A stretch of 64,000 nt of DNA, taken from the NCBI GenBank assembly GCA_022648545.1, contig JALCMP010000003.1:1-64000 (forward strand), given 5' to 3'. Source of the DNA: Bacteroidales bacterium. GTDB taxonomy: Bacteria > Bacteroidota > Bacteroidia > Bacteroidales > UBA932. This document shows, one piece after another, positions 1 through 64,000 of this stretch (within the stretch, counting starts at the first letter, position 1; each line of letters begins with the position of its first letter). Below the pieces are notes generated by a model that had not been told where the DNA came from, did not search any database, and saw nothing but the letters and a program-made list of their open reading frames with translations. The position numbers were made by a program, and so were the translations under genes.

Positions 1-447
1 TTATGTTTTTTTCGTCCGTTTTATGTGTTTATTCTTATTGTTGCAATGCAACAGCTTTCTGCGATCTGTTACCTAAAATCAGGGAAAGTTAATAGCAAAA
101 AGACGGTGACTTTTAAAATTCCGTCGGGATGCGGATCGGGCCCTTCACAACTTTGCAGAGAACTTGCAACAAATAAGCACTTTAGACAGGGAACCCGACG
201 GAGATGTTTTCGCATCCTGATTTTACTTTTTTTCATGATGTGCCTTGCAGGCACTTGTAGGGCCAATTGGCAAAAAACAGGCTGTCAGGATGTAAATATA
301 TCTTGCATCAATTTTGAAGATAACACATTATATATAAGCATATTACCTCACGGATTCGACGGCTACTTTTCTGCATCCTGACTCGTTCTGAAAAGTCGTA
401 CGAACCTTTCATCCGTAAAGGATATTCTATATATGGCAATTCTTTTG
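1..447. other. Gene-free stretch with several inverted repeats
   Basis: No convincing protein gene lies in the first 447 bases. The frame open from 25 to 381 has no family resemblance, no signal peptide and an unnatural composition. The stretch is rich in complementary segments: TGTTGCA/TGCAACA around one base at 39-53; CCGTCGGG at 121-128 against CCCGACGG at 194-201; GGATGCG at 127-133 against CGCATCC at 211-217 (an alternative pairing); GTGCCT/AGGCAC with a 3-base loop at 240-254; and GTCAGGATG at 284-292 against CATCCTGAC at 374-382. This could be an untranslated leader or a structured RNA, but I do not recognise a family. Confidence 0.3.
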
Positions 448-455
448 TAACTTTG
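448..455 (+). promoter_or_regulatory. Candidate Bacteroidales -7 box (TAACTTTG)
   Basis: The sequence TAACTTTG fits the Bacteroidales sigma-ABfr -7 consensus TAnnTTTG. It lies 46 bases before the start codon at 502. I see no clear -33 TTTG at the expected distance. Confidence 0.45.
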
Positions 456-501
456 TTAAAGGATTATAAACTATAAAAATCAATTATCAATATAATAACC
501 A

Positions 502-990
502 ATGAAAAAATTTTTTGCTATTTTACTTTTGTCATTAACATTATTAACACCAACTTTTGCTCAAAGACATAGAAGGATATTAAGTAACGGATACCCCAAA
601 GGAGCTACAGGTGCTATATTAACAACAAAGTATAAAAATGTCCCGGAGGCCATGAAAATTTGTGCCAAAATGTTGGCAGCAAATGAAATAATCCCCTCTA
701 AAGTAGATTATGAGCTTTCTATTATTCAATGTTCTAAAGATATAGACAATATAACTTCCGTAAAAGTAAATCTCTTCTTCTCACAGAGAGAAGACAGTAC
801 CGTTGTTGTTAAGGCAAAAGGCACCGTAAAATATTCCGCAGACTTTTTCATTGGAATGGTCTCATCAACAAATAGCCATTTTGAAATAGTCAACAAAGGA
901 GGATCCGGTTCGTACGACAATAAAGGCTTTAGAACTTTAATGAGTATCGTAAATATGCTGCCGGGAGAAAAGAAAATCATATTCGAATAA
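502..990 (+). CDS. Small secreted protein, unknown function
   Basis: The protein is 162 residues long and begins with a clear signal peptide (MKKFFAILLLSLTLLTPTFA, cleavage near residue 20), so it is exported to the periplasm or beyond. After cleavage it has a basic stretch and then alternating polar and hydrophobic segments that suggest an alpha/beta or beta-rich fold of about 140 residues. The general look resembles the small DUF4468-type secreted proteins of Bacteroidales, but I cannot assign it firmly. It is a single-gene unit, with a TAnnTTTG promoter box upstream and a strong terminator directly after the stop. Confidence 0.6.
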   Translation: MKKFFAILLLSLTLLTPTFAQRHRRILSNGYPKGATGAILTTKYKNVPEAMKICAKMLAANEIIPSKVDYELSIIQCSKDIDNITSVKVNLFFSQREDSTVVVKAKGTVKYSADFFIGMVSSTNSHFEIVNKGGSGSYDNKGFRTLMSIVNMLPGEKKIIFE

Positions 991-1012
991 TTCGCTCCAA
1001 AACAATACTTTA

Positions 1013-1049
1013 AATAAGAAATACCTGTATTGGTATTTCTTATTTTTTG
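1013..1049 (+). terminator. Rho-independent terminator
   Basis: A perfect 13-bp stem (AATAAGAAATACC at 1013-1025 with GGTATTTCTTATT at 1032-1044) closes a 6-base loop and is followed by a T run. It ends transcription of the small secreted-protein gene at 502-990. Confidence 0.8.
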
Positions 1050-1150
1050 TAAACCGTAGCAATTCACGGTTGGCGGCGAAGACGATAAAAAAACCACCTC
1101 AGAAGCATATACAGCCCCTGAAATGGTTTTAAAAAAGGATTAGAAAAAAG

Positions 1151-1224
1151 TAGCGCGATCCAGGATTGAACTGGAGACCTCATGATTATGAATCATGCGC
1201 TCTAACCAACTGAGCTACCGCGCC
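1151..1224 (-). tRNA. tRNA-Met (CAT anticodon)
   Basis: Read on the minus strand, the 74-base sequence starts GGCGCGGTAGCTCAG and folds into a cloverleaf. The anticodon stem CATGA/TCATG encloses the loop TTCATAA, giving anticodon CAT. The T arm has the usual GTTCAATCC-type loop. No CCA is encoded. The overall sequence looks like an elongator tRNA-Met rather than the lysidine-modified tRNA-Ile, though the two cannot be separated with certainty by eye. It is paired with tRNA-Gln six bases away. Confidence 0.9.
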
Positions 1225-1230
1225 GTTTGT

Positions 1231-1300
1231 TGAGATATCAGGATTCGAACCCGAACCGAGAGAGCCAGAATCTCTAGTGCTACCATTACACCATATCTCA
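1231..1300 (-). tRNA. tRNA-Gln (CTG anticodon)
   Basis: On the minus strand the acceptor stem TGAGATA pairs with TATCTCA. The anticodon stem AGAGA/TCTCT encloses TTCTGGC, so the anticodon is CTG. The T arm carries GGTTCGAATCC. The 5' U and short D arm fit bacterial tRNA-Gln. No CCA is encoded. It lies immediately upstream of tRNA-Met on the same strand, probably in one transcript. Confidence 0.9.
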
Positions 1301-1384
1301 GTATCTCTAAATTTGAGGTGGCAAATATATATAAAATTCGCTAACTTCTCAAAATAAGGCGGCAAAAAATGAAAGGCGTGGCAA

Positions 1385-1867
1385 TCAAACCCGGCCTACC
1401 AGTACCGTGGCATATGCTGCAATCCCCTCTTCACGTCCCACGAAGCCGGCCCCTTCGGTAGTAGTAGCCTTAACGGAAACTCTGTCGGGTTGTACGGATA
1501 ATACCGAAGCAAGGGCCTTGCGCATATCGGGTATGTATCCGGCTATCTTGGGTTTCTGCAACAGCACCGTACAGTCGGCATTAACAAGATGGAACCCTTT
1601 ATCAATAACCATTTTGTACGACCTGTCGAGAAGGACGCGGCTGTCTATCCCTGCAAACTCTTCGGTATTGTCGGGAAAATGCCGGCCTATATCCCCTAGG
1701 GAAAGGGACCCAAGCAATGCGTCGCAAAGGGCATGAATAAGCACGTCGCCGTCGGAATGCGCCACGCAACCCCTGTTGTAATCTATTAAGACTCCTCCCA
1801 AATGAAAAGGAAGACCGTCGGCAAGAAGATGCACGTCATATCCGTTACCTATTCTGAAATCCGTCAT
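1385..1867 (-). CDS. ispF: 2-C-methyl-D-erythritol 2,4-cyclodiphosphate synthase
   Basis: This cytosolic enzyme converts CDP-ME 2-phosphate to MEcPP with release of CMP, in the MEP isoprenoid pathway. The 160-residue length is normal. The metal-binding signature GYDVH (D11, H13) and the later HSDGDVLIHALCDALLG segment with H45 are intact, as is the C-terminal KATTTEGAGFVGREEGIAAYA region. The start ATG is followed directly by the conserved FRIGNGYDVH. Its promoter box (CAAAATTA at 1890-1897 on the plus strand) is back to back with the promoter of the divergent mutL operon. Confidence 0.95.
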   Translation of the reverse strand: MTDFRIGNGYDVHLLADGLPFHLGGVLIDYNRGCVAHSDGDVLIHALCDALLGSLSLGDIGRHFPDNTEEFAGIDSRVLLDRSYKMVIDKGFHLVNADCTVLLQKPKIAGYIPDMRKALASVLSVQPDRVSVKATTTEGAGFVGREEGIAAYATVLVGRV

Positions 1868-1889
1868 GGTATCTGTTTTTTAATATTTA

Positions 1890-1897
1890 CAAAATTA
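1890..1897 (-). promoter_or_regulatory. Candidate -7 box for ispF
   Basis: On the minus strand the sequence reads TAATTTTG, matching TAnnTTTG, 22 bases upstream of the ispF start. It is 13 bases from an oppositely oriented box, so this short region looks like a divergent promoter pair. Confidence 0.45.
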
Positions 1898-1910
1898 GCT
1901 TATTTTATTC

Positions 1911-1918
1911 TATCTTTG
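1911..1918 (+). promoter_or_regulatory. Candidate -7 box for the mutL operon
   Basis: TATCTTTG fits TAnnTTTG and is followed by C, as is common in Bacteroidales. It lies 17 bases upstream of the start codon at 1936, so the leader would be very short. Confidence 0.5.
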
Positions 1919-1935
1919 CACAAAACCCGAAACAT

Positions 1936-2226
1936 ATGAGTTTACAATTTAACTTTTTTCACCTGCCCCAGCCCAAGAAGTTCGATTACAAGCCATTATA
2001 CTACGACAAAGAGAAAGAAAGGGCTAAAGAACTTCACGACATTGGAGAAGGCAAATATGTGCCCGGGAGAGAAATAAGAAGAGCTTTCGGCGGAAAGAGA
2101 ACGCCTAAGCCGAAAACGAGCCCGGCACAACGTGTTACGCGTATAATCACCATAATTACGCTAGCCGCTCTTTTGGGTGCGATAATTTACTTTACTAAAT
2201 TATTCAGCATCTTTTACAATATTTAG
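1936..2226 (+). CDS. Small single-pass membrane protein upstream of mutL
   Basis: This 96-residue protein has a basic, Lys/Arg-rich N-terminal two thirds containing HLPQPKKFDYKPLYYD, and one hydrophobic helix near residues 70-92. It is probably an inner-membrane protein with a cytoplasmic N-terminus. It resembles conserved hypothetical proteins often found beside mutL in Bacteroidales. The stop is three bases before the mutL start, so the genes are co-transcribed. I cannot assign a function. Confidence 0.7.
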   Translation: MSLQFNFFHLPQPKKFDYKPLYYDKEKERAKELHDIGEGKYVPGREIRRAFGGKRTPKPKTSPAQRVTRIITIITLAALLGAIIYFTKLFSIFYNI

Positions 2227-2229
2227 CCG

Positions 2230-4056
2230 ATGCTAAAAATACTGCCCGAAAACATATCAAATCTCATAGCTGCCGGAGAAGTTGTGCAAAGACCCGCTTC
2301 CGTAGTAAAGGAACTTATGGAAAATGCGGTGGATGCAGGATCTTCCCAAATAACCCTTATAATATCCGACAGCGGACGTACATTAATCCAGGTCATAGAC
2401 AACGGATGCGGAATGACGAAGGAAGAAGCATTGCTCTCGTTCGAAAGACATGCCACTTCAAAAATATCGGAAGCTGAGGATCTATATTCAATATACACAT
2501 ACGGATTCAGGGGAGAAGCTCTCGCATCAATAGCGTCATGCTCGGAAGTAACCCTCAAAACTAAAAAAGCTCCTTCACAATCCGACACCTCGACGGAAGA
2601 AGAAACTGGAACCGAACTTCGCATATCTGCCGGAAAGGTAACATGCTGTGAAGAAGCCGCATGTCCGCAGGGTTGCAACTTTGCCGTAAGGAATATATTC
2701 TACAACATACCGGCAAGAAGAAAATTTCTCAAGTCCGACAATGTGGAATACAGGAACATGGTAAAGGAATTCGAAAAGATCGCCCTTACCAACATAAACA
2801 TAGAATTCAAACTCATAAACGATTCAAGGGAAATATACCATCTGCTTCCGGCACAAAATATAAAGCAAAGGATATTCCAGATGGAAGGCAAATCCGTAAC
2901 CGACAATTTGCTTAACATAGACACAAATACAACGGTAGTAAACGTAACAGGATTTACGGGATGTCCCGCAAGTGCAAGAAAATACCAGGCCAACGAATAC
3001 TTTTTCGTAAACGGAAGATATTTTAAAAATCCGCTCCTGTACAAGGCACTCATAAAAGCATACTCCAGCCTTATAACCGAAGGGACGACACCTCCGTTCT
3101 TCATATACCTGACCGTCGACCCCAAGGATATAGACGTAAACATACATCCGTCAAAGACCGAAGTCAAATTCGAAAACGAACAGATAATATTCGAAATACT
3201 CAATGCCGCAGCCAAAGAATCAATAGGAGCCAACGCATTCGTACCATCAATAGATTTCGACAACGAAGGCGTACCAGAAATTCCTTCCATCCCATCCGAT
3301 TTTTACACCAAGGACGGAAAAATAAACCCGAGCCATTTCCCTCAGCAACCCAAAATAGATTACGATCCTCTTTTCAATCCTTTTGAAGAAGAAAAATCGC
3401 GGCAAATTGCTCCTAATTATGCATTCGACAAAGAAAAGGCCAGGAAAGACCAGGTATATGTAAACAACGTAATGAACGACACAGGAGGCAACAGGCCGCT
3501 TCTTCAAATAAAAGGCAAATACATAATAACTACCGTAAAATCCGGAATAATGCTCATAGATATAAAAAGGGCAAAACAAAGGATACTTTACGACAATTAC
3601 ATGAACCGCATAACATCTGCGGATGAACCGGCAATACAGGAAATTCTGTATCCGCAAACCGTTGACGTGGACCGCGAATCCTTTGACATACTAACTGAAT
3701 CACAGGAAAAGCTAAAGCAGGCGGGATTCGACATAAGACCGTTCGGCAAAAATACGGTAATCGTATACGGCGTTCCTGCGGCTTTTGCCGGTGAACAAAT
3801 ATTTACCGAGCAATGTGTTTATGACATTGTAGACGATCTTAAAGAATACGGCAAAGATTTTGCGAAGGATTTTAAGGAACATTTGGTAAAAAGTCTTATA
3901 AAATCAAATATGAACCTCGACGGAACGAACATGGGAGAAATAGAATCCCTCGGATTAATAGATGCCCTGTTCGCGAGCAAGGAACCGAACATAAGCCCGT
4001 TCGGAGAAAAATGCATGGAGGTTATAACTATTGACGAACTGGCTAAATTTTTATAG
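2230..4056 (+). CDS. mutL: DNA mismatch repair protein MutL
   Basis: MutL couples mismatch recognition by MutS to downstream repair. The 608-residue protein has the complete N-terminal GHKL ATPase: LMENAVDAG near residue 29, DNGCGM, RHATSKI and YGFRGEAL. The transducer domain includes the conserved HPSKTEVKF. The C-terminal dimerisation domain is present, but the usual DQHxxxER endonuclease motif reads LIDIKRAKQRILYD, so the conserved His and Glu are absent, and the late CPHGRP-type motif reads SPFGEKCM. The protein therefore probably lacks MutL endonuclease activity. It lies between a small membrane protein and a rhomboid protease gene with 2-3 base gaps. Confidence 0.95.
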   Translation: MLKILPENISNLIAAGEVVQRPASVVKELMENAVDAGSSQITLIISDSGRTLIQVIDNGCGMTKEEALLSFERHATSKISEAEDLYSIYTYGFRGEALASIASCSEVTLKTKKAPSQSDTSTEEETGTELRISAGKVTCCEEAACPQGCNFAVRNIFYNIPARRKFLKSDNVEYRNMVKEFEKIALTNINIEFKLINDSREIYHLLPAQNIKQRIFQMEGKSVTDNLLNIDTNTTVVNVTGFTGCPASARKYQANEYFFVNGRYFKNPLLYKALIKAYSSLITEGTTPPFFIYLTVDPKDIDVNIHPSKTEVKFENEQIIFEILNAAAKESIGANAFVPSIDFDNEGVPEIPSIPSDFYTKDGKINPSHFPQQPKIDYDPLFNPFEEEKSRQIAPNYAFDKEKARKDQVYVNNVMNDTGGNRPLLQIKGKYIITTVKSGIMLIDIKRAKQRILYDNYMNRITSADEPAIQEILYPQTVDVDRESFDILTESQEKLKQAGFDIRPFGKNTVIVYGVPAAFAGEQIFTEQCVYDIVDDLKEYGKDFAKDFKEHLVKSLIKSNMNLDGTNMGEIESLGLIDALFASKEPNISPFGEKCMEVITIDELAKFL

Positions 4057-4058
4057 GC

Positions 4059-4715
4059 ATGTGGCAGAAAATACCCCCGGTTGTAAAAAACCTCATAATA
4101 CTTAACGTACTGTTTTTCATAATAACGCTCCTTACGGGGAACTTTATGTATGAAAAGTTCTCTCTGTTCTATTTCCAGTCCCCGTTTTTCCGTCCTTACC
4201 AGCTGCTTACACACATGTTCATGCACGGCGGATTCCTACATATATTTTTCAACATGTACACCCTGTTCATATTCGGATGCGTACTGGAAAACGTATGGGG
4301 AGGGAAGAAATTCCTGCTCTACTATCTGGTCACCGGGTTCGGAGCTGCATTTTGCCATTTGTTCGTAATGTTCCTGCACGTGCACCATCTCGAAGCACTT
4401 TACGCGGCAGGCGACATGGCAGCACAGGCACAGATAATAAATATATTAAGGACACCTACCATAGGAGCCTCCGGAGCAATATACGGATGTCTTCTTGCAT
4501 ACGGAATGATGTTCCCCAACGAAAGGCTGCTCCTCCTCTTCCCGCCCATAGCCATGAAAGCCAAATATTTCGTAATAATATTCGGAGTACTGGAATTATT
4601 GTTCGGGGTAACCGGTGCGGAAGGCAACGTTGCACATTTCGCGCATCTGGGAGGCATGATATTCGGATTCTTTATGATACTGTACTGGAAAAAACACAAC
4701 AAACTTTATTATTAG
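4059..4715 (+). CDS. Rhomboid family intramembrane serine protease
   Basis: This is a polytopic inner-membrane protease of 218 residues. It has about six hydrophobic segments, the structural HMFMHGGFLHIFFNM segment, the catalytic serine in GASGAIYG (S138) and the catalytic histidine in AHLGG (H196). A hydrophilic insertion of roughly 25 residues separates the third and fourth helices. The gene follows mutL by two bases. Its TAG stop is in the same frame as the downstream phosphatase-like reading frame, with no stop between them, which is discussed for that gene. Substrates cannot be inferred. Confidence 0.9.
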   Translation: MWQKIPPVVKNLIILNVLFFIITLLTGNFMYEKFSLFYFQSPFFRPYQLLTHMFMHGGFLHIFFNMYTLFIFGCVLENVWGGKKFLLYYLVTGFGAAFCHLFVMFLHVHHLEALYAAGDMAAQAQIINILRTPTIGASGAIYGCLLAYGMMFPNERLLLLFPPIAMKAKYFVIIFGVLELLFGVTGAEGNVAHFAHLGGMIFGFFMILYWKKHNKLYY

Positions 4716-4718
4716 CAT

Positions 4719-5831
4719 ATTACGCGCAGGAAATACAATAAGCACGAAACAAAAAAATCGCCGTTTATTATAACATACGCCTTCAGGATAGTAAGCATAA
4801 TTACGGCGTGTGCTCTTATTTTATCATATCTTTCCATATACATCAATCCTGAAAAATGCAGCCTTCCGCTATTCTTTGGCCTGTATTATATCCCCATACT
4901 TGCAATAAACATATTTCTGCTCATAGCGGCCGTAATTCACAAGAGTACTTCTTCGTGGATACTGATAATCGCACTTGTACCTTCCCTTATATTTGCGGAA
5001 GACTTCGTACAGATAAAGGGAAGAAAAGACACGGAAGAGATTAAAAACACCTTAAAGATAATAAGCTGGAACATAGGTATGTTCCATTCTTCTGAAAAAG
5101 GATTTCCACGTGATGTCTGCAGAAAAATGACAGGCGAAGAAATAAGGAAAAACAATCCCGACATAGTTTGTTTCGAAGAATTCTACGTAACTGACAAAAC
5201 CATGGCGGATACCCTTTTCGGAGAATACGGACACAGACATTACCACCTGTTCAGAACAAAAGCTGGGACATTATTCGGAGACATAATATTAAGCAAATAT
5301 CCAATAAAAAAAAGCGGGGACATAAGCTTTCCGCACAGTACCAATCTCTGCATCTTCGCCGATATAGAATTCAGGAACAGAATAATAAGAATATACGACA
5401 ACCACCTCGAATCATATAACCTTTCACTTACGGCTCTAGCACTAAAATTAAGCAAACACAGAGCGAAAGACAAAAACATAAGGAACGAACTTTTGGAAGT
5501 ACATGAAAAGGTCAGGGGCACTACAATAAAACGATCGGCCCAGGTAAGCAAAATCCTTAATGTAATAAAAAAGGACGGTTCAGCTTCCATAATATGCGGA
5601 GACTTCAACGATACGCCCATGTCATACACTTACCATAAACTGGCTACGGGAAGAAAAGATGCATTTAAGGATTCCGGAGAAGGAGCCGGAGCCACTTTCA
5701 TACCATTGTGGCCTTTCTTAAGAATAGACTACATACTATTCCCACGGGAATATGAAAGCACTAATTTCCGTACTATAAAAAGCAGATTATCGGACCACTA
5801 CCCCATAAGCGCGGAAATAATCGTAAAATAG
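4719..5831 (+). CDS. Membrane-anchored endonuclease/exonuclease/phosphatase family protein, start codon unclear
   Basis: The EEP domain spans the C-terminal two thirds (LKIISWNIGMFHS, CFEEFY, then GDFNDTPMSYTYH and DHYPISAEI near the end), with the metal-binding and catalytic N, E, GDFND and DH motifs recognisable. The frame stays open upstream from the first ATG (5079) back to the rhomboid TAG at 4713-4715. That extension encodes two or three hydrophobic helices (including AFRIVSIITACALILSYLSI) of the kind that normally precede this domain in Bacteroidales. The ATG at 5079 would remove those helices and part of the first EEP strand, so it is unlikely to be the true start. No ATG, GTG or TTG exists upstream in frame. 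The ATT at 4719 is the best guess; other options are a lost start codon or stop readthrough from the rhomboid gene. Confidence 0.7.
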   Translation: MTRRKYNKHETKKSPFIITYAFRIVSIITACALILSYLSIYINPEKCSLPLFFGLYYIPILAINIFLLIAAVIHKSTSSWILIIALVPSLIFAEDFVQIKGRKDTEEIKNTLKIISWNIGMFHSSEKGFPRDVCRKMTGEEIRKNNPDIVCFEEFYVTDKTMADTLFGEYGHRHYHLFRTKAGTLFGDIILSKYPIKKSGDISFPHSTNLCIFADIEFRNRIIRIYDNHLESYNLSLTALALKLSKHRAKDKNIRNELLEVHEKVRGTTIKRSAQVSKILNVIKKDGSASIICGDFNDTPMSYTYHKLATGRKDAFKDSGEGAGATFIPLWPFLRIDYILFPREYESTNFRTIKSRLSDHYPISAEIIVK

Positions 5832-5869
5832 ACGTAAACATAAGATAACAAATATAATAGACAAATATC

Positions 5870-6451
5870 ATGGAACAGGATCCGGAACTTTTGAAAAAAG
5901 AAATAGAGAAAGCCACAGAAGTCTTAAGAAAAGGCGGAATAATTCTTTATCCTACCGATACTATATGGGGCATAGGATGCGATGCTACAAATGCGGATGC
6001 AGTTGCAAAAGTATTCGAAATAAAAAACAGGGCCGAAAGCAAGAGTCTTATAACGCTTGTATCGGATGCAGATATGATAGGAAAATACGTAAGAGTATTC
6101 CCTCAGGTCGCAAACATGCTTCTTGAAGTAAACGACAAGCCGATGACCATAATATATCCGGGAGCCACCGGTTTGGCTTCCAATGTTATAGCCGAAGACG
6201 GCAGCGTTGGGATAAGGGTCCCTCAACATGAGTTCTGCCAAAGACTAATTAAAAAATTCGGCAGACCCATAGTCTCCACATCTGCCAATATGTCCGGAGA
6301 CCCTTCCCCTGCAAAATTCGAAGATGTTTCCGAAAAAATAAAGGAATCCGTGGACTATATCGTAAACAAGCGTTACGACACGGATCCCACACATTCACCT
6401 TCCCAGATAATAAAAGTAGGATTAAACGGCGAAGTAAAAATAATCCGCTAA
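5870..6451 (+). CDS. tsaC: Threonylcarbamoyl-AMP synthase (Sua5/YrdC/YwlC family)
   Basis: This enzyme makes threonylcarbamoyl-AMP from threonine, bicarbonate and ATP, the first step of t6A37 tRNA modification. The 193-residue length fits the short, single-domain form. Conserved features include the GGIILYPTDTIWGIGCDA strand near residues 22-39, KNRAESKSL, and the STSANMSGDPSP segment. The tsaE gene for the same pathway lies at 14317-14751. The 3' end overlaps the convergent gene at 6448 by four bases. Confidence 0.93.
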   Translation: MEQDPELLKKEIEKATEVLRKGGIILYPTDTIWGIGCDATNADAVAKVFEIKNRAESKSLITLVSDADMIGKYVRVFPQVANMLLEVNDKPMTIIYPGATGLASNVIAEDGSVGIRVPQHEFCQRLIKKFGRPIVSTSANMSGDPSPAKFEDVSEKIKESVDYIVNKRYDTDPTHSPSQIIKVGLNGEVKIIR

Positions 6452-7608
6452 TAAGACAGATTTACACCTATTTGAAGGATCATCCCGAATTTATTTTTCT
6501 GCCATATGGTTTCCACTGGCAGATTTTGCCTGAACCTGTACGACAAGCCGGTTTCCATATAAAGTCCGAGAGGACCGTACAATCTGTATTCAAACCCCAG
6601 GGCCGAATCTAAAGAATACTGTATTTTATTTAAAGATAACTTTTCAGAGCCCCTTTTACCGTAGATACAATACGCCGCAGAAAAACCTGCCCCGGCATAT
6701 GCCATGTAATTTTTCCGGCTCCAGAAAGAACGTCTTATTCTCAGCGGAATTCCTATATAATTAAGACTTTGCGTCATATGTTCAGATCCGTTTTCGGTTA
6801 CGCGGGCAAGTAGCAGAGAATACGTTATTCCGGAACCGAGGCTCCAGCCCTCCCCTATAGTTTTTTGTATTCCCAATCCGAAACTTAACGGCTGCAGATG
6901 GTCATAATCATAACTTGGAGGAATGATATGCGGAACCCCGTTCCTGAAATATATGTAATAAGACTCAGAGACATCCTGAACATCTGCCATCGAGGCCGTT
7001 TCCGAACCGGATTCCCGTCCAATCGAGACATCGGCTGAAGATGATGTTTCAAAAGAAAGCGAAACCGACCATTTCCCGTCAGACAATCTCTTCCACCCCG
7101 ACGGACGATTTCTTTCCGTAATAATACCCTCCGTAATAGAAGATCGCAAAACGGCACTCCTTTTCATTACGGATTCCGATTTCGCAGCCTTTCCATGTAC
7201 GGATTCATCTGCAGCCCCGAGTGCATGACTTACTGCCGGACCGGGCTCATAAACGCCCGAAGGTCGTTTCCTTACCGGTCTATTTGCATTTTCTTCAATC
7301 GGCATTATAACAGCAGGAATATTCCCGGTTTTTATTTCCTCGCACACGTAAGGCTTATGTTCCGATGCAGAATCCACTGCGGCCGCCATATATTGATTAC
7401 GGAAATCCGACACTCCGGAATCGCGGGGATATATAAGCAAAACGATCGCTGCGGCAAGAGCACATAATGCCAAAGCCCAGGCCGGTCCGGTACTACGGCG
7501 TCCGAAAATACGTTCTTGCATGCCCCCGGGCATTTCTACCTCAGAATTCTCTAACGATTTTCTGAAAGCTTCTATCCATTTTCCGTTATTTTCAGCATTA
7601 TTTTTCAT
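6448..7608 (-). CDS. Putative anti-sigma protein with inner-membrane helix and C-terminal beta-barrel (copy 1)
   Basis: The 386-residue protein has a short N-terminal cytoplasmic segment (about 1-42), one transmembrane helix (WALALCALAAAIVLLIYP), a long low-complexity periplasmic linker, and a C-terminal region of about 160 residues with alternating strands (LSFGLGIQKTIGEGWSLGSG, LNYIGIPLRI, ending LQIGVNLSY) typical of outer-membrane beta-barrels. It starts inside the last codons of the ECF sigma gene at 7605, so the two are translationally coupled. That arrangement suggests it is the cognate anti-sigma or sensor. A second sigma/barrel pair with the same layout lies at 20709-22459. Function is inferred from architecture and context only. 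Confidence 0.7.
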   Translation of the reverse strand: MKNNAENNGKWIEAFRKSLENSEVEMPGGMQERIFGRRSTGPAWALALCALAAAIVLLIYPRDSGVSDFRNQYMAAAVDSASEHKPYVCEEIKTGNIPAVIMPIEENANRPVRKRPSGVYEPGPAVSHALGAADESVHGKAAKSESVMKRSAVLRSSITEGIITERNRPSGWKRLSDGKWSVSLSFETSSSADVSIGRESGSETASMADVQDVSESYYIYFRNGVPHIIPPSYDYDHLQPLSFGLGIQKTIGEGWSLGSGITYSLLLARVTENGSEHMTQSLNYIGIPLRIRRSFWSRKNYMAYAGAGFSAAYCIYGKRGSEKLSLNKIQYSLDSALGFEYRLYGPLGLYMETGLSYRFRQNLPVETIWQKNKFGMILQIGVNLSY

Positions 7609-8168
7609 TGGGAATCGCTTTTCTTAAAATATTCTTCGATTTTTCCGCAAAGAAATTTCCTCGCCCTGAAAAACTGCGAGGAGGATGTTTTCTCGTTTAT
7701 GCCAAGTATTCCGGCTATTTCTTTATGTGATTTCTTTTCGAACACATAAAGATTAAAAACCGTCCTGTATCCGTCGGGCATTTCGCACAACATTTTCTGC
7801 AATACTTTTGCAGGGATCCGCTCAATCTCCTTTTCCTCCGGTTCGGTAAAAAGGCCGTCTACGTTTTCTATGGGAATTCCATCCTGCAATATATCTTTCT
7901 TCCTGAGCTTTTGCAGACATTCGTTGACCGTCACCTTGCTGTACCATGCACGGAAGGACCCGGGTCCCTGCCATTTGAATTTTCCGATGGACGAATATAT
8001 TTTGATAATGCTTTCCTGAAGCATATCCTCCGCATCGAAACGCGTACCCATGTATCTCAAACAGATACGGAAGACATTCTCCCCTATCATATGGTACATA
8101 CGCTCCATGGCCCTGCGATTATTATTCTGACATTTTTTTATTAATATCAGTTCGTCCATAGTCACCAT
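7605..8168 (-). CDS. ECF-type RNA polymerase sigma factor (copy 1)
   Basis: This 187-residue sigma-70 family protein contains region 2 (ICLRYMGTRFDAEDMLQESIIKIY, approximately residues 37-60) and region 4 with an HTH (SHKEIAGILGINEKTSSSQFFRAR near residue 145). Region 3 is missing, as in ECF sigmas. It probably directs transcription of its own module in response to an envelope signal sensed by the coupled membrane protein encoded next. Two in-frame ATG codons (at 8168 and 8159) are possible starts. Confidence 0.9.
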   Translation of the reverse strand: MVTMDELILIKKCQNNNRRAMERMYHMIGENVFRICLRYMGTRFDAEDMLQESIIKIYSSIGKFKWQGPGSFRAWYSKVTVNECLQKLRKKDILQDGIPIENVDGLFTEPEEKEIERIPAKVLQKMLCEMPDGYRTVFNLYVFEKKSHKEIAGILGINEKTSSSQFFRARKFLCGKIEEYFKKSDSQ

Positions 8169-8322
8169 ATTAAATCAAATGCAAAAAATACGGAAATACT
8201 GCATGTCTTTTAAATTACATGCCATGTATTAATTAAAAAACATACGGCACCCGTGCAGTATTTTACCTATAACTTCATTTATTAAATGTAGCCAAAATAT
8301 AAACATCACACACATCAAAAAT

Positions 8323-9036
8323 ATGATGAAAAAAATTTATAAGATTTTTATGCTGCTTGTATTGATCGCAGGCATTCCGGCAATCCAATCATGTGATTTG
8401 AACGACGACGACTCCGGACATTACAATAATCTCGGACTGGCAACGGTACATAAGATAAAAGACAGCACGGATTTATACTTTCTGCTGGAAACGGCAAAAC
8501 AAAAACTATATCCTTGCAACACTAACAATACATCTCTTGCATCAACCTTAAAGGACAGCGGCCGCGTATGGATAGGATACAATGTCACCGACATGAAGAC
8601 CGAAGGCTATGACAAGACGATAGACCTTATTAACATACAAAAAATACTGACGAAAAAGGTCATAGACCTCACACCTTCGAACGAAGAAGAAATAGGCGAT
8701 AATTATATGGAGCTTTTAGATTTCTCCATAACAGGGAAATATCTTAATCTATGGTGCAATATCCCTGTTTGCGATGGGAACAAGACCCTTGTAAACGTTG
8801 TTAATAACACTATTTCCGAAGATCCCGTAAAAGAAGATTATGTAACTCTCGAATTCCGGTGCAACGCTCATGATAACGAGAAATGTCTGATAAATTACCA
8901 GCAGGTTATGATATCGTTTTATATCGGAGATTATGTTCCGGAGGGGAAAAAAGGAATATTCCTTCGTTATAACGACAGACTAACGGAAAAGCCGAAATAT
9001 ATATGCATAACATCAGATTCGTTTCTTATAGATTAG
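8323..9036 (+). CDS. NigD-like lipoprotein
   Basis: The 237-residue protein has a lipoprotein signal ending in IQSC (Cys 24) followed by DLNDDDSG, which marks it for membrane anchoring and probably surface export. The arrangement of an N-terminal small beta domain (LGLATVHKIKDSTDLYFLLE) and a C-terminal beta-sandwich (DYVTLEFRCNAHDNEK, MISFYIGDYVPEGKKGIFLRY) matches the NigD-like family of Bacteroidales. Members are named from a nigerythrin/bacteriocin-like locus, but their actual role is unknown. It stands alone, with a strong terminator downstream. Confidence 0.75.
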   Translation: MMKKIYKIFMLLVLIAGIPAIQSCDLNDDDSGHYNNLGLATVHKIKDSTDLYFLLETAKQKLYPCNTNNTSLASTLKDSGRVWIGYNVTDMKTEGYDKTIDLINIQKILTKKVIDLTPSNEEEIGDNYMELLDFSITGKYLNLWCNIPVCDGNKTLVNVVNNTISEDPVKEDYVTLEFRCNAHDNEKCLINYQQVMISFYIGDYVPEGKKGIFLRYNDRLTEKPKYICITSDSFLID

Positions 9037-9089
9037 AAGAATATGCGGCTTTAGTATAAGACATTAGAAGACGATGACCAGGCGTTCCG

Positions 9090-9127
9090 AATCCTGCGGG
9101 GAAACAGACCACCCCGCAGGATTTTTC
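9090..9127 (+). terminator. Rho-independent terminator
   Basis: A 12-bp GC-rich stem (AATCCTGCGGGG at 9090-9101 with CCCCGCAGGATT at 9112-9123) is followed by TTTCATTTT. It ends the NigD-like transcript and lies just beyond the 3' end of the convergent rsmE gene. Confidence 0.85.
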
Positions 9128-9854
9128 ATTTTATAAAGGTAAAGTAAACCGCCGAGACGGCGGCCACCGCTGCGGTTTCGGTTCTCAACCTCGACTCTCC
9201 AAGATGAACCGGAACGAAACCGTTCTTAATTGCAAGGGCCGCCTCTTCGCGTGAAAAATCTCCTTCGGGACCTATTAATATGGTTATATGCGGATAATCC
9301 CCCGAGGTCAGTCCGGCCTTATATTCCGACAAAGCTCCGGTTATGGATGTTTTGTCAGCTTCCCCGCAATAAGCGATGATTCTCAAATCTTTGTGCGGAT
9401 ACGATATAAAATCCGTTACGGAACAGGCTTCATGCAGTACCGGGACGGCTCCTTTCAGAGACTGTTTTGCCGCGGAAAGAAGGATTTTGTTGCATCTGTC
9501 GGATTTTATTATTTTACGTTCGGAATGTTCTCCAATTACCGGAAAGATATCGTCAACTCCGAACTCGGTGGATTTTTCCAGAAACCATTCGTAGCGGTCC
9601 ATGTTTTTTGTAGGAGCAACGGCCATCTCAAGCTTATATTCATGAGCACCGAAGCTCGGGACTACCGAAACCACCTCAAAATCCGTATTCTTGCCGGTAC
9701 GGGTTATTCTGCATTCATAGAATGTCCCCAATCCGTCTATTACGTTTATCATGTCTCCGATCTTATGTCTGAGGACGCGCACGCAATGCGAACTTTCTTC
9801 TTCGGAAAGTACTCCTTTTCCGTCAAATATGCTTTTAGAATAAAACAGTTCCAT
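9126..9854 (-). CDS. rsmE: 16S rRNA (uracil(1498)-N(3))-methyltransferase
   Basis: RsmE methylates N3 of U1498 in 16S rRNA, using SAM. The 242-residue protein has the N-terminal PUA-like domain (SSHCVRVLRHKIGDMINVIDG) and the C-terminal SPOUT knot with the signature LIGPEGDFSREE and LGESRLRTETAAVAA. Length and all SAM-binding motifs are standard. The gene is divergent from the acyltransferase-like gene at 9916. A possible minus-strand -7 box (CAAATTTA on the plus strand at 9862-9869) is so close to the start that the message would be nearly leaderless. Confidence 0.95.
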   Translation of the reverse strand: MELFYSKSIFDGKGVLSEEESSHCVRVLRHKIGDMINVIDGLGTFYECRITRTGKNTDFEVVSVVPSFGAHEYKLEMAVAPTKNMDRYEWFLEKSTEFGVDDIFPVIGEHSERKIIKSDRCNKILLSAAKQSLKGAVPVLHEACSVTDFISYPHKDLRIIAYCGEADKTSITGALSEYKAGLTSGDYPHITILIGPEGDFSREEAALAIKNGFVPVHLGESRLRTETAAVAAVSAVYFTFIK

Positions 9855-9884
9855 GATCGGCCAAATTTATAAAAATTTATTTTA

Positions 9885-9892
9885 TAAATTTG
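9885..9892 (+). promoter_or_regulatory. Candidate -7 box (TAAATTTG)
   Basis: TAAATTTGC matches TAnnTTTGC and lies 23 bases before the ATG at 9916. This supports that ATG over the in-frame ATG at 9853, which would be upstream of the promoter. Confidence 0.5.
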
Positions 9893-9915
9893 CAGGATCA
9901 ACACTAAACATCAAT

Positions 9916-11136
9916 ATGAACAACATTAAGCAAAAACGCTACGTGGCACTAGACGTGCTAAGGGGCATGACGGTAGCCGGAATGATAATGGTCAACAATC
10001 CGGGATCGTGGACCCACATTTTTTCTCCTCTGGAACATTCGAAATGGGTAGGATGCACCCCCACCGATCTTGTATTCCCGTTCTTTCTTTTCATAGTTGG
10101 GGCCGCGATGGCTTTTTCTTTTGCCAAATACAACGAAAGCCTCAGCAAAGCCAGTGTAAAAAAGGTCATTAAAAGAAGTATTATAATTTTTCTCGTCGGT
10201 CTGGGACTGAATGCTTTTCCGTTCTTTCCTATACACCAGGAGGCATCCATGACTTTCGGACAAAATTACATGTACTATCTCCATCATATAAGAATATTCG
10301 GTGTGCTGCAAAGAATAGCCATGTGTTACCTTGTGGGTGGACTTTTTGCTTTGTGGCTGAGAAAGCCGAAGAAAATAATTCCGGCGATGGCAATTCTTAT
10401 GGGACTGCAGTGGCTGATCCTTTATCTGATAGGCGACCATAATGCTCCGATGGCTAACGGCGCTGCCGGAGCCTTCTCGCTTGCCGGACAGGGTTCAGGA
10501 GCAATAGATATTTCGCTTGTGGGAGCAAATCACGTATATCACGGTTTCGGAGTTGCATTCGATCCGGAAGGATTGCTGGGAACCCTGTCGGGATCATGTA
10601 CACTGCTGCTCGGATTTCTGCTCGGCAATATGATACGCACTACCGAAAACAAAATGGAACTGGTAGCCAAAGTATACACTACCGGGCTTCTCTGTCTTGC
10701 GGCAGGTGTTGTCTGGGGATCTTTTTATCCTGTAATAAAGGCATTATGGACCGGATCCTATGTTCTTTATGCCGGAGGCTGGAGCACCATAATGCTTGCT
10801 TTCTTCATCTATCTTATAGATATAAAGGGTAAGACAAAGGCATTCACTCCGTTCAGAGCCATGGGAATGAATCCGTTATTCGCTTTCGTAATGTCGGGAG
10901 TCCTCGTACGTCTGCTTGGCGGAGTAGTAAAATGGACATCTTCGGTTACAATGCCGGACGGAACGATACGGACCAAAACATGGAGTGCCCTGTCGTGGTT
11001 CTATCAGAATATCTGCGTACCAATAATAGGGACGGACAACAAGGTCTCTTCCCTGCTATACGCAGTATTATTCATAGGATTATTCCTTCTTATGGCAATG
11101 TGGCTGTATAAAAAGAAAATAGTTATAAAAATATAA
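9916..11136 (+). CDS. HGSNAT/DUF5009-type membrane acyltransferase
   Basis: This polytopic inner-membrane protein of about 406 residues has about ten helices. The N-terminal RYVALDVLRGMTVAGMIMVNNPGSW and the TPTDLVFPFFLFIVGAAMAF segment are characteristic of the bacterial relatives of heparan-alpha-glucosaminide N-acetyltransferase (DUF5009). The family transfers acetyl groups across the membrane to sugars, but the substrate here is unknown. The start at 9916 is preferred because a promoter box lies at 9885-9892, and the 21-residue extension from 9853 overlaps the rsmE start. Confidence 0.85.
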   Translation: MNNIKQKRYVALDVLRGMTVAGMIMVNNPGSWTHIFSPLEHSKWVGCTPTDLVFPFFLFIVGAAMAFSFAKYNESLSKASVKKVIKRSIIIFLVGLGLNAFPFFPIHQEASMTFGQNYMYYLHHIRIFGVLQRIAMCYLVGGLFALWLRKPKKIIPAMAILMGLQWLILYLIGDHNAPMANGAAGAFSLAGQGSGAIDISLVGANHVYHGFGVAFDPEGLLGTLSGSCTLLLGFLLGNMIRTTENKMELVAKVYTTGLLCLAAGVVWGSFYPVIKALWTGSYVLYAGGWSTIMLAFFIYLIDIKGKTKAFTPFRAMGMNPLFAFVMSGVLVRLLGGVVKWTSSVTMPDGTIRTKTWSALSWFYQNICVPIIGTDNKVSSLLYAVLFIGLFLLMAMWLYKKKIVIKI

Positions 11137-11155
11137 TAAACAGACAACTGAGATT

Positions 11156-11662
11156 ATGGCATATATAGGACTTATTTCCGATACCCACTGTGTTTTCGAC
11201 AGCCCCCTTAAGGAATTTCTTGCACCCGTAGACGAGATTTGGCACGCCGGGGATTTCGGGAATATAGAAACCGTAGATGCCATTTCCGCTTTCAAGCCGT
11301 TAAAAGGGGTTTACGGCAATTGTGACGATACGGTAATACGTTCCTGCCAGCCCGAATACAGGATAATGGACGTGGAAGGCATGAGAATCCTTATGATTCA
11401 TATAGGAGGATATCCCGGAAGGTACAGCAGACGTTCTCTTCAACTAATAGAGCAGTTTAATCCTGACATCTTCATATGCGGACATTCGCATATACTAAAG
11501 GTTATGAACGATAAGAAGCGTGTCATGCTCGACATCAATCCGGGCGCCGCCGGCATACAGGGATTCCATCTCGTCCGGACGGCCCTGCGTTTCGTAATAG
11601 AAAAAGGCAACATACGCGACATGGAAGTAGGACAATGGGAAAGAAAATACTACGATAAATAA
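11156..11662 (+). CDS. YfcE-type metallophosphoesterase
   Basis: This 168-residue cytosolic phosphodiesterase of the calcineurin-like superfamily has the metal ligands in ISDTHCVF (D9, H11), HAGDFGN, GNCDD (the asparagine of the GNHD motif, with C in place of H) and ICGHSHI. It probably hydrolyses phosphodiester bonds, as in YfcE/MJ0936, but its natural substrate is unknown. It follows the membrane acyltransferase gene by 19 bases and is likely co-transcribed with it. Confidence 0.9.
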   Translation: MAYIGLISDTHCVFDSPLKEFLAPVDEIWHAGDFGNIETVDAISAFKPLKGVYGNCDDTVIRSCQPEYRIMDVEGMRILMIHIGGYPGRYSRRSLQLIEQFNPDIFICGHSHILKVMNDKKRVMLDINPGAAGIQGFHLVRTALRFVIEKGNIRDMEVGQWERKYYDK

Positions 11663-11692
11663 GGGCCTGCGAAAAAAGGATCGCATATAAAT

Positions 11693-14161
11693 ATGATTAT
11701 GAAAAATACCAAAACATACTGGAATTTAAAAACATGGACAGGAATGCTGTTCATACTTCTAATGTCGGCAGGAATGTCGTTTGCACAGCAAAATCCGGTA
11801 ACTAAGGCAAATTATGATCTTGCCGAACGCTTTTCCCTTAAAAAGGTAAGCAAATATGTATTTTCCTCTAAAGTAGAACCGCACTGGTTCAGGTACTCTG
11901 ACAAATTCTGGTATACATATAAAACCGGAGAAGGAATTGAATATTACATATACGACCCTTATAAAAAAAGCAGGCACAGGATATGGGACATGGACGATCT
12001 TGCGGCAAGGATAAGCCGCATTACCGAAGATCCGTTCGACGGCAAACATCTTCCGGTAGACGACCTAAGACTGAAGGACGATAAGTATTTCACATTCACG
12101 ATATCATCTTCAAAAATGATTGCCGATACCACCGCCGGCAAAAAAGATGAAAAAAAACACAAGGTTTTCAGATTCAGATATGATATAAGTTCCGGCAAAC
12201 TCAAGGACATTACCTCGCAAAAAGAGATAAAGGATTTTCCGGGATGGGCCAGCATCTCTCCCGACGGACGTTTTGCCGTATACGCAAAGAACTATAACCT
12301 GTTCTACATGGATACCGTAAACCTCAGAAAGGCTACCGACAATCCAAAGGACTCCACAATAATTGAACATCGCCTTACTTCCGACGGCAGACTCAAGTTT
12401 TCATACAACGATATATACGTAAGGCTGAGCGACGAGGATTCTTCCAAACGCAAGTCCTGCAACATCTTCTGGTCCCCGGACTCCAGGCATTTTGCCCTCG
12501 TACGTTCCAATGAAACAATGATAAAGGATCTCTGGGTAATAAATTCCCTAAAGCAGCCGCGTCCCGAACTGGAATCGTATTCCTACCTTATGCCGGGCGA
12601 AACAGGCCCCAAGACTTATCTCTATCTTTTCGATTTCGAGCATAAGACATATAAGATAGTAAATACAAAGGCGTTCAAATACCAATATCTCGGAGTAGAG
12701 GGCGCACGCCAGGTAAACGAAGACAACTACGCAAAATACCGTTCCCGTAAATGGCTCGGCAACAACGATCACTTTTACATAACCAGATTCAGCAGGGACA
12801 TAAAGAAGGTCGACAGATGCGTGGTAAATGTAGAGCATCCCGACAGCGCAAGAGTCGTAATAAAGGAAAGGCTCAATACCTATGTGGAAACACGCGACCT
12901 TATTCCGGTAAACGGAGGCAGGCAGCTTATAGAATGGTCGGAACGCGACGGATGGGCACACCTTTATATGTATAATACCGACGGAACAGTAAGGAACAGG
13001 ATAACTTCAGGCAACTATCATGTAGAAGACGTCATTAAGACCGACGATTCCAAATCAGTAATATACTTTACCGCCTGCGGAAAAGAAAAAGGAGAAAACC
13101 CTTATTACACATATTTGTACAGCGTACATTACGACGGATCGGGACTCAAGCTCCTGTGTAGTGGGGATTTCGACAATACCGTATCCATGAGCGACGACGG
13201 AAAATATTTCGTAAATAATTATTCACGGGTCGACTGTACGCCAAAATCAGCCGTTTATGATAATCTCGGGAACAAACTCTCCGACATCGAAACCGCCGAT
13301 TTTCGCCAGCTTTTAGCCATGGGATATAAATTTCCGCAAATATTCAGGGTAAAAGCCGGCGACGGGATTACGGATTTGTACGGAGTGATGTACAAACCTT
13401 TCGATTTCGATTCCACAAAGCTCTATCCTATAATAGAATATGTTTATCCAGGACCGCAAACGGAAGCGAACAACAGCTCCTGGAGCGCACGCATGAACCG
13501 CATAGATCGTCTGGCGCAGCTCGGGTTCATAGTAATAACGGTCGGAAACAGAGGCGGACATCCCAACAGATCAAAGTGGTACCACAATTTCGGCTACGGG
13601 AATCTGCGCGACTACGGACTTGAAGACAAGAAAGTTGCAGTACAACAGCTTGCTGCAAGGTACAAATTCATAGACGGAAACAGAGTGGGAATACACGGAC
13701 ACTCCGGAGGAGGATTCATGTCCACCGCCGCAATACTCACCTATCCCGATTTCTTTAAGGCGGCCGTTTCATGTTCGGGCAACCACGACAACAACATCTA
13801 CAACAACTGGTGGAGCGAACAGCACAACGGACTAACCGAAGAAATTACGGAAAAGGGCGATACCACGTTCCATTTCTCCATAAAAACAAACGAGGAACTT
13901 GCAAAAAATCTAAAGGGACACCTTCTTATGATAACCGGTGACGTAGACGACAACGTAAATCCGGCCAACACATACAGGATGGCCGATGCATTTATAAAAG
14001 CGAACAAACGTTTCGACATTTTCATAATGCCCGGACAGCACCACGGTTATGGCAAACTCAGAGAATACTTTTTCTGGAAAATGGCCGACTACTTTACGAA
14101 AAATTTAATGGGAGACAATACTACCCGTCCGACAGACATCCGGCAAATGAACAACGACTGA
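11693..14161 (+). CDS. Secreted S9 family prolyl peptidase (dipeptidyl-peptidase IV-like)
   Basis: The protein is 822 residues with a signal peptide (MLFILLMSAGMSFAQ). An N-terminal beta-propeller of roughly 530 residues contains WSPDSRHFAL and WSERDGWAHLYMY blades. The C-terminal alpha/beta-hydrolase domain carries catalytic Ser in GHSGGGF (near residue 671), Asp in TGDVDDNV (near 752) and His in GQHHGYG. It should release dipeptides from peptides with Pro or Ala at position 2, in the periplasm. The ATGs at 11693 and 11699 are both possible starts. Confidence 0.93.
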   Translation: MIMKNTKTYWNLKTWTGMLFILLMSAGMSFAQQNPVTKANYDLAERFSLKKVSKYVFSSKVEPHWFRYSDKFWYTYKTGEGIEYYIYDPYKKSRHRIWDMDDLAARISRITEDPFDGKHLPVDDLRLKDDKYFTFTISSSKMIADTTAGKKDEKKHKVFRFRYDISSGKLKDITSQKEIKDFPGWASISPDGRFAVYAKNYNLFYMDTVNLRKATDNPKDSTIIEHRLTSDGRLKFSYNDIYVRLSDEDSSKRKSCNIFWSPDSRHFALVRSNETMIKDLWVINSLKQPRPELESYSYLMPGETGPKTYLYLFDFEHKTYKIVNTKAFKYQYLGVEGARQVNEDNYAKYRSRKWLGNNDHFYITRFSRDIKKVDRCVVNVEHPDSARVVIKERLNTYVETRDLIPVNGGRQLIEWSERDGWAHLYMYNTDGTVRNRITSGNYHVEDVIKTDDSKSVIYFTACGKEKGENPYYTYLYSVHYDGSGLKLLCSGDFDNTVSMSDDGKYFVNNYSRVDCTPKSAVYDNLGNKLSDIETADFRQLLAMGYKFPQIFRVKAGDGITDLYGVMYKPFDFDSTKLYPIIEYVYPGPQTEANNSSWSARMNRIDRLAQLGFIVITVGNRGGHPNRSKWYHNFGYGNLRDYGLEDKKVAVQQLAARYKFIDGNRVGIHGHSGGGFMSTAAILTYPDFFKAAVSCSGNHDNNIYNNWWSEQHNGLTEEITEKGDTTFHFSIKTNEELAKNLKGHLLMITGDVDDNVNPANTYRMADAFIKANKRFDIFIMPGQHHGYGKLREYFFWKMADYFTKNLMGDNTTRPTDIRQMNND

Positions 14162-14316
14162 CCCCTTGCCGGAAATTCAAAACCGCCGGAACTGGACCGT
14201 CTTATAAATGACGATCATTACGATATAACAATACAGGCAAAGGAATGTCGCCATCAAAATAAGACAGGGAATACCATTTCCGCAATTACGGAAGATAAAG
14301 AAAATATTAAGCAGAA

Positions 14317-14751
14317 TTATCTTATGGAAATAACCCTTCCTCCGTCCGGCTTTACGGTAATGTAAACCTTAACTGTATTTTCCGGAAGTATGGATTCTAT
14401 TTTCTCCGGCCATTCCATAAAGCAAAGTCCGTCGCCGGAAAAATATTCTTCTATGGCTATATCGTAAGCTTCCTTAATGGAATTTATCCTGTAAAAATCA
14501 AAATGGTAAACGGGGAATCCCTTGGACGACTGATATTCGTTTATGATCGTAAACGTAGGACTGTTCACAACGTCCTTAACGCCCAGAACTTCACACAGGG
14601 CCTTTATAAAAGTAGTTTTGCCGGCTCCCATGCTGCCGTAAAACGCAAAAACATTACTGTCGATTTGCGGAGACGAAACATATTCCAAAAATTCTTCCGC
14701 CCCCCTGCGGATATCGTGCAGATTATCTACGGTTATCTCTTTAACAGACAT
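14317..14751 (-). CDS. tsaE: tRNA threonylcarbamoyladenosine biosynthesis ATPase TsaE
   Basis: This is the P-loop ATPase that drives turnover of the TsaB/TsaD complex in t6A37 synthesis. The 144-residue protein carries the Walker A sequence GSMGAGKTTFIKAL, the switch region SPTFTIINEY, HFDFYRI and the C-terminal FMEWPEKIESILPEN motif. All are in the family order. It is 18 bases downstream of the comM-type gene on the same strand. Confidence 0.95.
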   Translation of the reverse strand: MSVKEITVDNLHDIRRGAEEFLEYVSSPQIDSNVFAFYGSMGAGKTTFIKALCEVLGVKDVVNSPTFTIINEYQSSKGFPVYHFDFYRINSIKEAYDIAIEEYFSGDGLCFMEWPEKIESILPENTVKVYITVKPDGGRVISIR

Positions 14752-14769
14752 AATAACACCTCCTGTATT

Positions 14770-16374
14770 TTAATTCGTCTGCGGCGCCCGAAATCTTACC
14801 GCCTGCGAAATATGCTTCAAAGATATAAAATCATCGCCATCCAAGTCAGCAATAGTCCGCGATATTTTTAAAATTCTTGCATATCCCCTTGCCGAGATAT
14901 GAAGCCGGTCTATGATTTTTTTTAAATAAGACCGTTCCCTGTCGCCCGTACGGCAATATTCGTCAAGCATCGAAGAAGGAATCATGGCATTGATAAAAAA
15001 CTTCTCGTTCACGTACCGTTCGGCCTGGATCTTTCTGGCAGCCATAACGCGCGAGGCTATTGAGGCACTGCTTTCGGGAACGGCGGCAAACGGACCGCAT
15101 TTTCGGCAATCCGTCACATTCCCTACTATATCTTCAGCCGGAACCGGACGGACCCTGAGGTGAATATCTATGCGATCCATAAGAGGTCCGGAAATTTTTC
15201 CCAGATAACGCCTAATTTCCGACGAAGTGCAAGTACATGCTCCGGAGTCATCGTCCAGCTTGCCGCAGGGACATGGATTCATAGCTGCCACCAGCATAAA
15301 GGAGGCTGGATAAACATATCTGGTCCTGACCCTGCATACTTGCACTATCCTGTCTTCCAAAGGCTGTCTTAGGACTTCAAGAACCGGACGCCCGAACTCG
15401 GCAAACTCGTCGAGAAACAAAACGCCATTATTGGCAAGCGAAACCTCACCCGGGGCACCGGAAAGGCCTCCCCCCACAAGTGCCGGAACCGTAATGGAAG
15501 AATGGGGCGCACGGAACGGCCTCTTTTTCATAAGGCCGCCTCCGGGAGGGAACATTCCTGCAAGAGAATATATCTTGCTTGTTTCCAGACTCTCGATTCT
15601 GTTCATCGGAGGCAATATAGAAGGCAGGCATTTTGCCATGAACGTCTTTCCGGACCCCGGACTCCCAACCATAATAACATTATGCCCCCCTGCCGCAGCA
15701 ATCTCCAGGCCTTTTCTGGCAAAGGCCTGTCCCCTTACGTTCGCAAAATCATATTCGGAAACACCGCTGCCTGCAGTTTCATTTTCCTCCGCCCCAGGAC
15801 AAGAAACGGAGGAGTTTCCCGTCCGTTCCGAAAGCCGCGGACCTGCCTTAAGGCGGGAACAGCCGTCGGGATACATTAATATATCGAGGATTTCACCCAG
15901 ATCGTTTGCTCCGTAAACATCTATGCCTTCTATTTCCGAACCTTCGGCAGCAGATTCGGCCGGCAGGATACATGCCGAAAAACCTTTTTCCAAAGCGTGT
16001 ATTACAATAGGGAGAGCTCCGTGTATCGGACGCAGCGAACCATCCAGCGCAAGTTCGCCCAATATCATATACTTCGACAGATCAGCCGCTTTTATTTGTC
16101 CGGAAGCCGCCAGGATTCCTACGGCTATGGCTGCATCGAACGCCGACCCGCCTTTTTTTTCATCTGCCGGGGCAAGATTTATGACTATTTTCTTTCCGGG
16201 GATCCTGTATCCGTACCTTTTTAATGCGGTGCCGATACGCTGCTGGCTCTCTTTTACAGCTACATCCGGCAACCCTACCATAAAAAATGATATTCCGTCG
16301 CACACATCCACTTCCACCGTAACTGTCAAAACATCCATTCCCCTGCAAAACGCGCAATATACCCTGCTTAACAT
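14770..16374 (-). CDS. comM: YifB/ComM family Mg-chelatase-like AAA+ ATPase
   Basis: ComM relatives are ATP-dependent helicases that extend heteroduplexes during natural transformation and recombination. Features in order are the N-terminal lon-protease-like domain (VEVDVCDGISFFMVGLPDVAVKE, GELALDGSLRP), Walker A GSPGSGKTFMAKCLP, Walker B GVLFLDEF, the MNPCPCG loop, and the C-terminal helical domain (LHISARGYARILKISRTIADL). I place the start at 16374 (MLSRVYCAFCRGMDVLTV) because the frame can be extended upstream, but the extension runs through the terminator of the preceding gene at 16412-16451. It carries a central Lys/Glu-rich insertion near residues 175-215. Confidence 0.92.
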   Translation of the reverse strand: MLSRVYCAFCRGMDVLTVTVEVDVCDGISFFMVGLPDVAVKESQQRIGTALKRYGYRIPGKKIVINLAPADEKKGGSAFDAAIAVGILAASGQIKAADLSKYMILGELALDGSLRPIHGALPIVIHALEKGFSACILPAESAAEGSEIEGIDVYGANDLGEILDILMYPDGCSRLKAGPRLSERTGNSSVSCPGAEENETAGSGVSEYDFANVRGQAFARKGLEIAAAGGHNVIMVGSPGSGKTFMAKCLPSILPPMNRIESLETSKIYSLAGMFPPGGGLMKKRPFRAPHSSITVPALVGGGLSGAPGEVSLANNGVLFLDEFAEFGRPVLEVLRQPLEDRIVQVCRVRTRYVYPASFMLVAAMNPCPCGKLDDDSGACTCTSSEIRRYLGKISGPLMDRIDIHLRVRPVPAEDIVGNVTDCRKCGPFAAVPESSASIASRVMAARKIQAERYVNEKFFINAMIPSSMLDEYCRTGDRERSYLKKIIDRLHISARGYARILKISRTIADLDGDDFISLKHISQAVRFRAPQTN

Positions 16375-16411
16375 AAAAACAAATATTATTTCTGCGGGCA
16401 ATATAGCGGCA

Positions 16412-16451
16412 GTAAAATAAAAAAACGCCTCTTTCCGTAAAGAAAAGAGGC
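16412..16451 (-). terminator. Rho-independent terminator of the namZ gene
   Basis: On the minus strand an 8-bp stem (GCCTCTTT/AAAGAGGC, at 16444-16451 and 16427-16434) is followed by GTTTTTTATTTTA. It lies 40 bases after the namZ stop and just before the comM start, which fixes the limit of each transcript. Confidence 0.75.
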
Positions 16452-16488
16452 ATTCATACAATATATATATGATTATATATTTTTTATT

Positions 16489-17742
16489 CTAATTTTCCGG
16501 ATAAAGAAGATAAGGTTTGCGTTCCTGCATGAACTTTTTCACCTCAGGAGCCCAGCTGGCCTTAATCTCTTCTGCTGATTTTCCGGATTCAATCATCTTG
16601 CGTACATATGCCTGTCCTATTTCGCATTCAAAGAACCTTCTGAAAAAATAATCGTCCATATTAAGATTTTCATACGCATCTATGATATAAGAAAGATCTA
16701 TCTCTTTTTTGTTTATTTCCGCAACGGAAGGTTCGCTCCTAAGGTCCACGCCATAGCACTTCCTATTCAACTGAGGAGGATTCTTGGCTCCGGGAACGCT
16801 TTTCGGCGTAAAGGAGAACTTATAACCCTTCATATTTGGATGTCCGTACATCTGAAAAGGTTTATCCGTACCGCGTCCGAGACTGACGGGCGTAGCTTCA
16901 AAATAACAAACCGACGGAAAAAGATATATGGAACGCATGTCCGGCAAATTCGGCGAAGGTTTAATAGGCAATCTGTAAAGTTTTGAATGTGTATAATTTC
17001 CACATTTTATTACTGTAAGATCACAATGAAGACTATCTTTCAGCCAATGTTCACCGTTGATCATATTTGCAAGTTCGCCCGAAGTCATTCCGTACACGAC
17101 AGGTATAGGAAGGGCTCCTACACCGCTTTTATATTTCATATTGAGAATCGGCCCGTCTACATAAAAGCCAAGAGGATCGGGACGGTCGAGAAGGATAAAC
17201 GGTTTGTCGTACCGTGCGCACTTCCCCATCATATCCAACATGGTTATATAATATGTATAAAACCTCACTCCAATATCCTGAATATCGAACAAAAGCACAT
17301 CGAACATCCCCATGGTCTGTTTTAATGTCGAATCTCCTCCGTAGAGAGACTTTATAGGCACTCCGGTTTTCATATCGACGGAATTTCCGATATGTTCACC
17401 TGCATCGGCCTTTCCGCGAAAACCATGTTCCGGCGACATTACACATGTCACATTCACTCCCAACGAAACAAGGGTATCCAGAAGATGTGTCTTGGAAGTA
17501 ACCATACCGGTCTGGTTGGAGAGGAGGCAAACACGCTTCCCTTTCAAAAGGGGAAGATACTCGTCCATGCGTTGTGCTCCGGTTATGATATCGGTTGCAT
17601 ACCGGACATTCTCTTCTCCAGGGAAAGACTCTATTTTATTTCCGTTTAAACCGTCATCATCCTGAGGCATTACGACTGAAGAGCCGCAGGAAACAAAGAC
17701 AAGAGAAAACAGCATAATAATAAAAGCTGATAGTTTTTTCAT
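16489..17742 (-). CDS. namZ: Exo-beta-N-acetylmuramidase NamZ-type lipoprotein (DUF1343, GH171)
   Basis: The 417-residue protein begins with a lipoprotein signal (LVFVSCGSS, Cys 19). The DUF1343 signature is clear: LLSNQTGMVT, MSPEHGFRGKADAGEHI, SLYGGDSTL, LFDIQDIGVRFYTY, LLDRPDPLG, and VSLGRGTDKPFQMYG with the C-terminal TPKSVPGAKNPP. Family members characterised as NamZ remove terminal MurNAc from peptidoglycan fragments in Bacteroidota, supporting muropeptide recycling. The gene is preceded by waaA on the same strand, 12 bases away, and ends in a strong terminator. Confidence 0.88.
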   Translation of the reverse strand: MKKLSAFIIMLFSLVFVSCGSSVVMPQDDDGLNGNKIESFPGEENVRYATDIITGAQRMDEYLPLLKGKRVCLLSNQTGMVTSKTHLLDTLVSLGVNVTCVMSPEHGFRGKADAGEHIGNSVDMKTGVPIKSLYGGDSTLKQTMGMFDVLLFDIQDIGVRFYTYYITMLDMMGKCARYDKPFILLDRPDPLGFYVDGPILNMKYKSGVGALPIPVVYGMTSGELANMINGEHWLKDSLHCDLTVIKCGNYTHSKLYRLPIKPSPNLPDMRSIYLFPSVCYFEATPVSLGRGTDKPFQMYGHPNMKGYKFSFTPKSVPGAKNPPQLNRKCYGVDLRSEPSVAEINKKEIDLSYIIDAYENLNMDDYFFRRFFECEIGQAYVRKMIESGKSAEEIKASWAPEVKKFMQERKPYLLYPEN

Positions 17743-17754
17743 AGTAATTAATAT

Positions 17755-19074
17755 TTATAAATCAAGGTTAGATGTTATCCTGTAAGTAGCCCCCATGTTG
17801 TCGGAGACATATTTTCCGGCTATTGCCCCTTTTTTCTCTACGGTCCTATATATATTCTCCTTTAGGAACCTGTCTATTATATCGTATAAATCCCTGTATC
17901 CCGAAATACTCAGGGCAGCTCCGAGATCTATCATATCCCTGGCTTCCTTGAATTTAGAATATTTTGGACCGAATACAACGGGGATACCGTATGCAGCAGC
18001 TTCCAGAATATTATGGATGCCGGCGCCGAACCCTCCTCCGACATATGCCATATTGCCGTACTTATATATGGAAGACAGAAGCCCGAGACAATCTATTACC
18101 ATAACGTCAGCTTCCCCGGCTTTTTTAAGAGCTTTTTCCAGAACATCTTCCCCGGAATAACCGGAATCCTCGTCTTTCTCGGAAAAAGATGAAAAATGAA
18201 TTACCTTATAATCCTTAAAAGTCATATCTATGGCGGCAATTCGCTCGGATGAAATTTCGTGGGGTACAACAACTATCTTTACAGAAGAAAAATTCTTTAT
18301 AACTTTGGCTAGGATCTCCTCATCTGGCTGCCAGGTACTGCCTGCAACTATGGTAAAACCTTTTCCGGCGAAACTTTTTATGAAAGGGAAATCACCCGAG
18401 GACGAAGTAATCTTGGCTACCCTGTCGAAACGGGTATCGCCGCTTACTATAACATTATCCTTATAGCCCAAACCTCCAAGCAATTCGGCAGAAGCATCGT
18501 CCTGAACAAAAATCTTTTTATATGTCCCGAGCGCCTTTACGAAGAATCTTCCGTACCATTTGAAAAAGATCTGGGAGGGTCTGAAAATAGCGGAAGCAAT
18601 ATATGTGTCTATATTGCGTTTCTTTAAAATTCTCAGATAATTATACCAGAATTCATATTTTATGAAAATCGCCGCTTTCGGACGGACGATATCCAGAAAA
18701 GTCTTTACATTATGCGGAAGATCCATGGGTAGGTAGAACACCCAGTCGGCAAGCTCATAATTTTTCCTTAGTTCATAACCGCTCGGCGAAAAGAACGTAA
18801 GCAGTATCTTATATTCCTTCCTTTCCGCACGAAACCACTCTATAAGCGGCCTGGCCTGCTCGAATTCCCCTACGGAAGAGCAATGGAACCATATGATGTC
18901 ATCGGACGGGCGGTTCGCATCTTTTCCCCGCAAACGTCCTGTTTCTGTTTCTATTTTATGCAGCAGATCTTTCCTTCCGTCGCAAAACTTTTTGGCCTTA
19001 TCGTTAAAAAAAGATGCGAACCTGGCCGCAAGATAATATAAACCTATACCTATATTGTAAAATAATAAATTCAA
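17755..19074 (-). CDS. waaA: 3-deoxy-D-manno-octulosonic acid transferase
   Basis: WaaA (KdtA) transfers Kdo from CMP-Kdo to lipid A precursor at the cytoplasmic face of the inner membrane. The 439-residue protein has an N-terminal hydrophobic anchor (IGIGLYYLAARFASFF), the acceptor domain with WFHCSSVGEFEQARPLIE, and the GT-B donor domain with AGSTWQPDEE, VVPHE and GGGFGAGIHNILEAAAYGIPVVFGP. These are diagnostic for GT30. Length and motifs are standard. Confidence 0.95.
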   Translation of the reverse strand: MNLLFYNIGIGLYYLAARFASFFNDKAKKFCDGRKDLLHKIETETGRLRGKDANRPSDDIIWFHCSSVGEFEQARPLIEWFRAERKEYKILLTFFSPSGYELRKNYELADWVFYLPMDLPHNVKTFLDIVRPKAAIFIKYEFWYNYLRILKKRNIDTYIASAIFRPSQIFFKWYGRFFVKALGTYKKIFVQDDASAELLGGLGYKDNVIVSGDTRFDRVAKITSSSGDFPFIKSFAGKGFTIVAGSTWQPDEEILAKVIKNFSSVKIVVVPHEISSERIAAIDMTFKDYKVIHFSSFSEKDEDSGYSGEDVLEKALKKAGEADVMVIDCLGLLSSIYKYGNMAYVGGGFGAGIHNILEAAAYGIPVVFGPKYSKFKEARDMIDLGAALSISGYRDLYDIIDRFLKENIYRTVEKKGAIAGKYVSDNMGATYRITSNLDL

Positions 19075-19172
19075 AGCCTCCTGTGTTTAAATTATATTAT
19101 CGGGCGAATTTATGCAATTTAGCGAACATAAAAAATATAAAATTTAAGTAACTTGCGAAAAAATAGTAAGGA

Positions 19173-19913
19173 ATGAAGAAAAGTCTGGAAAATATAGGCA
19201 AATATTATATGCTGATGTGCAAAGTCTTCCAGAAACCCGACAAATGGAATATATTTTGGAAACAATTCGTTGTTGAAGCACATAAGCTTATAATAGACTC
19301 CATACCTATCGTTTCACTTATATCTATATTCATAGGTGCTGTAATAGTGCTTCAGACGGCCAACAATCTCGAAAATCCTTTTATACCCAAGATGTATGTA
19401 GGCTACATGGCCAAGGAAAGTCTCGTACTCGAATTCTGTTCGACCATGATAGCGCTGATACTGGCAGGCAAGATAGGATCCAACATAGCCTCGGAAATAG
19501 GCAGCATGAGAATTACGGAACAGATAGATGCAATGGACATAATGGGCGTGAACTCTGCCAATTATCTCATCCTTCCCAAAATAACCGCATCTACGGTTCT
19601 TAGCCCTCTGCTCATGCTTACCAGCCTGATAATAGGACTGATAGGAGGAGCCCTTATAATAATACTTACGGGAGTAATAAACCTGAGCCAATACGTGGAC
19701 GGACTGCAATATTCCTTTAAAGCATATTATATTTTTTACAGCATGACAAAGATGGCTGTTTTTTGCTTCCTTATAACTTCTATTTCCTCATACTACGGAT
19801 ACTACGCCAAGGGAGGGTCTCTGGGGGTAGGACGTTCGAGCACGAAAGCGATAGTTGTCAGCAGCGGTCTTATCCTTGTCTTCAATCTCATCCTTACAAA
19901 GCTTATGCTATAA
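19173..19913 (+). CDS. mlaE: MlaE-type ABC transporter permease
   Basis: This 246-residue inner-membrane permease moves phospholipid between the membranes as part of an Mla-like system. It has about five helices and the MlaE signature (FCSTMIALILAGKIGSNIASEIGSMRITEQIDAM), which includes the conserved EIGSMR...EQIDA coupling segment. The ATP-binding subunit follows 22 bases downstream. No MlaD-type substrate-binding gene lies in the immediate neighbourhood. Confidence 0.93.
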   Translation: MKKSLENIGKYYMLMCKVFQKPDKWNIFWKQFVVEAHKLIIDSIPIVSLISIFIGAVIVLQTANNLENPFIPKMYVGYMAKESLVLEFCSTMIALILAGKIGSNIASEIGSMRITEQIDAMDIMGVNSANYLILPKITASTVLSPLLMLTSLIIGLIGGALIIILTGVINLSQYVDGLQYSFKAYYIFYSMTKMAVFCFLITSISSYYGYYAKGGSLGVGRSSTKAIVVSSGLILVFNLILTKLML

Positions 19914-19935
19914 GGACAGGTAAAGAAAAACAAGC

Positions 19936-20694
19936 ATGATAAAGATAAAAGATCTATATAAATCCTTCGACGGAAAACCCGTACTAAAAGATATTTCATT
20001 CGAATACCGGCCGGGAGAATGCTCCCTGATAATAGGAGCGAGCGGCTCGGGGAAAACAGTCCTTCTGAAATCACTTGTAGGGTTGGTATATCCCGACAAG
20101 GGAGAAATATGGTACGACGACAAGCTTTTTACGAAAATGAACCCTGCGCAACAAAAAGAGGTACACAAGGAAGCCGGAATGCTGTTTCAGGGAAGCGCAC
20201 TGTTCGACTTTGCAACAGTAGAGGAAAACGTAATGTTTCCCATGGATTTCTTTACCGACTGGAGTTACGAACAGAAACTCGACAGAGCCAACTTCTGCCT
20301 TAAAAGAGTGGATATTCTCAACAGTAATGATAAATATCCTTCCGAATTAAGCGGAGGCATGCAAAAGCGTGTAGGCATAGCACGGGCAATAGCCCTCAAT
20401 CCCAAATATCTTTTTTGCGACGAACCTAACTCCGGATTGGATCCGAATACATCCATCCTTATAGACAGGCTGATACATGAAATTACGCGCGAATATAATA
20501 TTACCACTGTAATAAACACACATGACATGAACTCCGTACTGGAAATCGGAGACAACATAGGATTCATTCACGAAGGTGAAATATTATGGAGGGGGAACAA
20601 GGAAGATATCCTCAACTCTGATTGCCGGGAACTTAACGGTTTCGTATTTGCCTCCAACATGACCCAGAGGCTGCGTAAAAATATAGGAAAATAA
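19936..20694 (+). CDS. mlaF: MlaF-type ABC transporter ATP-binding protein
   Basis: This 252-residue nucleotide-binding subunit partners MlaE. Walker A is GASGSGKTVLLKSL, the Q-loop lies in MLFQGSALFDF, the signature motif is LSGGMQKRVGIARAIAL, Walker B is YLFCDEPNSGLDP and the H-loop is VINTHDMNS. The GMQKRV signature is typical of the Mla group. The convergent barrel-protein gene ends 14 bases beyond its stop. Confidence 0.94.
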   Translation: MIKIKDLYKSFDGKPVLKDISFEYRPGECSLIIGASGSGKTVLLKSLVGLVYPDKGEIWYDDKLFTKMNPAQQKEVHKEAGMLFQGSALFDFATVEENVMFPMDFFTDWSYEQKLDRANFCLKRVDILNSNDKYPSELSGGMQKRVGIARAIALNPKYLFCDEPNSGLDPNTSILIDRLIHEITREYNITTVINTHDMNSVLEIGDNIGFIHEGEILWRGNKEDILNSDCRELNGFVFASNMTQRLRKNIGK

Positions 20695-20708
20695 AAATGT
20701 ATTGCGAT

Positions 20709-21905
20709 TTATTTCCCGGAAGCCGGCAGATGAAGACGTAATCCAACTTTGGCATTGAACTGCAGAGGCTGATCAGTCCGGATACTCTGGTTTACATCGG
20801 AATTAATATAATATACGAGATTGGGTTCAAAAAATATTCCGAGGGAAGGTATTATTTCATATTCCACACCTATGCCGGCATTTAAGGAATAATGGAAGTT
20901 TTGTATAGATGAATGCTCGTGTCTTACGGTTCCGGTATATTTTTTCAATCGGTATTCCGCCCGCAGGCCTTTTTCTATACTTCCTCCGGCATTAGCATAA
21001 AAACTTACGGATTTTCTTTTGCCAAGGAACAGATATGCGTTTACGGGAACCCCCAGATAACTGAGAGTCTGTCTTATCTTATAAGGTTCCTTATTTATCA
21101 GTCCGTCGTATTTACTCACCAGCACTGAATAATCCAGCCCTATTCCCACAGACAGGAATGAATTTAATTTAACCTGAGCCTGCACGCCTAAGGATATAGG
21201 AATAAAATATTTTATATCGGAAGTACTCTCTATCACCGGAGCCCCTGGCGTAACTCCCGATCCGCGGCTTCCCATGGTTAATATCATATTTTCTGCAGAA
21301 GACGAATGGGAATTCCCCTGCATCATATTGGACATTACGGAAACAGAAACCGCCGGTTTTTTCCTGTGTATTTCGTTGTTTTTCCAATCAGACATATAAC
21401 CCCGGGAACCAGAATAGTTTTCATAGGTAGATCTTTCCCTTTTAGTTTCGGTTAAGTCGCTTCCGGACGTTTTCGTTCCGGCAACATTATCAGGGGCTGT
21501 TCCAGGGGTATATGACTGACGGTCCTTTGTCTCTTTTCTGATTTTGGAATCGCGTATCGCTGCTTCCGGTTCAGTAAAACGTTCTCCGGCGATAGCGGTA
21601 TGGAAACACATATTCATGCCACTCCCGGACATTACATACGCCGAGAGGTCTGAATTCCGCACAGGTTTCTTCCTTACGGATATATCCATAAGCAACACGA
21701 CGGAACATATTCCGGCAAAAGCCACCGCGGAATAACGATACAGGTGCCCGAAAACATGTTTCGGCTTTCCGGATAAAGAGCCGCTTCCACGCGCCGGTAT
21801 TTCTTCCAGCGAAGATTCTATGGAATGCCACAATCCTGCCGAAGGCTTTAAGTTAAGCCCGTCGAGTTTCTTTCTTATAATCCTGTCTATATTTTTCTCG
21901 CTCAT
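20709..21905 (-). CDS. Putative anti-sigma protein with inner-membrane helix and C-terminal beta-barrel (copy 2)
   Basis: The 398-residue protein repeats the layout of the gene at 6448-7608. It has a cytoplasmic N-terminal segment (about 1-50, with LKPSAGLWHSIESSLEE), one helix near residues 55-72 (YSAVAFAGICSVVLLMDI), a long polar linker, and a strand-rich C-terminal barrel (LSVGIGLDYSVLV, LSYLGVPVNAYLFLGK, LNAGIGVEYEIIPSLGIFFE). The barrel parts of the two copies share LxYxGxPx and SLxxxxGxEYxxxxxLGxxxE patterns, indicating paralogy. It overlaps the upstream sigma gene by four bases. An anti-sigma or sensor role is inferred, not shown. Confidence 0.7.
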   Translation of the reverse strand: MSEKNIDRIIRKKLDGLNLKPSAGLWHSIESSLEEIPARGSGSLSGKPKHVFGHLYRYSAVAFAGICSVVLLMDISVRKKPVRNSDLSAYVMSGSGMNMCFHTAIAGERFTEPEAAIRDSKIRKETKDRQSYTPGTAPDNVAGTKTSGSDLTETKRERSTYENYSGSRGYMSDWKNNEIHRKKPAVSVSVMSNMMQGNSHSSSAENMILTMGSRGSGVTPGAPVIESTSDIKYFIPISLGVQAQVKLNSFLSVGIGLDYSVLVSKYDGLINKEPYKIRQTLSYLGVPVNAYLFLGKRKSVSFYANAGGSIEKGLRAEYRLKKYTGTVRHEHSSIQNFHYSLNAGIGVEYEIIPSLGIFFEPNLVYYINSDVNQSIRTDQPLQFNAKVGLRLHLPASGK

Positions 21906-22459
21906 CTATTATGCCTTTTCAATCTTGCCTTAAGCCATAAACGCGCCCTCGACAATTGCGATCTGGACCCACTTTCGGTGATTCCGAGCATTTCCGCTAT
22001 TTCCTGATGACTGTAACCCTCCACGGCATATAAATTAAAAACCGTCCTGAAGCCTTCCGGCATTTTGGAAATAAGCCCCATAAGCTCTTCAGCCCCTATT
22101 TTATCAAGTACGGAAGGAGCAATTCTTACATCCGTACCAGGTTTTTCCAGATCATCGCAGTCCCTGAGTATATCATTTTTTCGTATATACATCAGAGCGG
22201 TATTTATGAATATCCTTCTCGCCCATCCTTCGAAAGAACCTTCGCCCTTGTAGGTCCCGAGTTTGGAGAACAGGGTAATAAACCCGTCGTGAAGGACATC
22301 CTCCGCTTTTTCCCTTTCGCCGATATACCTTATACATACGGGAAGCATCCTTGCGGAAAGCTTCTCATACATTTTCTTCTGAGCCAATCTGTTGTTTTCC
22401 AGACATTTTTCGATCAGCCTCGTATAAGGATCGTTAAATGACAGGGATTTTATCATCAA
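21902..22459 (-). CDS. ECF-type RNA polymerase sigma factor (copy 2)
   Basis: The 185-residue protein has sigma region 2 (VCIRYIGEREKAEDVLHDGFITLF), a short linker and region 4 with SHQEIAEMLGITESGSRSQL forming the HTH near residues 145-165. It is a paralogue of the sigma factor at 7605-8168, with the same residue pattern in region 4 (RTVFNLYxxE). It is translationally coupled to the barrel protein downstream. Confidence 0.9.
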   Translation of the reverse strand: MMIKSLSFNDPYTRLIEKCLENNRLAQKKMYEKLSARMLPVCIRYIGEREKAEDVLHDGFITLFSKLGTYKGEGSFEGWARRIFINTALMYIRKNDILRDCDDLEKPGTDVRIAPSVLDKIGAEELMGLISKMPEGFRTVFNLYAVEGYSHQEIAEMLGITESGSRSQLSRARLWLKARLKRHNR

Positions 22460-22550
22460 CTGTTATTAATATAGATGCAATTTAAGTATCGATAGTTGCA
22501 AGCCGGAGATCATTTAAAATCCATACCTGAAAAATTTAGCACATTATTTG

Positions 22551-22558
22551 TACTTTTG
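22551..22558 (+). promoter_or_regulatory. Candidate -7 box (TACTTTTG)
   Basis: TACTTTTG fits TAnnTTTG and lies 26 bases before the start of the TPR protein gene at 22585. Confidence 0.45.
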
Positions 22559-22584
22559 TTTCCGGGTTTCATAAAAACAATCAG

Positions 22585-24402
22585 ATGACTTATCTAATAA
22601 AAAAAATATTAGGCGGCTTTTTGAAATACTCTTTGCCGATTCTTATACTAGTGCAGGCTAATCCTGTTTCCGCACAAAGGATAAAAACCGTAAAAGGTAA
22701 ATCGTTACAAGGGCATTACAAATATAACGATTCTATCGATTCCATCCACCAAATAAAGGAAGACGAAGACAAATATTACTATTTTTACAAGGGAATAGAG
22801 TTCTACCTGCGTTCAATGTATGTTCCGGCGAGAGAATGTTTCGAAAGAGTCATAAGCCTCAACGATTCCAACGATGCGGCTTACGCCTATCTTTCGCGGA
22901 TCGCATTCATTAATAATAATGAAAAAGACGGGATCAAATTCCTTAAGATGGCCATAAAGAGGGATTCTGTCAATTACTGGTACAAAAACGAATTGTCGAG
23001 CTACTATATGAAAAAGCGCGACTTCGGCAATGCTGTTTCCATTCTCAAAAAAATGACCGAAGAATTCAAGGGCAAACCGGAAATTTATTACAATCTTTTT
23101 TATATATACGCGTCTACCGGCAACACTGAAAAAGCCGGCCGCACTCTGGACAGTATAGAACAGATAATGGGAAAGAACGAAGATACGGCTGAAAAAAGAT
23201 TAAGCCTGTTCCAGATGAAGCACGACTACAAAGGTGCGCTCGATTACCTGTTGTCCTACGACAGGAAAGAGAAATCGGCCAAGATAGAAACCATGATAGG
23301 AGATCTGTATAACAGTTCGAACAATGATTCGGCGGCAATAAGATATTATAATGCCGCTCTTGATAAAGAACCTTCTTATTTGCCGGCTCTTTATAAAAGG
23401 GCGGAATTTTACCGGGCTTCTTCCGATTACCCCAATTTTTTCGAATCGGTATATCCTGTATTTTCAAATCCCGAAATTCCTGTGGAATTCAAATCGGAAT
23501 ATCTGCGCCAGATATTCAAGACTTCGGGATTTATTACTACACAATACAGAAAACAGTCCGATTCCCTGGTCTCCGCATATTTAAACTCCAACCCGGCCGA
23601 TTCTTCCGCAAATTATATTTCAGCAGGTTATTTTTCTGAAATGGGAGACAAAAAACGGGCTGCAATCATACTAAAAAATTATAATGCGCTGGTTTCCAAC
23701 GAAACTACCGCTACCCATTATCTTTCTTTCATATATTATACAAAGGACTGGCCGCTTTTGGAAAAAGAAGCCGGAAAAGCCTCCGAAAGGTATCCGCACA
23801 GTGCGGGATTGCTGGAGTTATACGGAGAAGCTCAGGCTATGAACGGGAATTATCACGGAGCCATAATAAATTTCTCAAAACTCGAAAAATTCTATCATTC
23901 CCAAAAAGATACGGAACATCTCAAGCAGATATATTCAGTACTCGGGGACGCATATCATTCCATAAAAGAAAACCGGAAAGCATATTCCTACTATAAAAAA
24001 GCATTGAAGATCGACCCTTATTTTGCCCTGGTCCTAAACAATTACGCATACGATCTCACACTGGACAAAAAGCAGCTTAAAAAAGCATGCGAAATGGCGC
24101 GAATAGCCGTAGAAAAGGAACCCGACAATCCATCCTTTCTGGATACATATGCCTGGGCTCTGCACACGAGTGGAAATTCGCTAGACGCCAAGGCGCATAT
24201 GAGGCATGCCATGTTATACGGAGGAGACAAAAGCTTTACCATTCTCGACCATTATGCCGAAATTCTTTTTGCCCTTAAGGAATATGACCTTGCATTCATT
24301 TACTGGGAAAAAGCTCTGCCTTTGGATAAGGACAACATATTGCCCGCAAAAATAAAACTAAGAAAAGGCCAGCGTACACGGCAGGAAGCTGCAAAAAAAT
24401 AA
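22585..24402 (+). CDS. Exported tetratricopeptide repeat protein
   Basis: The 605-residue protein has an N-terminal signal sequence (LKYSLPILILVQANPVSAQ). The remainder is TPR-like helix pairs: for example ARECFERVISLNDSNDAAYAYLS near residue 75, AAIRYYNAALDKEPSYLPALYKRAEFY in the middle and AYSYYKKALKIDPYFALVLNNYAY near 475. It is probably a periplasmic or membrane-associated scaffold. It is followed one base later by an EnvC-like gene, so a role in cell-wall hydrolase control or division is plausible, but this is inference from position. Confidence 0.85.
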   Translation: MTYLIKKILGGFLKYSLPILILVQANPVSAQRIKTVKGKSLQGHYKYNDSIDSIHQIKEDEDKYYYFYKGIEFYLRSMYVPARECFERVISLNDSNDAAYAYLSRIAFINNNEKDGIKFLKMAIKRDSVNYWYKNELSSYYMKKRDFGNAVSILKKMTEEFKGKPEIYYNLFYIYASTGNTEKAGRTLDSIEQIMGKNEDTAEKRLSLFQMKHDYKGALDYLLSYDRKEKSAKIETMIGDLYNSSNNDSAAIRYYNAALDKEPSYLPALYKRAEFYRASSDYPNFFESVYPVFSNPEIPVEFKSEYLRQIFKTSGFITTQYRKQSDSLVSAYLNSNPADSSANYISAGYFSEMGDKKRAAIILKNYNALVSNETTATHYLSFIYYTKDWPLLEKEAGKASERYPHSAGLLELYGEAQAMNGNYHGAIINFSKLEKFYHSQKDTEHLKQIYSVLGDAYHSIKENRKAYSYYKKALKIDPYFALVLNNYAYDLTLDKKQLKKACEMARIAVEKEPDNPSFLDTYAWALHTSGNSLDAKAHMRHAMLYGGDKSFTILDHYAEILFALKEYDLAFIYWEKALPLDKDNILPAKIKLRKGQRTRQEAAKK

Positions 24403-24403
24403 T

Positions 24404-25612
24404 ATGGCAGTCATGTGTGGAAAAAAATATCTGACAGTATTCTTATTTATTCAGATGATTCTTGCAGCCGTTCCGTCGGTCGCGCAAAACATCGGCAGCC
24501 AAAAAGAAAAAATAAAGAAGATAGAATCGGATATCAAACTCCTCGACTCAAGGATAAATTCCACAAAAGACAGGCATAAAAGATCACTCAACGATCTCCT
24601 TTATATAAAGAAAAGAATATCCAATAGAAAGGAACTTCTGCTGCAGCTCGACAAGGAACTGGATATGGAAAACAACGCCATCGCCAAAAACGAAAGGCAG
24701 CTGCTGCAATTAGAAAATCGTCTGGATACTCTAAAGGAATATTATAAGAAACTTATAACATGCGCCTACAAAAACAGAAACACAAAACTGTGGGCTCTTT
24801 ATATTTTTGCAAGCAATGATATAGCTCAGGGATACAGAAGATGGGAATATCTCAGGAAATTTTCAGATAAGATAAAAGACGAAACCGTGATAATAAGAAA
24901 CATGCAGGATACCATATCGGCCAGACGTTCGAATCTGGAAAAGATGAGGACCGGGACGGTAAAAATGCAGGAAAAGAAATTACGGGAAATCGCAAGATTA
25001 TCCGATGAACAAAAAGAAGCCGAATCATATACGGCATATCTGGCAGGACAGGAACGGAAATATAAAAGGCAGCTGGCAGGCAAGAAACGAGAAGCATCGG
25101 CTCTTAACAGACAGCTTCAGCGCATGCTGAAAGAAGCCATGGCGGCAAAAAAACCGGCCGGCCGGAATTCCGCCGTTTCTGCCGCGGATATAAGACTCGC
25201 CGAGAACTTCGCTCAAAACAAAGGGAAACTTCCATGGCCTGTGGATTCGGGAGTCATAATAGAAAGTTTCGGACAACATTACCATCCTGTATTCAAAGGT
25301 GTAAAACTGCCTTTCAACAATGGCATCAATATATCGTCACCACTAAATGGCGAGGTAAAATGCGTATTCGACGGGGTCGTAAAACAAATTATCCTGGTCC
25401 CCGGTTACGACAGGTGCATACTGGTGCAGCACGGCTCTTATTTCACATTTTACTGCAAACTCGGAAACGTAACCGTTGAAAACGGACAAAAAGTTTCAAC
25501 AGGGCAGGTACTCGGCACTCTAAGCGAAGAGAACGGTTCTTCTATACTTCATTTCGAACTGTGGAAAGGCGTCTCAAAACAAAATCCCGAGTCCTGGCTG
25601 CGCAAAAAATAA
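24404..25612 (+). CDS. envC: EnvC-like murein hydrolase activator (coiled coil + degenerate LytM)
   Basis: This 402-residue periplasmic protein has a signal peptide ending AVPSVAQ. A long coiled coil follows (about residues 30-250: IKKIESDIKLLDSRINSTKDR, LEKMRTGTVKMQEKKLREI). The C-terminal LytM/M23 domain runs from about residue 285 to 400. The zinc ligands expected in this fold are missing: HxGxD reads NNGIN, the YxHL motif reads FYCKL, and HLHFE reads SILHFE. That pattern is known from EnvC, which activates cell-wall amidases instead of cutting peptidoglycan itself. Confidence 0.88.
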   Translation: MAVMCGKKYLTVFLFIQMILAAVPSVAQNIGSQKEKIKKIESDIKLLDSRINSTKDRHKRSLNDLLYIKKRISNRKELLLQLDKELDMENNAIAKNERQLLQLENRLDTLKEYYKKLITCAYKNRNTKLWALYIFASNDIAQGYRRWEYLRKFSDKIKDETVIIRNMQDTISARRSNLEKMRTGTVKMQEKKLREIARLSDEQKEAESYTAYLAGQERKYKRQLAGKKREASALNRQLQRMLKEAMAAKKPAGRNSAVSAADIRLAENFAQNKGKLPWPVDSGVIIESFGQHYHPVFKGVKLPFNNGINISSPLNGEVKCVFDGVVKQIILVPGYDRCILVQHGSYFTFYCKLGNVTVENGQKVSTGQVLGTLSEENGSSILHFELWKGVSKQNPESWLRKK

Positions 25613-25718
25613 TTAGGAAAATATGTTTCTCCGATCAATCTGTATCACAAAATATTAAAATAAAACTTTAAAGTTGGTTCGTTTTTTATAAGATTGTTAT
25701 CCTGCGCTTGCAGCTACC

Positions 25719-27476
25719 CTAATAAGTAAACGAACTGCCCCCGATGAACTCTCTCATTATGGATGTGGGAGGAATGTTTTTTTGTTCGCTTTCGGTTATC
25801 TCCACCATATAGGATAGAAATTTAAGAAGTCTGAGACTTTCGGAATAAGCCCGGGATGTGGGAGCTATTCTTCTAAGAAGAGGTTCGGCATAATGTTTCA
25901 ACATCGGAATTTCATATATCAGTGAAGAATTGAACATTATATCGGCATTTTCCTGATAGGGAAATATGTTCTTGCTCTCACCCATTCGTACGCTCTGCCA
26001 TCTGAGGATAGTTTGCTCTGCGGATGTGCCCCTGAAATTATTATCTCTTACCATTCTGCGCAGCAGACGATTGTCGGTCGTAGAAATAGAATTATTTTCA
26101 TCTATAGACAAGGAAGTAAGGGCGGAAGCATATATCTTATATGTTTTATTTTCCGGGATCCTACTGATAAGCAGAGGATTAAGGGCATGTATGCCTTCCA
26201 TGACAAGAATATCCTTGGGCCCCAAACTTATACGGCGGCCACCGCTTTCCCTTTCCCCCTTGATAAAATTATATACGGGCAAATCTATCTCCTTTCCGCC
26301 GAACAGATCTATCAATTGGGAATTAAGCAAATCCAGATCCAGCGCGTAAATACTCTCAAAATCGTAATCGCCTTTCTCATCAAGAGGAGTATCAGTCCTG
26401 TTGAGAAAATAATTGTCGAGAGAAATTATAACCGGATTAAGTCCTATTACCTTCAGCTGAAGTGCCAGTCTTTTTGAAGTCGTGGTCTTGCCGCTGCTGG
26501 AAGGTCCGGAAATCAAAACAAGCTTTACGAAGTCCCTGCGTGCATATATTTTATCAGCAATAGCGGCATATTTCCTTTCGTGCAGGGCTTCGGATACCTG
26601 TATCAGTTGAACGGCATGCCCGGCCGATATGGCTTCGTTTACCGAACCTATATCCTTGGCTCCCAGGATCTCGCACCAGTTGCTGTTCTCCCTGAATATA
26701 TCATATATCTTCTCCTGGAATTCAACCTTCATTATATCATATGGAGGAATAGAAGAATAGAACTGCAGACAAAAGCCCTTGTTGTATTTTACAAGATCGA
26801 ATTCCTTCATATAGCCGGTAGAATACAGCATGGGTCCATAAAAAGTATCCCCGTAGCCGTCGAGATAATAAACGGATACAAAGAACTTCCCTATTGATTT
26901 AAGGAGTCTCGCCTTATCATACTGGCCGTTCTTCGTAAACAGACTTATAGCCTCGTCACTTTTGGCTTTTATTTTTTTAATGGGCAGATCCTTTTCCACA
27001 AGTTCGCACATCTTCTTCTTAATCTTCACTATATCGGTTTCATCTATAGTTCTGACCCGCGAAACTGCCCCTCCCGAATAATTCATCTTTTCAAGATCTT
27101 CCGGTTTATCGCTTTTTTCACGGAGTTCCCCATAAAGGCCGGCCGGCAGCGAATAATCAAACACCAGCTGGGATTCGGGGTAAAGATCATGCACGACTTT
27201 CTGGAGTAAGAGGCACAGGGAACGTGAATATGTCCGCCTGCCGTCGGAATAGGTAGCATCAATAAATTCCACCGAATGCGCCATAAGAATACTGAAGCTC
27301 AATTCTTTCAATTGATTATCCACATATGCCGCCAGAACTCTGTATACTCCTCCGTCCGGTTTTGACGTCCCTTCGTATCCGGTACGTTCAAGCAAATCAA
27401 GAAGATCGGACCCTGGTTCGCACCAATAATCCTTGCCGTCGTTCTTGCAAAAAACTCTTATCTTTTCCATTTTCAA
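25719..27476 (-). CDS. TGS-domain nucleoside (uridine) kinase
   Basis: The 585-residue protein joins an N-terminal TGS/ThrRS-like half (MEKIRVFCKNDGKDYWCE, HSVEFIDATYSDGRRTYSRSL) to a C-terminal phosphoribulokinase/uridine kinase domain. The kinase half shows Walker A SGPSSSGKTTTSKRLA, ISLDNYF and YDFESIYALDLDLLN, followed by VMEGIHALNP. It probably phosphorylates a nucleoside using ATP. This fused form is common in Bacteroidales and clostridia. The true substrate is unproven. Starts at 27476 and 27470 are both possible. Confidence 0.9.
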   Translation of the reverse strand: MKMEKIRVFCKNDGKDYWCEPGSDLLDLLERTGYEGTSKPDGGVYRVLAAYVDNQLKELSFSILMAHSVEFIDATYSDGRRTYSRSLCLLLQKVVHDLYPESQLVFDYSLPAGLYGELREKSDKPEDLEKMNYSGGAVSRVRTIDETDIVKIKKKMCELVEKDLPIKKIKAKSDEAISLFTKNGQYDKARLLKSIGKFFVSVYYLDGYGDTFYGPMLYSTGYMKEFDLVKYNKGFCLQFYSSIPPYDIMKVEFQEKIYDIFRENSNWCEILGAKDIGSVNEAISAGHAVQLIQVSEALHERKYAAIADKIYARRDFVKLVLISGPSSSGKTTTSKRLALQLKVIGLNPVIISLDNYFLNRTDTPLDEKGDYDFESIYALDLDLLNSQLIDLFGGKEIDLPVYNFIKGERESGGRRISLGPKDILVMEGIHALNPLLISRIPENKTYKIYASALTSLSIDENNSISTTDNRLLRRMVRDNNFRGTSAEQTILRWQSVRMGESKNIFPYQENADIMFNSSLIYEIPMLKHYAEPLLRRIAPTSRAYSESLRLLKFLSYMVEITESEQKNIPPTSIMREFIGGSSFTY

Positions 27477-27506
27477 AAATTTTCAGTATTCTTTCAAAAT
27501 TTTAAT

Positions 27507-30335
27507 TTACAACAAATTCTTAAGAAAACTCCCGGTGTATGAATTACTGCATCCTGCAATATCTTCGGGAGTTCCGTACGCAACTATATTACCACCCAGC
27601 CTTCCGCCTTCCGGCCCCATATCTATAAGATAATCCACCGATTTAAGAACATCGAGATTATGTTCTATGACTACGACAGTATTACCCTGCTCCACAAGCT
27701 TCTGCAAGACGCCGAGCAACACCTTAACATCCCAGAAATGCAGTCCGGTAGTAGGTTCGTCAAGCAAATATATGGAGTTTCCGGTACCCTTCTTCGACAA
27801 TTCGGCAGCCAGCTTTATCCTTTGGCTTTCTCCGCCGCTAAGAGTAGTCGAAGGCTGTCCGAGCTTTACATAACCGAGGCCGACATCCTGCATGGTTTTT
27901 ATTTTACCATATATGGAAGGAATATGGACAAAAAATTCCACGGCTTCCGAAATGGTCATTTCGAGAACATCATTTATGCTTTTCCCCTTATATTTAACGG
28001 CCAGAGTTTCGGTATTATAACGCATGCCGTTGCAATCCCTGCATGTGACATATACGTTGGGAAGAAAACGCATTTCAACCGTCTGGACTCCGGCCCCCCT
28101 GCATGTCTCGCATCTTCCCCCCTTTACATTAAAAGAAAAACGTCCGGCTCCGAATCCCCTGACCTTTGCATCGGGAGTTGCAGCAAATAGTTTTCTTATG
28201 TCGTTGAAGACATTTGTATATGTTGCAGGATTGCTTCTCGGGGTCCGTCCTATTGGACTTTGGTCTATCTCAATTAGTTTATCTATGTTCTTCAATCCGG
28301 ATATGCGGTCATAAGGGAGAGGACTTTTTCTGGAACGGTAAAAATATCTGCTTAATATGGGCTTTAGCGTTTCGTTTATAAGCGAAGATTTTCCGCTTCC
28401 GCTCACACCGCTTATTCCTACGAAACACCCCAGAGGTAATTTAAGATTTACGCTTTTCAAATTATTCCCTCTAGCTCCGTATAGTTCCAGAAATTTTCCG
28501 TTGCCTTTTCTCCTTTCGGCTGGAATTTCTATTTTCTTTATTCCTCTGAGAAAATCGGCGGTATAGCTGTGCAGCTTCTTAACTTCGTCCAAAGGCATGG
28601 ATAATAATCCGCCCGGTTCCCCGTTGTAAAGAAGGCGCCCGCCCTTTACTCCTGCCCCGGGGCCCAAATCCACAAGCCAGTCCCCGGCGAGTATGGTCTG
28701 TTCGTCATGTTCCACAACCATAACAGAATTACCCGAATCACGCAGTTTCTCAAGAGATTTTATCAATTTCATATTGTCCCTCTGATGCAGACCTATACTG
28801 GGTTCGTCCAGTATATAAAGGACATTAACAAGTTTGCTGCCGATCTGCGTTGCAAGTCTTATTCTCTGTCCTTCGCCTCCGCTCAGTGTACGTACGGGAC
28901 GATCGAGAGTAAGATAATTCAACCCCACGTCTCTTATAAAGCCGATCCTGTCCTTGAGCTCCTTTACAATATCGTTGGCTATGACAGCCGATCTGCCCTC
29001 AAGTATATCCGGCAGGCGGGAAACCCAATCATATAGAGTATCTATATCCATGGAAGATACTTCGGCTATATTCTTTCCGTCTATCTTAAAACACAGGGCT
29101 TCTTTCTTCAGCCTGGTTCCTCCGCAATCGGGGCAGACGGATTCCTTTACGAACCGTTCTTTTCTTGCGTAAGAATCTTCGCTGTCGTTTCCGTTCTGTT
29201 CAAGTTTTGAAATTACTCCAGGAAAAGAAGCCAGCAAACGGCCGTCGGCAAGATCTACTCTGAAAAGTTCGTCCGTCCCGTTTATTATGGCATCCATTAC
29301 GTCGTCCGCCAACTCCTTTATAGGAACGTTAAGGGAGAAATCCATCTTTTTGGACATTGCTTCGAGAATTCTGAACCAATTATTATCCCTGTAAGAACCT
29401 AACGGTTCCAGTCCGCCTGAAAAAATACTTTTTCCCGCATCGGGTATGATCTTTTTCATATCTATGACGGAAACATATCCGAGTCCCTTGCATTTTGGAC
29501 ACGCCCCCTGGGGCGAATTAAAAGAAAAAGTATGCGGAGCAGGTTCGGGCAGGGAGAATCCGGTATCGGGACACATCAGATGCCTGCTGAAATATCTCAG
29601 CTTGTCTTCACTCCCATCCGTACCCGGAGACAGAATAGCCAGCGAATCCTTTCCCTGCATGAATGCCACGTCCACCGAATCGGAAATCCGCTTGAAGTCT
29701 TCTTCCGAAGGGACAAGCTTATCTATAACAAGTTCTATGAAATGACGTTTATACCTGTCCAGAGGAGACAACTCCGACAAATAAAGGATCTCGCCGTCCA
29801 CCCTAAGCTGCTGATAGCCTTTTCGGGCAAGCCTTTCGAAAAGATCCTTGTAATTTCCCTTTCGTCCGGCAACCAGCGGGGCAAGCACTATGCATTTCGA
29901 TCCTGCATATTCTTTTATTATAAGTTCGGTAATCTGCCTGTTCGTATACCTTATCATCTTTTTCCCCGTATAAGGCGAATACGCATCCGAAGCACGCGCA
30001 TAAAGCAGCCTGAGGAAATCATATATTTCAGTTATGGTTCCTACAGTAGAACGAGGATTATTCCCCGTTGTTTTCTGTTCTATTGCTATTATGGGACTGA
30101 GCCCCTTTATGCTTTCGACTTTAGGCCTCTTTAATATTCCTATGAACTGTCTCGCATATGCCGACAGGGTTTCCATATAACGTCTTTGCCCTTCGGCATA
30201 CAAAGTGTCGAATGCAAGCGAAGATTTACCGCTTCCGCTAAGACCGGTAACTACAACCAGCTTGTTCCTTGGAATAGTTACGTCTATATTTTTAAGGTTG
30301 TGTTCTGCGGCTCCTATTATTTCGATTTTATCCAT
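27507..30335 (-). CDS. uvrA: Excinuclease ABC subunit UvrA
   Basis: UvrA is the damage-recognition ATPase of nucleotide excision repair. The 942 residues contain two ABC modules: the first with Walker A GLSGSGKSSLAFDTLYAEGQ and signature LSGGEGQRIRLA, the second with GVSGSGKSSLINETL and TTLSGGESQRIKLAAEL. Cysteine pairs are present at CPKCKGLG, CPDCGGTR and CETCRGAG...CRDCNG. It is complete. Its start abuts the stop of the transglycosylase gene. Confidence 0.97.
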   Translation of the reverse strand: MDKIEIIGAAEHNLKNIDVTIPRNKLVVVTGLSGSGKSSLAFDTLYAEGQRRYMETLSAYARQFIGILKRPKVESIKGLSPIIAIEQKTTGNNPRSTVGTITEIYDFLRLLYARASDAYSPYTGKKMIRYTNRQITELIIKEYAGSKCIVLAPLVAGRKGNYKDLFERLARKGYQQLRVDGEILYLSELSPLDRYKRHFIELVIDKLVPSEEDFKRISDSVDVAFMQGKDSLAILSPGTDGSEDKLRYFSRHLMCPDTGFSLPEPAPHTFSFNSPQGACPKCKGLGYVSVIDMKKIIPDAGKSIFSGGLEPLGSYRDNNWFRILEAMSKKMDFSLNVPIKELADDVMDAIINGTDELFRVDLADGRLLASFPGVISKLEQNGNDSEDSYARKERFVKESVCPDCGGTRLKKEALCFKIDGKNIAEVSSMDIDTLYDWVSRLPDILEGRSAVIANDIVKELKDRIGFIRDVGLNYLTLDRPVRTLSGGEGQRIRLATQIGSKLVNVLYILDEPSIGLHQRDNMKLIKSLEKLRDSGNSVMVVEHDEQTILAGDWLVDLGPGAGVKGGRLLYNGEPGGLLSMPLDEVKKLHSYTADFLRGIKKIEIPAERRKGNGKFLELYGARGNNLKSVNLKLPLGCFVGISGVSGSGKSSLINETLKPILSRYFYRSRKSPLPYDRISGLKNIDKLIEIDQSPIGRTPRSNPATYTNVFNDIRKLFAATPDAKVRGFGAGRFSFNVKGGRCETCRGAGVQTVEMRFLPNVYVTCRDCNGMRYNTETLAVKYKGKSINDVLEMTISEAVEFFVHIPSIYGKIKTMQDVGLGYVKLGQPSTTLSGGESQRIKLAAELSKKGTGNSIYLLDEPTTGLHFWDVKVLLGVLQKLVEQGNTVVVIEHNLDVLKSVDYLIDMGPEGGRLGGNIVAYGTPEDIAGCSNSYTGSFLKNLL

Positions 30336-31295
30336 TTATAATTTCCTCACTTCCGAATATTCGCGATCGACAGGTACGAATACTTCATATTTCCTTCTCT
30401 TCCTGTTGGTCAATTTATCTGAACGTATCCATTCGTTGCACATCTTTATCATTTTAAAAGAACTGCCGTTCCTCCGTGCGAATACGCTCCAGTTGTTTAT
30501 TTTCCCGGAGACTGTCACCTTCCTGCATTTTACAGGTTCAAAAACAAACTGCGGTGCAATATCAAAGCCATAATATTCCGGATTCCCGAGTATCATCCTG
30601 TACGCGACAGCTCGAAAAACGTACCTGGAGGTTTCCTGCGGGAACTGCATTTCGTAGTAATTATCAAGCAACTGGAGTTTTATTCTTCTGTCTACATTAG
30701 CCATCCCTATATTATATGAAGCGGCGGCGAGAGTCCAGCTTCCATATTTTGAATAAGCCTTTTTAAAGTATGCACATGCGGCATGTGTGGCTTTTATCCA
30801 GTCATATCTCTGGTCCACTTCTCTATTAACTTCCAAACCGTATCTTTTTGCAGTTCCCTTCAAAAACTGCCAATAGCCGGCAGCCCCGGCGGGAGAAACG
30901 GCGGGCTGCAGCCTGCTCTCGGCCACACAGATATAAAAAAAGTCCGCGGGAACTCCTTCTTCTTTCAGTATAGAATCCACAAGGCTCTTGTAACGGCCTT
31001 CGAGCTGCTTTATATAAATAACAGAACCATGCTGGTAACATATGGTCTCAATTTCCCTCAACAGGCTTTCCCTTACGTCGAAATACTCCAGAGGCATACG
31101 CTCTCCTGCAAAAGAAGCCGAATCCGGAAGAGGGGGTACTACAATAGACTGTCTTGTTCCTGAAGCCTGTTTTCTATCTTTTTCAAACCCGACAGCAGAG
31201 GCCTCCCCGCCCGTCCTTACATTGCATGAAATAATCAGACCGGCAAACAATATAACGGAAAGGATGGAAACAATTATCTCGCGAATTCTCATCAT
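30336..31295 (-). CDS. Membrane-bound lytic transglycosylase lipoprotein (Slt family)
   Basis: The 319-residue protein has a lipoprotein signal (GLIISCNV, Cys near 24). The SLT domain spans about residues 85-230. The catalytic glutamate lies in FFYICVAESRLQP, followed by SPAGAAGYWQFLKGTAKRYGL and AAASYNIGMANVDRR. It cleaves the MurNAc-GlcNAc bond of peptidoglycan with formation of 1,6-anhydroMurNAc. No LysM repeats are seen in its C-terminus, unlike full-length MltD. It is next to uvrA with no gap. Confidence 0.9.
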   Translation of the reverse strand: MMRIREIIVSILSVILFAGLIISCNVRTGGEASAVGFEKDRKQASGTRQSIVVPPLPDSASFAGERMPLEYFDVRESLLREIETICYQHGSVIYIKQLEGRYKSLVDSILKEEGVPADFFYICVAESRLQPAVSPAGAAGYWQFLKGTAKRYGLEVNREVDQRYDWIKATHAACAYFKKAYSKYGSWTLAAASYNIGMANVDRRIKLQLLDNYYEMQFPQETSRYVFRAVAYRMILGNPEYYGFDIAPQFVFEPVKCRKVTVSGKINNWSVFARRNGSSFKMIKMCNEWIRSDKLTNRKRRKYEVFVPVDREYSEVRKL

Positions 31296-31299
31296 TAAT

Positions 31300-31944
31300 T
31301 TACATATAATTAAGAAAAGGGTTGGTATTCAACTCTTCGGATACGGTCGTTTCTGGTCCGTGCCCCGGATAAACGGCTGAATCCCTGTCAACGGACGCAA
31401 GCACGGTCCCCAGGCTTCTCATAAGATCGTCATAATTTCCGCCGGGGAAATCGGTTCTTCCTATACTGCCGGCAAAAAGGGAATCGCCGCTGAACAATAT
31501 CTTTTCTTTGACGGAATAGAAACATACTCCGCCAGGGGTATGACCCGGACTATCCATAACCGAAAGCGAAGAATTTCCGAAAGATACAATATCTCCTCCT
31601 CCGATATTTATGGTATCGGGGATTTTTATCACGACTCCTGCTATCCCCATCGACGCACATGCCTTCTCTGCAGACTCAACGACAGGTCTGTCGAGGTCGT
31701 TCATGTAAACCGGAATATTCCATTTCGAAAGAACGAAGCCGCATCCGGCCACATGATCGAAATGACCATGCGTAAGAAGTACCAGTACCGGTTCGAGCGA
31801 ATTTTCGGCTATAAATTTTTCCAATCTCCCGCATTCGTTATCGTTCATCATCCCCGGATCTACTATTGCACATTTCCCCGTTTCATCGTAAAGGATATGG
31901 CATCGTTCCCTTATGGGATTAAAAAATAAAACTTTAATTTTCAT
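31300..31944 (-). CDS. MBL-fold hydrolase (glyoxalase II-like)
   Basis: The 214-residue cytosolic protein has the metallo-beta-lactamase motif THGHFDHVAGCG, the aspartate-containing FSGDSLFAGSIGRTDF and the YPGHGPETTV motif near the end. These place it with hydroxyacylglutathione hydrolase-like or persulfide dioxygenase-like enzymes. Its substrate is not known. I choose the start at 31944 (MKIKVLFFNPIRE) because a -7 box lies at 31970-31977 and the upstream 15 residues have no conservation value. Confidence 0.88.
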   Translation of the reverse strand: MKIKVLFFNPIRERCHILYDETGKCAIVDPGMMNDNECGRLEKFIAENSLEPVLVLLTHGHFDHVAGCGFVLSKWNIPVYMNDLDRPVVESAEKACASMGIAGVVIKIPDTINIGGGDIVSFGNSSLSVMDSPGHTPGGVCFYSVKEKILFSGDSLFAGSIGRTDFPGGNYDDLMRSLGTVLASVDRDSAVYPGHGPETTVSEELNTNPFLNYM

Positions 31945-31969
31945 AATATTATTCACTCCTGACCTTTTG

Positions 31970-31977
31970 CAAAAATA
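31970..31977 (-). promoter_or_regulatory. Candidate -7 box for the MBL hydrolase / transglycosylase / uvrA genes
   Basis: The minus strand reads TATTTTTG, fitting TAnnTTTG, 25 bases before the start at 31944. The genes below it on the same strand (31295 and 30335) follow with little or no gap, so one transcript is likely. Confidence 0.45.
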
Positions 31978-32018
31978 CGAAAGAGGCAAGAATATTCTTA
32001 AAAGAACTCACTATTTTT

Positions 32019-32026
32019 TAACTTTG
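32019..32026 (+). promoter_or_regulatory. Candidate -7 box (TAACTTTG)
   Basis: TAACTTTG matches TAnnTTTG and is 28 bases before the deoxynucleoside kinase start at 32055. It forms a divergent pair with the box at 31970-31977. Confidence 0.5.
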
Positions 32027-32054
32027 AAGAACGATATTCAATAAAATCTTCATT

Positions 32055-32693
32055 ATGCATATAGCTGTAGCAGGAAACATAGGCAGCGGGAAGACCACTC
32101 TGGCAACAAAACTTTGCGAAAAATACGGATGGACCCCAAAACTGGAAAATGTTGACATAAACCCTTATCTTTCGGATTTTTACGCTGATATGCAGAGGTG
32201 GTCGTTCAATTTGCAGATATATTTTCTCAACAAACGTTTCAAGGACATAGTGGAAATAAGGAAATCGAAAAAAATAATAGTACAGGACAGAAGCATCTAT
32301 GAAGATTCCATGATATTCGCTCCCAATCTGCATTCCATGGGATTGCTTTCCACCCGTGATTTCGAAAACTACGAATCACTGTTCAACCTTATGATACAAC
32401 TGGTAAACCCTCCCGATCTTTTGATATATCTGCGTTCTTCCATTCCCAATCTTTTCATGCAAATAAGAAAGAGGAACAGGGATTATGAATCCGGCATTCG
32501 CGAAGATTATTTAAAAAGGCTGAACGACAGATACGAAAACTGGATAGAGAACTATACCGACGGCAAAAAACTTATAATCAACGTAGACAAGTTGAAATTT
32601 GCTGACAACGATGATGATTTTCAAAAGGTTCTGCGTGAAATATGCATCGCACTTCCGGAATCCTGCAAATCCAAGACTGCCACAAACCTTTAA
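32055..32693 (+). CDS. Deoxynucleoside kinase (dAdo/dGuo kinase family)
   Basis: The 212-residue cytosolic kinase phosphorylates deoxynucleosides in the salvage pathway. P-loop GNIGSGKTTLATKL is at residues 7-20. The ENVDINPYLSDFY region carries the catalytic acid, VQDRSIYED is the DRS motif, and the lid motif RKRNRDYESGI is present. The specificity (dA, dG or dC) cannot be read directly. The downstream gap to cydB (104 bases) contains no convincing gene. Confidence 0.92.
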   Translation: MHIAVAGNIGSGKTTLATKLCEKYGWTPKLENVDINPYLSDFYADMQRWSFNLQIYFLNKRFKDIVEIRKSKKIIVQDRSIYEDSMIFAPNLHSMGLLSTRDFENYESLFNLMIQLVNPPDLLIYLRSSIPNLFMQIRKRNRDYESGIREDYLKRLNDRYENWIENYTDGKKLIINVDKLKFADNDDDFQKVLREICIALPESCKSKTATNL

Positions 32694-32797
32694 GAATCAG
32701 AAAACACAATGCCTGAATATAAAAAACGATCTTTCGTCATGTTTCTTACGAACAACAAGATCCCTGCCGGGCGGCATTTGCAAAGGAAGCACTGTTA

Positions 32798-33940
32798 TTA
32801 ATATCCTCCGTTCTCTTTCTGTTCTTCGGGCGATATCCCGTTTTTATCCATGGCACGCCATGTACGATATATATAGCCGGCAACTATAGGAATCAGTAAT
32901 GAAACATAAAACATTACCTTAAGCGTTAAAAAGCTGGAAGAACTATTGAAAATAGTAAGGGAGCTTTGCAAATCAACCGTAGACGGATAATATGATGTAT
33001 TAGCAAATCCGGCACAAAGGAGAAGAGCAGTAACGGCAAGAATAGTCCCGGCACCGGCAAACCATATGCCCTTAACATAAGCCGAGACGTACAAAGTCCT
33101 TACCACCCCGTACAAGACGGCCAGAACTCCAACGACGAAGATGGCCGACACCGGCGGCATGTTCATGAAATTATGCAAGTACTTGAATTTTTCCATAAAG
33201 ACCGTCCCTCCTGCGGTTTCGACGGCGAAGCCGTAGCCGCTAAGAATATGCACTAAAAATGCAATAAAGAAAACAAGGAAAGATATAAAATTCGGCACAA
33301 GTTTCCTGCGGCTCCTTTTATATATTTCGTTGCTTTTAACGTTATTTATGAAATATAATATGCCCAGAACCCTTACAAGGAACAATACCGCCAGCCCGAA
33401 TACGAGGTTCCATATATTTGCAAGAGCTTCCAGCCCGTGCCAGCGACTCGCCCATGAACTTATTACAGGCATATCTCCGGAAAAGATATGGGCTTTGTTC
33501 ACATAAAAGCCGGATCCGGTGAAAAAGGTAGCAACAGCTACTCCAATAAGCAGAGGAGCAACAATACCGTTTATTATAAGAAAGATCCGGTAAACCCTGC
33601 GCCCCGTAAGATTCCCGGGGCTGGACTGGAACTCATAACTTACGGCCTGAAATATGAACGTAAATAATATTATCATCCATAACCAGTATGCACCTCCGAA
33701 ACTAGTACTGTAGAACAACGGGAAAGATGCGAAGAAAGCCCCTCCGAAAGTTACCAGGGTAGTAAAGGCAAGTTCCCATTTACGTCCGGTAGAATTAACC
33801 AGCATTGATACTTCGGTTTCATCTTTTCCTATTTCAAAAAGCATGGAGTTTCCTCCCTGTACGAACATAAGAAAGACAAGCAGTGCTCCCAGCAGGGAGA
33901 TAAGGAACCACCAGTAATGTTGCAAAAATACGTATGACAT
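32798..33940 (-). CDS. cydB: Cytochrome bd ubiquinol oxidase subunit II
   Basis: CydB forms the cytochrome bd oxidase with CydA, reducing oxygen at very low concentrations with quinol as donor. The 380-residue protein has eight or nine transmembrane segments, beginning QHYWWFLISLLGALLVFLMFVQGGNSM and containing GRKWELAFTTLVTFGGAFFASFPLFY. It follows cydA on the same strand by six bases. I see no cydX-type small subunit downstream. Confidence 0.95.
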   Translation of the reverse strand: MSYVFLQHYWWFLISLLGALLVFLMFVQGGNSMLFEIGKDETEVSMLVNSTGRKWELAFTTLVTFGGAFFASFPLFYSTSFGGAYWLWMIILFTFIFQAVSYEFQSSPGNLTGRRVYRIFLIINGIVAPLLIGVAVATFFTGSGFYVNKAHIFSGDMPVISSWASRWHGLEALANIWNLVFGLAVLFLVRVLGILYFINNVKSNEIYKRSRRKLVPNFISFLVFFIAFLVHILSGYGFAVETAGGTVFMEKFKYLHNFMNMPPVSAIFVVGVLAVLYGVVRTLYVSAYVKGIWFAGAGTILAVTALLLCAGFANTSYYPSTVDLQSSLTIFNSSSSFLTLKVMFYVSLLIPIVAGYIYRTWRAMDKNGISPEEQKENGGY

Positions 33941-33946
33941 AATATG

Positions 33947-35512
33947 CTATTTTATTGTTTTAACAACTCCTCCGGCATCATCTTCCGGACCTTTACGTAT
34001 TATATTAAGCATTATACCCGTTGCGGCAATAAACAAAACCGTAAAGATCAAAAGGAAAATAAAAAAAGAAAGCTTTACGGAAGCCACATCCAGATTTGAA
34101 GACGCGGCAATCACGGGAAGAAGATCCTGTATGGCCCACGGCTGGCGTCCGACTTCGGCTACTACCCATCCCGCCATGCCGGCGATATAGGCCAGAGGTA
34201 AAGTAAACACACCTATACGCTGCAGCCCTCTTTGAGTTGCAAACCTGTTCTCTCGATATGCATAAGCGAGAATATATATGAAGAACAATATGAAATATAT
34301 ACCCAGAATAACCATTATCCTGAAAGAATAAAACAGCAAAGGGACATCAGGAACCAGTTCCGCCGGATCTTTTATATATCCGTATCCGAAATAACGCATA
34401 TTTTGCAACAAAGTATCCCGCGTCTCCAGCATTCCTTTCTCATCGCCACTCTTTTTGAAGACATGATATTCCGCAAGAGCATCGAGCGCTTTCCTGCCCC
34501 TGCGCATTTTCTCTTTTGCGGACAGAGCCGTTCTGCCGTCAGGAAGTTCATAACCGCCTTTCAATATGTCGTTGATACCCGGCACATAACCGTTGATATT
34601 CCTTGTAGCGAGAACCGACAGCATCTGCGGAAAATTAAGCTTGAAATAAAATCCCTCAGTTGTGTCGGATCCTGTTTTTCTTACATAAGGAGCTCCCAGT
34701 GCAATAAGTCCTACACCGTTTCCGCCATCGTAAAGAGCTTCCATAGAGGCAAGTTTCATCGGCTGCCTGTCTGAAACCTGAAAAGCCGAACCATCTCCGG
34801 AAACAACGGACAGTATGGCCGCAACAATTCCCGTCCATCCCGCAATTTTTATACTTGAAACGGAAAAATGAACATTTCTCTTTTTCAAAAGGAACCAGCA
34901 GCTTACCCCTATTACGAAAGCAGATCCCAATATCCAAGCGCTGAATACGGTATGGAAAAATTTATTTACGGCAACAGGAGAAAGAGCGACGGCGGCGAAA
35001 TCGGTCATTTCGTTTCTCATGGTATCGGGATTGAAAGTAACTCCCACAGGATCCTGCATCCAGGCATTCGCAACAAGGATCCACCATGCGGACAAAGTTG
35101 CTCCGGCAAATACGAGCCATGTGGATGCCAGATGGAATCCCCTGCTTACCTTTTTCCAGCCGAAAAGCATTACCACAACAAATGCGGCTTCCATAAAGAA
35201 AGCCGCTATCCCTTCTATGGCAAGAGGAGCGCCGAAAATATCTCCTACGAACCATGAATAATTACTCCAGTTGGTTCCGAATTCGAATTCCAATATGAGA
35301 CCGGTAGCAATGCCTACCGCAAAATTAACAGCAAAAAGCTTTATCCAGAATTTTGCGTATTTTTTCCATTCAGGTTTTCCGGTTCGGTAATAAACTGTTT
35401 CCGCAACAGCCATTATAAGACTAAGCCCGAGCGTAAGAGGAACAAATATCCAGTGATATGCGGCAGTCATGGCAAACTGTGCCCTCGACCAGTCTATCAG
35501 AGAAGCATCCAT
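33947..35512 (-). CDS. cydA: Cytochrome bd ubiquinol oxidase subunit I
   Basis: CydA carries the hemes b558, b595 and d. The 521-residue protein starts with WSRAQFAMTAAYHWIFVPLTLGLS, including the axial histidine, and has the conserved FEFGTNWSNYSWFVGDIFGAPLAIEG segment with its charged residues. A hydrophilic Q-loop lies roughly at residues 250-350. The C-terminal half ends in further helices and a short soluble tail. The gene is the first of cydAB, and the ogt gene lies 5 bases upstream on the same strand. Confidence 0.96.
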   Translation of the reverse strand: MDASLIDWSRAQFAMTAAYHWIFVPLTLGLSLIMAVAETVYYRTGKPEWKKYAKFWIKLFAVNFAVGIATGLILEFEFGTNWSNYSWFVGDIFGAPLAIEGIAAFFMEAAFVVVMLFGWKKVSRGFHLASTWLVFAGATLSAWWILVANAWMQDPVGVTFNPDTMRNEMTDFAAVALSPVAVNKFFHTVFSAWILGSAFVIGVSCWFLLKKRNVHFSVSSIKIAGWTGIVAAILSVVSGDGSAFQVSDRQPMKLASMEALYDGGNGVGLIALGAPYVRKTGSDTTEGFYFKLNFPQMLSVLATRNINGYVPGINDILKGGYELPDGRTALSAKEKMRRGRKALDALAEYHVFKKSGDEKGMLETRDTLLQNMRYFGYGYIKDPAELVPDVPLLFYSFRIMVILGIYFILFFIYILAYAYRENRFATQRGLQRIGVFTLPLAYIAGMAGWVVAEVGRQPWAIQDLLPVIAASSNLDVASVKLSFFIFLLIFTVLFIAATGIMLNIIRKGPEDDAGGVVKTIK

Positions 35513-35517
35513 ATGAA

Positions 35518-36075
35518 TTACAACATTTTAATATTAATATTCTCCAGTTCCAAAAGAGTTTTTTTTCTCCATATCCCGGCGGAATATCCACCCATGGAGC
35601 CGTCGGCAGATATGACGCGATGACATGGAATGAGTATCGGCATTTTATTTCTGCCATTGGCATTGGCCACCGCACGCCATGCCCCCGGCCTGCCTATCGA
35701 AACAGCTTCTTCTTTATATGAGATGCTGCCCCCGTAAGGTACGGCGAGCAACGATTCCCAGCATTTTTTTTGGAAATCGGTACCGGTAAGAAACAGCGGC
35801 AAATCAAAATATTTTCTTTTACCTTTAAAATATTCCCCCAGCTCCGAGGCGAGCCGGGAAAATAATATTGTTATATTTACGGGCATGGACGAAACCGTAT
35901 CCCCATTTATGGCGGTACGGCAGCCGAAAAAGTTTTCCAGGCATTTTATGTCCTCGTCCAGACTGCCGGAATCCGAGAATTCCGAAAGGCATATTCCCCG
36001 CACTGAAGCACACGCCGTAATATTGCCTATTTCAGTTCCGATTTCTTTGAAATAAATGATATTACGGTCAAACAT
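35518..36075 (-). CDS. ogt: Methylated-DNA-[protein]-cysteine S-methyltransferase
   Basis: The 185-residue suicide repair protein removes the methyl group from O6-methylguanine. The active-site motif PCHRV lies in ILIPCHRVISADGSMGGYSAG, preceded by the helix-turn-helix SYKEEAVSIGRPGAWRAVANANGRN. The N-terminal domain is less conserved, as usual. It shares its orientation with cydAB and may be co-transcribed with it. Confidence 0.93.
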   Translation of the reverse strand: MFDRNIIYFKEIGTEIGNITACASVRGICLSEFSDSGSLDEDIKCLENFFGCRTAINGDTVSSMPVNITILFSRLASELGEYFKGKRKYFDLPLFLTGTDFQKKCWESLLAVPYGGSISYKEEAVSIGRPGAWRAVANANGRNKMPILIPCHRVISADGSMGGYSAGIWRKKTLLELENINIKML

Positions 36076-36091
36076 TTTAAAAATATTTAAT

Positions 36092-36099
36092 TAGGTTTG
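36092..36099 (+). promoter_or_regulatory. Candidate -7 box (TAGGTTTG)
   Basis: TAGGTTTG fits TAnnTTTG and lies 30 bases before the start of the beta-galactosidase gene at 36130. Confidence 0.45.
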
Positions 36100-36102
36100 T
36101 AG

Positions 36103-39408
<3,306 letters not shown>

Positions 39409-39434
39409 TATATTTATATTATAGATAACTTTTT

Positions 39435-40619
39435 ATGATATATGACACTCGTCACATCCCTGCAATGATATTGAAGACACTTCTTCTAATCGTATTTTCC
39501 AGCCTGGCAGGAGAACATGCTTATGCCTTTCCGGATGATACACCTGAGAATGCAGGGACAAAGGATGAAAAGTCATATACAAAATCAGTAAACAACGATG
39601 ATAAGATAATCTATCTGCGCATGGAAGCTCAAAAAGCCATGGAAGAAAAGAAATTCGCCACGGCCGGCCGTCTTTACAGAGAACTATTGCCATATTACGA
39701 TTCCCTTTACAAAAGCATATTTACAACGGAATCCGAAGCCCTAAGAAAAAGCTATTATATAAACAAACTGGAACTGGCCAGCAAATCTAGACTGGACAAC
39801 CTGCTTTACCTGCTTCTGGCGGTATGCACTACATTGTTCGTATTATGTTTCTTCCTTTTTTATTTTGTAAAATCGCGAAACGAAATGATTGCCGTTTCCA
39901 GGGAAAATCTGGAAAAAGCCAAGCTTAGCGCCGAAGATTCGGTACAGAATAAGAATCTTTTCCTTTCAAATATGAGCCACGAAATAAGAACTCCTCTTAA
40001 TGCAATAGCAGGATTTTCACAGATACTCACCACGGAAGATCTGGACGAACAGACGAGAAAGCAAAGCAAGGAAGTAATAGAGCTGAGTTCGGATCTTCTG
40101 AAAAAGCTTTTGAAGGATGTTGTGGATATTACTACCGTAAATGTTTCCTCCATGAATTTCAGAATAGAAAAATGCGATGCTGTAACTCTCTGTCAGGGTG
40201 TAATAAATATGTTCGACCGGGTAAAACACACCGAAGCAAGGCTCGAATTCGTATGCAATACCGGCATTCTGTTCATATATACCGATATAAGCCGGTTGCA
40301 GCAGGTTATAATAAATCTGCTGTTTAATGCTTCCAAATATACGAAAAGCGGAAGCATAACTCTGTCGCTCGACCAGAACGAAGGTATGGCACGTTTTGCC
40401 GTAACGGATACAGGAACCGGAATTCCGATAAATAAACAGCAGGAGATATTCAAAAGATTTGAAAAACTTAACGATAATGTACCGGGGACGGGACTCGGAC
40501 TATCCATATGCCAGTATATAGTTGAAAAACTCGGCGGCAAGATAAGCGTGGATCCGTCGTACACCGACGGAGCCAGATTTATATTTACTCATCCGCTCCA
40601 GGAAAGAAACTCCATATGA
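39435..40619 (+). CDS. Membrane sensor histidine kinase with short TPR-like periplasmic part
   Basis: The 394-residue protein has a signal or membrane segment at the N-terminus, a short helical region (MEEKKFATAGRLYRELLPYYDSLYK), a transmembrane helix near residues 120-145 and a complete kinase core. The phosphoacceptor is H182 in SNMSHEIRTPLNAI, the N box is NLLFNASKYTKSG, G1 is VTDTGTGI and G2 is GTGLGLSI. No receiver domain or DNA-binding domain is fused and no response regulator gene is adjacent. The final codons overlap the next gene by four bases (ATGA), so the two are translationally coupled. Starts at 39435 and 39465 are both possible. Confidence 0.9.
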   Translation: MIYDTRHIPAMILKTLLLIVFSSLAGEHAYAFPDDTPENAGTKDEKSYTKSVNNDDKIIYLRMEAQKAMEEKKFATAGRLYRELLPYYDSLYKSIFTTESEALRKSYYINKLELASKSRLDNLLYLLLAVCTTLFVLCFFLFYFVKSRNEMIAVSRENLEKAKLSAEDSVQNKNLFLSNMSHEIRTPLNAIAGFSQILTTEDLDEQTRKQSKEVIELSSDLLKKLLKDVVDITTVNVSSMNFRIEKCDAVTLCQGVINMFDRVKHTEARLEFVCNTGILFIYTDISRLQQVIINLLFNASKYTKSGSITLSLDQNEGMARFAVTDTGTGIPINKQQEIFKRFEKLNDNVPGTGLGLSICQYIVEKLGGKISVDPSYTDGARFIFTHPLQERNSI

Positions 40620-42553
40620 AAAGGAAAATCCTATATCCAATTTTGTTTTTTTTAATTTCTGCGGGCAGTTTTTCCGCATTCGGAAGCACGCGTGACAGCA
40701 TTATGGCTGTAGTACGCTCGCTCCCGGATACCTCTGCACGTATAGATTCAATCAATAATATATTTCATAAATATATAGGATTCGACTGGTCCATGGAGAT
40801 ACTGAAATACGGATTGGACTCAAGGATCGTCGGCTCTGAAACATCCGCCGAAATCAAACTCAGATCATCCGCCTTTGACTTTGCACGCTATCGCGGAGAT
40901 ATGGATATGATGAAAAAAAAACTTGCCGAACTTAAATCGCCGTGCTACCGCATAAAAAAATATGAACCTTACTTCAGGGCCTACTCAAAATATCTCAGGG
41001 ACATAATGCAGGAAGGCGACATAGAACTCGCAAAGCAAAAAGCCGAATGGCTTAAGGAAGAAGCGGAAAGGGTAGACTTTCCCAGAGGATTCATATTCTA
41101 CAATAGAATACTTGCAGACATATATTCATCCTCAGAAAATTATGAAGGAGCGATAGAAGTATACAGAAACCTGCTGAAATCAAGCCATCTTGTAAAATCC
41201 GAGAGATATGAAATATTCTCTTCGCTTTTTGATAATTACTACAGTAAAAAAGACTACGGCAATGCCCTGAAGGCTCAGGATTCGGCTTTCGCGCTGCTAA
41301 ACAGCACCAGTTATGACATAACTGACAAGGACAAGAACCAATATATAAAAAACGAGCTGAATTACTGCAACATTTATTATGCGACCGGCGATATGAAATC
41401 CTTTACAAAACATCTCGACAAGGCGCGGAAAATATTTTCGGAAGATGTTTATTATCTTTATACCGTAGATTATTACAAGAACCTTTCACAATATTTCTCG
41501 TATCACAAGATAAAGGATTCCTCGCTTTACTACATAAACCGGGCTCTTGAAATATGCAATAAGGTCCCCAAAATAACAGACCTGCTTAAAACCAGAATAA
41601 ATCTTACAAAAGCAGGACTCCTTTCGGAATTAGGAGAAAAGGAAAAGGCAGCTTATTTGTATGAAAGCACCATATCTTCGGGAGATTCCGTAATAAATTC
41701 GATAAAGGTTAAACAAATCGAATATATAAGGAATAATTATACTTCCAACTATCAGTCTCTCAAAATGGAGAGACTGGCAAGAAATATAAGTATAATCATT
41801 ATTATAATAACAGTCATTCTTACCCTGCTGCTCGCTTTTCTTGCCGTACATGCGGCAAGATACAGGAGATCTTTAAAAAGAGATGAAAAATCTTCCCGTG
41901 AATCGGCCAATTTCGCAAGAAGGGCAGATAAGATGAAAGAGATATTCCTTAAAGGCATAATAAGCGAAATAAAGCCGCCGCTTGACGAAATATCGGCCCT
42001 TTCCGGAGTTCTTGCAGACAACACGGCCCTGCCGGCCGCTCAAAAGAACGAATACTCCGAAAAAATAACATCCAATACAAAGAAGCTTATGGATACCGTA
42101 AACGAAATATTGAATTTTTCAAGGCTGGAAGCGGGAATATCCAAATTCGATATAAGAGAATACAATGCCGTACAACTTTGCAGGTCAGCCGTCACACTTA
42201 TCCATTCCCGTGAGAACAACCACTCCATAATAACATTGACATCCGATTCATCTTCCGCAGGAGTGAAGGTAGATTATCAGTATTTCAGAAAAATGCTTTA
42301 CAATATCCTTTTATCTCCTGTAGGAAGCATGAAGGATTTCGATATAAAATTCGAAACTAAAACTTATATAAAGGCAGGTTATATACTATTCATAATAAAA
42401 GGAAGTCCACTTACCTCCCCGGAAGAACAGACGGAAAGCAATCACAATATAATACATAAAATAAACGAACTGATAGCCAAGAATTTCGGAGGAACTTACA
42501 CGATTGACCCAGATACGTCGGAAATAAGGATATCGTTCCCTATCGAGAACTGA
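40616..42553 (+). CDS. TPR sensor with degenerate histidine kinase core (pseudokinase)
   Basis: The 645-residue protein has a signal peptide, a TPR-rich periplasmic part (EGAIEVYRNLLKSSHL, NALKAQDSAFALLN, SLYYINRALEI), one transmembrane helix near residue 390-412, and a kinase-like tail. The H box that should read SHEIRTPL reads IISEIKPPL, so the histidine is replaced (about S450). The tail ENAEILNFSRLEAGI-type linker is kept, but the N box reads NILLSPVG and no G1 or G2 glycine motifs are visible. It is therefore unlikely to autophosphorylate. Its coupling to the active kinase upstream suggests a partner or signal-input subunit. Confidence 0.82.
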   Translation: MKRKILYPILFFLISAGSFSAFGSTRDSIMAVVRSLPDTSARIDSINNIFHKYIGFDWSMEILKYGLDSRIVGSETSAEIKLRSSAFDFARYRGDMDMMKKKLAELKSPCYRIKKYEPYFRAYSKYLRDIMQEGDIELAKQKAEWLKEEAERVDFPRGFIFYNRILADIYSSSENYEGAIEVYRNLLKSSHLVKSERYEIFSSLFDNYYSKKDYGNALKAQDSAFALLNSTSYDITDKDKNQYIKNELNYCNIYYATGDMKSFTKHLDKARKIFSEDVYYLYTVDYYKNLSQYFSYHKIKDSSLYYINRALEICNKVPKITDLLKTRINLTKAGLLSELGEKEKAAYLYESTISSGDSVINSIKVKQIEYIRNNYTSNYQSLKMERLARNISIIIIIITVILTLLLAFLAVHAARYRRSLKRDEKSSRESANFARRADKMKEIFLKGIISEIKPPLDEISALSGVLADNTALPAAQKNEYSEKITSNTKKLMDTVNEILNFSRLEAGISKFDIREYNAVQLCRSAVTLIHSRENNHSIITLTSDSSSAGVKVDYQYFRKMLYNILLSPVGSMKDFDIKFETKTYIKAGYILFIIKGSPLTSPEEQTESNHNIIHKINELIAKNFGGTYTIDPDTSEIRISFPIEN

Positions 42554-42563
42554 ACGCAGATCA

Positions 42564-43790
42564 TCAATTGCTTTCCAGGACCTTGCTTCTTGCAAGAAGA
42601 CATGCGCCTATGACACCTGCTTTTTCCTGAAGACGCGACATTCTTACAACCGTATCGTTACTTACGAGATTAAGGGAATATTTCCTTACGGCAGCCTTTA
42701 TCGGAAGAAGAAGATAATCTCCCGCGCGGCTGAGCGATCCTCCTATTATTATGGCTTCAGGATTAAAGATATTTATAAGGTTTGCAACCTGCTTGCCAAG
42801 TTTCTGGCCGATGTCTTCTATTATTTCTATGCAAAGAACATCTTCTTTATTTATTGCGGCATCTACTATATCCTCCAGTGTAAAATCCTTTTCTGAAGCG
42901 ACAGCCTGTGAAAACGCCGAGCGCGATCCGTTTTTTATATTTGCTATGAGTTCCCTTTTCAGCGCCTGTCCGGAAGCCTCGGTCTCCAGACAACCTTTCT
43001 TTCCGCAATGGCATATAAGTTCATTATCGAAGACACACGTATGTCCCAATTCTCCGGAAAATCCCGATTTTCCGCCGTACAGTTTTCCGTTTATAACTAT
43101 CCCCATGCCCAGACCCCAGCTTATGTTGATAAAGAGCATATCCGATACCTTGTCTGAATAATAGCTCAGGTACTCGCCATATGTCATCGCCCTGGAATCG
43201 TTATCTATAAAGACATTATAGCCAAGCTGGCCGGACAGTATATCGGTAAGCGGAGTTTCTCCGGAATTGAAGCAGGAATAACTGTATCCGGTAGTAGGAT
43301 TAACACGTCCGGTAATATTTACATTAATACTGAGGATTTTCGCAACGTCCACGTTAACACTTTTGTCTTCTTTAAGAGAATCTATAAAGCTTTTCGTTTC
43401 CTTGCATATGATATCCAGTGTTTCTCTGTCGTCGTTGAAAACGAATTTGGTATCCTCGTTCATTTTCAAAAGTTCGCCGGAGAAATTTATTATGCCCACG
43501 CACAAAGAAAACATTCTTATATCCACTCCTACGAAATAGCATGAGTCGGGATTGACTCCGTACATATTCGGATGCCTGCCCTCCTTCGTTTCGATTTTCC
43601 CATAATCAAGAAGAAAGCCGTAATCGGTAAGATCGGCAATATATTTGTTTATGGTGGGTATACTGTATGACAACCCCTTTGCTATATCCGGAATAGAAGA
43701 CTTTCCGTTTCCCTGGCAATAAGTTACTATCTGCCTTTTTATCTGACCGCTTTTAGTGGTCGGGCTTAAATATTCGAACAATTTTTCCAT
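42564..43790 (-). CDS. ROK family transcriptional repressor
   Basis: The 408-residue protein joins an N-terminal winged HTH (IPDIAKGLSYSIPTINKYIADL, about residues 33-54) to a ROK domain, the NagC/XylR-repressor architecture. The ROK zinc motif CHCGKKGCLE and the GELGHT, IDNDSRAMTYGE and ISWGLGMGIVINGKLYGG segments are present. It probably represses sugar-use genes and is released by a sugar or sugar phosphate. It converges with the sensor pair and is divergent from nothing but its own promoter, so its targets are not settled by position; the operon at 43907-55400 and the galactosidase are candidates. Confidence 0.9.
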   Translation of the reverse strand: MEKLFEYLSPTTKSGQIKRQIVTYCQGNGKSSIPDIAKGLSYSIPTINKYIADLTDYGFLLDYGKIETKEGRHPNMYGVNPDSCYFVGVDIRMFSLCVGIINFSGELLKMNEDTKFVFNDDRETLDIICKETKSFIDSLKEDKSVNVDVAKILSINVNITGRVNPTTGYSYSCFNSGETPLTDILSGQLGYNVFIDNDSRAMTYGEYLSYYSDKVSDMLFINISWGLGMGIVINGKLYGGKSGFSGELGHTCVFDNELICHCGKKGCLETEASGQALKRELIANIKNGSRSAFSQAVASEKDFTLEDIVDAAINKEDVLCIEIIEDIGQKLGKQVANLINIFNPEAIIIGGSLSRAGDYLLLPIKAAVRKYSLNLVSNDTVVRMSRLQEKAGVIGACLLARSKVLESN

Positions 43791-43814
43791 CGAACATTAA
43801 TAAATATTTATATT

Positions 43815-43846
43815 CAAAAATACTGATATTTTATTAATGTTACAAA
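43815..43846 (-). promoter_or_regulatory. Promoter of the ROK gene, with -33 and -7 boxes
   Basis: On the minus strand, TTTG at 43843-43846 (-33) and TATTTTTG at 43815-43822 (-7) are 20 bases apart, the best full match to the Bacteroidales promoter pattern in the window. The -7 box is 24 bases before the start codon of the ROK gene. Confidence 0.6.
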
Positions 43847-43906
43847 CTTTATATGGTTTAACAAATTACGGTTCCAAAAGCCATAGCCGGTTTTGAATTT
43901 TTTTTA

Positions 43907-44995
43907 TTATTTCTTAACGAAATCTTCGGGATACTTCCTGTCTTGTATAACCCTTCCGCCGTACAATCTTATCCATGAACGGAAGCCTCCCGTACCTTCC
44001 GTCAATTCTATAACGCGGGCTCCGTTAGGCTTAAGATCGTTGTAAACTGTATCACATCCGCTGAATCTTCCGTAAATGAAAAACATATTGTTCCAATAAA
44101 CTGAAAAATCATTATTGTGGTCATGTCCGGCGAACATGGCTTCAACATCCCCCATTTCCTTCATCGAAGCCCACAATCCGGAATTTACAGCTGGACAGGA
44201 AACAGCCTCCTCCCTCGTCCCCGTCATCTTACCTCCGGCATCATCGCGGGTCGCAAGTTCATATTCGGGCAGAGGAATATGAAAAAAGGCAAGCGAACGT
44301 ACCGGATTTCCGCCATTCCCATTTCTAAATGCCATGCTGTTTTTTCGATACCAGCCTATCTGGTCGAAACGTATGTGATCATATCCGCCGATACCCTTTA
44401 TCCGGGAATATGCATTAGAATCAAAAATGTATAAAACTCTTTCAGGACGATTGCTCTCCGACGGACAAAGAGCCAATATGTAATTGGTAACCCCGTATAT
44501 TCCTCTTACCGCAGAAGTAATATTATAAGGAATCGTTTTTATTATATCAAGCAATTCCGTACGATTTTTATCATATTCGGCATCATGATTCCCCAGTGTA
44601 ACGGCAAAGGGTATCTTATATTTGGAAATCTCGCCAAGGATCTCCCTCATGGATTTTTCCGCAGGACTGCCGAATATAACATCTCCCGTATGTATAATAA
44701 GATCAGGCTTTTCCAGCGATATCATTTCATTAACGTTTTTAACGGCCCTTACCGAACGCGGATCTCCAGATATATAATGTGTATCGGTAAGCTGAAGGAT
44801 CCTGAACTTTCCATCTGAATTATAATGGAACAACCCCGACGGTGCTATTCCCTCCGGTCCGTACCCGTTTTCCGCAATATCACCGATCTCCTTATTCTCT
44901 TTTATTAATCCGGCATAGGCATCAGTCCCGGCCATTCCCGCCGCACCGGCAACGACAACATCCTTAATAAAATTCCTTCTGTTTATATTTTTCAT
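43907..44995 (-). CDS. Exported calcineurin-like metallophosphoesterase (Tat-type signal)
   Basis: The 362-residue protein has a twin-arginine signal (NRRNFIKDVVVAGAAGMAG). The metal ligands are in LQLTDTHYI, HTGDVIFG, TLGNHDAEY and FAGHDHNND, so the phosphoesterase core is complete. It resembles periplasmic phosphodiesterase or purple-acid-phosphatase-like enzymes from polysaccharide loci. As the last gene of the long minus-strand operon, it may remove phosphate from imported or surface-bound substrates; the substrate is not known. Confidence 0.88.
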   Translation of the reverse strand: MKNINRRNFIKDVVVAGAAGMAGTDAYAGLIKENKEIGDIAENGYGPEGIAPSGLFHYNSDGKFRILQLTDTHYISGDPRSVRAVKNVNEMISLEKPDLIIHTGDVIFGSPAEKSMREILGEISKYKIPFAVTLGNHDAEYDKNRTELLDIIKTIPYNITSAVRGIYGVTNYILALCPSESNRPERVLYIFDSNAYSRIKGIGGYDHIRFDQIGWYRKNSMAFRNGNGGNPVRSLAFFHIPLPEYELATRDDAGGKMTGTREEAVSCPAVNSGLWASMKEMGDVEAMFAGHDHNNDFSVYWNNMFFIYGRFSGCDTVYNDLKPNGARVIELTEGTGGFRSWIRLYGGRVIQDRKYPEDFVKK

Positions 44996-45007
44996 CCATT
45001 ATATTTT

Positions 45008-47179
45008 TTACAAATCGGACACACAACGAAACCCGATTGTTGCCGAACGATCAAGGCTTGGCGACATCAAAAGATATTTACCATATTCATTAAGTTTCCT
45101 CACCTGGGGGAAATACCAGTCGGAAGTCTGCGTCTTATAATAACTGCCACCCTTGAGTACGGCAAAACGGGTATGTTCGTCATAATATTCATCCGTCCAT
45201 TGCCATACATTGCCTACAAGATCCATTACACCAAAAGGACTTGCTCCTGCAGGAAACATGGAGACATCCGTAGGCTTACGCATAATACGGCTGCTGTCTG
45301 CTTCGGGAATTTTATTTTTATCAAATTCTTTTCCCCAAGGATAGCTGCGCCCATCCGTACCTTGTGCGGCATACTGCCACTCCCATTCATGAGGCAGCCT
45401 TTTTCCGCACCATTTGCAATAGGCCCTTGTATCTTCAAGGGAAACCCATGTTACCGGTTCTTTTTCCGTGCCTTTGAGATATGTCCCATTTTCCCAATAT
45501 TTCAGGAAGTTATGCGGATCACGTGGCTTATATCCCGTTGCATCCATAAATTTTTTAAATTGTTCGTTAGTCACCGGATACCGGTCGATATAAAAGGAAT
45601 GTATATTCATAATATGCTTTTGCGCCCTGGCCGGATGTTTCTGCCACGGATACTGGATGCCTACGGCATCCGGCAAATCATTCCCTTCTATCATAACGCC
45701 GGAGGATTCGAACGAATATTTATCGGTTCCCCTTACCAGAATCATCCCTTCGGGATTCTCTTTTAGAGCAGCGGTTCCGGGAATATCAACAATATGCTGT
45801 ACAAGAGGTTCCCACTTTGTTGATAATGATCCCAGCGGCTTATATGTCCCTTTTATTTCCGCAAGGAAGTCACAGTCGGAATCTTTCCAGTCATAACGCT
45901 TTACAACAGCCAGTGCGCCAAATCCTTTCCCCTCAATATCAAAACTTAAACATACGGAATCATCTTCTCTAAACGGATTTAATTTATTTCCGTGCCATAA
46001 ATCAAAATATTCCATTTCCGCAGAATATGGCAATTTGATCTGCATCCCGCTTACGCCTGAACTGTCGCGGTTTATAAAAGTATATATTGTTTTATCCTTT
46101 CCAGGAAAGGCGGATGCAAATACTCCCTTTTGCATTACGGGAAAATAAGGCTGCCATCGCTCGCTGTTCCAGATGCCGCTAAAATGACGGTAAATTGCGG
46201 AAATCTTTTTTATTTCCTCTGCATAACGATCGGGAATTCCGTTCCATATACCCCATACATTTTCCCACGAATTATATCCTATGCCGTTGAAGAAGGCATA
46301 TTGTAAATCATCCGTTTTGTCTATGATCCACCGATTTGTCACATATACCTGATGCCGCGGTTCAAGCCATTTGTAAACACTCACACCTGGCCTGAAAGTA
46401 TATTTCCAAAAATATCCCCAACTCGACAGGTTCCACTCTATCCCCTTTAAATCGTTTATGGCAACTTCCGGCTGCAGCAACAAAGGATAATGCAAACCTT
46501 CATATGCCTTTTTAAAATCTTCGGTAACGCCGAACATGGTATCTCCGTTTAGTCCGTCGGCTCCTATTTCTTTCATTTCTTTGACAAGTTCTTCCGCCAT
46601 GGGGATTTCAGTGGGTTTTGTCCCTTTGTCCCATATCATGATAGGGAAAAACACCCTTACACCTCTTTTTTTCAATTGTGCCGTCATCTTCGCAACCCCT
46701 TCTATCCCTCCGGGCATATCTGCTACCAGATCATATTGATTTCTGTTATCTATTCCTATATTAGGATATGTAGGCCATATCAATAAAGCATCAACCCCTC
46801 CGTAACGTTCTTTTAAATCATTCAGGAATTTATCCACGGTATATTTTCCGGAAAGAACATCATAAAAATACCTGTCGTGAACCATCATCTGTGCATAAAC
46901 GAAAGTATGTTTAAGCCACGAGAATTCAGGCCTTTCGTATTCAGATCCGTCATAGTGCAGCAATTTCCTTTCCGCCGAACGCCATCTCTTTATTGTATCG
47001 AGCCACATCTTGGCAGGAACATCTTCAGCAGGTCCTGCAAATAATTCTTTGAGATCGCCCTGATAACTAACGGGAACGGGATTCCCGCCGGTTTCGGTTT
47101 TACATGAAAACAACATAGACAATCCAGTGAAAAAGAGAACTGCCGTTGTCGTTAATATTTTATTCTTTACTTCTAACAT
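45008..47179 (-). CDS. Lipoprotein with TIM-barrel-like N-terminus fused to formylglycine-generating-enzyme-like domain
   Basis: The 723-residue protein has a lipobox (LSMLFSCKT). Residues of roughly 50-400 look like a glycosidase-type barrel (VDALLIWPTYPNIGIDNRN, VRVFFPIMIWDKG, IGADGLNGDTMFG), followed by a beta-rich linker, and from about residue 475 an FGE-sulfatase/SUMF1 domain (HSFYIDRYPVTNEQFKKFM, RLPHEWEWQYAA, DLVGNVWQWTDEYYDE, LKGGSY, IGFRCV). True FGEs need a catalytic Cys pair, and this copy has single cysteines only (CKWCGKRLPHE, FRCV), so it may use the fold for binding instead. The fusion of barrel and FGE fold is unusual. The family of the barrel is not recognised with confidence. 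Confidence 0.75.
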   Translation of the reverse strand: MLEVKNKILTTTAVLFFTGLSMLFSCKTETGGNPVPVSYQGDLKELFAGPAEDVPAKMWLDTIKRWRSAERKLLHYDGSEYERPEFSWLKHTFVYAQMMVHDRYFYDVLSGKYTVDKFLNDLKERYGGVDALLIWPTYPNIGIDNRNQYDLVADMPGGIEGVAKMTAQLKKRGVRVFFPIMIWDKGTKPTEIPMAEELVKEMKEIGADGLNGDTMFGVTEDFKKAYEGLHYPLLLQPEVAINDLKGIEWNLSSWGYFWKYTFRPGVSVYKWLEPRHQVYVTNRWIIDKTDDLQYAFFNGIGYNSWENVWGIWNGIPDRYAEEIKKISAIYRHFSGIWNSERWQPYFPVMQKGVFASAFPGKDKTIYTFINRDSSGVSGMQIKLPYSAEMEYFDLWHGNKLNPFREDDSVCLSFDIEGKGFGALAVVKRYDWKDSDCDFLAEIKGTYKPLGSLSTKWEPLVQHIVDIPGTAALKENPEGMILVRGTDKYSFESSGVMIEGNDLPDAVGIQYPWQKHPARAQKHIMNIHSFYIDRYPVTNEQFKKFMDATGYKPRDPHNFLKYWENGTYLKGTEKEPVTWVSLEDTRAYCKWCGKRLPHEWEWQYAAQGTDGRSYPWGKEFDKNKIPEADSSRIMRKPTDVSMFPAGASPFGVMDLVGNVWQWTDEYYDEHTRFAVLKGGSYYKTQTSDWYFPQVRKLNEYGKYLLMSPSLDRSATIGFRCVSDL

Positions 47180-47200
47180 AAATTTCCCCTCTTAATTTAT

Positions 47201-48202
47201 TCAGGCTCCCGCATATATCAGCAGAACCAAACCAATAATAAACAATACGAACATACCGGCATTCAATCTTACGGAAATACGGGGCGCGCTTCTAAATTCT
47301 TTCCATACAAAAATACCCCATATCGCCGAAACAAGCGTCGCTCCCTGACCGAGGCCGTAAGAGATAGCAGGACCGGCCTTCTCTGAAGCTATCATACTAA
47401 AGGCCTCTCCTATACACCACACAGTTCCCCCAAGAATACCAACCATATGAGTTCTGCAGCTTCCTTTGAAATACCCTGAAAGCGGAGCAGGCTCCCCCTG
47501 AACAGGATGTTTCATTGCTATGCCGTTAAACAGGAAATTACTAATAAACACTCCTATAGAAAACACAAAGACAGCAGTATAGGGCGTCATTTTACCGGGA
47601 GCCGGATATGTAAAATCCGAAATATCCATGGAAGCCGCTACAAACCGATAAAAGAAAGCCATTATAACTCCGGCCATAACAGATATGATAAGACCTTTTG
47701 CCGAAAGATTACCGGCCCCGGACTGTTTCTTTTTATATGCAAGCCCGTTAAGTACTATAGCAATTGATATAAGCAAGACCCCGGCAAAAATATAAACGGG
47801 ATCTCCTTTTGCAGCTCCGAAATAATTAACTATCACACCCAGGATAAGTGCTATTCCAACGCCCACGGGGAAGGCTACGGACATTCCGCAAATTGCTATC
47901 GCCGTAGACAATAATATATTCGAAGCATTAAAAACAACTCCTCCAATAAAAGCATTTGATATACTACTCCTGCTTGCCTGCAACAAATCAGGGATGAAAC
48001 TCCGTCCTTCATGCCCGAAAGATCCCAATGTCAACGCAAAAATAAGGGACAGAAGAAGAACTCCTATTACGTAATCCCAATAAAAATATTCATAGCGCCA
48101 TCTCCCGGATACCAGTTTCTGACTATTTGCCCATGATCCCCAACAAAGCATAGTAATGAAACAAAAGACGACGGCCAGAGGATAACTGTGAATTATAAAC
48201 AT
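47201..48202 (-). CDS. DMT-superfamily sugar/ureide-type permease
   Basis: The 333-residue inner-membrane protein has about ten helices and starts with MFIIHSYPLAVVFCFITMLCWGSWANSQ, split by a motif (CWGSWANSQKL) found in ureide permease and glucose/ribose uptake (GRP) proteins. Next helices carry AFPVGVGIALILGVIVNYF and LGQGATLVSAIWGIFVWKEF. Its place in an operon with a ribokinase suggests import of ribose or a related sugar. The transported compound is inferred, not shown. The start overlaps the LamG lipoprotein stop by ten bases. Confidence 0.85.
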   Translation of the reverse strand: MFIIHSYPLAVVFCFITMLCWGSWANSQKLVSGRWRYEYFYWDYVIGVLLLSLIFALTLGSFGHEGRSFIPDLLQASRSSISNAFIGGVVFNASNILLSTAIAICGMSVAFPVGVGIALILGVIVNYFGAAKGDPVYIFAGVLLISIAIVLNGLAYKKKQSGAGNLSAKGLIISVMAGVIMAFFYRFVAASMDISDFTYPAPGKMTPYTAVFVFSIGVFISNFLFNGIAMKHPVQGEPAPLSGYFKGSCRTHMVGILGGTVWCIGEAFSMIASEKAGPAISYGLGQGATLVSAIWGIFVWKEFRSAPRISVRLNAGMFVLFIIGLVLLIYAGA

Positions 48203-49245
48203 AATTTTGAAACCTGTTTTTCATCAAGTGCTACATCCCATGCTGCAACTTCAGCAACATCCATATCTCCGTCATCACCGTCATTATCTCCAAAAAGAAC
48301 AACCTTTGAATCCAGTGAAAATCTGGCTGCATCTATCGGGAATTTGCTCATATCTTCGTCATCCAGAATATTTTCCCCGTCAAGATAATATTTCAGCCAG
48401 CCACCTTCGCCCAACTTGACGGATATAACAAGACGCTGCCACTTGCCGGCGGTTACCCCGCTTGATGAATATCCGGTGGTAGCGTTGCCTATCGCTCCGG
48501 AAGTATTTATGAATATTTCGCCGTCGCTGTTATTGGTAAGATCGCTCTGCATAAAAGTATACCATTTACCTAGACTTGAAACCCTAAAATCAATCATTAT
48601 GGTATAATCGTTAATTCTTTTTCCGCCTCCGTTTGGATTTATACCCAAATCCGCAACCAGAAAATACCATTTTCCTATCCTTAGCGCCTTATTCCCCGAC
48701 GGAGTTTCCGGACCATCTATAGAAGTAAATCCCGTCATTGCATTCGGACTTGGAATATGCGTTACCCGCGGAGAGACATTTTCTCTCCAGCCGGAGACAA
48801 GGCTACTGCCTGTTTCCGCTTTAAGCAAATCAGAAGGATCATCAAACAGCCAGGAGGCAGTCCTTTCCGGAATGATAACAGGAGGAGGAACATTCACCTT
48901 AAAAGATATCTGCGCAACTCCTTCATCCGTTTCTACCTTAATAAGATCGTTTATTACATTCGGAATACTGTCCGGAATCTGAAAGGTTATCTCTTTGGGT
49001 GTTATATAGGCCTCAGGAAGATTTACACTCAAATCATTTATATATAATGATTTAACATTAACAAAATTATCTCCCAGCAATGTTATCCAGTCCTCGAAGG
49101 ACCCCGAAGTTATAGTATCGCTCCAGTTAGAAGTTATAACATAATTTATTACCGGGGAACCGTAACTTTCCTTATTATCTTTTTTGCATGAACAGATGGA
49201 TATTGCAAAAACAATAACAGGTAAAAATATTTTTATCTTTTTCAT
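48193..49245 (-). CDS. Surface lipoprotein with IPT/TIG-like and LamG-like domains (SusE/SGBP-like)
   Basis: The 350-residue protein has a lipobox (ISICSCKKD). A short IPT/TIG-type domain follows (ITLLGDNFVNVKSLYINDL at about residues 55-73), then a concanavalin A-like/LamG domain (KALRIGKWYFLVADLG, YTIMIDFRVSSLGKWYTFM, KWQRLVISVKLGEGGWLKYYLDG, VAEVAAWDVALDEKQ). Such proteins follow SusCD pairs and bind the glycan at the cell surface. It is placed directly after susD in the operon. Confidence 0.88.
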   Translation of the reverse strand: MKKIKIFLPVIVFAISICSCKKDNKESYGSPVINYVITSNWSDTITSGSFEDWITLLGDNFVNVKSLYINDLSVNLPEAYITPKEITFQIPDSIPNVINDLIKVETDEGVAQISFKVNVPPPVIIPERTASWLFDDPSDLLKAETGSSLVSGWRENVSPRVTHIPSPNAMTGFTSIDGPETPSGNKALRIGKWYFLVADLGINPNGGGKRINDYTIMIDFRVSSLGKWYTFMQSDLTNNSDGEIFINTSGAIGNATTGYSSSGVTAGKWQRLVISVKLGEGGWLKYYLDGENILDDEDMSKFPIDAARFSLDSKVVLFGDNDGDDGDMDVAEVAAWDVALDEKQVSKLCL

Positions 49246-49279
49246 ATCGTTATAAGTTTACTAATGAAATACTTATTCA

Positions 49280-51097
49280 TTATTTCCATAAGGGATTCTG
49301 GTATAGATTCGTATTTATTGCCATGTCTCTGGTATCTACCGGATAGTAATAATACTTATCCTTAAAATTAAAGGAATTTATCTGATCCTTACGTTCTATA
49401 TAACCCTTATCGCCTCCGGATAAGCAAAATACGGAAGAATTAAGATTATAATTTATTATTTCGGCATCAGGATATTCGGCTTTTATTTCGTTAAGGCCGG
49501 AACCATCTTCGGAAATATAGAATTCAGGAACACCATCCCCGGTTATATCCAGAGGTCCCATCCCCGATATATATATGCCACGCGGAGTTACAGCCGCAAG
49601 ATTTCCGGCTTTCCATCTTATAAGATCTTCCTGACGCACCCCTTCGCATGCCATTTCAACGCGTCTTTCTCTTCTTATTTCCAATATGGCGCCTTTCATG
49701 GGACCGCTGACTTCCGGATATTTTGCTTCAAGAACAGGGTCTATATGGGTTAGCCACTGGCTCAAATCAGGGCCGGGCAGACCAACTCTGTTCCTAATAA
49801 GTTTTATGGTTTTATCCAAATCATCCTGGGTAAGTGTTCCGAGTTCCGCTTTAGCCTCCGCATTAATCAACAATATTTCTGCATATCTAAAAATAACAAG
49901 ATCCGTATATGCAGTAGAGCCCAATGCAATCTGATCAGAAGAGCGGGGATAATATTTAATTTGAACATAACCGCCTATATTCAGATCCGGATATACTATG
50001 TTAGAATATCCCGGCTGTTTAAAGCCACCTGACATAAATGTTTGTGCAAGGCGGGGATCTCTTTTTTCAAAGACTTCATTATAAGACATGGTCTTATATC
50101 CGGGAATATTATGAAAAGGAACGAGATTCCCATTTTCATCATACGCCAGATAAGATTCCATAAGATCCCTGGAAAGTCCGGTATCTTCATTTAATACGGA
50201 TTTTACATTATGCAACAGACCCAGATTCTTATCATAGTCCCTTATCATTATCATTTCCGGATTATTAAGAAGGTCCGTACTGTTAAATAATGCCTCATAG
50301 GATTTATTCCTGTCACCCGTCCCGTTTTCGGTATAAAGCGAATACACACCGGAATCCATTACTTCCTGCGAAGCTGATACTGCGAGTTTAAGATATTTTT
50401 CATAAGCATCGGTTAAACCGAGCTCAGAATGATATTTCCGCATTGTCCCTTCATTTAATGCAAATCTTGCCATCCAGGCCAAAGCCGACCATTTTGTCAT
50501 GGTAGTTTTTGAGACATATCCGCTTTCATTTGATTTTATATGATCTGCTGCATACTGCAAATCATTAAAAACAGAATCCACTACCTTCGAGCGGGGTTCC
50601 TGTTTTTTATAAAGCAAATTATAATCGGTCGTCTGCAACGTTTTATCATACCATGGAAGATCCGAATACTTTTTTACCAGCGTATAATAATACCAACCTC
50701 TGAAAAATCGACCTACTCCTATATAATTTTCTATGTCGGCCGTATTCCCGCGTGCCTTGCTGCAGTTATCAAGGAAAAAATTTATTTTACGCATTCTTGC
50801 CCAATATCCGTACCACATACCAGCATTATCAGGATTAATAAGGCCGCGCATCATCCTGTAAAAAGTTTCATTAGTAATATCCTTGGCAAGAACGTTGTCC
50901 GAACCTCTGTCGTTTACGGGACAGGGCAGATAAGCATAAAACTGATTCGTATATAATTTTAAATCTTCAGGAGACTTAAAAAAAGATTCTGAAGTTATAC
51001 TGGTTTCAGGAGAAACATTAAGGAAACCGTCATCACAACTAAACGTAATAATAGTTATTAACAAAGAAAATATCGTATATGATAATATTTTTTTCAT
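49280..51097 (-). CDS. susD: SusD/RagB family nutrient-binding lipoprotein
   Basis: The 605-residue protein has the lipobox TFSCDDGFLNVSPET, the usual SusD N-terminal segment, then the TPR-like helical domain (RKINFFLDNCSKARG, GVGRFFRGWYYYTLVKKYSDLPW) and C-terminal LLINAEAKAELGTLTQDDLDKTI with RRERRVEMACEGVRQEDLIRWK. It captures substrate at the cell surface and passes it to the SusC partner, which precedes it by 11 bases. Confidence 0.97.
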   Translation of the reverse strand: MKKILSYTIFSLLITIITFSCDDGFLNVSPETSITSESFFKSPEDLKLYTNQFYAYLPCPVNDRGSDNVLAKDITNETFYRMMRGLINPDNAGMWYGYWARMRKINFFLDNCSKARGNTADIENYIGVGRFFRGWYYYTLVKKYSDLPWYDKTLQTTDYNLLYKKQEPRSKVVDSVFNDLQYAADHIKSNESGYVSKTTMTKWSALAWMARFALNEGTMRKYHSELGLTDAYEKYLKLAVSASQEVMDSGVYSLYTENGTGDRNKSYEALFNSTDLLNNPEMIMIRDYDKNLGLLHNVKSVLNEDTGLSRDLMESYLAYDENGNLVPFHNIPGYKTMSYNEVFEKRDPRLAQTFMSGGFKQPGYSNIVYPDLNIGGYVQIKYYPRSSDQIALGSTAYTDLVIFRYAEILLINAEAKAELGTLTQDDLDKTIKLIRNRVGLPGPDLSQWLTHIDPVLEAKYPEVSGPMKGAILEIRRERRVEMACEGVRQEDLIRWKAGNLAAVTPRGIYISGMGPLDITGDGVPEFYISEDGSGLNEIKAEYPDAEIINYNLNSSVFCLSGGDKGYIERKDQINSFNFKDKYYYYPVDTRDMAINTNLYQNPLWK

Positions 51098-51108
51098 GAT
51101 TATTCTTT

Positions 51109-54100
51109 TTAAAAAGTAATATTAACTCCAAAAGCCAGAGAACGTTCAAGCGAATATGCTAAACCTCCTCCGTTAGAAGTACGGCCGGCTAATTCCGGAT
51201 CCACTTTATAAAAACTCGGCAGTTTATCCCATGTGAACAGATTTTCCCCGCTGAAATACAACCTGAGCCTGTTAATTTTGATTTTTGAAGATAATTTCTC
51301 AGGAATGGTATAACCTATGGTAAGATTTTTAAATCTCAGATATGCGCCATTAAGCAGATATTTTGTTTGGGTGGCGGCAAGTTCTTTTCCCGATATGCTT
51401 GCAGCACCGGCTTTAAGACGGGGATAATAAGCCCCCCTGTTCTCTGGTGTCCAGTGACTGTTCATAAGCTGGGGAGTCAAATGCGTCCACTGAGTTGCAA
51501 AGTAGCTGTAAAACTCATAATCTACATTCATCCCGCTGGAAGTAGGATAAAATTGTCTTTTCCCAACTCCCTGCAGAAAAGCGCTGAAGTCAAAACCATT
51601 CCAATCGGCATTAATAGACAGCCCGAAAGTATACCGGCTTCTCGAATTTCCGATTATTTTATAATCTCCGTGATCCTTAAGGGTCCAGCTGCCGCTGTTT
51701 ATGACATGGTCTCCGTTAAGATCTCTGAATTTCAAATCTCCTGCATGAGATGCAGAAACAACCACGCTGCTTTGATCCGCATGATTTTTTACGTCAGCTT
51801 CATTTACAAAATATCCGTCCGTTTGAAGGCCCCATATTTCTCCCATCTTACGACCGACATAAAAGTCATTTAAAGAACCTGTATCATTCTTATACTTTGT
51901 AATCTTGCACTGATTGTCAGACAATATGAATTTAAAACCATAATTCATGTTTTTGTCCAATAATGTAAGTTTGTCTTTCCATTCAAGCGACATCTCCCAA
52001 CCCCGCGTACGCAAATCGGCACAATTTACATCCGGAGCCGCTGCTCCCAATACTCCGGGATATGTTTCATATGGAGCCAGCATGCCTTTTGTATCTCTTA
52101 TATAAATATCACCTGAAAAGGATAAATGATCGGACAGGAAATTCATATCGACACCCATATCACGTGTCAATACCTTTTCCCATGTATAATTTCCGGAAAC
52201 GAGACCCGGAGTATTAATGGTCATAGGATTTTCCCCGTTCAAAACCATCCCCAGACGGCTGGTGGACATTGTTGCCAGATATCCGAAATTAGAAGATGAC
52301 TGATTGGCCAGCTGGCCATATGAAGCTCTTAACTTCAAATAAGGGACAACCCCCTTTATACTCTTAAAAAAAGGCTCTCTGGAAATAATCCAGGCAACAG
52401 AACCCGACGGATTAAACGTATAACGATGTCCGCGGGCAAACCTCGAAGAGCCATCGTAACGTCCGTCGAACTCCGCAATATATTTATCATCGAATATATA
52501 ATTCAATCTTCCGAAAACACTGCGCATGGCCCATTTTGAAACACTTTCATTTAAGGAAATATCTCCGGTTGCCAATTGAGAAGTAGGTAAAGTCTGCGTT
52601 ATAAGATCTTTCCTCTTGTACCACTGATACTCATATCTATATGACTCCTGGCTAAAACCCATTACCGCACTTACATTATGTTTCTTTGCAAATATCTTGT
52701 TGAAAGATGCAAAAATATCGGCATAAGTTTTATGTTCCGGCCTGTTAACCTTTTCCGTAAATGAAGAAGTCCCCCAGGTATAAACCAGTTCAGGCCCCCT
52801 TTTATACTCTATAGGAAAACTTGAGGTCTTATAATATTGATTATTATACTTATACGAGAAATTTCCCTTTATCGTCAAAATCTTCTTAAAAACGTCGAGT
52901 TTAAAATTAAAATGTGTATTTATCTCATCGTTTATTGTTTTAGCTCTTCCTCCTTCCACAAGATTGCCTATACTTTGCACACCTGCAGAGCTCCATCCCC
53001 CTTCCGGGTTATCTACGACCTCGTACGATCCCATAGTCTGCGCATAATACAAGAACAAATCCCCTAATGCGGAAGGTCTGTTATATTTATTATGCATAAA
53101 ACTAGTATTGTTGCCAACGGTCAGCCAATCATTGATTCTGTATTCGACTTTACTTCTCATATTGTATCTGTCGTATTTTTCATCGGAATATTTTAACATT
53201 CCATCATCATTAAAATAGCCGCACGATAGTAAGAAGCTGGTACTCTTCGTTCTGCCGGAAACAGATATATCATGTTGATTTGTAAATTTGTAATGTTTGA
53301 AAATTTCATCGAACCAGTTCGTACTTCCGAAATAGGTCCATTGTCCGTTTATTTCCAGATATCTTGGAATTGTGGGGTCTTCCTCAACCTTTTTGGCATA
53401 ATCCAAAGCCAACTGCGGAAAACGGAAAGACCCCATTTGGTTTAAATAATACATATTCGGATAAGGGTCCTTAACTATCTGCGGACGATAAGTCGCCATT
53501 TTAAAAGTCAGGGTATTGTTATAAGTAATCTTTATTTTATCATCTCCCGACTTTGTCGTTATCAATATAACTCCGAATGCGGCCCTGGATCCGTATATTG
53601 CTGCCGAAGCGGCATCTTTCAAGACGGTAATATTTTTTATATCATTAGGATTCATATTGTTCAATCCGGAAGCATCTGAAGTAATCCCATCTATAACTAT
53701 CATAGGCCCGGAATTACCGTTTATTGAATTATATCCGCGTATGTTGAAAGAAGGAGAAGCATCGGAACGTCCGTTTCCCACGGTAACGTTAAGATTCCCT
53801 ATCGCTCCCTGCAGCGCCTGTCCTACATTAACTATAGGCCTGTCTTTTATAAGTTTAGCAGACATCGACCCTACAGCCCCCGACAAGTTGACTTTCTTCT
53901 GTGATCCATAACCCACAACCACAACTTCATCTAATCCCATACTGGCTTCCTGCATTACAATTACCGCAGGATTACCTGTATTCTCAACCTTGAAGGTCCT
54001 TTCTTTATACCCCATACAGGAAAAAGTAAGAACTGTTCCCAAACGTACGTTGATGGAAAATCTTCCGTCATTATCAGAAATAACACCGTTGGATTTCGAC

Positions 54101-54267
54101 GTTTTGTCCCATATGGTAACGCCCGCTAGTCCAAATCCGGACTTATCTTCAACAATTCCGCTGAATTCATGCAGGACTCCCTTACCCTGAGCCCGGATAC
54201 AAACAGTAGCACCGAGCAAAATCAATACGAAAAATAGCTTAATAAAGCTATACACTCTGTTTTTCAT
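51109..54267 (-). CDS. susC: SusC/RagA family TonB-dependent outer-membrane transporter
   Basis: The 1052-residue protein has a signal peptide (FFVLILLGATVCIRAQ), a carboxypeptidase-regulatory-like domain (EFSGIVEDKSGFGLAGVTIW), a TonB box region with DEVVVVGYGSQKK, the plug (PIVNVGQALQGAIGNLNV, SFNIRGYNSINGNSGPMIVIDG) and a C-terminal barrel ending SLERSLAFGVNITF. It imports the substrate bound by SusD with TonB energy. Length is typical. The substrate is inferred to involve ribose or a phosphodiester, from the neighbouring genes only. Confidence 0.97.
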   Translation of the reverse strand: MKNRVYSFIKLFFVLILLGATVCIRAQGKGVLHEFSGIVEDKSGFGLAGVTIWDKTSKSNGVISDNDGRFSINVRLGTVLTFSCMGYKERTFKVENTGNPAVIVMQEASMGLDEVVVVGYGSQKKVNLSGAVGSMSAKLIKDRPIVNVGQALQGAIGNLNVTVGNGRSDASPSFNIRGYNSINGNSGPMIVIDGITSDASGLNNMNPNDIKNITVLKDAASAAIYGSRAAFGVILITTKSGDDKIKITYNNTLTFKMATYRPQIVKDPYPNMYYLNQMGSFRFPQLALDYAKKVEEDPTIPRYLEINGQWTYFGSTNWFDEIFKHYKFTNQHDISVSGRTKSTSFLLSCGYFNDDGMLKYSDEKYDRYNMRSKVEYRINDWLTVGNNTSFMHNKYNRPSALGDLFLYYAQTMGSYEVVDNPEGGWSSAGVQSIGNLVEGGRAKTINDEINTHFNFKLDVFKKILTIKGNFSYKYNNQYYKTSSFPIEYKRGPELVYTWGTSSFTEKVNRPEHKTYADIFASFNKIFAKKHNVSAVMGFSQESYRYEYQWYKRKDLITQTLPTSQLATGDISLNESVSKWAMRSVFGRLNYIFDDKYIAEFDGRYDGSSRFARGHRYTFNPSGSVAWIISREPFFKSIKGVVPYLKLRASYGQLANQSSSNFGYLATMSTSRLGMVLNGENPMTINTPGLVSGNYTWEKVLTRDMGVDMNFLSDHLSFSGDIYIRDTKGMLAPYETYPGVLGAAAPDVNCADLRTRGWEMSLEWKDKLTLLDKNMNYGFKFILSDNQCKITKYKNDTGSLNDFYVGRKMGEIWGLQTDGYFVNEADVKNHADQSSVVVSASHAGDLKFRDLNGDHVINSGSWTLKDHGDYKIIGNSRSRYTFGLSINADWNGFDFSAFLQGVGKRQFYPTSSGMNVDYEFYSYFATQWTHLTPQLMNSHWTPENRGAYYPRLKAGAASISGKELAATQTKYLLNGAYLRFKNLTIGYTIPEKLSSKIKINRLRLYFSGENLFTWDKLPSFYKVDPELAGRTSNGGGLAYSLERSLAFGVNITF

Positions 54268-54285
54268 AAAATTAAATATTAGATA

Positions 54286-55194
54286 TTAGTTTATTTCTTC
54301 TCTATACGGAATCGAAGGCTGCGCCCCCTGTCTGGTGACTGATATGGCAGAGGCCGAATTAGCAAAGCATACCGATTGGAAAATATTATTACCCTCGGAA
54401 AGAGCAACAGATAAAGCTCCATTAAAGACATCTCCGGCAGCGGTAGTATCTACAGCGGTTACCGGTAAAGCTTTTACTTCCTCAAATTTCCCGTCGGAAT
54501 AAATTAATGCTCCTTTTTTTCCTAAAGTAATCACCACGGACTCTACTCCCATTTCATGAATCTTCAACGCAGCATTTTGTGCAGATTTTTTATCCGTAAT
54601 ACTTATTCCCGATATTAGTTCCGCCTCATGTTCATTAGGCGTAATAAGAAATATATTCTTCAAAAGGTCATCGGATAAATTACAGGCAGGAGCGGGATTA
54701 AGTATAACTTTCTTTTTACGCAGCGCAGCTTCCCCCGCAACAAATTCTACCGTTTTCATTGGTATTTCGAGCTGCAACAAAACGAAAGATGATTTTTCCA
54801 GAATTTCTGGGAGAAACCCCATATCTTCAGGCATAAGGCGGGCATTGGAACCTGCCGCAACAACTATGTTATTCTCGCCCTTATCATCTACATTAATAAG
54901 AGCCACGCCGGAATGTGAATTCTCGTCCGTTAAAAGATACTTTGTAGATATCCCTTCTTTCTTTAAAGCATTTGAAGCATTAATCCCAAAAATATCCTTC
55001 CCTACTTTGGAAACAAAAATCACGTCCCCCCCTAAACGAGATATGGCGACGGCCTGATTCGCACCTTTACCTCCCTGATTCATCATAAATTCGTCACCCA
55101 GAATAGTTTCCCCGGCATTTGGAAAATGTGAAGAATGTACAACCATATCAATATTAGTGCTTCCTATTACAATAATCTTTTTCTTTTTTTCCAT
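54286..55194 (-). CDS. rbsK: Ribokinase
   Basis: The 302-residue PfkB-family kinase phosphorylates ribose to ribose 5-phosphate. GGKGANQAVAISRLGG lies near residues 41-56 and the catalytic base is in the motif TTAAGDVFNGAL near residue 250. The N-terminal strand IVIGSTNIDMVVHSSHFP and LNPAPACNL are typical of ribokinase. It is preceded by the truncated phosphodiesterase gene, 8 bases upstream, and followed by susC after 18 bases. Confidence 0.94.
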   Translation of the reverse strand: MEKKKKIIVIGSTNIDMVVHSSHFPNAGETILGDEFMMNQGGKGANQAVAISRLGGDVIFVSKVGKDIFGINASNALKKEGISTKYLLTDENSHSGVALINVDDKGENNIVVAAGSNARLMPEDMGFLPEILEKSSFVLLQLEIPMKTVEFVAGEAALRKKKVILNPAPACNLSDDLLKNIFLITPNEHEAELISGISITDKKSAQNAALKIHEMGVESVVITLGKKGALIYSDGKFEEVKALPVTAVDTTAAGDVFNGALSVALSEGNNIFQSVCFANSASAISVTRQGAQPSIPYREEIN

Positions 55195-55202
55195 ATTATT
55201 AG

Positions 55203-55412
55203 TTATCTGTTTATAAAGTCTATAATCATCATAGGTTCATTTGTGGTGATTCTGTCCACCCCTGCTCTTATAAGCTTCTCCCACATTGCCTTGTCGTCTA
55301 CAGTCCATACATTAACTGAAAGGCCCAGCTTGTGTGCGCGTACTATCAGGTCCTTATTGCGCAAGAAAGAATAATAAGGCATACTGCCGACGGTAGAAAA
55401 ATAGGCGTTTTA
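55203..55412 (-). pseudogene. C-terminal remnant of a glycerophosphodiester phosphodiesterase gene, cut by the prophage
   Basis: On the minus strand the last 60 or so codons of a GDPD are readable: MPYYSFLRNKDLIVRAHK, then GLSVNVWTVDDKAMWE and GVDRITTNEP, ending in a stop at 55203-55205. These are the conserved last TIM-barrel strands of the family (the xVNVWTVxx and DxITTxxP motifs). Homology vanishes just upstream of the SMPYYSF segment, and an in-frame stop occurs at 55410-55412, so the N-terminal 80 percent is missing. The gene would be first in the ribokinase-susCD operon. The phage integrase lies immediately beyond, so the missing part is expected at the other prophage end. Confidence 0.85.
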
Positions 55413-55457
55413 TATTTTGTATAAGTCTTTGGCTATTAGTGCAGTATATGTTTATAT
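55383..55457. other. Probable left attachment site region (attL)
   Basis: Sequence similarity to GDPD stops in this interval and the integrase gene begins at 55588, so the recombination core must lie here or a few bases to its left. The exact core cannot be fixed without the right junction or the empty site. The heptamer TAGGCGT occurs at 55402-55408 and again at 55544-55550 next to T-rich runs, and one of these may be involved in integrase binding. Confidence 0.5.
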
Positions 55458-55578
55458 CAGCAAATTTTCAGCTAAGCAAATAAGCGCCAGTTAAAACAAA
55501 AACGGTCTCTGGTAGCCGATAATATGGTATATATTGGTATATTTAGGCGTATTTTTCAGCTAAAAGTCAGCAAAATTT
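55458..55578. repeat. Repeated motifs upstream of the integrase, possible arm-type binding sites
   Basis: TTTTCAGCTAA occurs at 55465-55475 and again at 55553-55563, and CAGCAAATTT at 55458-55467 is echoed by CAGCAAAATTT starting at 55569. The two clusters have the two motifs in opposite order. Short repeats beside an integrase gene commonly bind the integrase N-terminal domain or an excisionase; this role is inferred. Confidence 0.35.
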
Positions 55579-55587
55579 AAAGTAATT

Positions 55588-56811
55588 ATGGCAAAATCAA
55601 AATTACGCCTCGATACCAGGCGACAGCTAAAAGACGGTACCTATCCGGTTCAGGTAGCCGTCGGTTATGGTTCAAACATCTACTTGGCCACCGGCATATT
55701 TTTAACTTCCGCAGACTGGGATAGCAGGACGCAGCGCGCTACCGGCCGAAACGCCAAACGCATAAACGCGGTATTAGATACGCTGCTTATCCGTGTTTCT
55801 AACCGCATACTGGAGCTAAGGGAGACGGGCCGCTGGGATAACCTTACCGGGCCGCAGCTTCGCGAAATGCTGACTGATTTAGATCTGGAAAGCCCCACGG
55901 TCGGAGTACCTACCCTCGGCGCCCTTTTCGATACGGTAATAGCCACTAAAACGGGCGGTACCGCTATGCTGTACGGACAGACGCTTAAAAAGCTGACGGC
56001 ATACTGCGATCCGTACCAGGTGCGCTTTGAGAAAATAACCAAACTATGGATAGACGGGTTTTACGCTTCCCTGGATCCGCTGGCCATTAATAGCCGGGCT
56101 ATGCACCTGCGTAACCTGCGTAACGTAATTAATTACGCCCTGGACGAAAATATTACGCAAAACTACCCGTTCCGTAATTACCGGATCCCGACGGAAGAAA
56201 CGGTTATGCGTGTGCTGCCGGTAGAGAAAATGCGGCAGCTGCTGGCGCTGCGGCTGTCGTCCTACGATACTGAGTACCGCGATATGTTTATGCTGTCTTT
56301 CTACCTTATCGGTATTAATATGGTGGATATGGCGGCGCTTACCAAAGATAACATAATAGACGGCCGCCTGGAGTACCGGCGGTCTAAGACTGGAAAGTTT
56401 TACAGTATACGCCTGGAGCCGGAAGCCATAGAAATAATAGCCCGCTATAGGGGCAAAAAACATCTGCTGGCGCCGTTTGATAGGTTCGACAGATACCAGG
56501 ATTATACGGCGCACCTTAACGCGGCGCTGCGTAAGATAGGCCCGCAGAAAATGGTAAACGGAAAGCCGGTATATACCAAAAACCACCTGCCCGTTATGGA
56601 TCCGCTGGAAGCCGGCATTACCTGGTACTGGGCGCGCTACAGCTGGGCCACCTACGCGGCCGATTTAGACATACCGAAAGATACGATAAGCGAAGCCCTG
56701 GGCCACAAATACGGCAGCAGCATAACGGGCGTATATATCAAATTCAGCAGGGATAAGATAGACGCGGCAAACCGGCGCGTAATAGACTGGACGGTTAAGG
56801 GCATAAAATAA
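55588..56811 (+). CDS. int: Phage tyrosine recombinase (integrase)
   Basis: The 407-residue protein has an N-terminal Arm DNA-binding domain (LDTRRQLKDGTYPVQVAVGYG), a SAM-like core-binding domain (residues about 105-195) and the catalytic domain. The catalytic Lys is in YRRSKTGKFYSIRL, the second Arg in YWARYSWATYAADL, the His in EALGHKYG, and the Tyr in GVYIKFS near residue 383. The usual first-arginine position reads GINMVDM, as in the Bacteroidales integrase group, instead of GxR. It recombines attP with an attB in the GDPD gene and points into the prophage. It is convergent with the lysis genes. Confidence 0.93.
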   Translation: MAKSKLRLDTRRQLKDGTYPVQVAVGYGSNIYLATGIFLTSADWDSRTQRATGRNAKRINAVLDTLLIRVSNRILELRETGRWDNLTGPQLREMLTDLDLESPTVGVPTLGALFDTVIATKTGGTAMLYGQTLKKLTAYCDPYQVRFEKITKLWIDGFYASLDPLAINSRAMHLRNLRNVINYALDENITQNYPFRNYRIPTEETVMRVLPVEKMRQLLALRLSSYDTEYRDMFMLSFYLIGINMVDMAALTKDNIIDGRLEYRRSKTGKFYSIRLEPEAIEIIARYRGKKHLLAPFDRFDRYQDYTAHLNAALRKIGPQKMVNGKPVYTKNHLPVMDPLEAGITWYWARYSWATYAADLDIPKDTISEALGHKYGSSITGVYIKFSRDKIDAANRRVIDWTVKGIK

Positions 56812-56845
56812 GCCGCGCTGCACTGTGGCAAACGCGGCCGCCCTA

Positions 56846-57298
56846 TCAAAATATCCGGCGTCGCCGTATAAACAAAAATATGATCCAAATAATGGCGGAT
56901 AGGCAGCATAGCCGGCCGATCCATATAAAGCCCTTGTTATACCATTTTATCGGCTTCTCAACCGGCACCGGCTTTTCTATCCGTATGCTGTCTACGCGTT
57001 CCATATAGACGGTATCGCGCAGCAGCTGGTTACGGTATACCGTATCGTGCAGCACCTGGTATTTGTACTTTAGCTTTTCCACGTATTGAGTAACCGTATC
57101 GCCCTTTTCCCGGACGTAGATACTGTCGTGGACGTAGATACTGTCGTGCTTGAAAATGTTATTTATCAGACTGTCGATATGCTTGTGCGCGGTGTACGTG
57201 CTATCCATCGTCTGCCGGTTCTCGCTTGGCGTGTACCGGGTGGCAGCGCATCCGGCCAGCGTCAGGCTAAGCGTCAAAAGTAGTATAAAGTTTTTCAT
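56846..57298 (-). CDS. Lysis protein with unimolecular-spanin topology
   Basis: From the preferred ATG at 57298 the product is 150 residues. It begins with a lipoprotein signal peptide (MKNFILLLTLSLTLAGC, Cys 17), continues with a polar, coiled periplasmic region that has a perfect repeat (HDSIYVHDSIYV), and ends with one transmembrane helix (GRLCCLSAIIWIIFLFI) followed by RRRRIF. An N-terminal outer-membrane lipid anchor plus a C-terminal inner-membrane helix is the topology of u-spanins such as T1 gp11, which fuse the membranes at the end of lysis. It lies directly after the amidase and holin genes, which supports the role. An upstream ATG at 57334 is unlikely, since it would place 12 residues before the signal. 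Confidence 0.75.
   Translation of the reverse strand: MKNFILLLTLSLTLAGCAATRYTPSENRQTMDSTYTAHKHIDSLINNIFKHDSIYVHDSIYVREKGDTVTQYVEKLKYKYQVLHDTVYRNQLLRDTVYMERVDSIRIEKPVPVEKPIKWYNKGFIWIGRLCCLSAIIWIIFLFIRRRRIF
57113..57148 (-). repeat. 18-bp perfect tandem repeat in the spanin gene
   Basis: GACGTAGATACTGTCGTG occurs twice in succession at 57113-57130 and 57131-57148. It encodes the repeated HDSIYV segment of the lysis protein and could vary in copy number by slippage. Confidence 0.9.
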
Positions 57299-57300
57299 AT

Positions 57301-57702
57301 CTATAGCTCTGTTTGTACGTCGAAGCACGGGCACGCCTTGTTTGCAAATTCCCGGTGGCCGTGGATCGTCGCGTTAGGATAATCGGTTTTAAGTTTTGCC
57401 ACCAGATCGCGCAGTGCCTGGCGCTGCTGCGGTGTCCTGGTGTCCTTTGGTGTCTTGCAGTCTGCGGCCAGCCCGCCTATATAGCAGATACCGATACTGC
57501 CGGTATTCTTTCCTTTGCAGTGGGCGCCTATTTTGGCCAGATCCCGCCCGGTATGCACGCTGCCGTCTCTGTAGATAACAAAGTGGTAGCCTATTTCGGC
57601 AAAGCCCCGCTGGCGGTGCCAGCTGTCAATATCAGCCACCGTGTAGTCGCGGCCCTCCGGGGTGGCGCTGCAGTGTATAATAATTCGGTCTATCTTTCTC
57701 AT
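57301..57702 (-). CDS. Phage endolysin, N-acetylmuramoyl-L-alanine amidase
   Basis: The 133-residue protein is a T7-lysozyme-like amidase (amidase_2 type). It has a zinc histidine in IIIHCSATPEGRDY (H10), GYHFVIYRDGSVHTGRD, AHCKGKNTGSIGICYIGG, and a C-terminal HGHREFANKACPCF with the second histidine and cysteine ligand. No signal peptide is present, so release needs the holin. It cleaves the bond between MurNAc and the peptide stem. It overlaps the holin gene by four bases. Confidence 0.93.
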   Translation of the reverse strand: MRKIDRIIIHCSATPEGRDYTVADIDSWHRQRGFAEIGYHFVIYRDGSVHTGRDLAKIGAHCKGKNTGSIGICYIGGLAADCKTPKDTRTPQQRQALRDLVAKLKTDYPNATIHGHREFANKACPCFDVQTEL

Positions 57703-58169
57703 TTCTTTATCTCCTTGTTTTGTTTGTCGTCCGTCTGGTGGGTAAGCAGTTCCGCTACCAGCTTCGCTACATCCTCCTTATTTTCTACTACGATATTCAT
57801 AGTACGCTCGGCTTTACGTATTTCTTCCTTTTTCCAGGCTTTCTCGCGTACGCTGGTAAATTCGCAGAAAACGCACCAGGCCGCCCAGGCTAAGGAAAAT
57901 ACGGGAAAGGGTATAATAACGCAGGTAATAAGGTCTATACATATCAGCACCATAAACGGGCTAAAGTATTTACGCGCTTTGTCGCAAGTCTTTTTAAATC
58001 CGGTGGACGTTGTGGCCTGGCCGTTCTGCCTGGCTTTGCGTACCCCGAAAAATAAGTCTATAGCCATACTGGCGATAATCGCTACAGTAGCTACCAGTAT
58101 AAGTACTATATCTAACAGCAGGTGGTCTTTTACGAAATCGCCGGCTACCTCTAAAAGCGTTTCTTCCAT
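57699..58169 (-). CDS. Phage holin
   Basis: The 156-residue membrane protein has a first helix pair (LLLDIVLILVATVAIIASMAI) and a second hydrophobic stretch (FMVLICIDLITCVIIPFPVF) continuing into WAAWCVFCEF, followed by a highly charged C-terminus. That is the pattern of the phage holin family 4-type proteins in Bacteroidales phages. It makes holes that free the endolysin. The gene comes first in the lysis cassette holin-amidase-spanin. Confidence 0.8.
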   Translation of the reverse strand: MEETLLEVAGDFVKDHLLLDIVLILVATVAIIASMAIDLFFGVRKARQNGQATTSTGFKKTCDKARKYFSPFMVLICIDLITCVIIPFPVFSLAWAAWCVFCEFTSVREKAWKKEEIRKAERTMNIVVENKEDVAKLVAELLTHQTDDKQNKEIKK

Positions 58170-58171
58170 TT

Positions 58172-58327
58172 CTAAATATTTGTTTTTTGGTATACTTCTA
58201 TTTTGACGTTATCAGCTTGCCGGTCTATTATTACCAGCCAGTGTTTAGCCAAAGCCTGCACCAGTTCCACGTCCAGATCCGGCAGGCATAGGACGGCTAA
58301 CGCTTTCGGCGTGTTAGTAGGTTCCAT
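58172..58327 (-). CDS. Small protein between the reverse transcriptase and holin genes
   Basis: A 51-codon frame begins with ATG at 58325-58327 and ends at a TAG at 58172-58174. The product starts MEPTNTPKALAVLCLPDLDV and includes an amphipathic helix (ELVQALAKHWLVI). Its start overlaps the end of the reverse transcriptase gene by 14 bases and its stop is two bases before the holin start, so it fits the operon spacing and is probably real. No function is recognised. Confidence 0.5.
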   Translation of the reverse strand: MEPTNTPKALAVLCLPDLDVELVQALAKHWLVIIDRQADNVKIEVYQKTNI

Positions 58328-59501
58328 CGCGTATTCTTTGCAGGGTTTTAACCCTCGGTTTATATTTGTTCTTTAATGCTACCACTTCGTAAGGCCCTTT
58401 TATATACGCGTATTTAAACGCGTTTGGTTCCATTTTCTGCAGTATCTTTCGTCTTAGCTTAAATTCATTGCACTGACGCAGAAAACCTAAGTAGCTGTTT
58501 ATGCTGCTTACGGCGTGCTCCGCTTCCTCCGGTATCTCTGCCCGGTTCAGCCGGCGTATGGCCATAACGAATTTTTTTGCCGTCCGGTTGCATATATAGA
58601 TCCGGTTCAGCTTTACTACATTTCCGGTAAATGTTACGCCCTTGCTGTAGTGCTGCAGATAGAATTTAGTAGGGCTGAGACGCAGCCCGTATCTGGCCAG
58701 CAGCTCGCGGATCTTCGGCACGGCCTGCAGCAGTTTTTCTTTGTACCGGTATATTATGTAAAAGTCGTCTACATATCTGCCCACATACGCGAAGCCCAGC
58801 TGGTTTAACAAATACCAGTCCAGGACGTTTAGCAGATAGTTAGCGAACAGCTGGGAAAACAGATTGCCGATAGCGACGCCCAGGCCCTCGCCGTTTGTAA
58901 ACAGCGATTTGTTAGGCGGTAGGTAGTTCCACATATACGCGGGGCTGTGCTTCTCGCAGTTATTCTCCGGGCAGTGCAGTATTACTGTCCTGCTCAGATA
59001 CCGCAGGTCGTCTCTATCGTCCGCGTTCTTGTATTTTTCCACTATGAAATCGTCCAGCATATCCGCCAGCATAGCTCTGTTTATAGACATAAAAAAGCCC
59101 TGCAGATCCAGTTTCATAATATAGCAGTCCTGGGTATAGTCGCGGCTGCATCTGCGTACGTCGCTTTGCAGCATTTTAACGCCGTACAGCTGCCCTTTGC
59201 CCTTTCGGCAGTTAAATGTACGCGGGCTGAAAATCTGCTCAAATAGAGGCTCTAAACGTAACGCTATCCAGTGGTGCACTATCCTATCTTCAAAAGAGGC
59301 CGCAAATACTTCTCGATACCTCGGACGCGTAACGACAAAGCATATAGATTTACCGGGTTTATAGGTACGCGCATTTATGCGATCACGTAACGCGATTAGC
59401 TTACTTTCGTAATCTATTTCGTACATTACCGCGCTTGCTGTCCTCCGCTTTCTTTTACGGCAGTCAAAATATGCGTCTAATAGTCCTATAGTGGTAATCA
59501 T
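58314..59501 (-). CDS. brt: DGR reverse transcriptase
   Basis: The 395-residue protein carries the reverse transcriptase palm and fingers: the first catalytic aspartate is in KLDLQGFFMSI (D132), the motif IGNLFSQLFANYLLN (211-225) has the SQ pair typical of DGR-type enzymes in place of SP, and the active-site box is YVDD at 243-246 in FAYVGRYVDDFYI. A thumb region with NSYLGF follows. There is no maturase, endonuclease or integrase fusion. It synthesises the mutated cDNA from the template RNA, with Avd. It starts 38 bases downstream of the template repeat, the usual order. Confidence 0.96.
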   Translation of the reverse strand: MITTIGLLDAYFDCRKRKRRTASAVMYEIDYESKLIALRDRINARTYKPGKSICFVVTRPRYREVFAASFEDRIVHHWIALRLEPLFEQIFSPRTFNCRKGKGQLYGVKMLQSDVRRCSRDYTQDCYIMKLDLQGFFMSINRAMLADMLDDFIVEKYKNADDRDDLRYLSRTVILHCPENNCEKHSPAYMWNYLPPNKSLFTNGEGLGVAIGNLFSQLFANYLLNVLDWYLLNQLGFAYVGRYVDDFYIIYRYKEKLLQAVPKIRELLARYGLRLSPTKFYLQHYSKGVTFTGNVVKLNRIYICNRTAKKFVMAIRRLNRAEIPEEAEHAVSSINSYLGFLRQCNEFKLRRKILQKMEPNAFKYAYIKGPYEVVALKNKYKPRVKTLQRIRDGTY

Positions 59502-59539
59502 ATATTTAAAGTTTCTTTGTGTCTGGTTCTCTGCAATAG

Positions 59540-59643
59540 TGCTGAAACGGCCCTAACCCGATTGTGATTGGTTGCCTTATTGTTGTTGTTCACGTTGCCG
59601 TTGTTGAGGTTCAAATTCCACGCGTTGGTCGCGGAGTACTCGG
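59540..59643 (-). repeat. DGR template repeat (TR)
   Basis: This 104-bp non-coding segment aligns without gaps to the variable repeat at 60221-60324, with 12 mismatches. On the coding (minus) strand all 12 differ at an A in the template. Read in the frame of the variable protein it contains twelve AAC/AAT codons, the design that gives the widest amino-acid choice when adenines are mutated. It is between avd and the reverse transcriptase. Confidence 0.97.
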
Positions 59644-59678
59644 CTACTCGCAACTTCGTGCCGGTCTGTTTTCTACTT

Positions 59679-59705
59679 AACTATAAATGATAGTGCCCGG
59701 CCCAT
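59679..59705 (-). repeat. Short remnant resembling the 3' end of a variable gene
   Basis: On the minus strand, just upstream of the template repeat, GGGCCGGGCACTATCATTTA followed by TAGTTAAG reads GRALSFIVK and a stop. This matches the end of the variable protein (RAVSAFIV, stop) and shares ATTTATAGTT with 60211-60220. It may be a leftover of a second variable gene or of the duplication that made the template. The match is short, so the case is weak. Confidence 0.35.
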
Positions 59706-59757
59706 TTTTACAGATAACTTGCGCGCTTGGTTAGTCGTAACCGTCCAAATCTGGCAT

Positions 59758-60144
59758 TTACTCGTTATCTATGCTGTTTGCCCTTATTAACGAGTTCTTC
59801 CACGCGGTCGCCTGCTTCCCTATACCGTCCATAAGTTCGATAATATCTGCGTGCCTGCTTACTCCTAATATCCATTTCCTCTCGCCCGCTATGCGTGTTA
59901 GAGTTTTCAGTACTTCAAAGCTGGTCTGAAAATTAACCAGGTGCTGTATACGTACGGCCCGATCTCGGTTTATGTACGCCGCCGATATTTCTATTAAAAG
60001 ATTAACGGCTATATCGTGCATCTTGCTGCCGATACTGAATTTATAGGCCCTCGGAAAGCTCGGCGTAACGTCCAGTATTACGTCCAGCAGCTTACGGCAG
60101 TCTAAGTATATCTGGGTTCTTGCTACCAGCTTCGGTTTGTTCAT
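59758..60144 (-). CDS. avd: Accessory variability determinant (Avd)
   Basis: The 128-residue protein is helical throughout and matches the four-helix-bundle Avd family: LVARTQIYLDCRKLLDVIL, then PRAYKFSIGSKMHDIAVNLL, AYINRDRAVRIQHLVNF, and a final helix VLKTLTRIAGERKWI. Avd forms a pentamer that binds the reverse transcriptase and template RNA and is needed for mutagenic homing. It sits between the variable gene and the template repeat. Confidence 0.93.
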   Translation of the reverse strand: MNKPKLVARTQIYLDCRKLLDVILDVTPSFPRAYKFSIGSKMHDIAVNLLIEISAAYINRDRAVRIQHLVNFQTSFEVLKTLTRIAGERKWILGVSRHADIIELMDGIGKQATAWKNSLIRANSIDNE

Positions 60145-60161
60145 TTCTCTACTACGTAAAA

Positions 60162-60183
60162 TAGTACGGCTTTCGCCGTACTA
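60162..60183 (-). promoter_or_regulatory. Stem-loop with GAAA loop downstream of the variable gene
   Basis: A perfect 9-bp stem (TAGTACGGC / GCCGTACTA) with a 4-base loop that is GAAA on the coding strand lies 37 bp beyond the variable repeat. In the Bordetella phage DGR a similar short hairpin with a GAAA loop beyond the variable repeat promotes homing as a cruciform. The same role is proposed here by analogy. Confidence 0.6.
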
Positions 60184-60208
60184 AAGGTTAAAGGATAACT
60201 ACTAACTG

Positions 60209-60970
60209 TTAAACTATAAATGCTGAAACGGCCCTAACCCGATAGTGATTGGGGGCCTTATTGGTGTAGTTCACGTAGCCGTCGTTGAGGCCCAAACGCC
60301 ACGCGGTGGTCGCGGAGTACTCGGTAGACGTCCAGTAATACGCTTCTGCCAGCGGCGTAGCGCCGTTAATGAATGATAGCGCGTAATTGATTTTACGCAT
60401 ATTTGCGTATATCATCAGCATTTCGCCCAGCGACGGCAGCCACCATTTACCGGCAGTCAATCCCTGGCCGTTTGCATTTGTCCTGCTGTAAGCGGCACAA
60501 AAACCCGGTGCGTAGCTTTCCGTATTACATTCGCTGTGCGTAATCTGCGCTGCAGTATTTGTTTTTCCGGCCCAGTCGTCCATAGCGGTAAGTCTGTTAC
60601 TGGTGGTTACCCCGCCGGCGCTTACTGCTGCGCTGCTCCATAATAGGCCGCCGCTGTCGGCTTCCGTAGGGGCTACCACTAATATTTTGCCGCCCTCTAC
60701 CACTACGACGCCCTCGGCCAGTTCTCCGCCGTTTTGCTTACTCGTCCAGTTTTCAGGTTTAATCATATACGGGTAATCATTTTGTTTTAAATGGTACATA
60801 ATGAATACCCCGTCAGATATGGCGTTTAGATTTACGCCGGCCAGCATTGCCGCTTTAAGGTCTGCCAGCGATACTTTAGTGGCGTTTCCGTTCCCGTCGG
60901 TAAGGATAAGATACTGCCCACTGTTTACGGTCGTAACCGTACTAACTTCGTTAAATTTCTTTGTTTGCAT
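60209..60970 (-). CDS. DGR-diversified phage protein with C-type-lectin-like fold
   Basis: The 253-residue protein has an N-terminal part (MQTKKFNEVSTVTTVNSGQY) typical of a tail or baseplate attachment domain, and a C-terminal C-lectin/FGE-like domain (GKWWLPSLGEMLMIYANM, YYWTSTEYS, YRVRAVSAFIV). The variable repeat encodes the last part, from T216 to A250. Relative to the template, diversified residues are T222, R225, G227, D230, Y232, Y235, T236, P240 and Y243, plus a silent change at A239. It probably forms the receptor-binding tip. It is preceded on the same strand by the tail-fibre-like gene. Confidence 0.95.
   Translation of the reverse strand: MQTKKFNEVSTVTTVNSGQYLILTDGNGNATKVSLADLKAAMLAGVNLNAISDGVFIMYHLKQNDYPYMIKPENWTSKQNGGELAEGVVVVEGGKILVVAPTEADSGGLLWSSAAVSAGGVTTSNRLTAMDDWAGKTNTAAQITHSECNTESYAPGFCAAYSRTNANGQGLTAGKWWLPSLGEMLMIYANMRKINYALSFINGATPLAEAYYWTSTEYSATTAWRLGLNDGYVNYTNKAPNHYRVRAVSAFIV
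60221..60324 (-). repeat. DGR variable repeat (VR)
   Basis: These 104 bp are the 3' part of the variable gene and align to the template repeat at 59540-59643. The twelve substitutions are all at template adenines, including AAT to CGT and AAC to GGC double changes. The last 20 bases in the coding direction (60221-60240) are identical, as expected of the initiation-of-mutagenic-homology segment. Confidence 0.97.
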
Positions 60971-61003
60971 AATCTTTAAAAATGTTTTTATAACAGTTAT
61001 AAT

Positions 61004-62119
61004 CTACCAGTCGCGCGGGATCTTATACTGGATCCAGGCGCCGTAATAGGTTGCGTTTCCTACTGTACGTATAATATCCCGGCACCAGACAAAATCGGAA
61101 GCGTCGCCCTCGCCTTTAAGGTCTACGCCTGAGTGTCCGTCTGCGGTATCGTTTCTATCGTATATTATGCAGGGTATACTCATTCTTGTAGCCCCGCTGT
61201 CGTTATACGTTTCGCAGTTATAGGAGTATACATTAACTTTCGCCGTTCCTAAACGCTTTACGCGTACTATATAGCCGTCATCGCATAATCTCATAAACGG
61301 AAGCCTTAAATTTGCGTTTTCTGTATTTATGCAAATAATATTTGCTTCGCCTCTATTCATATAGTGCGAGCTGCTCATTATAGTATTATGCAGTGAAAAA
61401 CCCGAAATACTCCCGCCGTCTATGTCTATAGCTATGTTTCTGCGCGCTCCCTGGGAAGATACCAGCATACCATAATTAGCACCCAGCCCCCAGTGATTGG
61501 ACGTATCGCAGTTTTCAAATCTGGCTACAGCTCTGGCGCCGCTGGACGCTGGTAATACATTACCGCCGATACCCGCAAACGCTTTCATAGCGTCGTTTCT
61601 AAAGATAACGTAGGCGTCATTATCAAACGGATCATTTGTTAGCCCGTTCCCCGAAATTTTAAAGCCGGCTACCTTTCCGCTTTGTACGTCTATGTTTCTA
61701 AATATTCCGGTTTCGCATTGTACGGTACCGTCTTTAGCCTTGAATTTAATATTACCCTGGCTATCTTTCATTTCGATGGTTTCTACTCCCAGGTTTTTAA
61801 CCAGCGCGTAGGTGGTCATTAAAATTTTAGTGGCCACCAGCTCTATACGGTCGCCCAGTCTCCAGTAGTGCTGCGTCTGGTCTGTCGCGCTTCCGGGGTA
61901 ATTGCTTTCTGTCTTTGTATGGCTTCTGTTGCATTTGTAATACTCCCCACCATATAAAACGACGTCTACCCAGGTATCGCCCTGCGTTCCCGCCTGGAAA
62001 GTATACCCGTTAGCGCAGTCGCTCCAGGCCTGCGGACCTCTAAGCGTAGCGCCCTGGTCTCCTTTGCTGCCCTTACGTATAAATTTTACTACTTGTGTTT
62101 TGGATATACTTTTAGCCAT
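61004..62119 (-). CDS. Phage tail/fibre-type protein
   Basis: The 371-residue protein starts with a short KGSKGDQGATLRGPQ collagen-like segment after VVKFIRKG, then WSDCANGYTFQAGTQGDTWV, and later KDSQGNIKFKAKDGTVQCET and GKVAGFKISGNGL, typical of phage tail proteins that attach to the baseplate. It has no enzyme motif. It lies 33 bases upstream of the DGR target gene on the same strand and may carry or chaperone it. The exact structural role is inferred from position and composition. Confidence 0.75.
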   Translation of the reverse strand: MAKSISKTQVVKFIRKGSKGDQGATLRGPQAWSDCANGYTFQAGTQGDTWVDVVLYGGEYYKCNRSHTKTESNYPGSATDQTQHYWRLGDRIELVATKILMTTYALVKNLGVETIEMKDSQGNIKFKAKDGTVQCETGIFRNIDVQSGKVAGFKISGNGLTNDPFDNDAYVIFRNDAMKAFAGIGGNVLPASSGARAVARFENCDTSNHWGLGANYGMLVSSQGARRNIAIDIDGGSISGFSLHNTIMSSSHYMNRGEANIICINTENANLRLPFMRLCDDGYIVRVKRLGTAKVNVYSYNCETYNDSGATRMSIPCIIYDRNDTADGHSGVDLKGEGDASDFVWCRDIIRTVGNATYYGAWIQYKIPRDW

Positions 62120-62125
62120 AGTCTT

Positions 62126-63166
62126 TTATTCTTCGCTTGTTATTGTTACCGATACGTCGCCGCCCGCCTGCTGGCAGTGCGCACGCGTTACCGTCTGGCT
62201 TGCTTTTGCCGTAGTTCTGTCGGCGTTTAGGTAAACGCCCGCCGCGTCTTTCAGGACGAAATAAAACAGCGTGTCTAACGCTTTTGTGGACGTTCCGCGC
62301 TTGACTACTACCGGCGTATAGGTTACTTCGCCGTTACCCGTCAAATCCTCGGTTATCGCCTCATCTTCGGGCTGCGGATGCGGGTCTATATCGTACGGGT
62401 CGGAAGCGTCCATTACGCCTTGTATATCGGTTCCTATCTCTGCGCCGTTCCTTGAAACGTGTACGCGATACTCGCCGTAGGTATTAATATCCGCTGCGCT
62501 TACCGTAAGCGTCTGGCTGGTGGTTCCCAGTGCCTCCCATCCGGTAGCGCCCATTTTCTCCCACGCGTAGGTAAGATCTAACGATAGGGCCTGGCCGCTC
62601 TGGTATGCCATCGCCTTTAAAATGCAGCTTCCGTTTTTCTCGGTAATAACGAAATTTTTATTATCCCCGGCAGCTATTGTTACGCGGTAGCTGCTGCCGG
62701 TTGCCGGCTGTATCGGTATGGTATAGCTGGCCTGGATAGTATCGGTTTGCGTACCGTACGAAATGGTGGCTACCATCTTGATAACTGCGGGCGCGAAGCC
62801 GGCTATATCTACTATGTTTTTAAGGATCTGCAGGCCATAGTAAAGCTGGTCGCCGCTCGGTGCTATAGTTTTGAAATATCCGGCGAAAGTTCCGGTAGAT
62901 ACTCCGCCGCTGAAATTGATTTTAGTACCGTTAAAATAGTACTCCATAGCGTCGGGATCTGCGACGCCCTCGGCTGACCGGCTGCTGGTGCAAACGAAAT
63001 ACAGCACCGGTTTAGTTTCTGCGAAATTAGGATAAATCGCTGTGCAGTCCTGCGGTGTTCCCTCGTAGTCCTGGTATAAATCCCCGGCAGGGCACATAAT
63101 CAGCGCCGTATAGGTTCCGGCCTTGCTGATAAATTTAATAGATCTACTTGTGCTTGCTATACTCAT
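62126..63166 (-). CDS. Phage structural protein with Ig-like segment
   Basis: The 346-residue protein begins with MSIASTSRSIKFISKAG and has beta-rich repeats. A likely Ig-type segment lies around residues 195-240 (LDLTYAWEKMGATGWEALG, SQTLTVSAADINTYGEYRVH). It looks like the upper baseplate or tail-associated proteins of Bacteroidales phages. No firm family assignment. It is six bases upstream of the fibre-type gene and belongs to the same late operon. Confidence 0.65.
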   Translation of the reverse strand: MSIASTSRSIKFISKAGTYTALIMCPAGDLYQDYEGTPQDCTAIYPNFAETKPVLYFVCTSSRSAEGVADPDAMEYYFNGTKINFSGGVSTGTFAGYFKTIAPSGDQLYYGLQILKNIVDIAGFAPAVIKMVATISYGTQTDTIQASYTIPIQPATGSSYRVTIAAGDNKNFVITEKNGSCILKAMAYQSGQALSLDLTYAWEKMGATGWEALGTTSQTLTVSAADINTYGEYRVHVSRNGAEIGTDIQGVMDASDPYDIDPHPQPEDEAITEDLTGNGEVTYTPVVVKRGTSTKALDTLFYFVLKDAAGVYLNADRTTAKASQTVTRAHCQQAGGDVSVTITSEE

Positions 63167-63172
63167 AGGACA

Positions 63173-63676
63173 TTATTTTTTAGTGGTTTTCTTTTTTGGT
63201 GCGGCTGCTGGCTTTTCAGGTGCCGGCGACATTTTCAGCTGCTGGTCTGCTTCCGGTTCTGGTTCTGGTTGTGGATCTGCCGGCTGCTGGTCGGTTGCTG
63301 TCTCTTTATCTGCCTGCCCGTCCTCCGGTTGTTTCGGTTCTGCATCCGGTTGCTGATCCGCCGGCTGCTTCCCGGTCTCCGCTTCTTCTTCCGGCTGTGT
63401 TTCCTCTGCTTCCGGTGCCGGCTCTATAATAAACCGCGGATCCGTAGCTACGGGAAGCTCGCGTAGTACTGTTCCGTCTTGTTCCTCCCGCGCTTCGTGT
63501 GCCATAAGCGCTATACCGCCGATCTGCTCCAGTATCTGCGGTAGGTCTATCAGTTTACCGAAAGCCAACATATCGGCCTGCCATAGCAGATAGTTACCGT
63601 CTTGCAGCTGGTTTCGGTCTTTTTCTAAGCGCAGGTACTGCGCTACCTTGTAGTTTGCTTTAATGTATCGTGCCAT
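63173..63676 (-). CDS. Phage protein with Pro/Glu/Gln-rich low-complexity tail
   Basis: The 167-residue protein has a folded-looking N-terminal third (MARYIKANYKVAQYLRLEKD, DMLAFGKLIDLPQILEQIGG) and a C-terminal half made of PEA, PEE, QPAD and EPEPEAD repeats, ending PKKKTTKK. Composition this biased is common in flexible phage linkers, but the function is unknown. It lies six bases upstream of the structural gene at 62126-63166. Confidence 0.6.
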   Translation of the reverse strand: MARYIKANYKVAQYLRLEKDRNQLQDGNYLLWQADMLAFGKLIDLPQILEQIGGIALMAHEAREEQDGTVLRELPVATDPRFIIEPAPEAEETQPEEEAETGKQPADQQPDAEPKQPEDGQADKETATDQQPADPQPEPEPEADQQLKMSPAPEKPAAAPKKKTTKK

Positions 63677-63694
63677 ATCTAAACTGTATATTTG

Positions 63695-64000
63695 TTAATG
63701 GAAAATAAATAGCTTTCCGTCGGCGTCTATAATCGCCTTGCCGTCGTGGTTATCCCGGGCTATGCCCGCCGGGCCTCTGTCTACCACGTCCAGGCCGATA
63801 ACGCCGCCGTATGTTTTATCCATAGCGGCAGTGGGCAGTATAGGGCTTTTCCCGTGTCCTACCTGCTCGTAAGATAGGCTGCCGGTAGCTTTGTTTTTGG
63901 CTATGTACCATAACGGCAGCAGCTCTTTTTCCGCGTTTGTTATTTCGCCGTTGGTGTTCCTGATAACCGCGGTAGGCGCTATCCTTAAAATACCGGTAGG
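63695..64000 (-). CDS. Phage protein, C-terminal part only (cut by the window edge)
   Basis: The last 101 codons of a minus-strand gene end at a TAA at 63695-63697. The readable part includes NAEKELLPLWYIAKNK, SYEQVGHGKSPILPTA, TYGGVIGLDVVDRGP and ends KAIIDADGKLFIFH. The N-terminus is beyond the window. It is likely a structural or tail protein in the same operon, since the gap to the next gene is only 18 bases. No family recognised. Confidence 0.6.
   Translation of the reverse strand, partial: PTGILRIAPTAVIRNTNGEITNAEKELLPLWYIAKNKATGSLSYEQVGHGKSPILPTAAMDKTYGGVIGLDVVDRGPAGIARDNHDGKAIIDADGKLFIFH

Follow-up and report, generated by a model that had tools for sequence, protein, structure and literature searches.

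Does the interval 58314–60970 of the window (the whole 64,000-nucleotide stretch of Bacteroidales DNA analyzed here) hold a complete diversity-generating retroelement (DGR), and does this element still rewrite its target gene? The sequence-only reading had proposed a complete DGR here, and we found that the interval contains a reverse transcriptase (RT), a template repeat (TR), the accessory protein Avd, a variable repeat (VR) and a target gene, all intact. The features of the locus are as follows.

58314..59501, minus strand: RT, 395 aa, with IGNLFSQ and YVDD (PF00078, 2.2e-18; phrog_1423, 5.8e-80)
59540..59643, minus strand: TR, between avd and RT, from the repeat alignment with VR
59758..60144, minus strand: Avd accessory protein, 128 aa (PF22296 bAvd, 1.5e-27; phrog_3206 'Avd protein of DGR', 6.6e-16)
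60162..60183, minus strand: perfect hairpin with a 9-bp stem (TAGTACGGC/GCCGTACTA) and GAAA loop, candidate homing hairpin/cruciform
60209..60970, minus strand: target gene, 253 aa, with a C-terminal Lcl_C/DUF1566-type (lectin-like) region and VR at its 3' end
60221..60324, minus strand: VR, ending 12 nt short of the last base of the target stop codon
60221..60243, minus strand: unchanged, IMH-like 3' end of VR, identical to TR 59540–59562

TR and VR align without gaps over 104 nt with 12 mismatches, and all 12 lie at a template A on the coding (minus) strand, exactly as had been read from the sequence. A accounts for 35 of the 104 nt of TR, and the hypergeometric probability of 12/12 mismatches falling on A by chance is 4.8e-7; at the non-A positions TR equals VR at 69 of 69. 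VR shares the reading frame of the target, at whose 3' end it lies, and in this frame TR has 12 AAC/AAT codons, 8 of them changed and 4 unchanged in VR, with AAT>CGT and AAC>GGC among the changes, again as previously described. Two further changed codons, GCA>GCC (silent) and ACC>CCC, were absent from that description, and 10 codons differ in all. Past TR offset 80, the site of the last changed A, TR and VR are identical for 23 nt. When the source genome (draft, 85% complete) was searched with TR for a second VR, the only full-length matches were TR and VR themselves, and the four other matches were 14–29 nt each. A scan of 124 kb that was blind to the template A positions gave background only (best, 34/69 non-A positions), an Rfam search of 57000–62000 gave no matches up to E 1, and the template pattern with A made degenerate (A as N) found the window's own two copies and nothing else in 397 genomes, its own included.

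The RT, with an intact reading frame, fits both DGR motifs given in parts of PMC3521204, (I/V/L)GxxxSQ and YxDD, by its IGNLFSQ and YVDD; it is the sole RVT_1 match in the source genome (draft, 85% complete), and its best solved match is 8ub7_A (4.3e-26). Avd also matches NF033474 of NCBIfam (4.2e-9), though its 36.6 bits fall short of the cut-off of 80, and it had no match among solved chains. The target matches PF07603 Lcl_C with 4.2e-8 and 33.9 bits, slightly below the curated cut-off of 34.9, and phrog_4245 (unknown function) with 3e-13; it had no match in NCBIfam and is 55–71% identical to nine relatives in the alignment. When PDB sequences were searched with the alignment of the target, one weak match over 44 residues came up, 8q4e 'HbP1' (E 0.0027); a literature search found no paper tying 'HbP1' to diversity-generating elements, and we set the match aside. 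On sequence, the C-terminal region of the target is predicted to be lectin-like.

The element sits in a prophage of ~37.8 kb, whose insertion split a GDPD gene. The relevant features of this carrier within the window are as follows.

55203..55382, minus strand: C-terminal remnant of the host GDPD gene at the left prophage edge (PF03009 profile positions 202–242 of 244)
55588..56811, plus strand: tyrosine integrase of the prophage (PF13102, PF17293; phrog_1)
57301..57702, minus strand: amidase endolysin, after the DGR (profile matches)
57699..58169, minus strand: holin-like gene, after the DGR (weak match, 20.2 bits vs cut-off 22.2)
61004..62119 and 62126..63166, minus strand: tail-module genes upstream of the target (phrog_22546, unknown function, 8.3e-18; phrog_3267, tail protein, 2.9e-10)

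The other part of the GDPD gene lies on contig C3 at 93165–94214 and covers profile positions 1–169 of PF03009; a search of 20 genomes other than its own with this N-terminal part, at E 1e-60, gave no match. A 13-mer common to 55460 and 93157 is a candidate att core, and the near-repeat CCTTATTAT/CCTAATTAT, spotted by eye, is another candidate att sequence.

The closest cultured kin that we found are the Bacteroides uniformis Bacuni phages F1, F2 and F4 (MT635598, MT806186, MT806185). They share the order target-avd-TR-RT with an amidase and a recombinase nearby, the DGR stretch is ~74% identical in DNA and the target protein 68–69% identical, their changes likewise fall on A (13/13 in F2, 13/14 in F4 and 13/13 in F1), and a hairpin follows VR2. 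The order of the tail, DGR and lysis genes and the recombinase is similar to F1, as compared by eye on gene order alone. F1 differs in having a second VR, VR1 (record 22563–22665; 16/16 changes at A), in another gene near DNA polymerase, whereas we found one VR here. The DGR of the Bacuni phages is already described in the published text (parts of PMC8143477), and passages of the same paper report a host-range difference between F1 and F4 and place three quarters of their SNP sites in VR2. Because of this published correlation and the location of the target gene after the tail genes, the target may be the receptor-binding tip of the phage. Not surprising in itself, the element is a new, clean and intact prophage example of the known Bacuni-type DGRs.

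The Bordetella phage BPP-1 has its target gene, mtd, first (mtd-avd-TR-brt), the same order as here; Mtd is a member of another lectin-fold group, whereas our target belongs to the Lcl_C/DUF1566 type. The target of the Legionella DGR is reportedly a surface lipoprotein, going by the title of a paper, whereas the target gene here follows phage tail genes. That Legionella DGR, which has an Lcl/DUF1566-type target, is named in a section of PMC8143477 as the closest studied DGR. Further likenesses to BPP-1 are Avd, adenine mutagenesis, a tail-fiber target, the avd-TR-brt order and a GRNA-loop hairpin past VR, as far as BPP-1 is covered in excerpts of PMC3240598. The sequence-only reading had recognized a BPP-1-like signature, and we found adenine-only changes together with RT, Avd, target and a recipient hairpin. 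We are therefore highly confident that the element is a complete DGR on the BPP-1 plan in a Bacuni-like prophage.

The hairpin lies 37 nt past VR and is the sole GRNA-loop hairpin with a stem of at least 7 bp on both strands of 124 kb. It was absent from the sequence-only reading. Its form matches the pattern of a 7–10 bp stem with a 4-nt GRNA loop published in passages of PMC3240598. A hairpin/cruciform is present just downstream of VR in a subset of DGRs, and BPP-1 homing requires a hairpin of such kind past VR. The distance of 37 nt here compares with 4–34 bp in the phage set described in parts of PMC3240598.

We asked whether the same features hold among related cassettes. The clade set comprised cassettes with an RT identity of at least 60% together with F1, F2, F4 and the window (16 cassettes), and leaving out L009, whose TR and VR are those of L008, gave 15 for pooling. 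All 15, the window included, have a hairpin after VR, with a GRNA loop in 12; it lies 30–41 nt from VR in these 12, and across the 15 a recipient-only hairpin follows 27–41 nt on. The pooled ranges end at a shared GCA and start where a finder started them. In these trimmed ranges 208/521 A positions were changed vs 3/1020 non-A positions, a count from which non-A differences at the 5' edge may be cut off because most ranges come from the first, A-favoring finder. With wider, base-blind ranges for the same 15 cassettes, 208 of 230 mismatches were at A, and the remaining 22 comprised 17 C-to-T, 3 C-to-A, 1 T-to-A and 1 G-to-A. The sequence-only reading had named changes outside the template adenines of related phages as an argument against a DGR, and by the count in the trimmed ranges this pattern is not seen. 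The substitution spectrum of the 15 cassettes was A>C 40, A>G 101 and A>T 67, with a p of 0.28 for heterogeneity among cassettes.

Between near-identical relatives, VRs differed at 17/37 A and 0/66 other positions in the pair L007/L050, at 14/30 and 0/76 in L052/L053, at 15/32 and 1/47 in L011/L012 and at 17/35 and 1/68 in F2/F4, with templates differing by 0, 0, 1 and 0, respectively. L008 and L009 have identical VRs, and L008/L051 was left out of the comparison for unequal template lengths. The expectation of a constant template with VR variation limited to adenines, originally framed for lysogens or metagenome reads of this phage, hence holds in its relatives. VR turns over between cassettes that have their template in common, almost only at template adenines, which indicates that the family diversifies.

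Does this also apply to the lysogen at hand? An element that formerly diversified VR could by now be silent in this prophage, with transcription or a host factor missing, and the single VR state known for this prophage, one snapshot from one draft genome, would fit such a relic. The frames of RT, Avd and target are open at full length, however, the catalytic motifs and the hairpin are intact, and the prophage has recognizable genes for packaging, head, tail and lysis. Moreover, an old relic should have accumulated non-A differences, and the match of TR and VR at every non-A position argues against one. We consider a relic unlikely. Judged from its sequence, the DGR is probably functional, and mutagenic homing may still be active in this lysogen.

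The open frame of TR raises the question whether TR is a short protein-coding gene of its own, translated before RT. In the window, F1, F2 and F4 this frame stays open and shares 4 bases with the start of RT, and it is annotated as a CDS in the records of the latter three ('TR containing gene' in the pertinent part of PMC8143477). In the other 11 of the 15 cassettes, however, the frame stops 7 or 20 bases before RT, stops 7, 38 or 131 bases inside RT, or runs into RT in frame; start codons are not conserved, and the TR frame of the window is without ATG. On this frame comparison across the 15 cassettes we rejected TR as a coding gene, an idea that we hold to be very improbable; the frame is open because TR mirrors VR. 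Plain duplication of the 3' end of the gene, diverged by selection with no retroelement involved, would explain the existence of two copies and nothing further that we found, and it is practically out of the question given that 12/12 changes are at A, that the same A rule runs across 15 cassettes and that RT and Avd lie beside TR.

For the DGR, the homing steps may be as in BPP-1. By analogy, RT and Avd would copy TR RNA with errors falling at template adenines, and the cDNA would replace the 3' end of the target via the common 23-nt end and the hairpin directly downstream. This would re-draw codons close to the C-terminus of the target, a lectin-like protein of the tail region, and leave the remainder fixed.

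TR/VR identity ends at a C in the template (after ...GCA) vs a T in the recipient in 15/15 cassettes, not all of them independent. This fixed C/T base and the recipient-only hairpin could form a minimal code for one-way transfer from donor to recipient (IMH*/IMH). In motif 4 of RT, AQ stands in place of SQ in 9 of the 11 relatives checked, and the VRs of near-identical relatives with an AQ RT still differ at adenines, which suggests that the serine of SQ is dispensable. We put forward the one-way code and the dispensable serine only tentatively. Templates that stay constant where VRs differ, RTs of both the SQ and the AQ kind and recipient-only hairpins make up a small natural data set in which to study the signals that direct homing and the RT residues that govern errors at adenines.

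The wider searches used two repeat finders. The first, covering 36 loci, is built to favor A. The T control mirrors the A search, and the matches obtained with C (4) and G (4) are swaps with VR as template (L018, L041, L042, L044). The base-blind finder covered 50 loci (window included, L082 left out, at most four repeats listed for each) and placed a repeat near RT in 36 of them among the matches listed; it gave no repeat in 14/50, including L017, in which the first finder had 22/22 at A. L027–L045 were covered by the first finder alone, and L083–L087 were left out of the cassette analysis. Six stretches in viral contigs matched the degenerate template pattern, L088 being the same contig as L007. 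Loci with an RT identity of <60% stand outside the clade counts; among these, L019, L057, L058, L060, L061, L066 and L069 have repeats without A-specificity, L064 has one A-specific and one non-A-specific repeat, and L072 and L079 apparently have swapped or opposite-strand pairs.

We compared the template repeat (TR, 59540-59643) with the variable repeat (VR, 60221-60324) on the minus (coding) strand. At the positions assigned to them in the sequence-only reading, they form a gapless 104-nt alignment that contains 12 mismatches. As had been claimed, the mismatches are restricted to template adenines (12/12, with 35 A in the TR; chance 4.8e-7), and TR and VR agree at all 69 non-adenine positions. 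The codon tally also held, with 8 of the 12 AAC or AAT codons changed and double substitutions in AAT to CGT and AAC to GGC; counting GCA to GCC and ACC to CCC, 10 codons differ. Searching the genome with the TR returned only two full-length copies, the TR and the VR.

Both repeats belong to a cassette with the minus-strand order target-avd-TR-RT and spacers of 64, 114 and 38 nt, respectively:

60970-60209, minus strand, target gene, VR ending 12 nt ahead of the end of the stop codon
60144-59758, minus strand, avd (accessory protein), matching bAvd and phrog_3206
59643-59540, minus strand, TR, between avd and RT
59501-58314, minus strand, reverse transcriptase (RT), matching RVT_1 and phrog_1423

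The RT matched RVT_1 (2.2e-18) and the phage RT family phrog_1423 (5.8e-80), and its top match among solved chains was 8ub7 (4.3e-26), which we take to be the BPP-1 RT. It contains IGNLFSQ and YVDD, a motif pair of the type described for the RTs of diversity-generating retroelements (DGRs) (PMC3521204). Avd matched bAvd with 1.5e-27; its NCBIfam match scored under the family cut-off, and no match was found among solved chains. The target protein is 55-71% identical to the targets of nine relatives and has a candidate Lcl_C match, at 33.9 bits slightly short of the 34.9 cut-off.

The window forms the first 64 kb of a 190-kb contig (C3) in a draft genome of 2.37 Mb that is 85% complete. Phage genes past the window match families for tape measure, major tail, major head, maturation protease, portal, terminase and DNA polymerase. 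The prophage splits a host glycerophosphodiester phosphodiesterase (GDPD) gene:

C3 93165-94214, GDPD N-terminal part, PF03009 profile 1-169
55203-55382, GDPD C-terminal part, PF03009 profile 202-242

As these parts flank the prophage, its length is about 37.8 kb. ARAGORN found no tRNA genes in C3 50000-124000.

The closest known cassettes that we found are in the Bacteroides uniformis phages F1, F2 and F4 (Bacuni phages); they share this gene order, with DNA ~74% identical and target proteins 68-69% identical to those of the window. The paper on these phages covers their DGR, adenine substitutions and two target genes. It also gives different host ranges for F1 and F4 and places three quarters of their SNP sites within VR2 (PMC8143477); its abstract reports related prophages from B. 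acidifaciens and Prevotella sp. The window prophage has one VR, whereas F1 also has VR1, in which 16/16 changes are at A; a counterpart of VR1 was not found in the window prophage. The F1, F2 and F4 records list the TR as a protein-coding gene (L046 7218-7463, L047 7212-7457, L048 5026-5271; L-numbers denote loci of relatives). The coding frame of the TR is unconserved in relatives, and this gene is therefore probably an over-annotation.

As relatives we used 14 loci on viral contigs and 33 on genome contigs, together with related genomes and the phage records F1, F2 and F4. Taking RT identity of at least 60%, F1/F2/F4 and the window as a clade gave 16 cassettes, or 15 after removal of L009 because it is a duplicate. 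With ranges cut at the shared GCA and 5' edges mostly placed by an A-favouring finder, 208 of 521 template A were changed in the VR, against 1/435 C, 1/379 G and 1/206 T. A base-blind finder with wider ranges placed 208 of 230 mismatches at A in the same cassettes; 17 of the 22 others were C-to-T, the boundary base among these. The adenines had changed to C (40), G (101) or T (67). TR/VR identity ends with C in the TR versus T in the VR in 15/15 cassettes, a pattern that may be partly due to the invariant phenylalanine F251 of the target.

The sequence-only reading had proposed looking for a constant template beside adenine-limited VR turnover, and we saw this in near-identical relatives, not in the window's phage. 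L007 and L050 (98.1% over 3.6 kb) have identical templates, and their VRs differ at 17/37 A and 0/66 other positions. The VRs of L052 and L053 (97.4% over 12 kb) differ at 14/30 A and 0/76 others; those of L011 and L012 (97.1% over 6.0 kb; 79 nt compared), with one template difference, at 15/32 A and 1/47 others. F2 and F4 (99.7% and 99.97% in two pieces) differ at 17/35 A and 1/68 others, with the same, not independent, counts for F1/F4; F1/F2 differ at 1/35 A and 0/68 others, and L008/L009 not at all. RT motif 4 reads SQ in the window, F1 and F2, and AQ instead in 9 of 11 relatives checked (L007, L008, L010, L011, L013, L015, L050, L051, L052). AQ is one of the rare variants whose functionality the authors of PMC3521204 leave open. 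The VRs of the AQ pairs L007/L050 and L052/L053, and of L011/L012 (AQ read in L011), nonetheless differ at adenines, and VR-template differences in the nine AQ cassettes are almost all at A.

We also found a perfect hairpin at 60183-60162, 37 nt beyond the VR (stem TAGTACGGC/GCCGTACTA, loop GAAA), which is absent from the sequence-only reading. A hairpin of this kind is required for BPP-1 homing (PMC3240598). In the phage set described there, GC-rich stems of 7-10 bp carry 4-nt GRNA loops and lie 4-34 bp from the VR; the distance of the window hairpin is a little greater than that. In a control scan for stems of at least 7 bp with a GRNA loop, the window hairpin was the only one in 124 kb of C3, both strands. 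The same scan of stretches from ten relatives gave one each in seven, always immediately past the VR; L013, L052 and L049 (F1, first 28.9 kb) gave no hit. A perfect stem of at least 7 bp begins 27-41 nt beyond the shared end in 15/15 cassettes (window included; not all independent). Stem sequences vary between cassettes with pairing kept, and the loop is GRNA in 12 of 15 (GAAA, GGTA, GATA, GGAA), with another loop in L013, L052 and L053. No stem of at least 7 bp was found within 150 nt after the TR in any of the 15. Read by eye, the second VR of F1 is followed by a stem GCCCGGC/GCCGGGC with loop GCAA.

Overall, the DGR reading of the window's element is supported by the completeness of the cassette with its open frames, by the restriction of TR/VR differences to adenines, by the hairpin and by the turnover seen in relatives; the element is of Bacuni type and ordinary in kind. 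By analogy with BPP-1, the TR would be transcribed to RNA and copied by the RT together with Avd, and the cDNA would enter at the shared 3' end, assisted by the hairpin. From the place of the target directly after tail genes and the F1/F4 host-range correlation, we infer that it may be an adhesin or tip, the latter as previously suggested.

In L042, a distant relative (reverse strand; TR 1203-1395, VR 129-321), all 44 VR differences are at A and 43 of them are A to G, far from the clade's mix (40 C, 101 G, 67 T); many Asn codons become Gly or Asp. L018 and L065 appear to be one and the same element, with equal counts and spacings; one of three VRs (4658-4735 and 5658-5735, respectively) has 15/16 changes A to G, whereas the other two, which share its template, mix G and T with no C. 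In L079 (Saccharibacteria; repeat 8074-8296 and 9161-9383), 21/23 differences are at T of the RT-proximal copy, a pattern as for an opposite-strand template.
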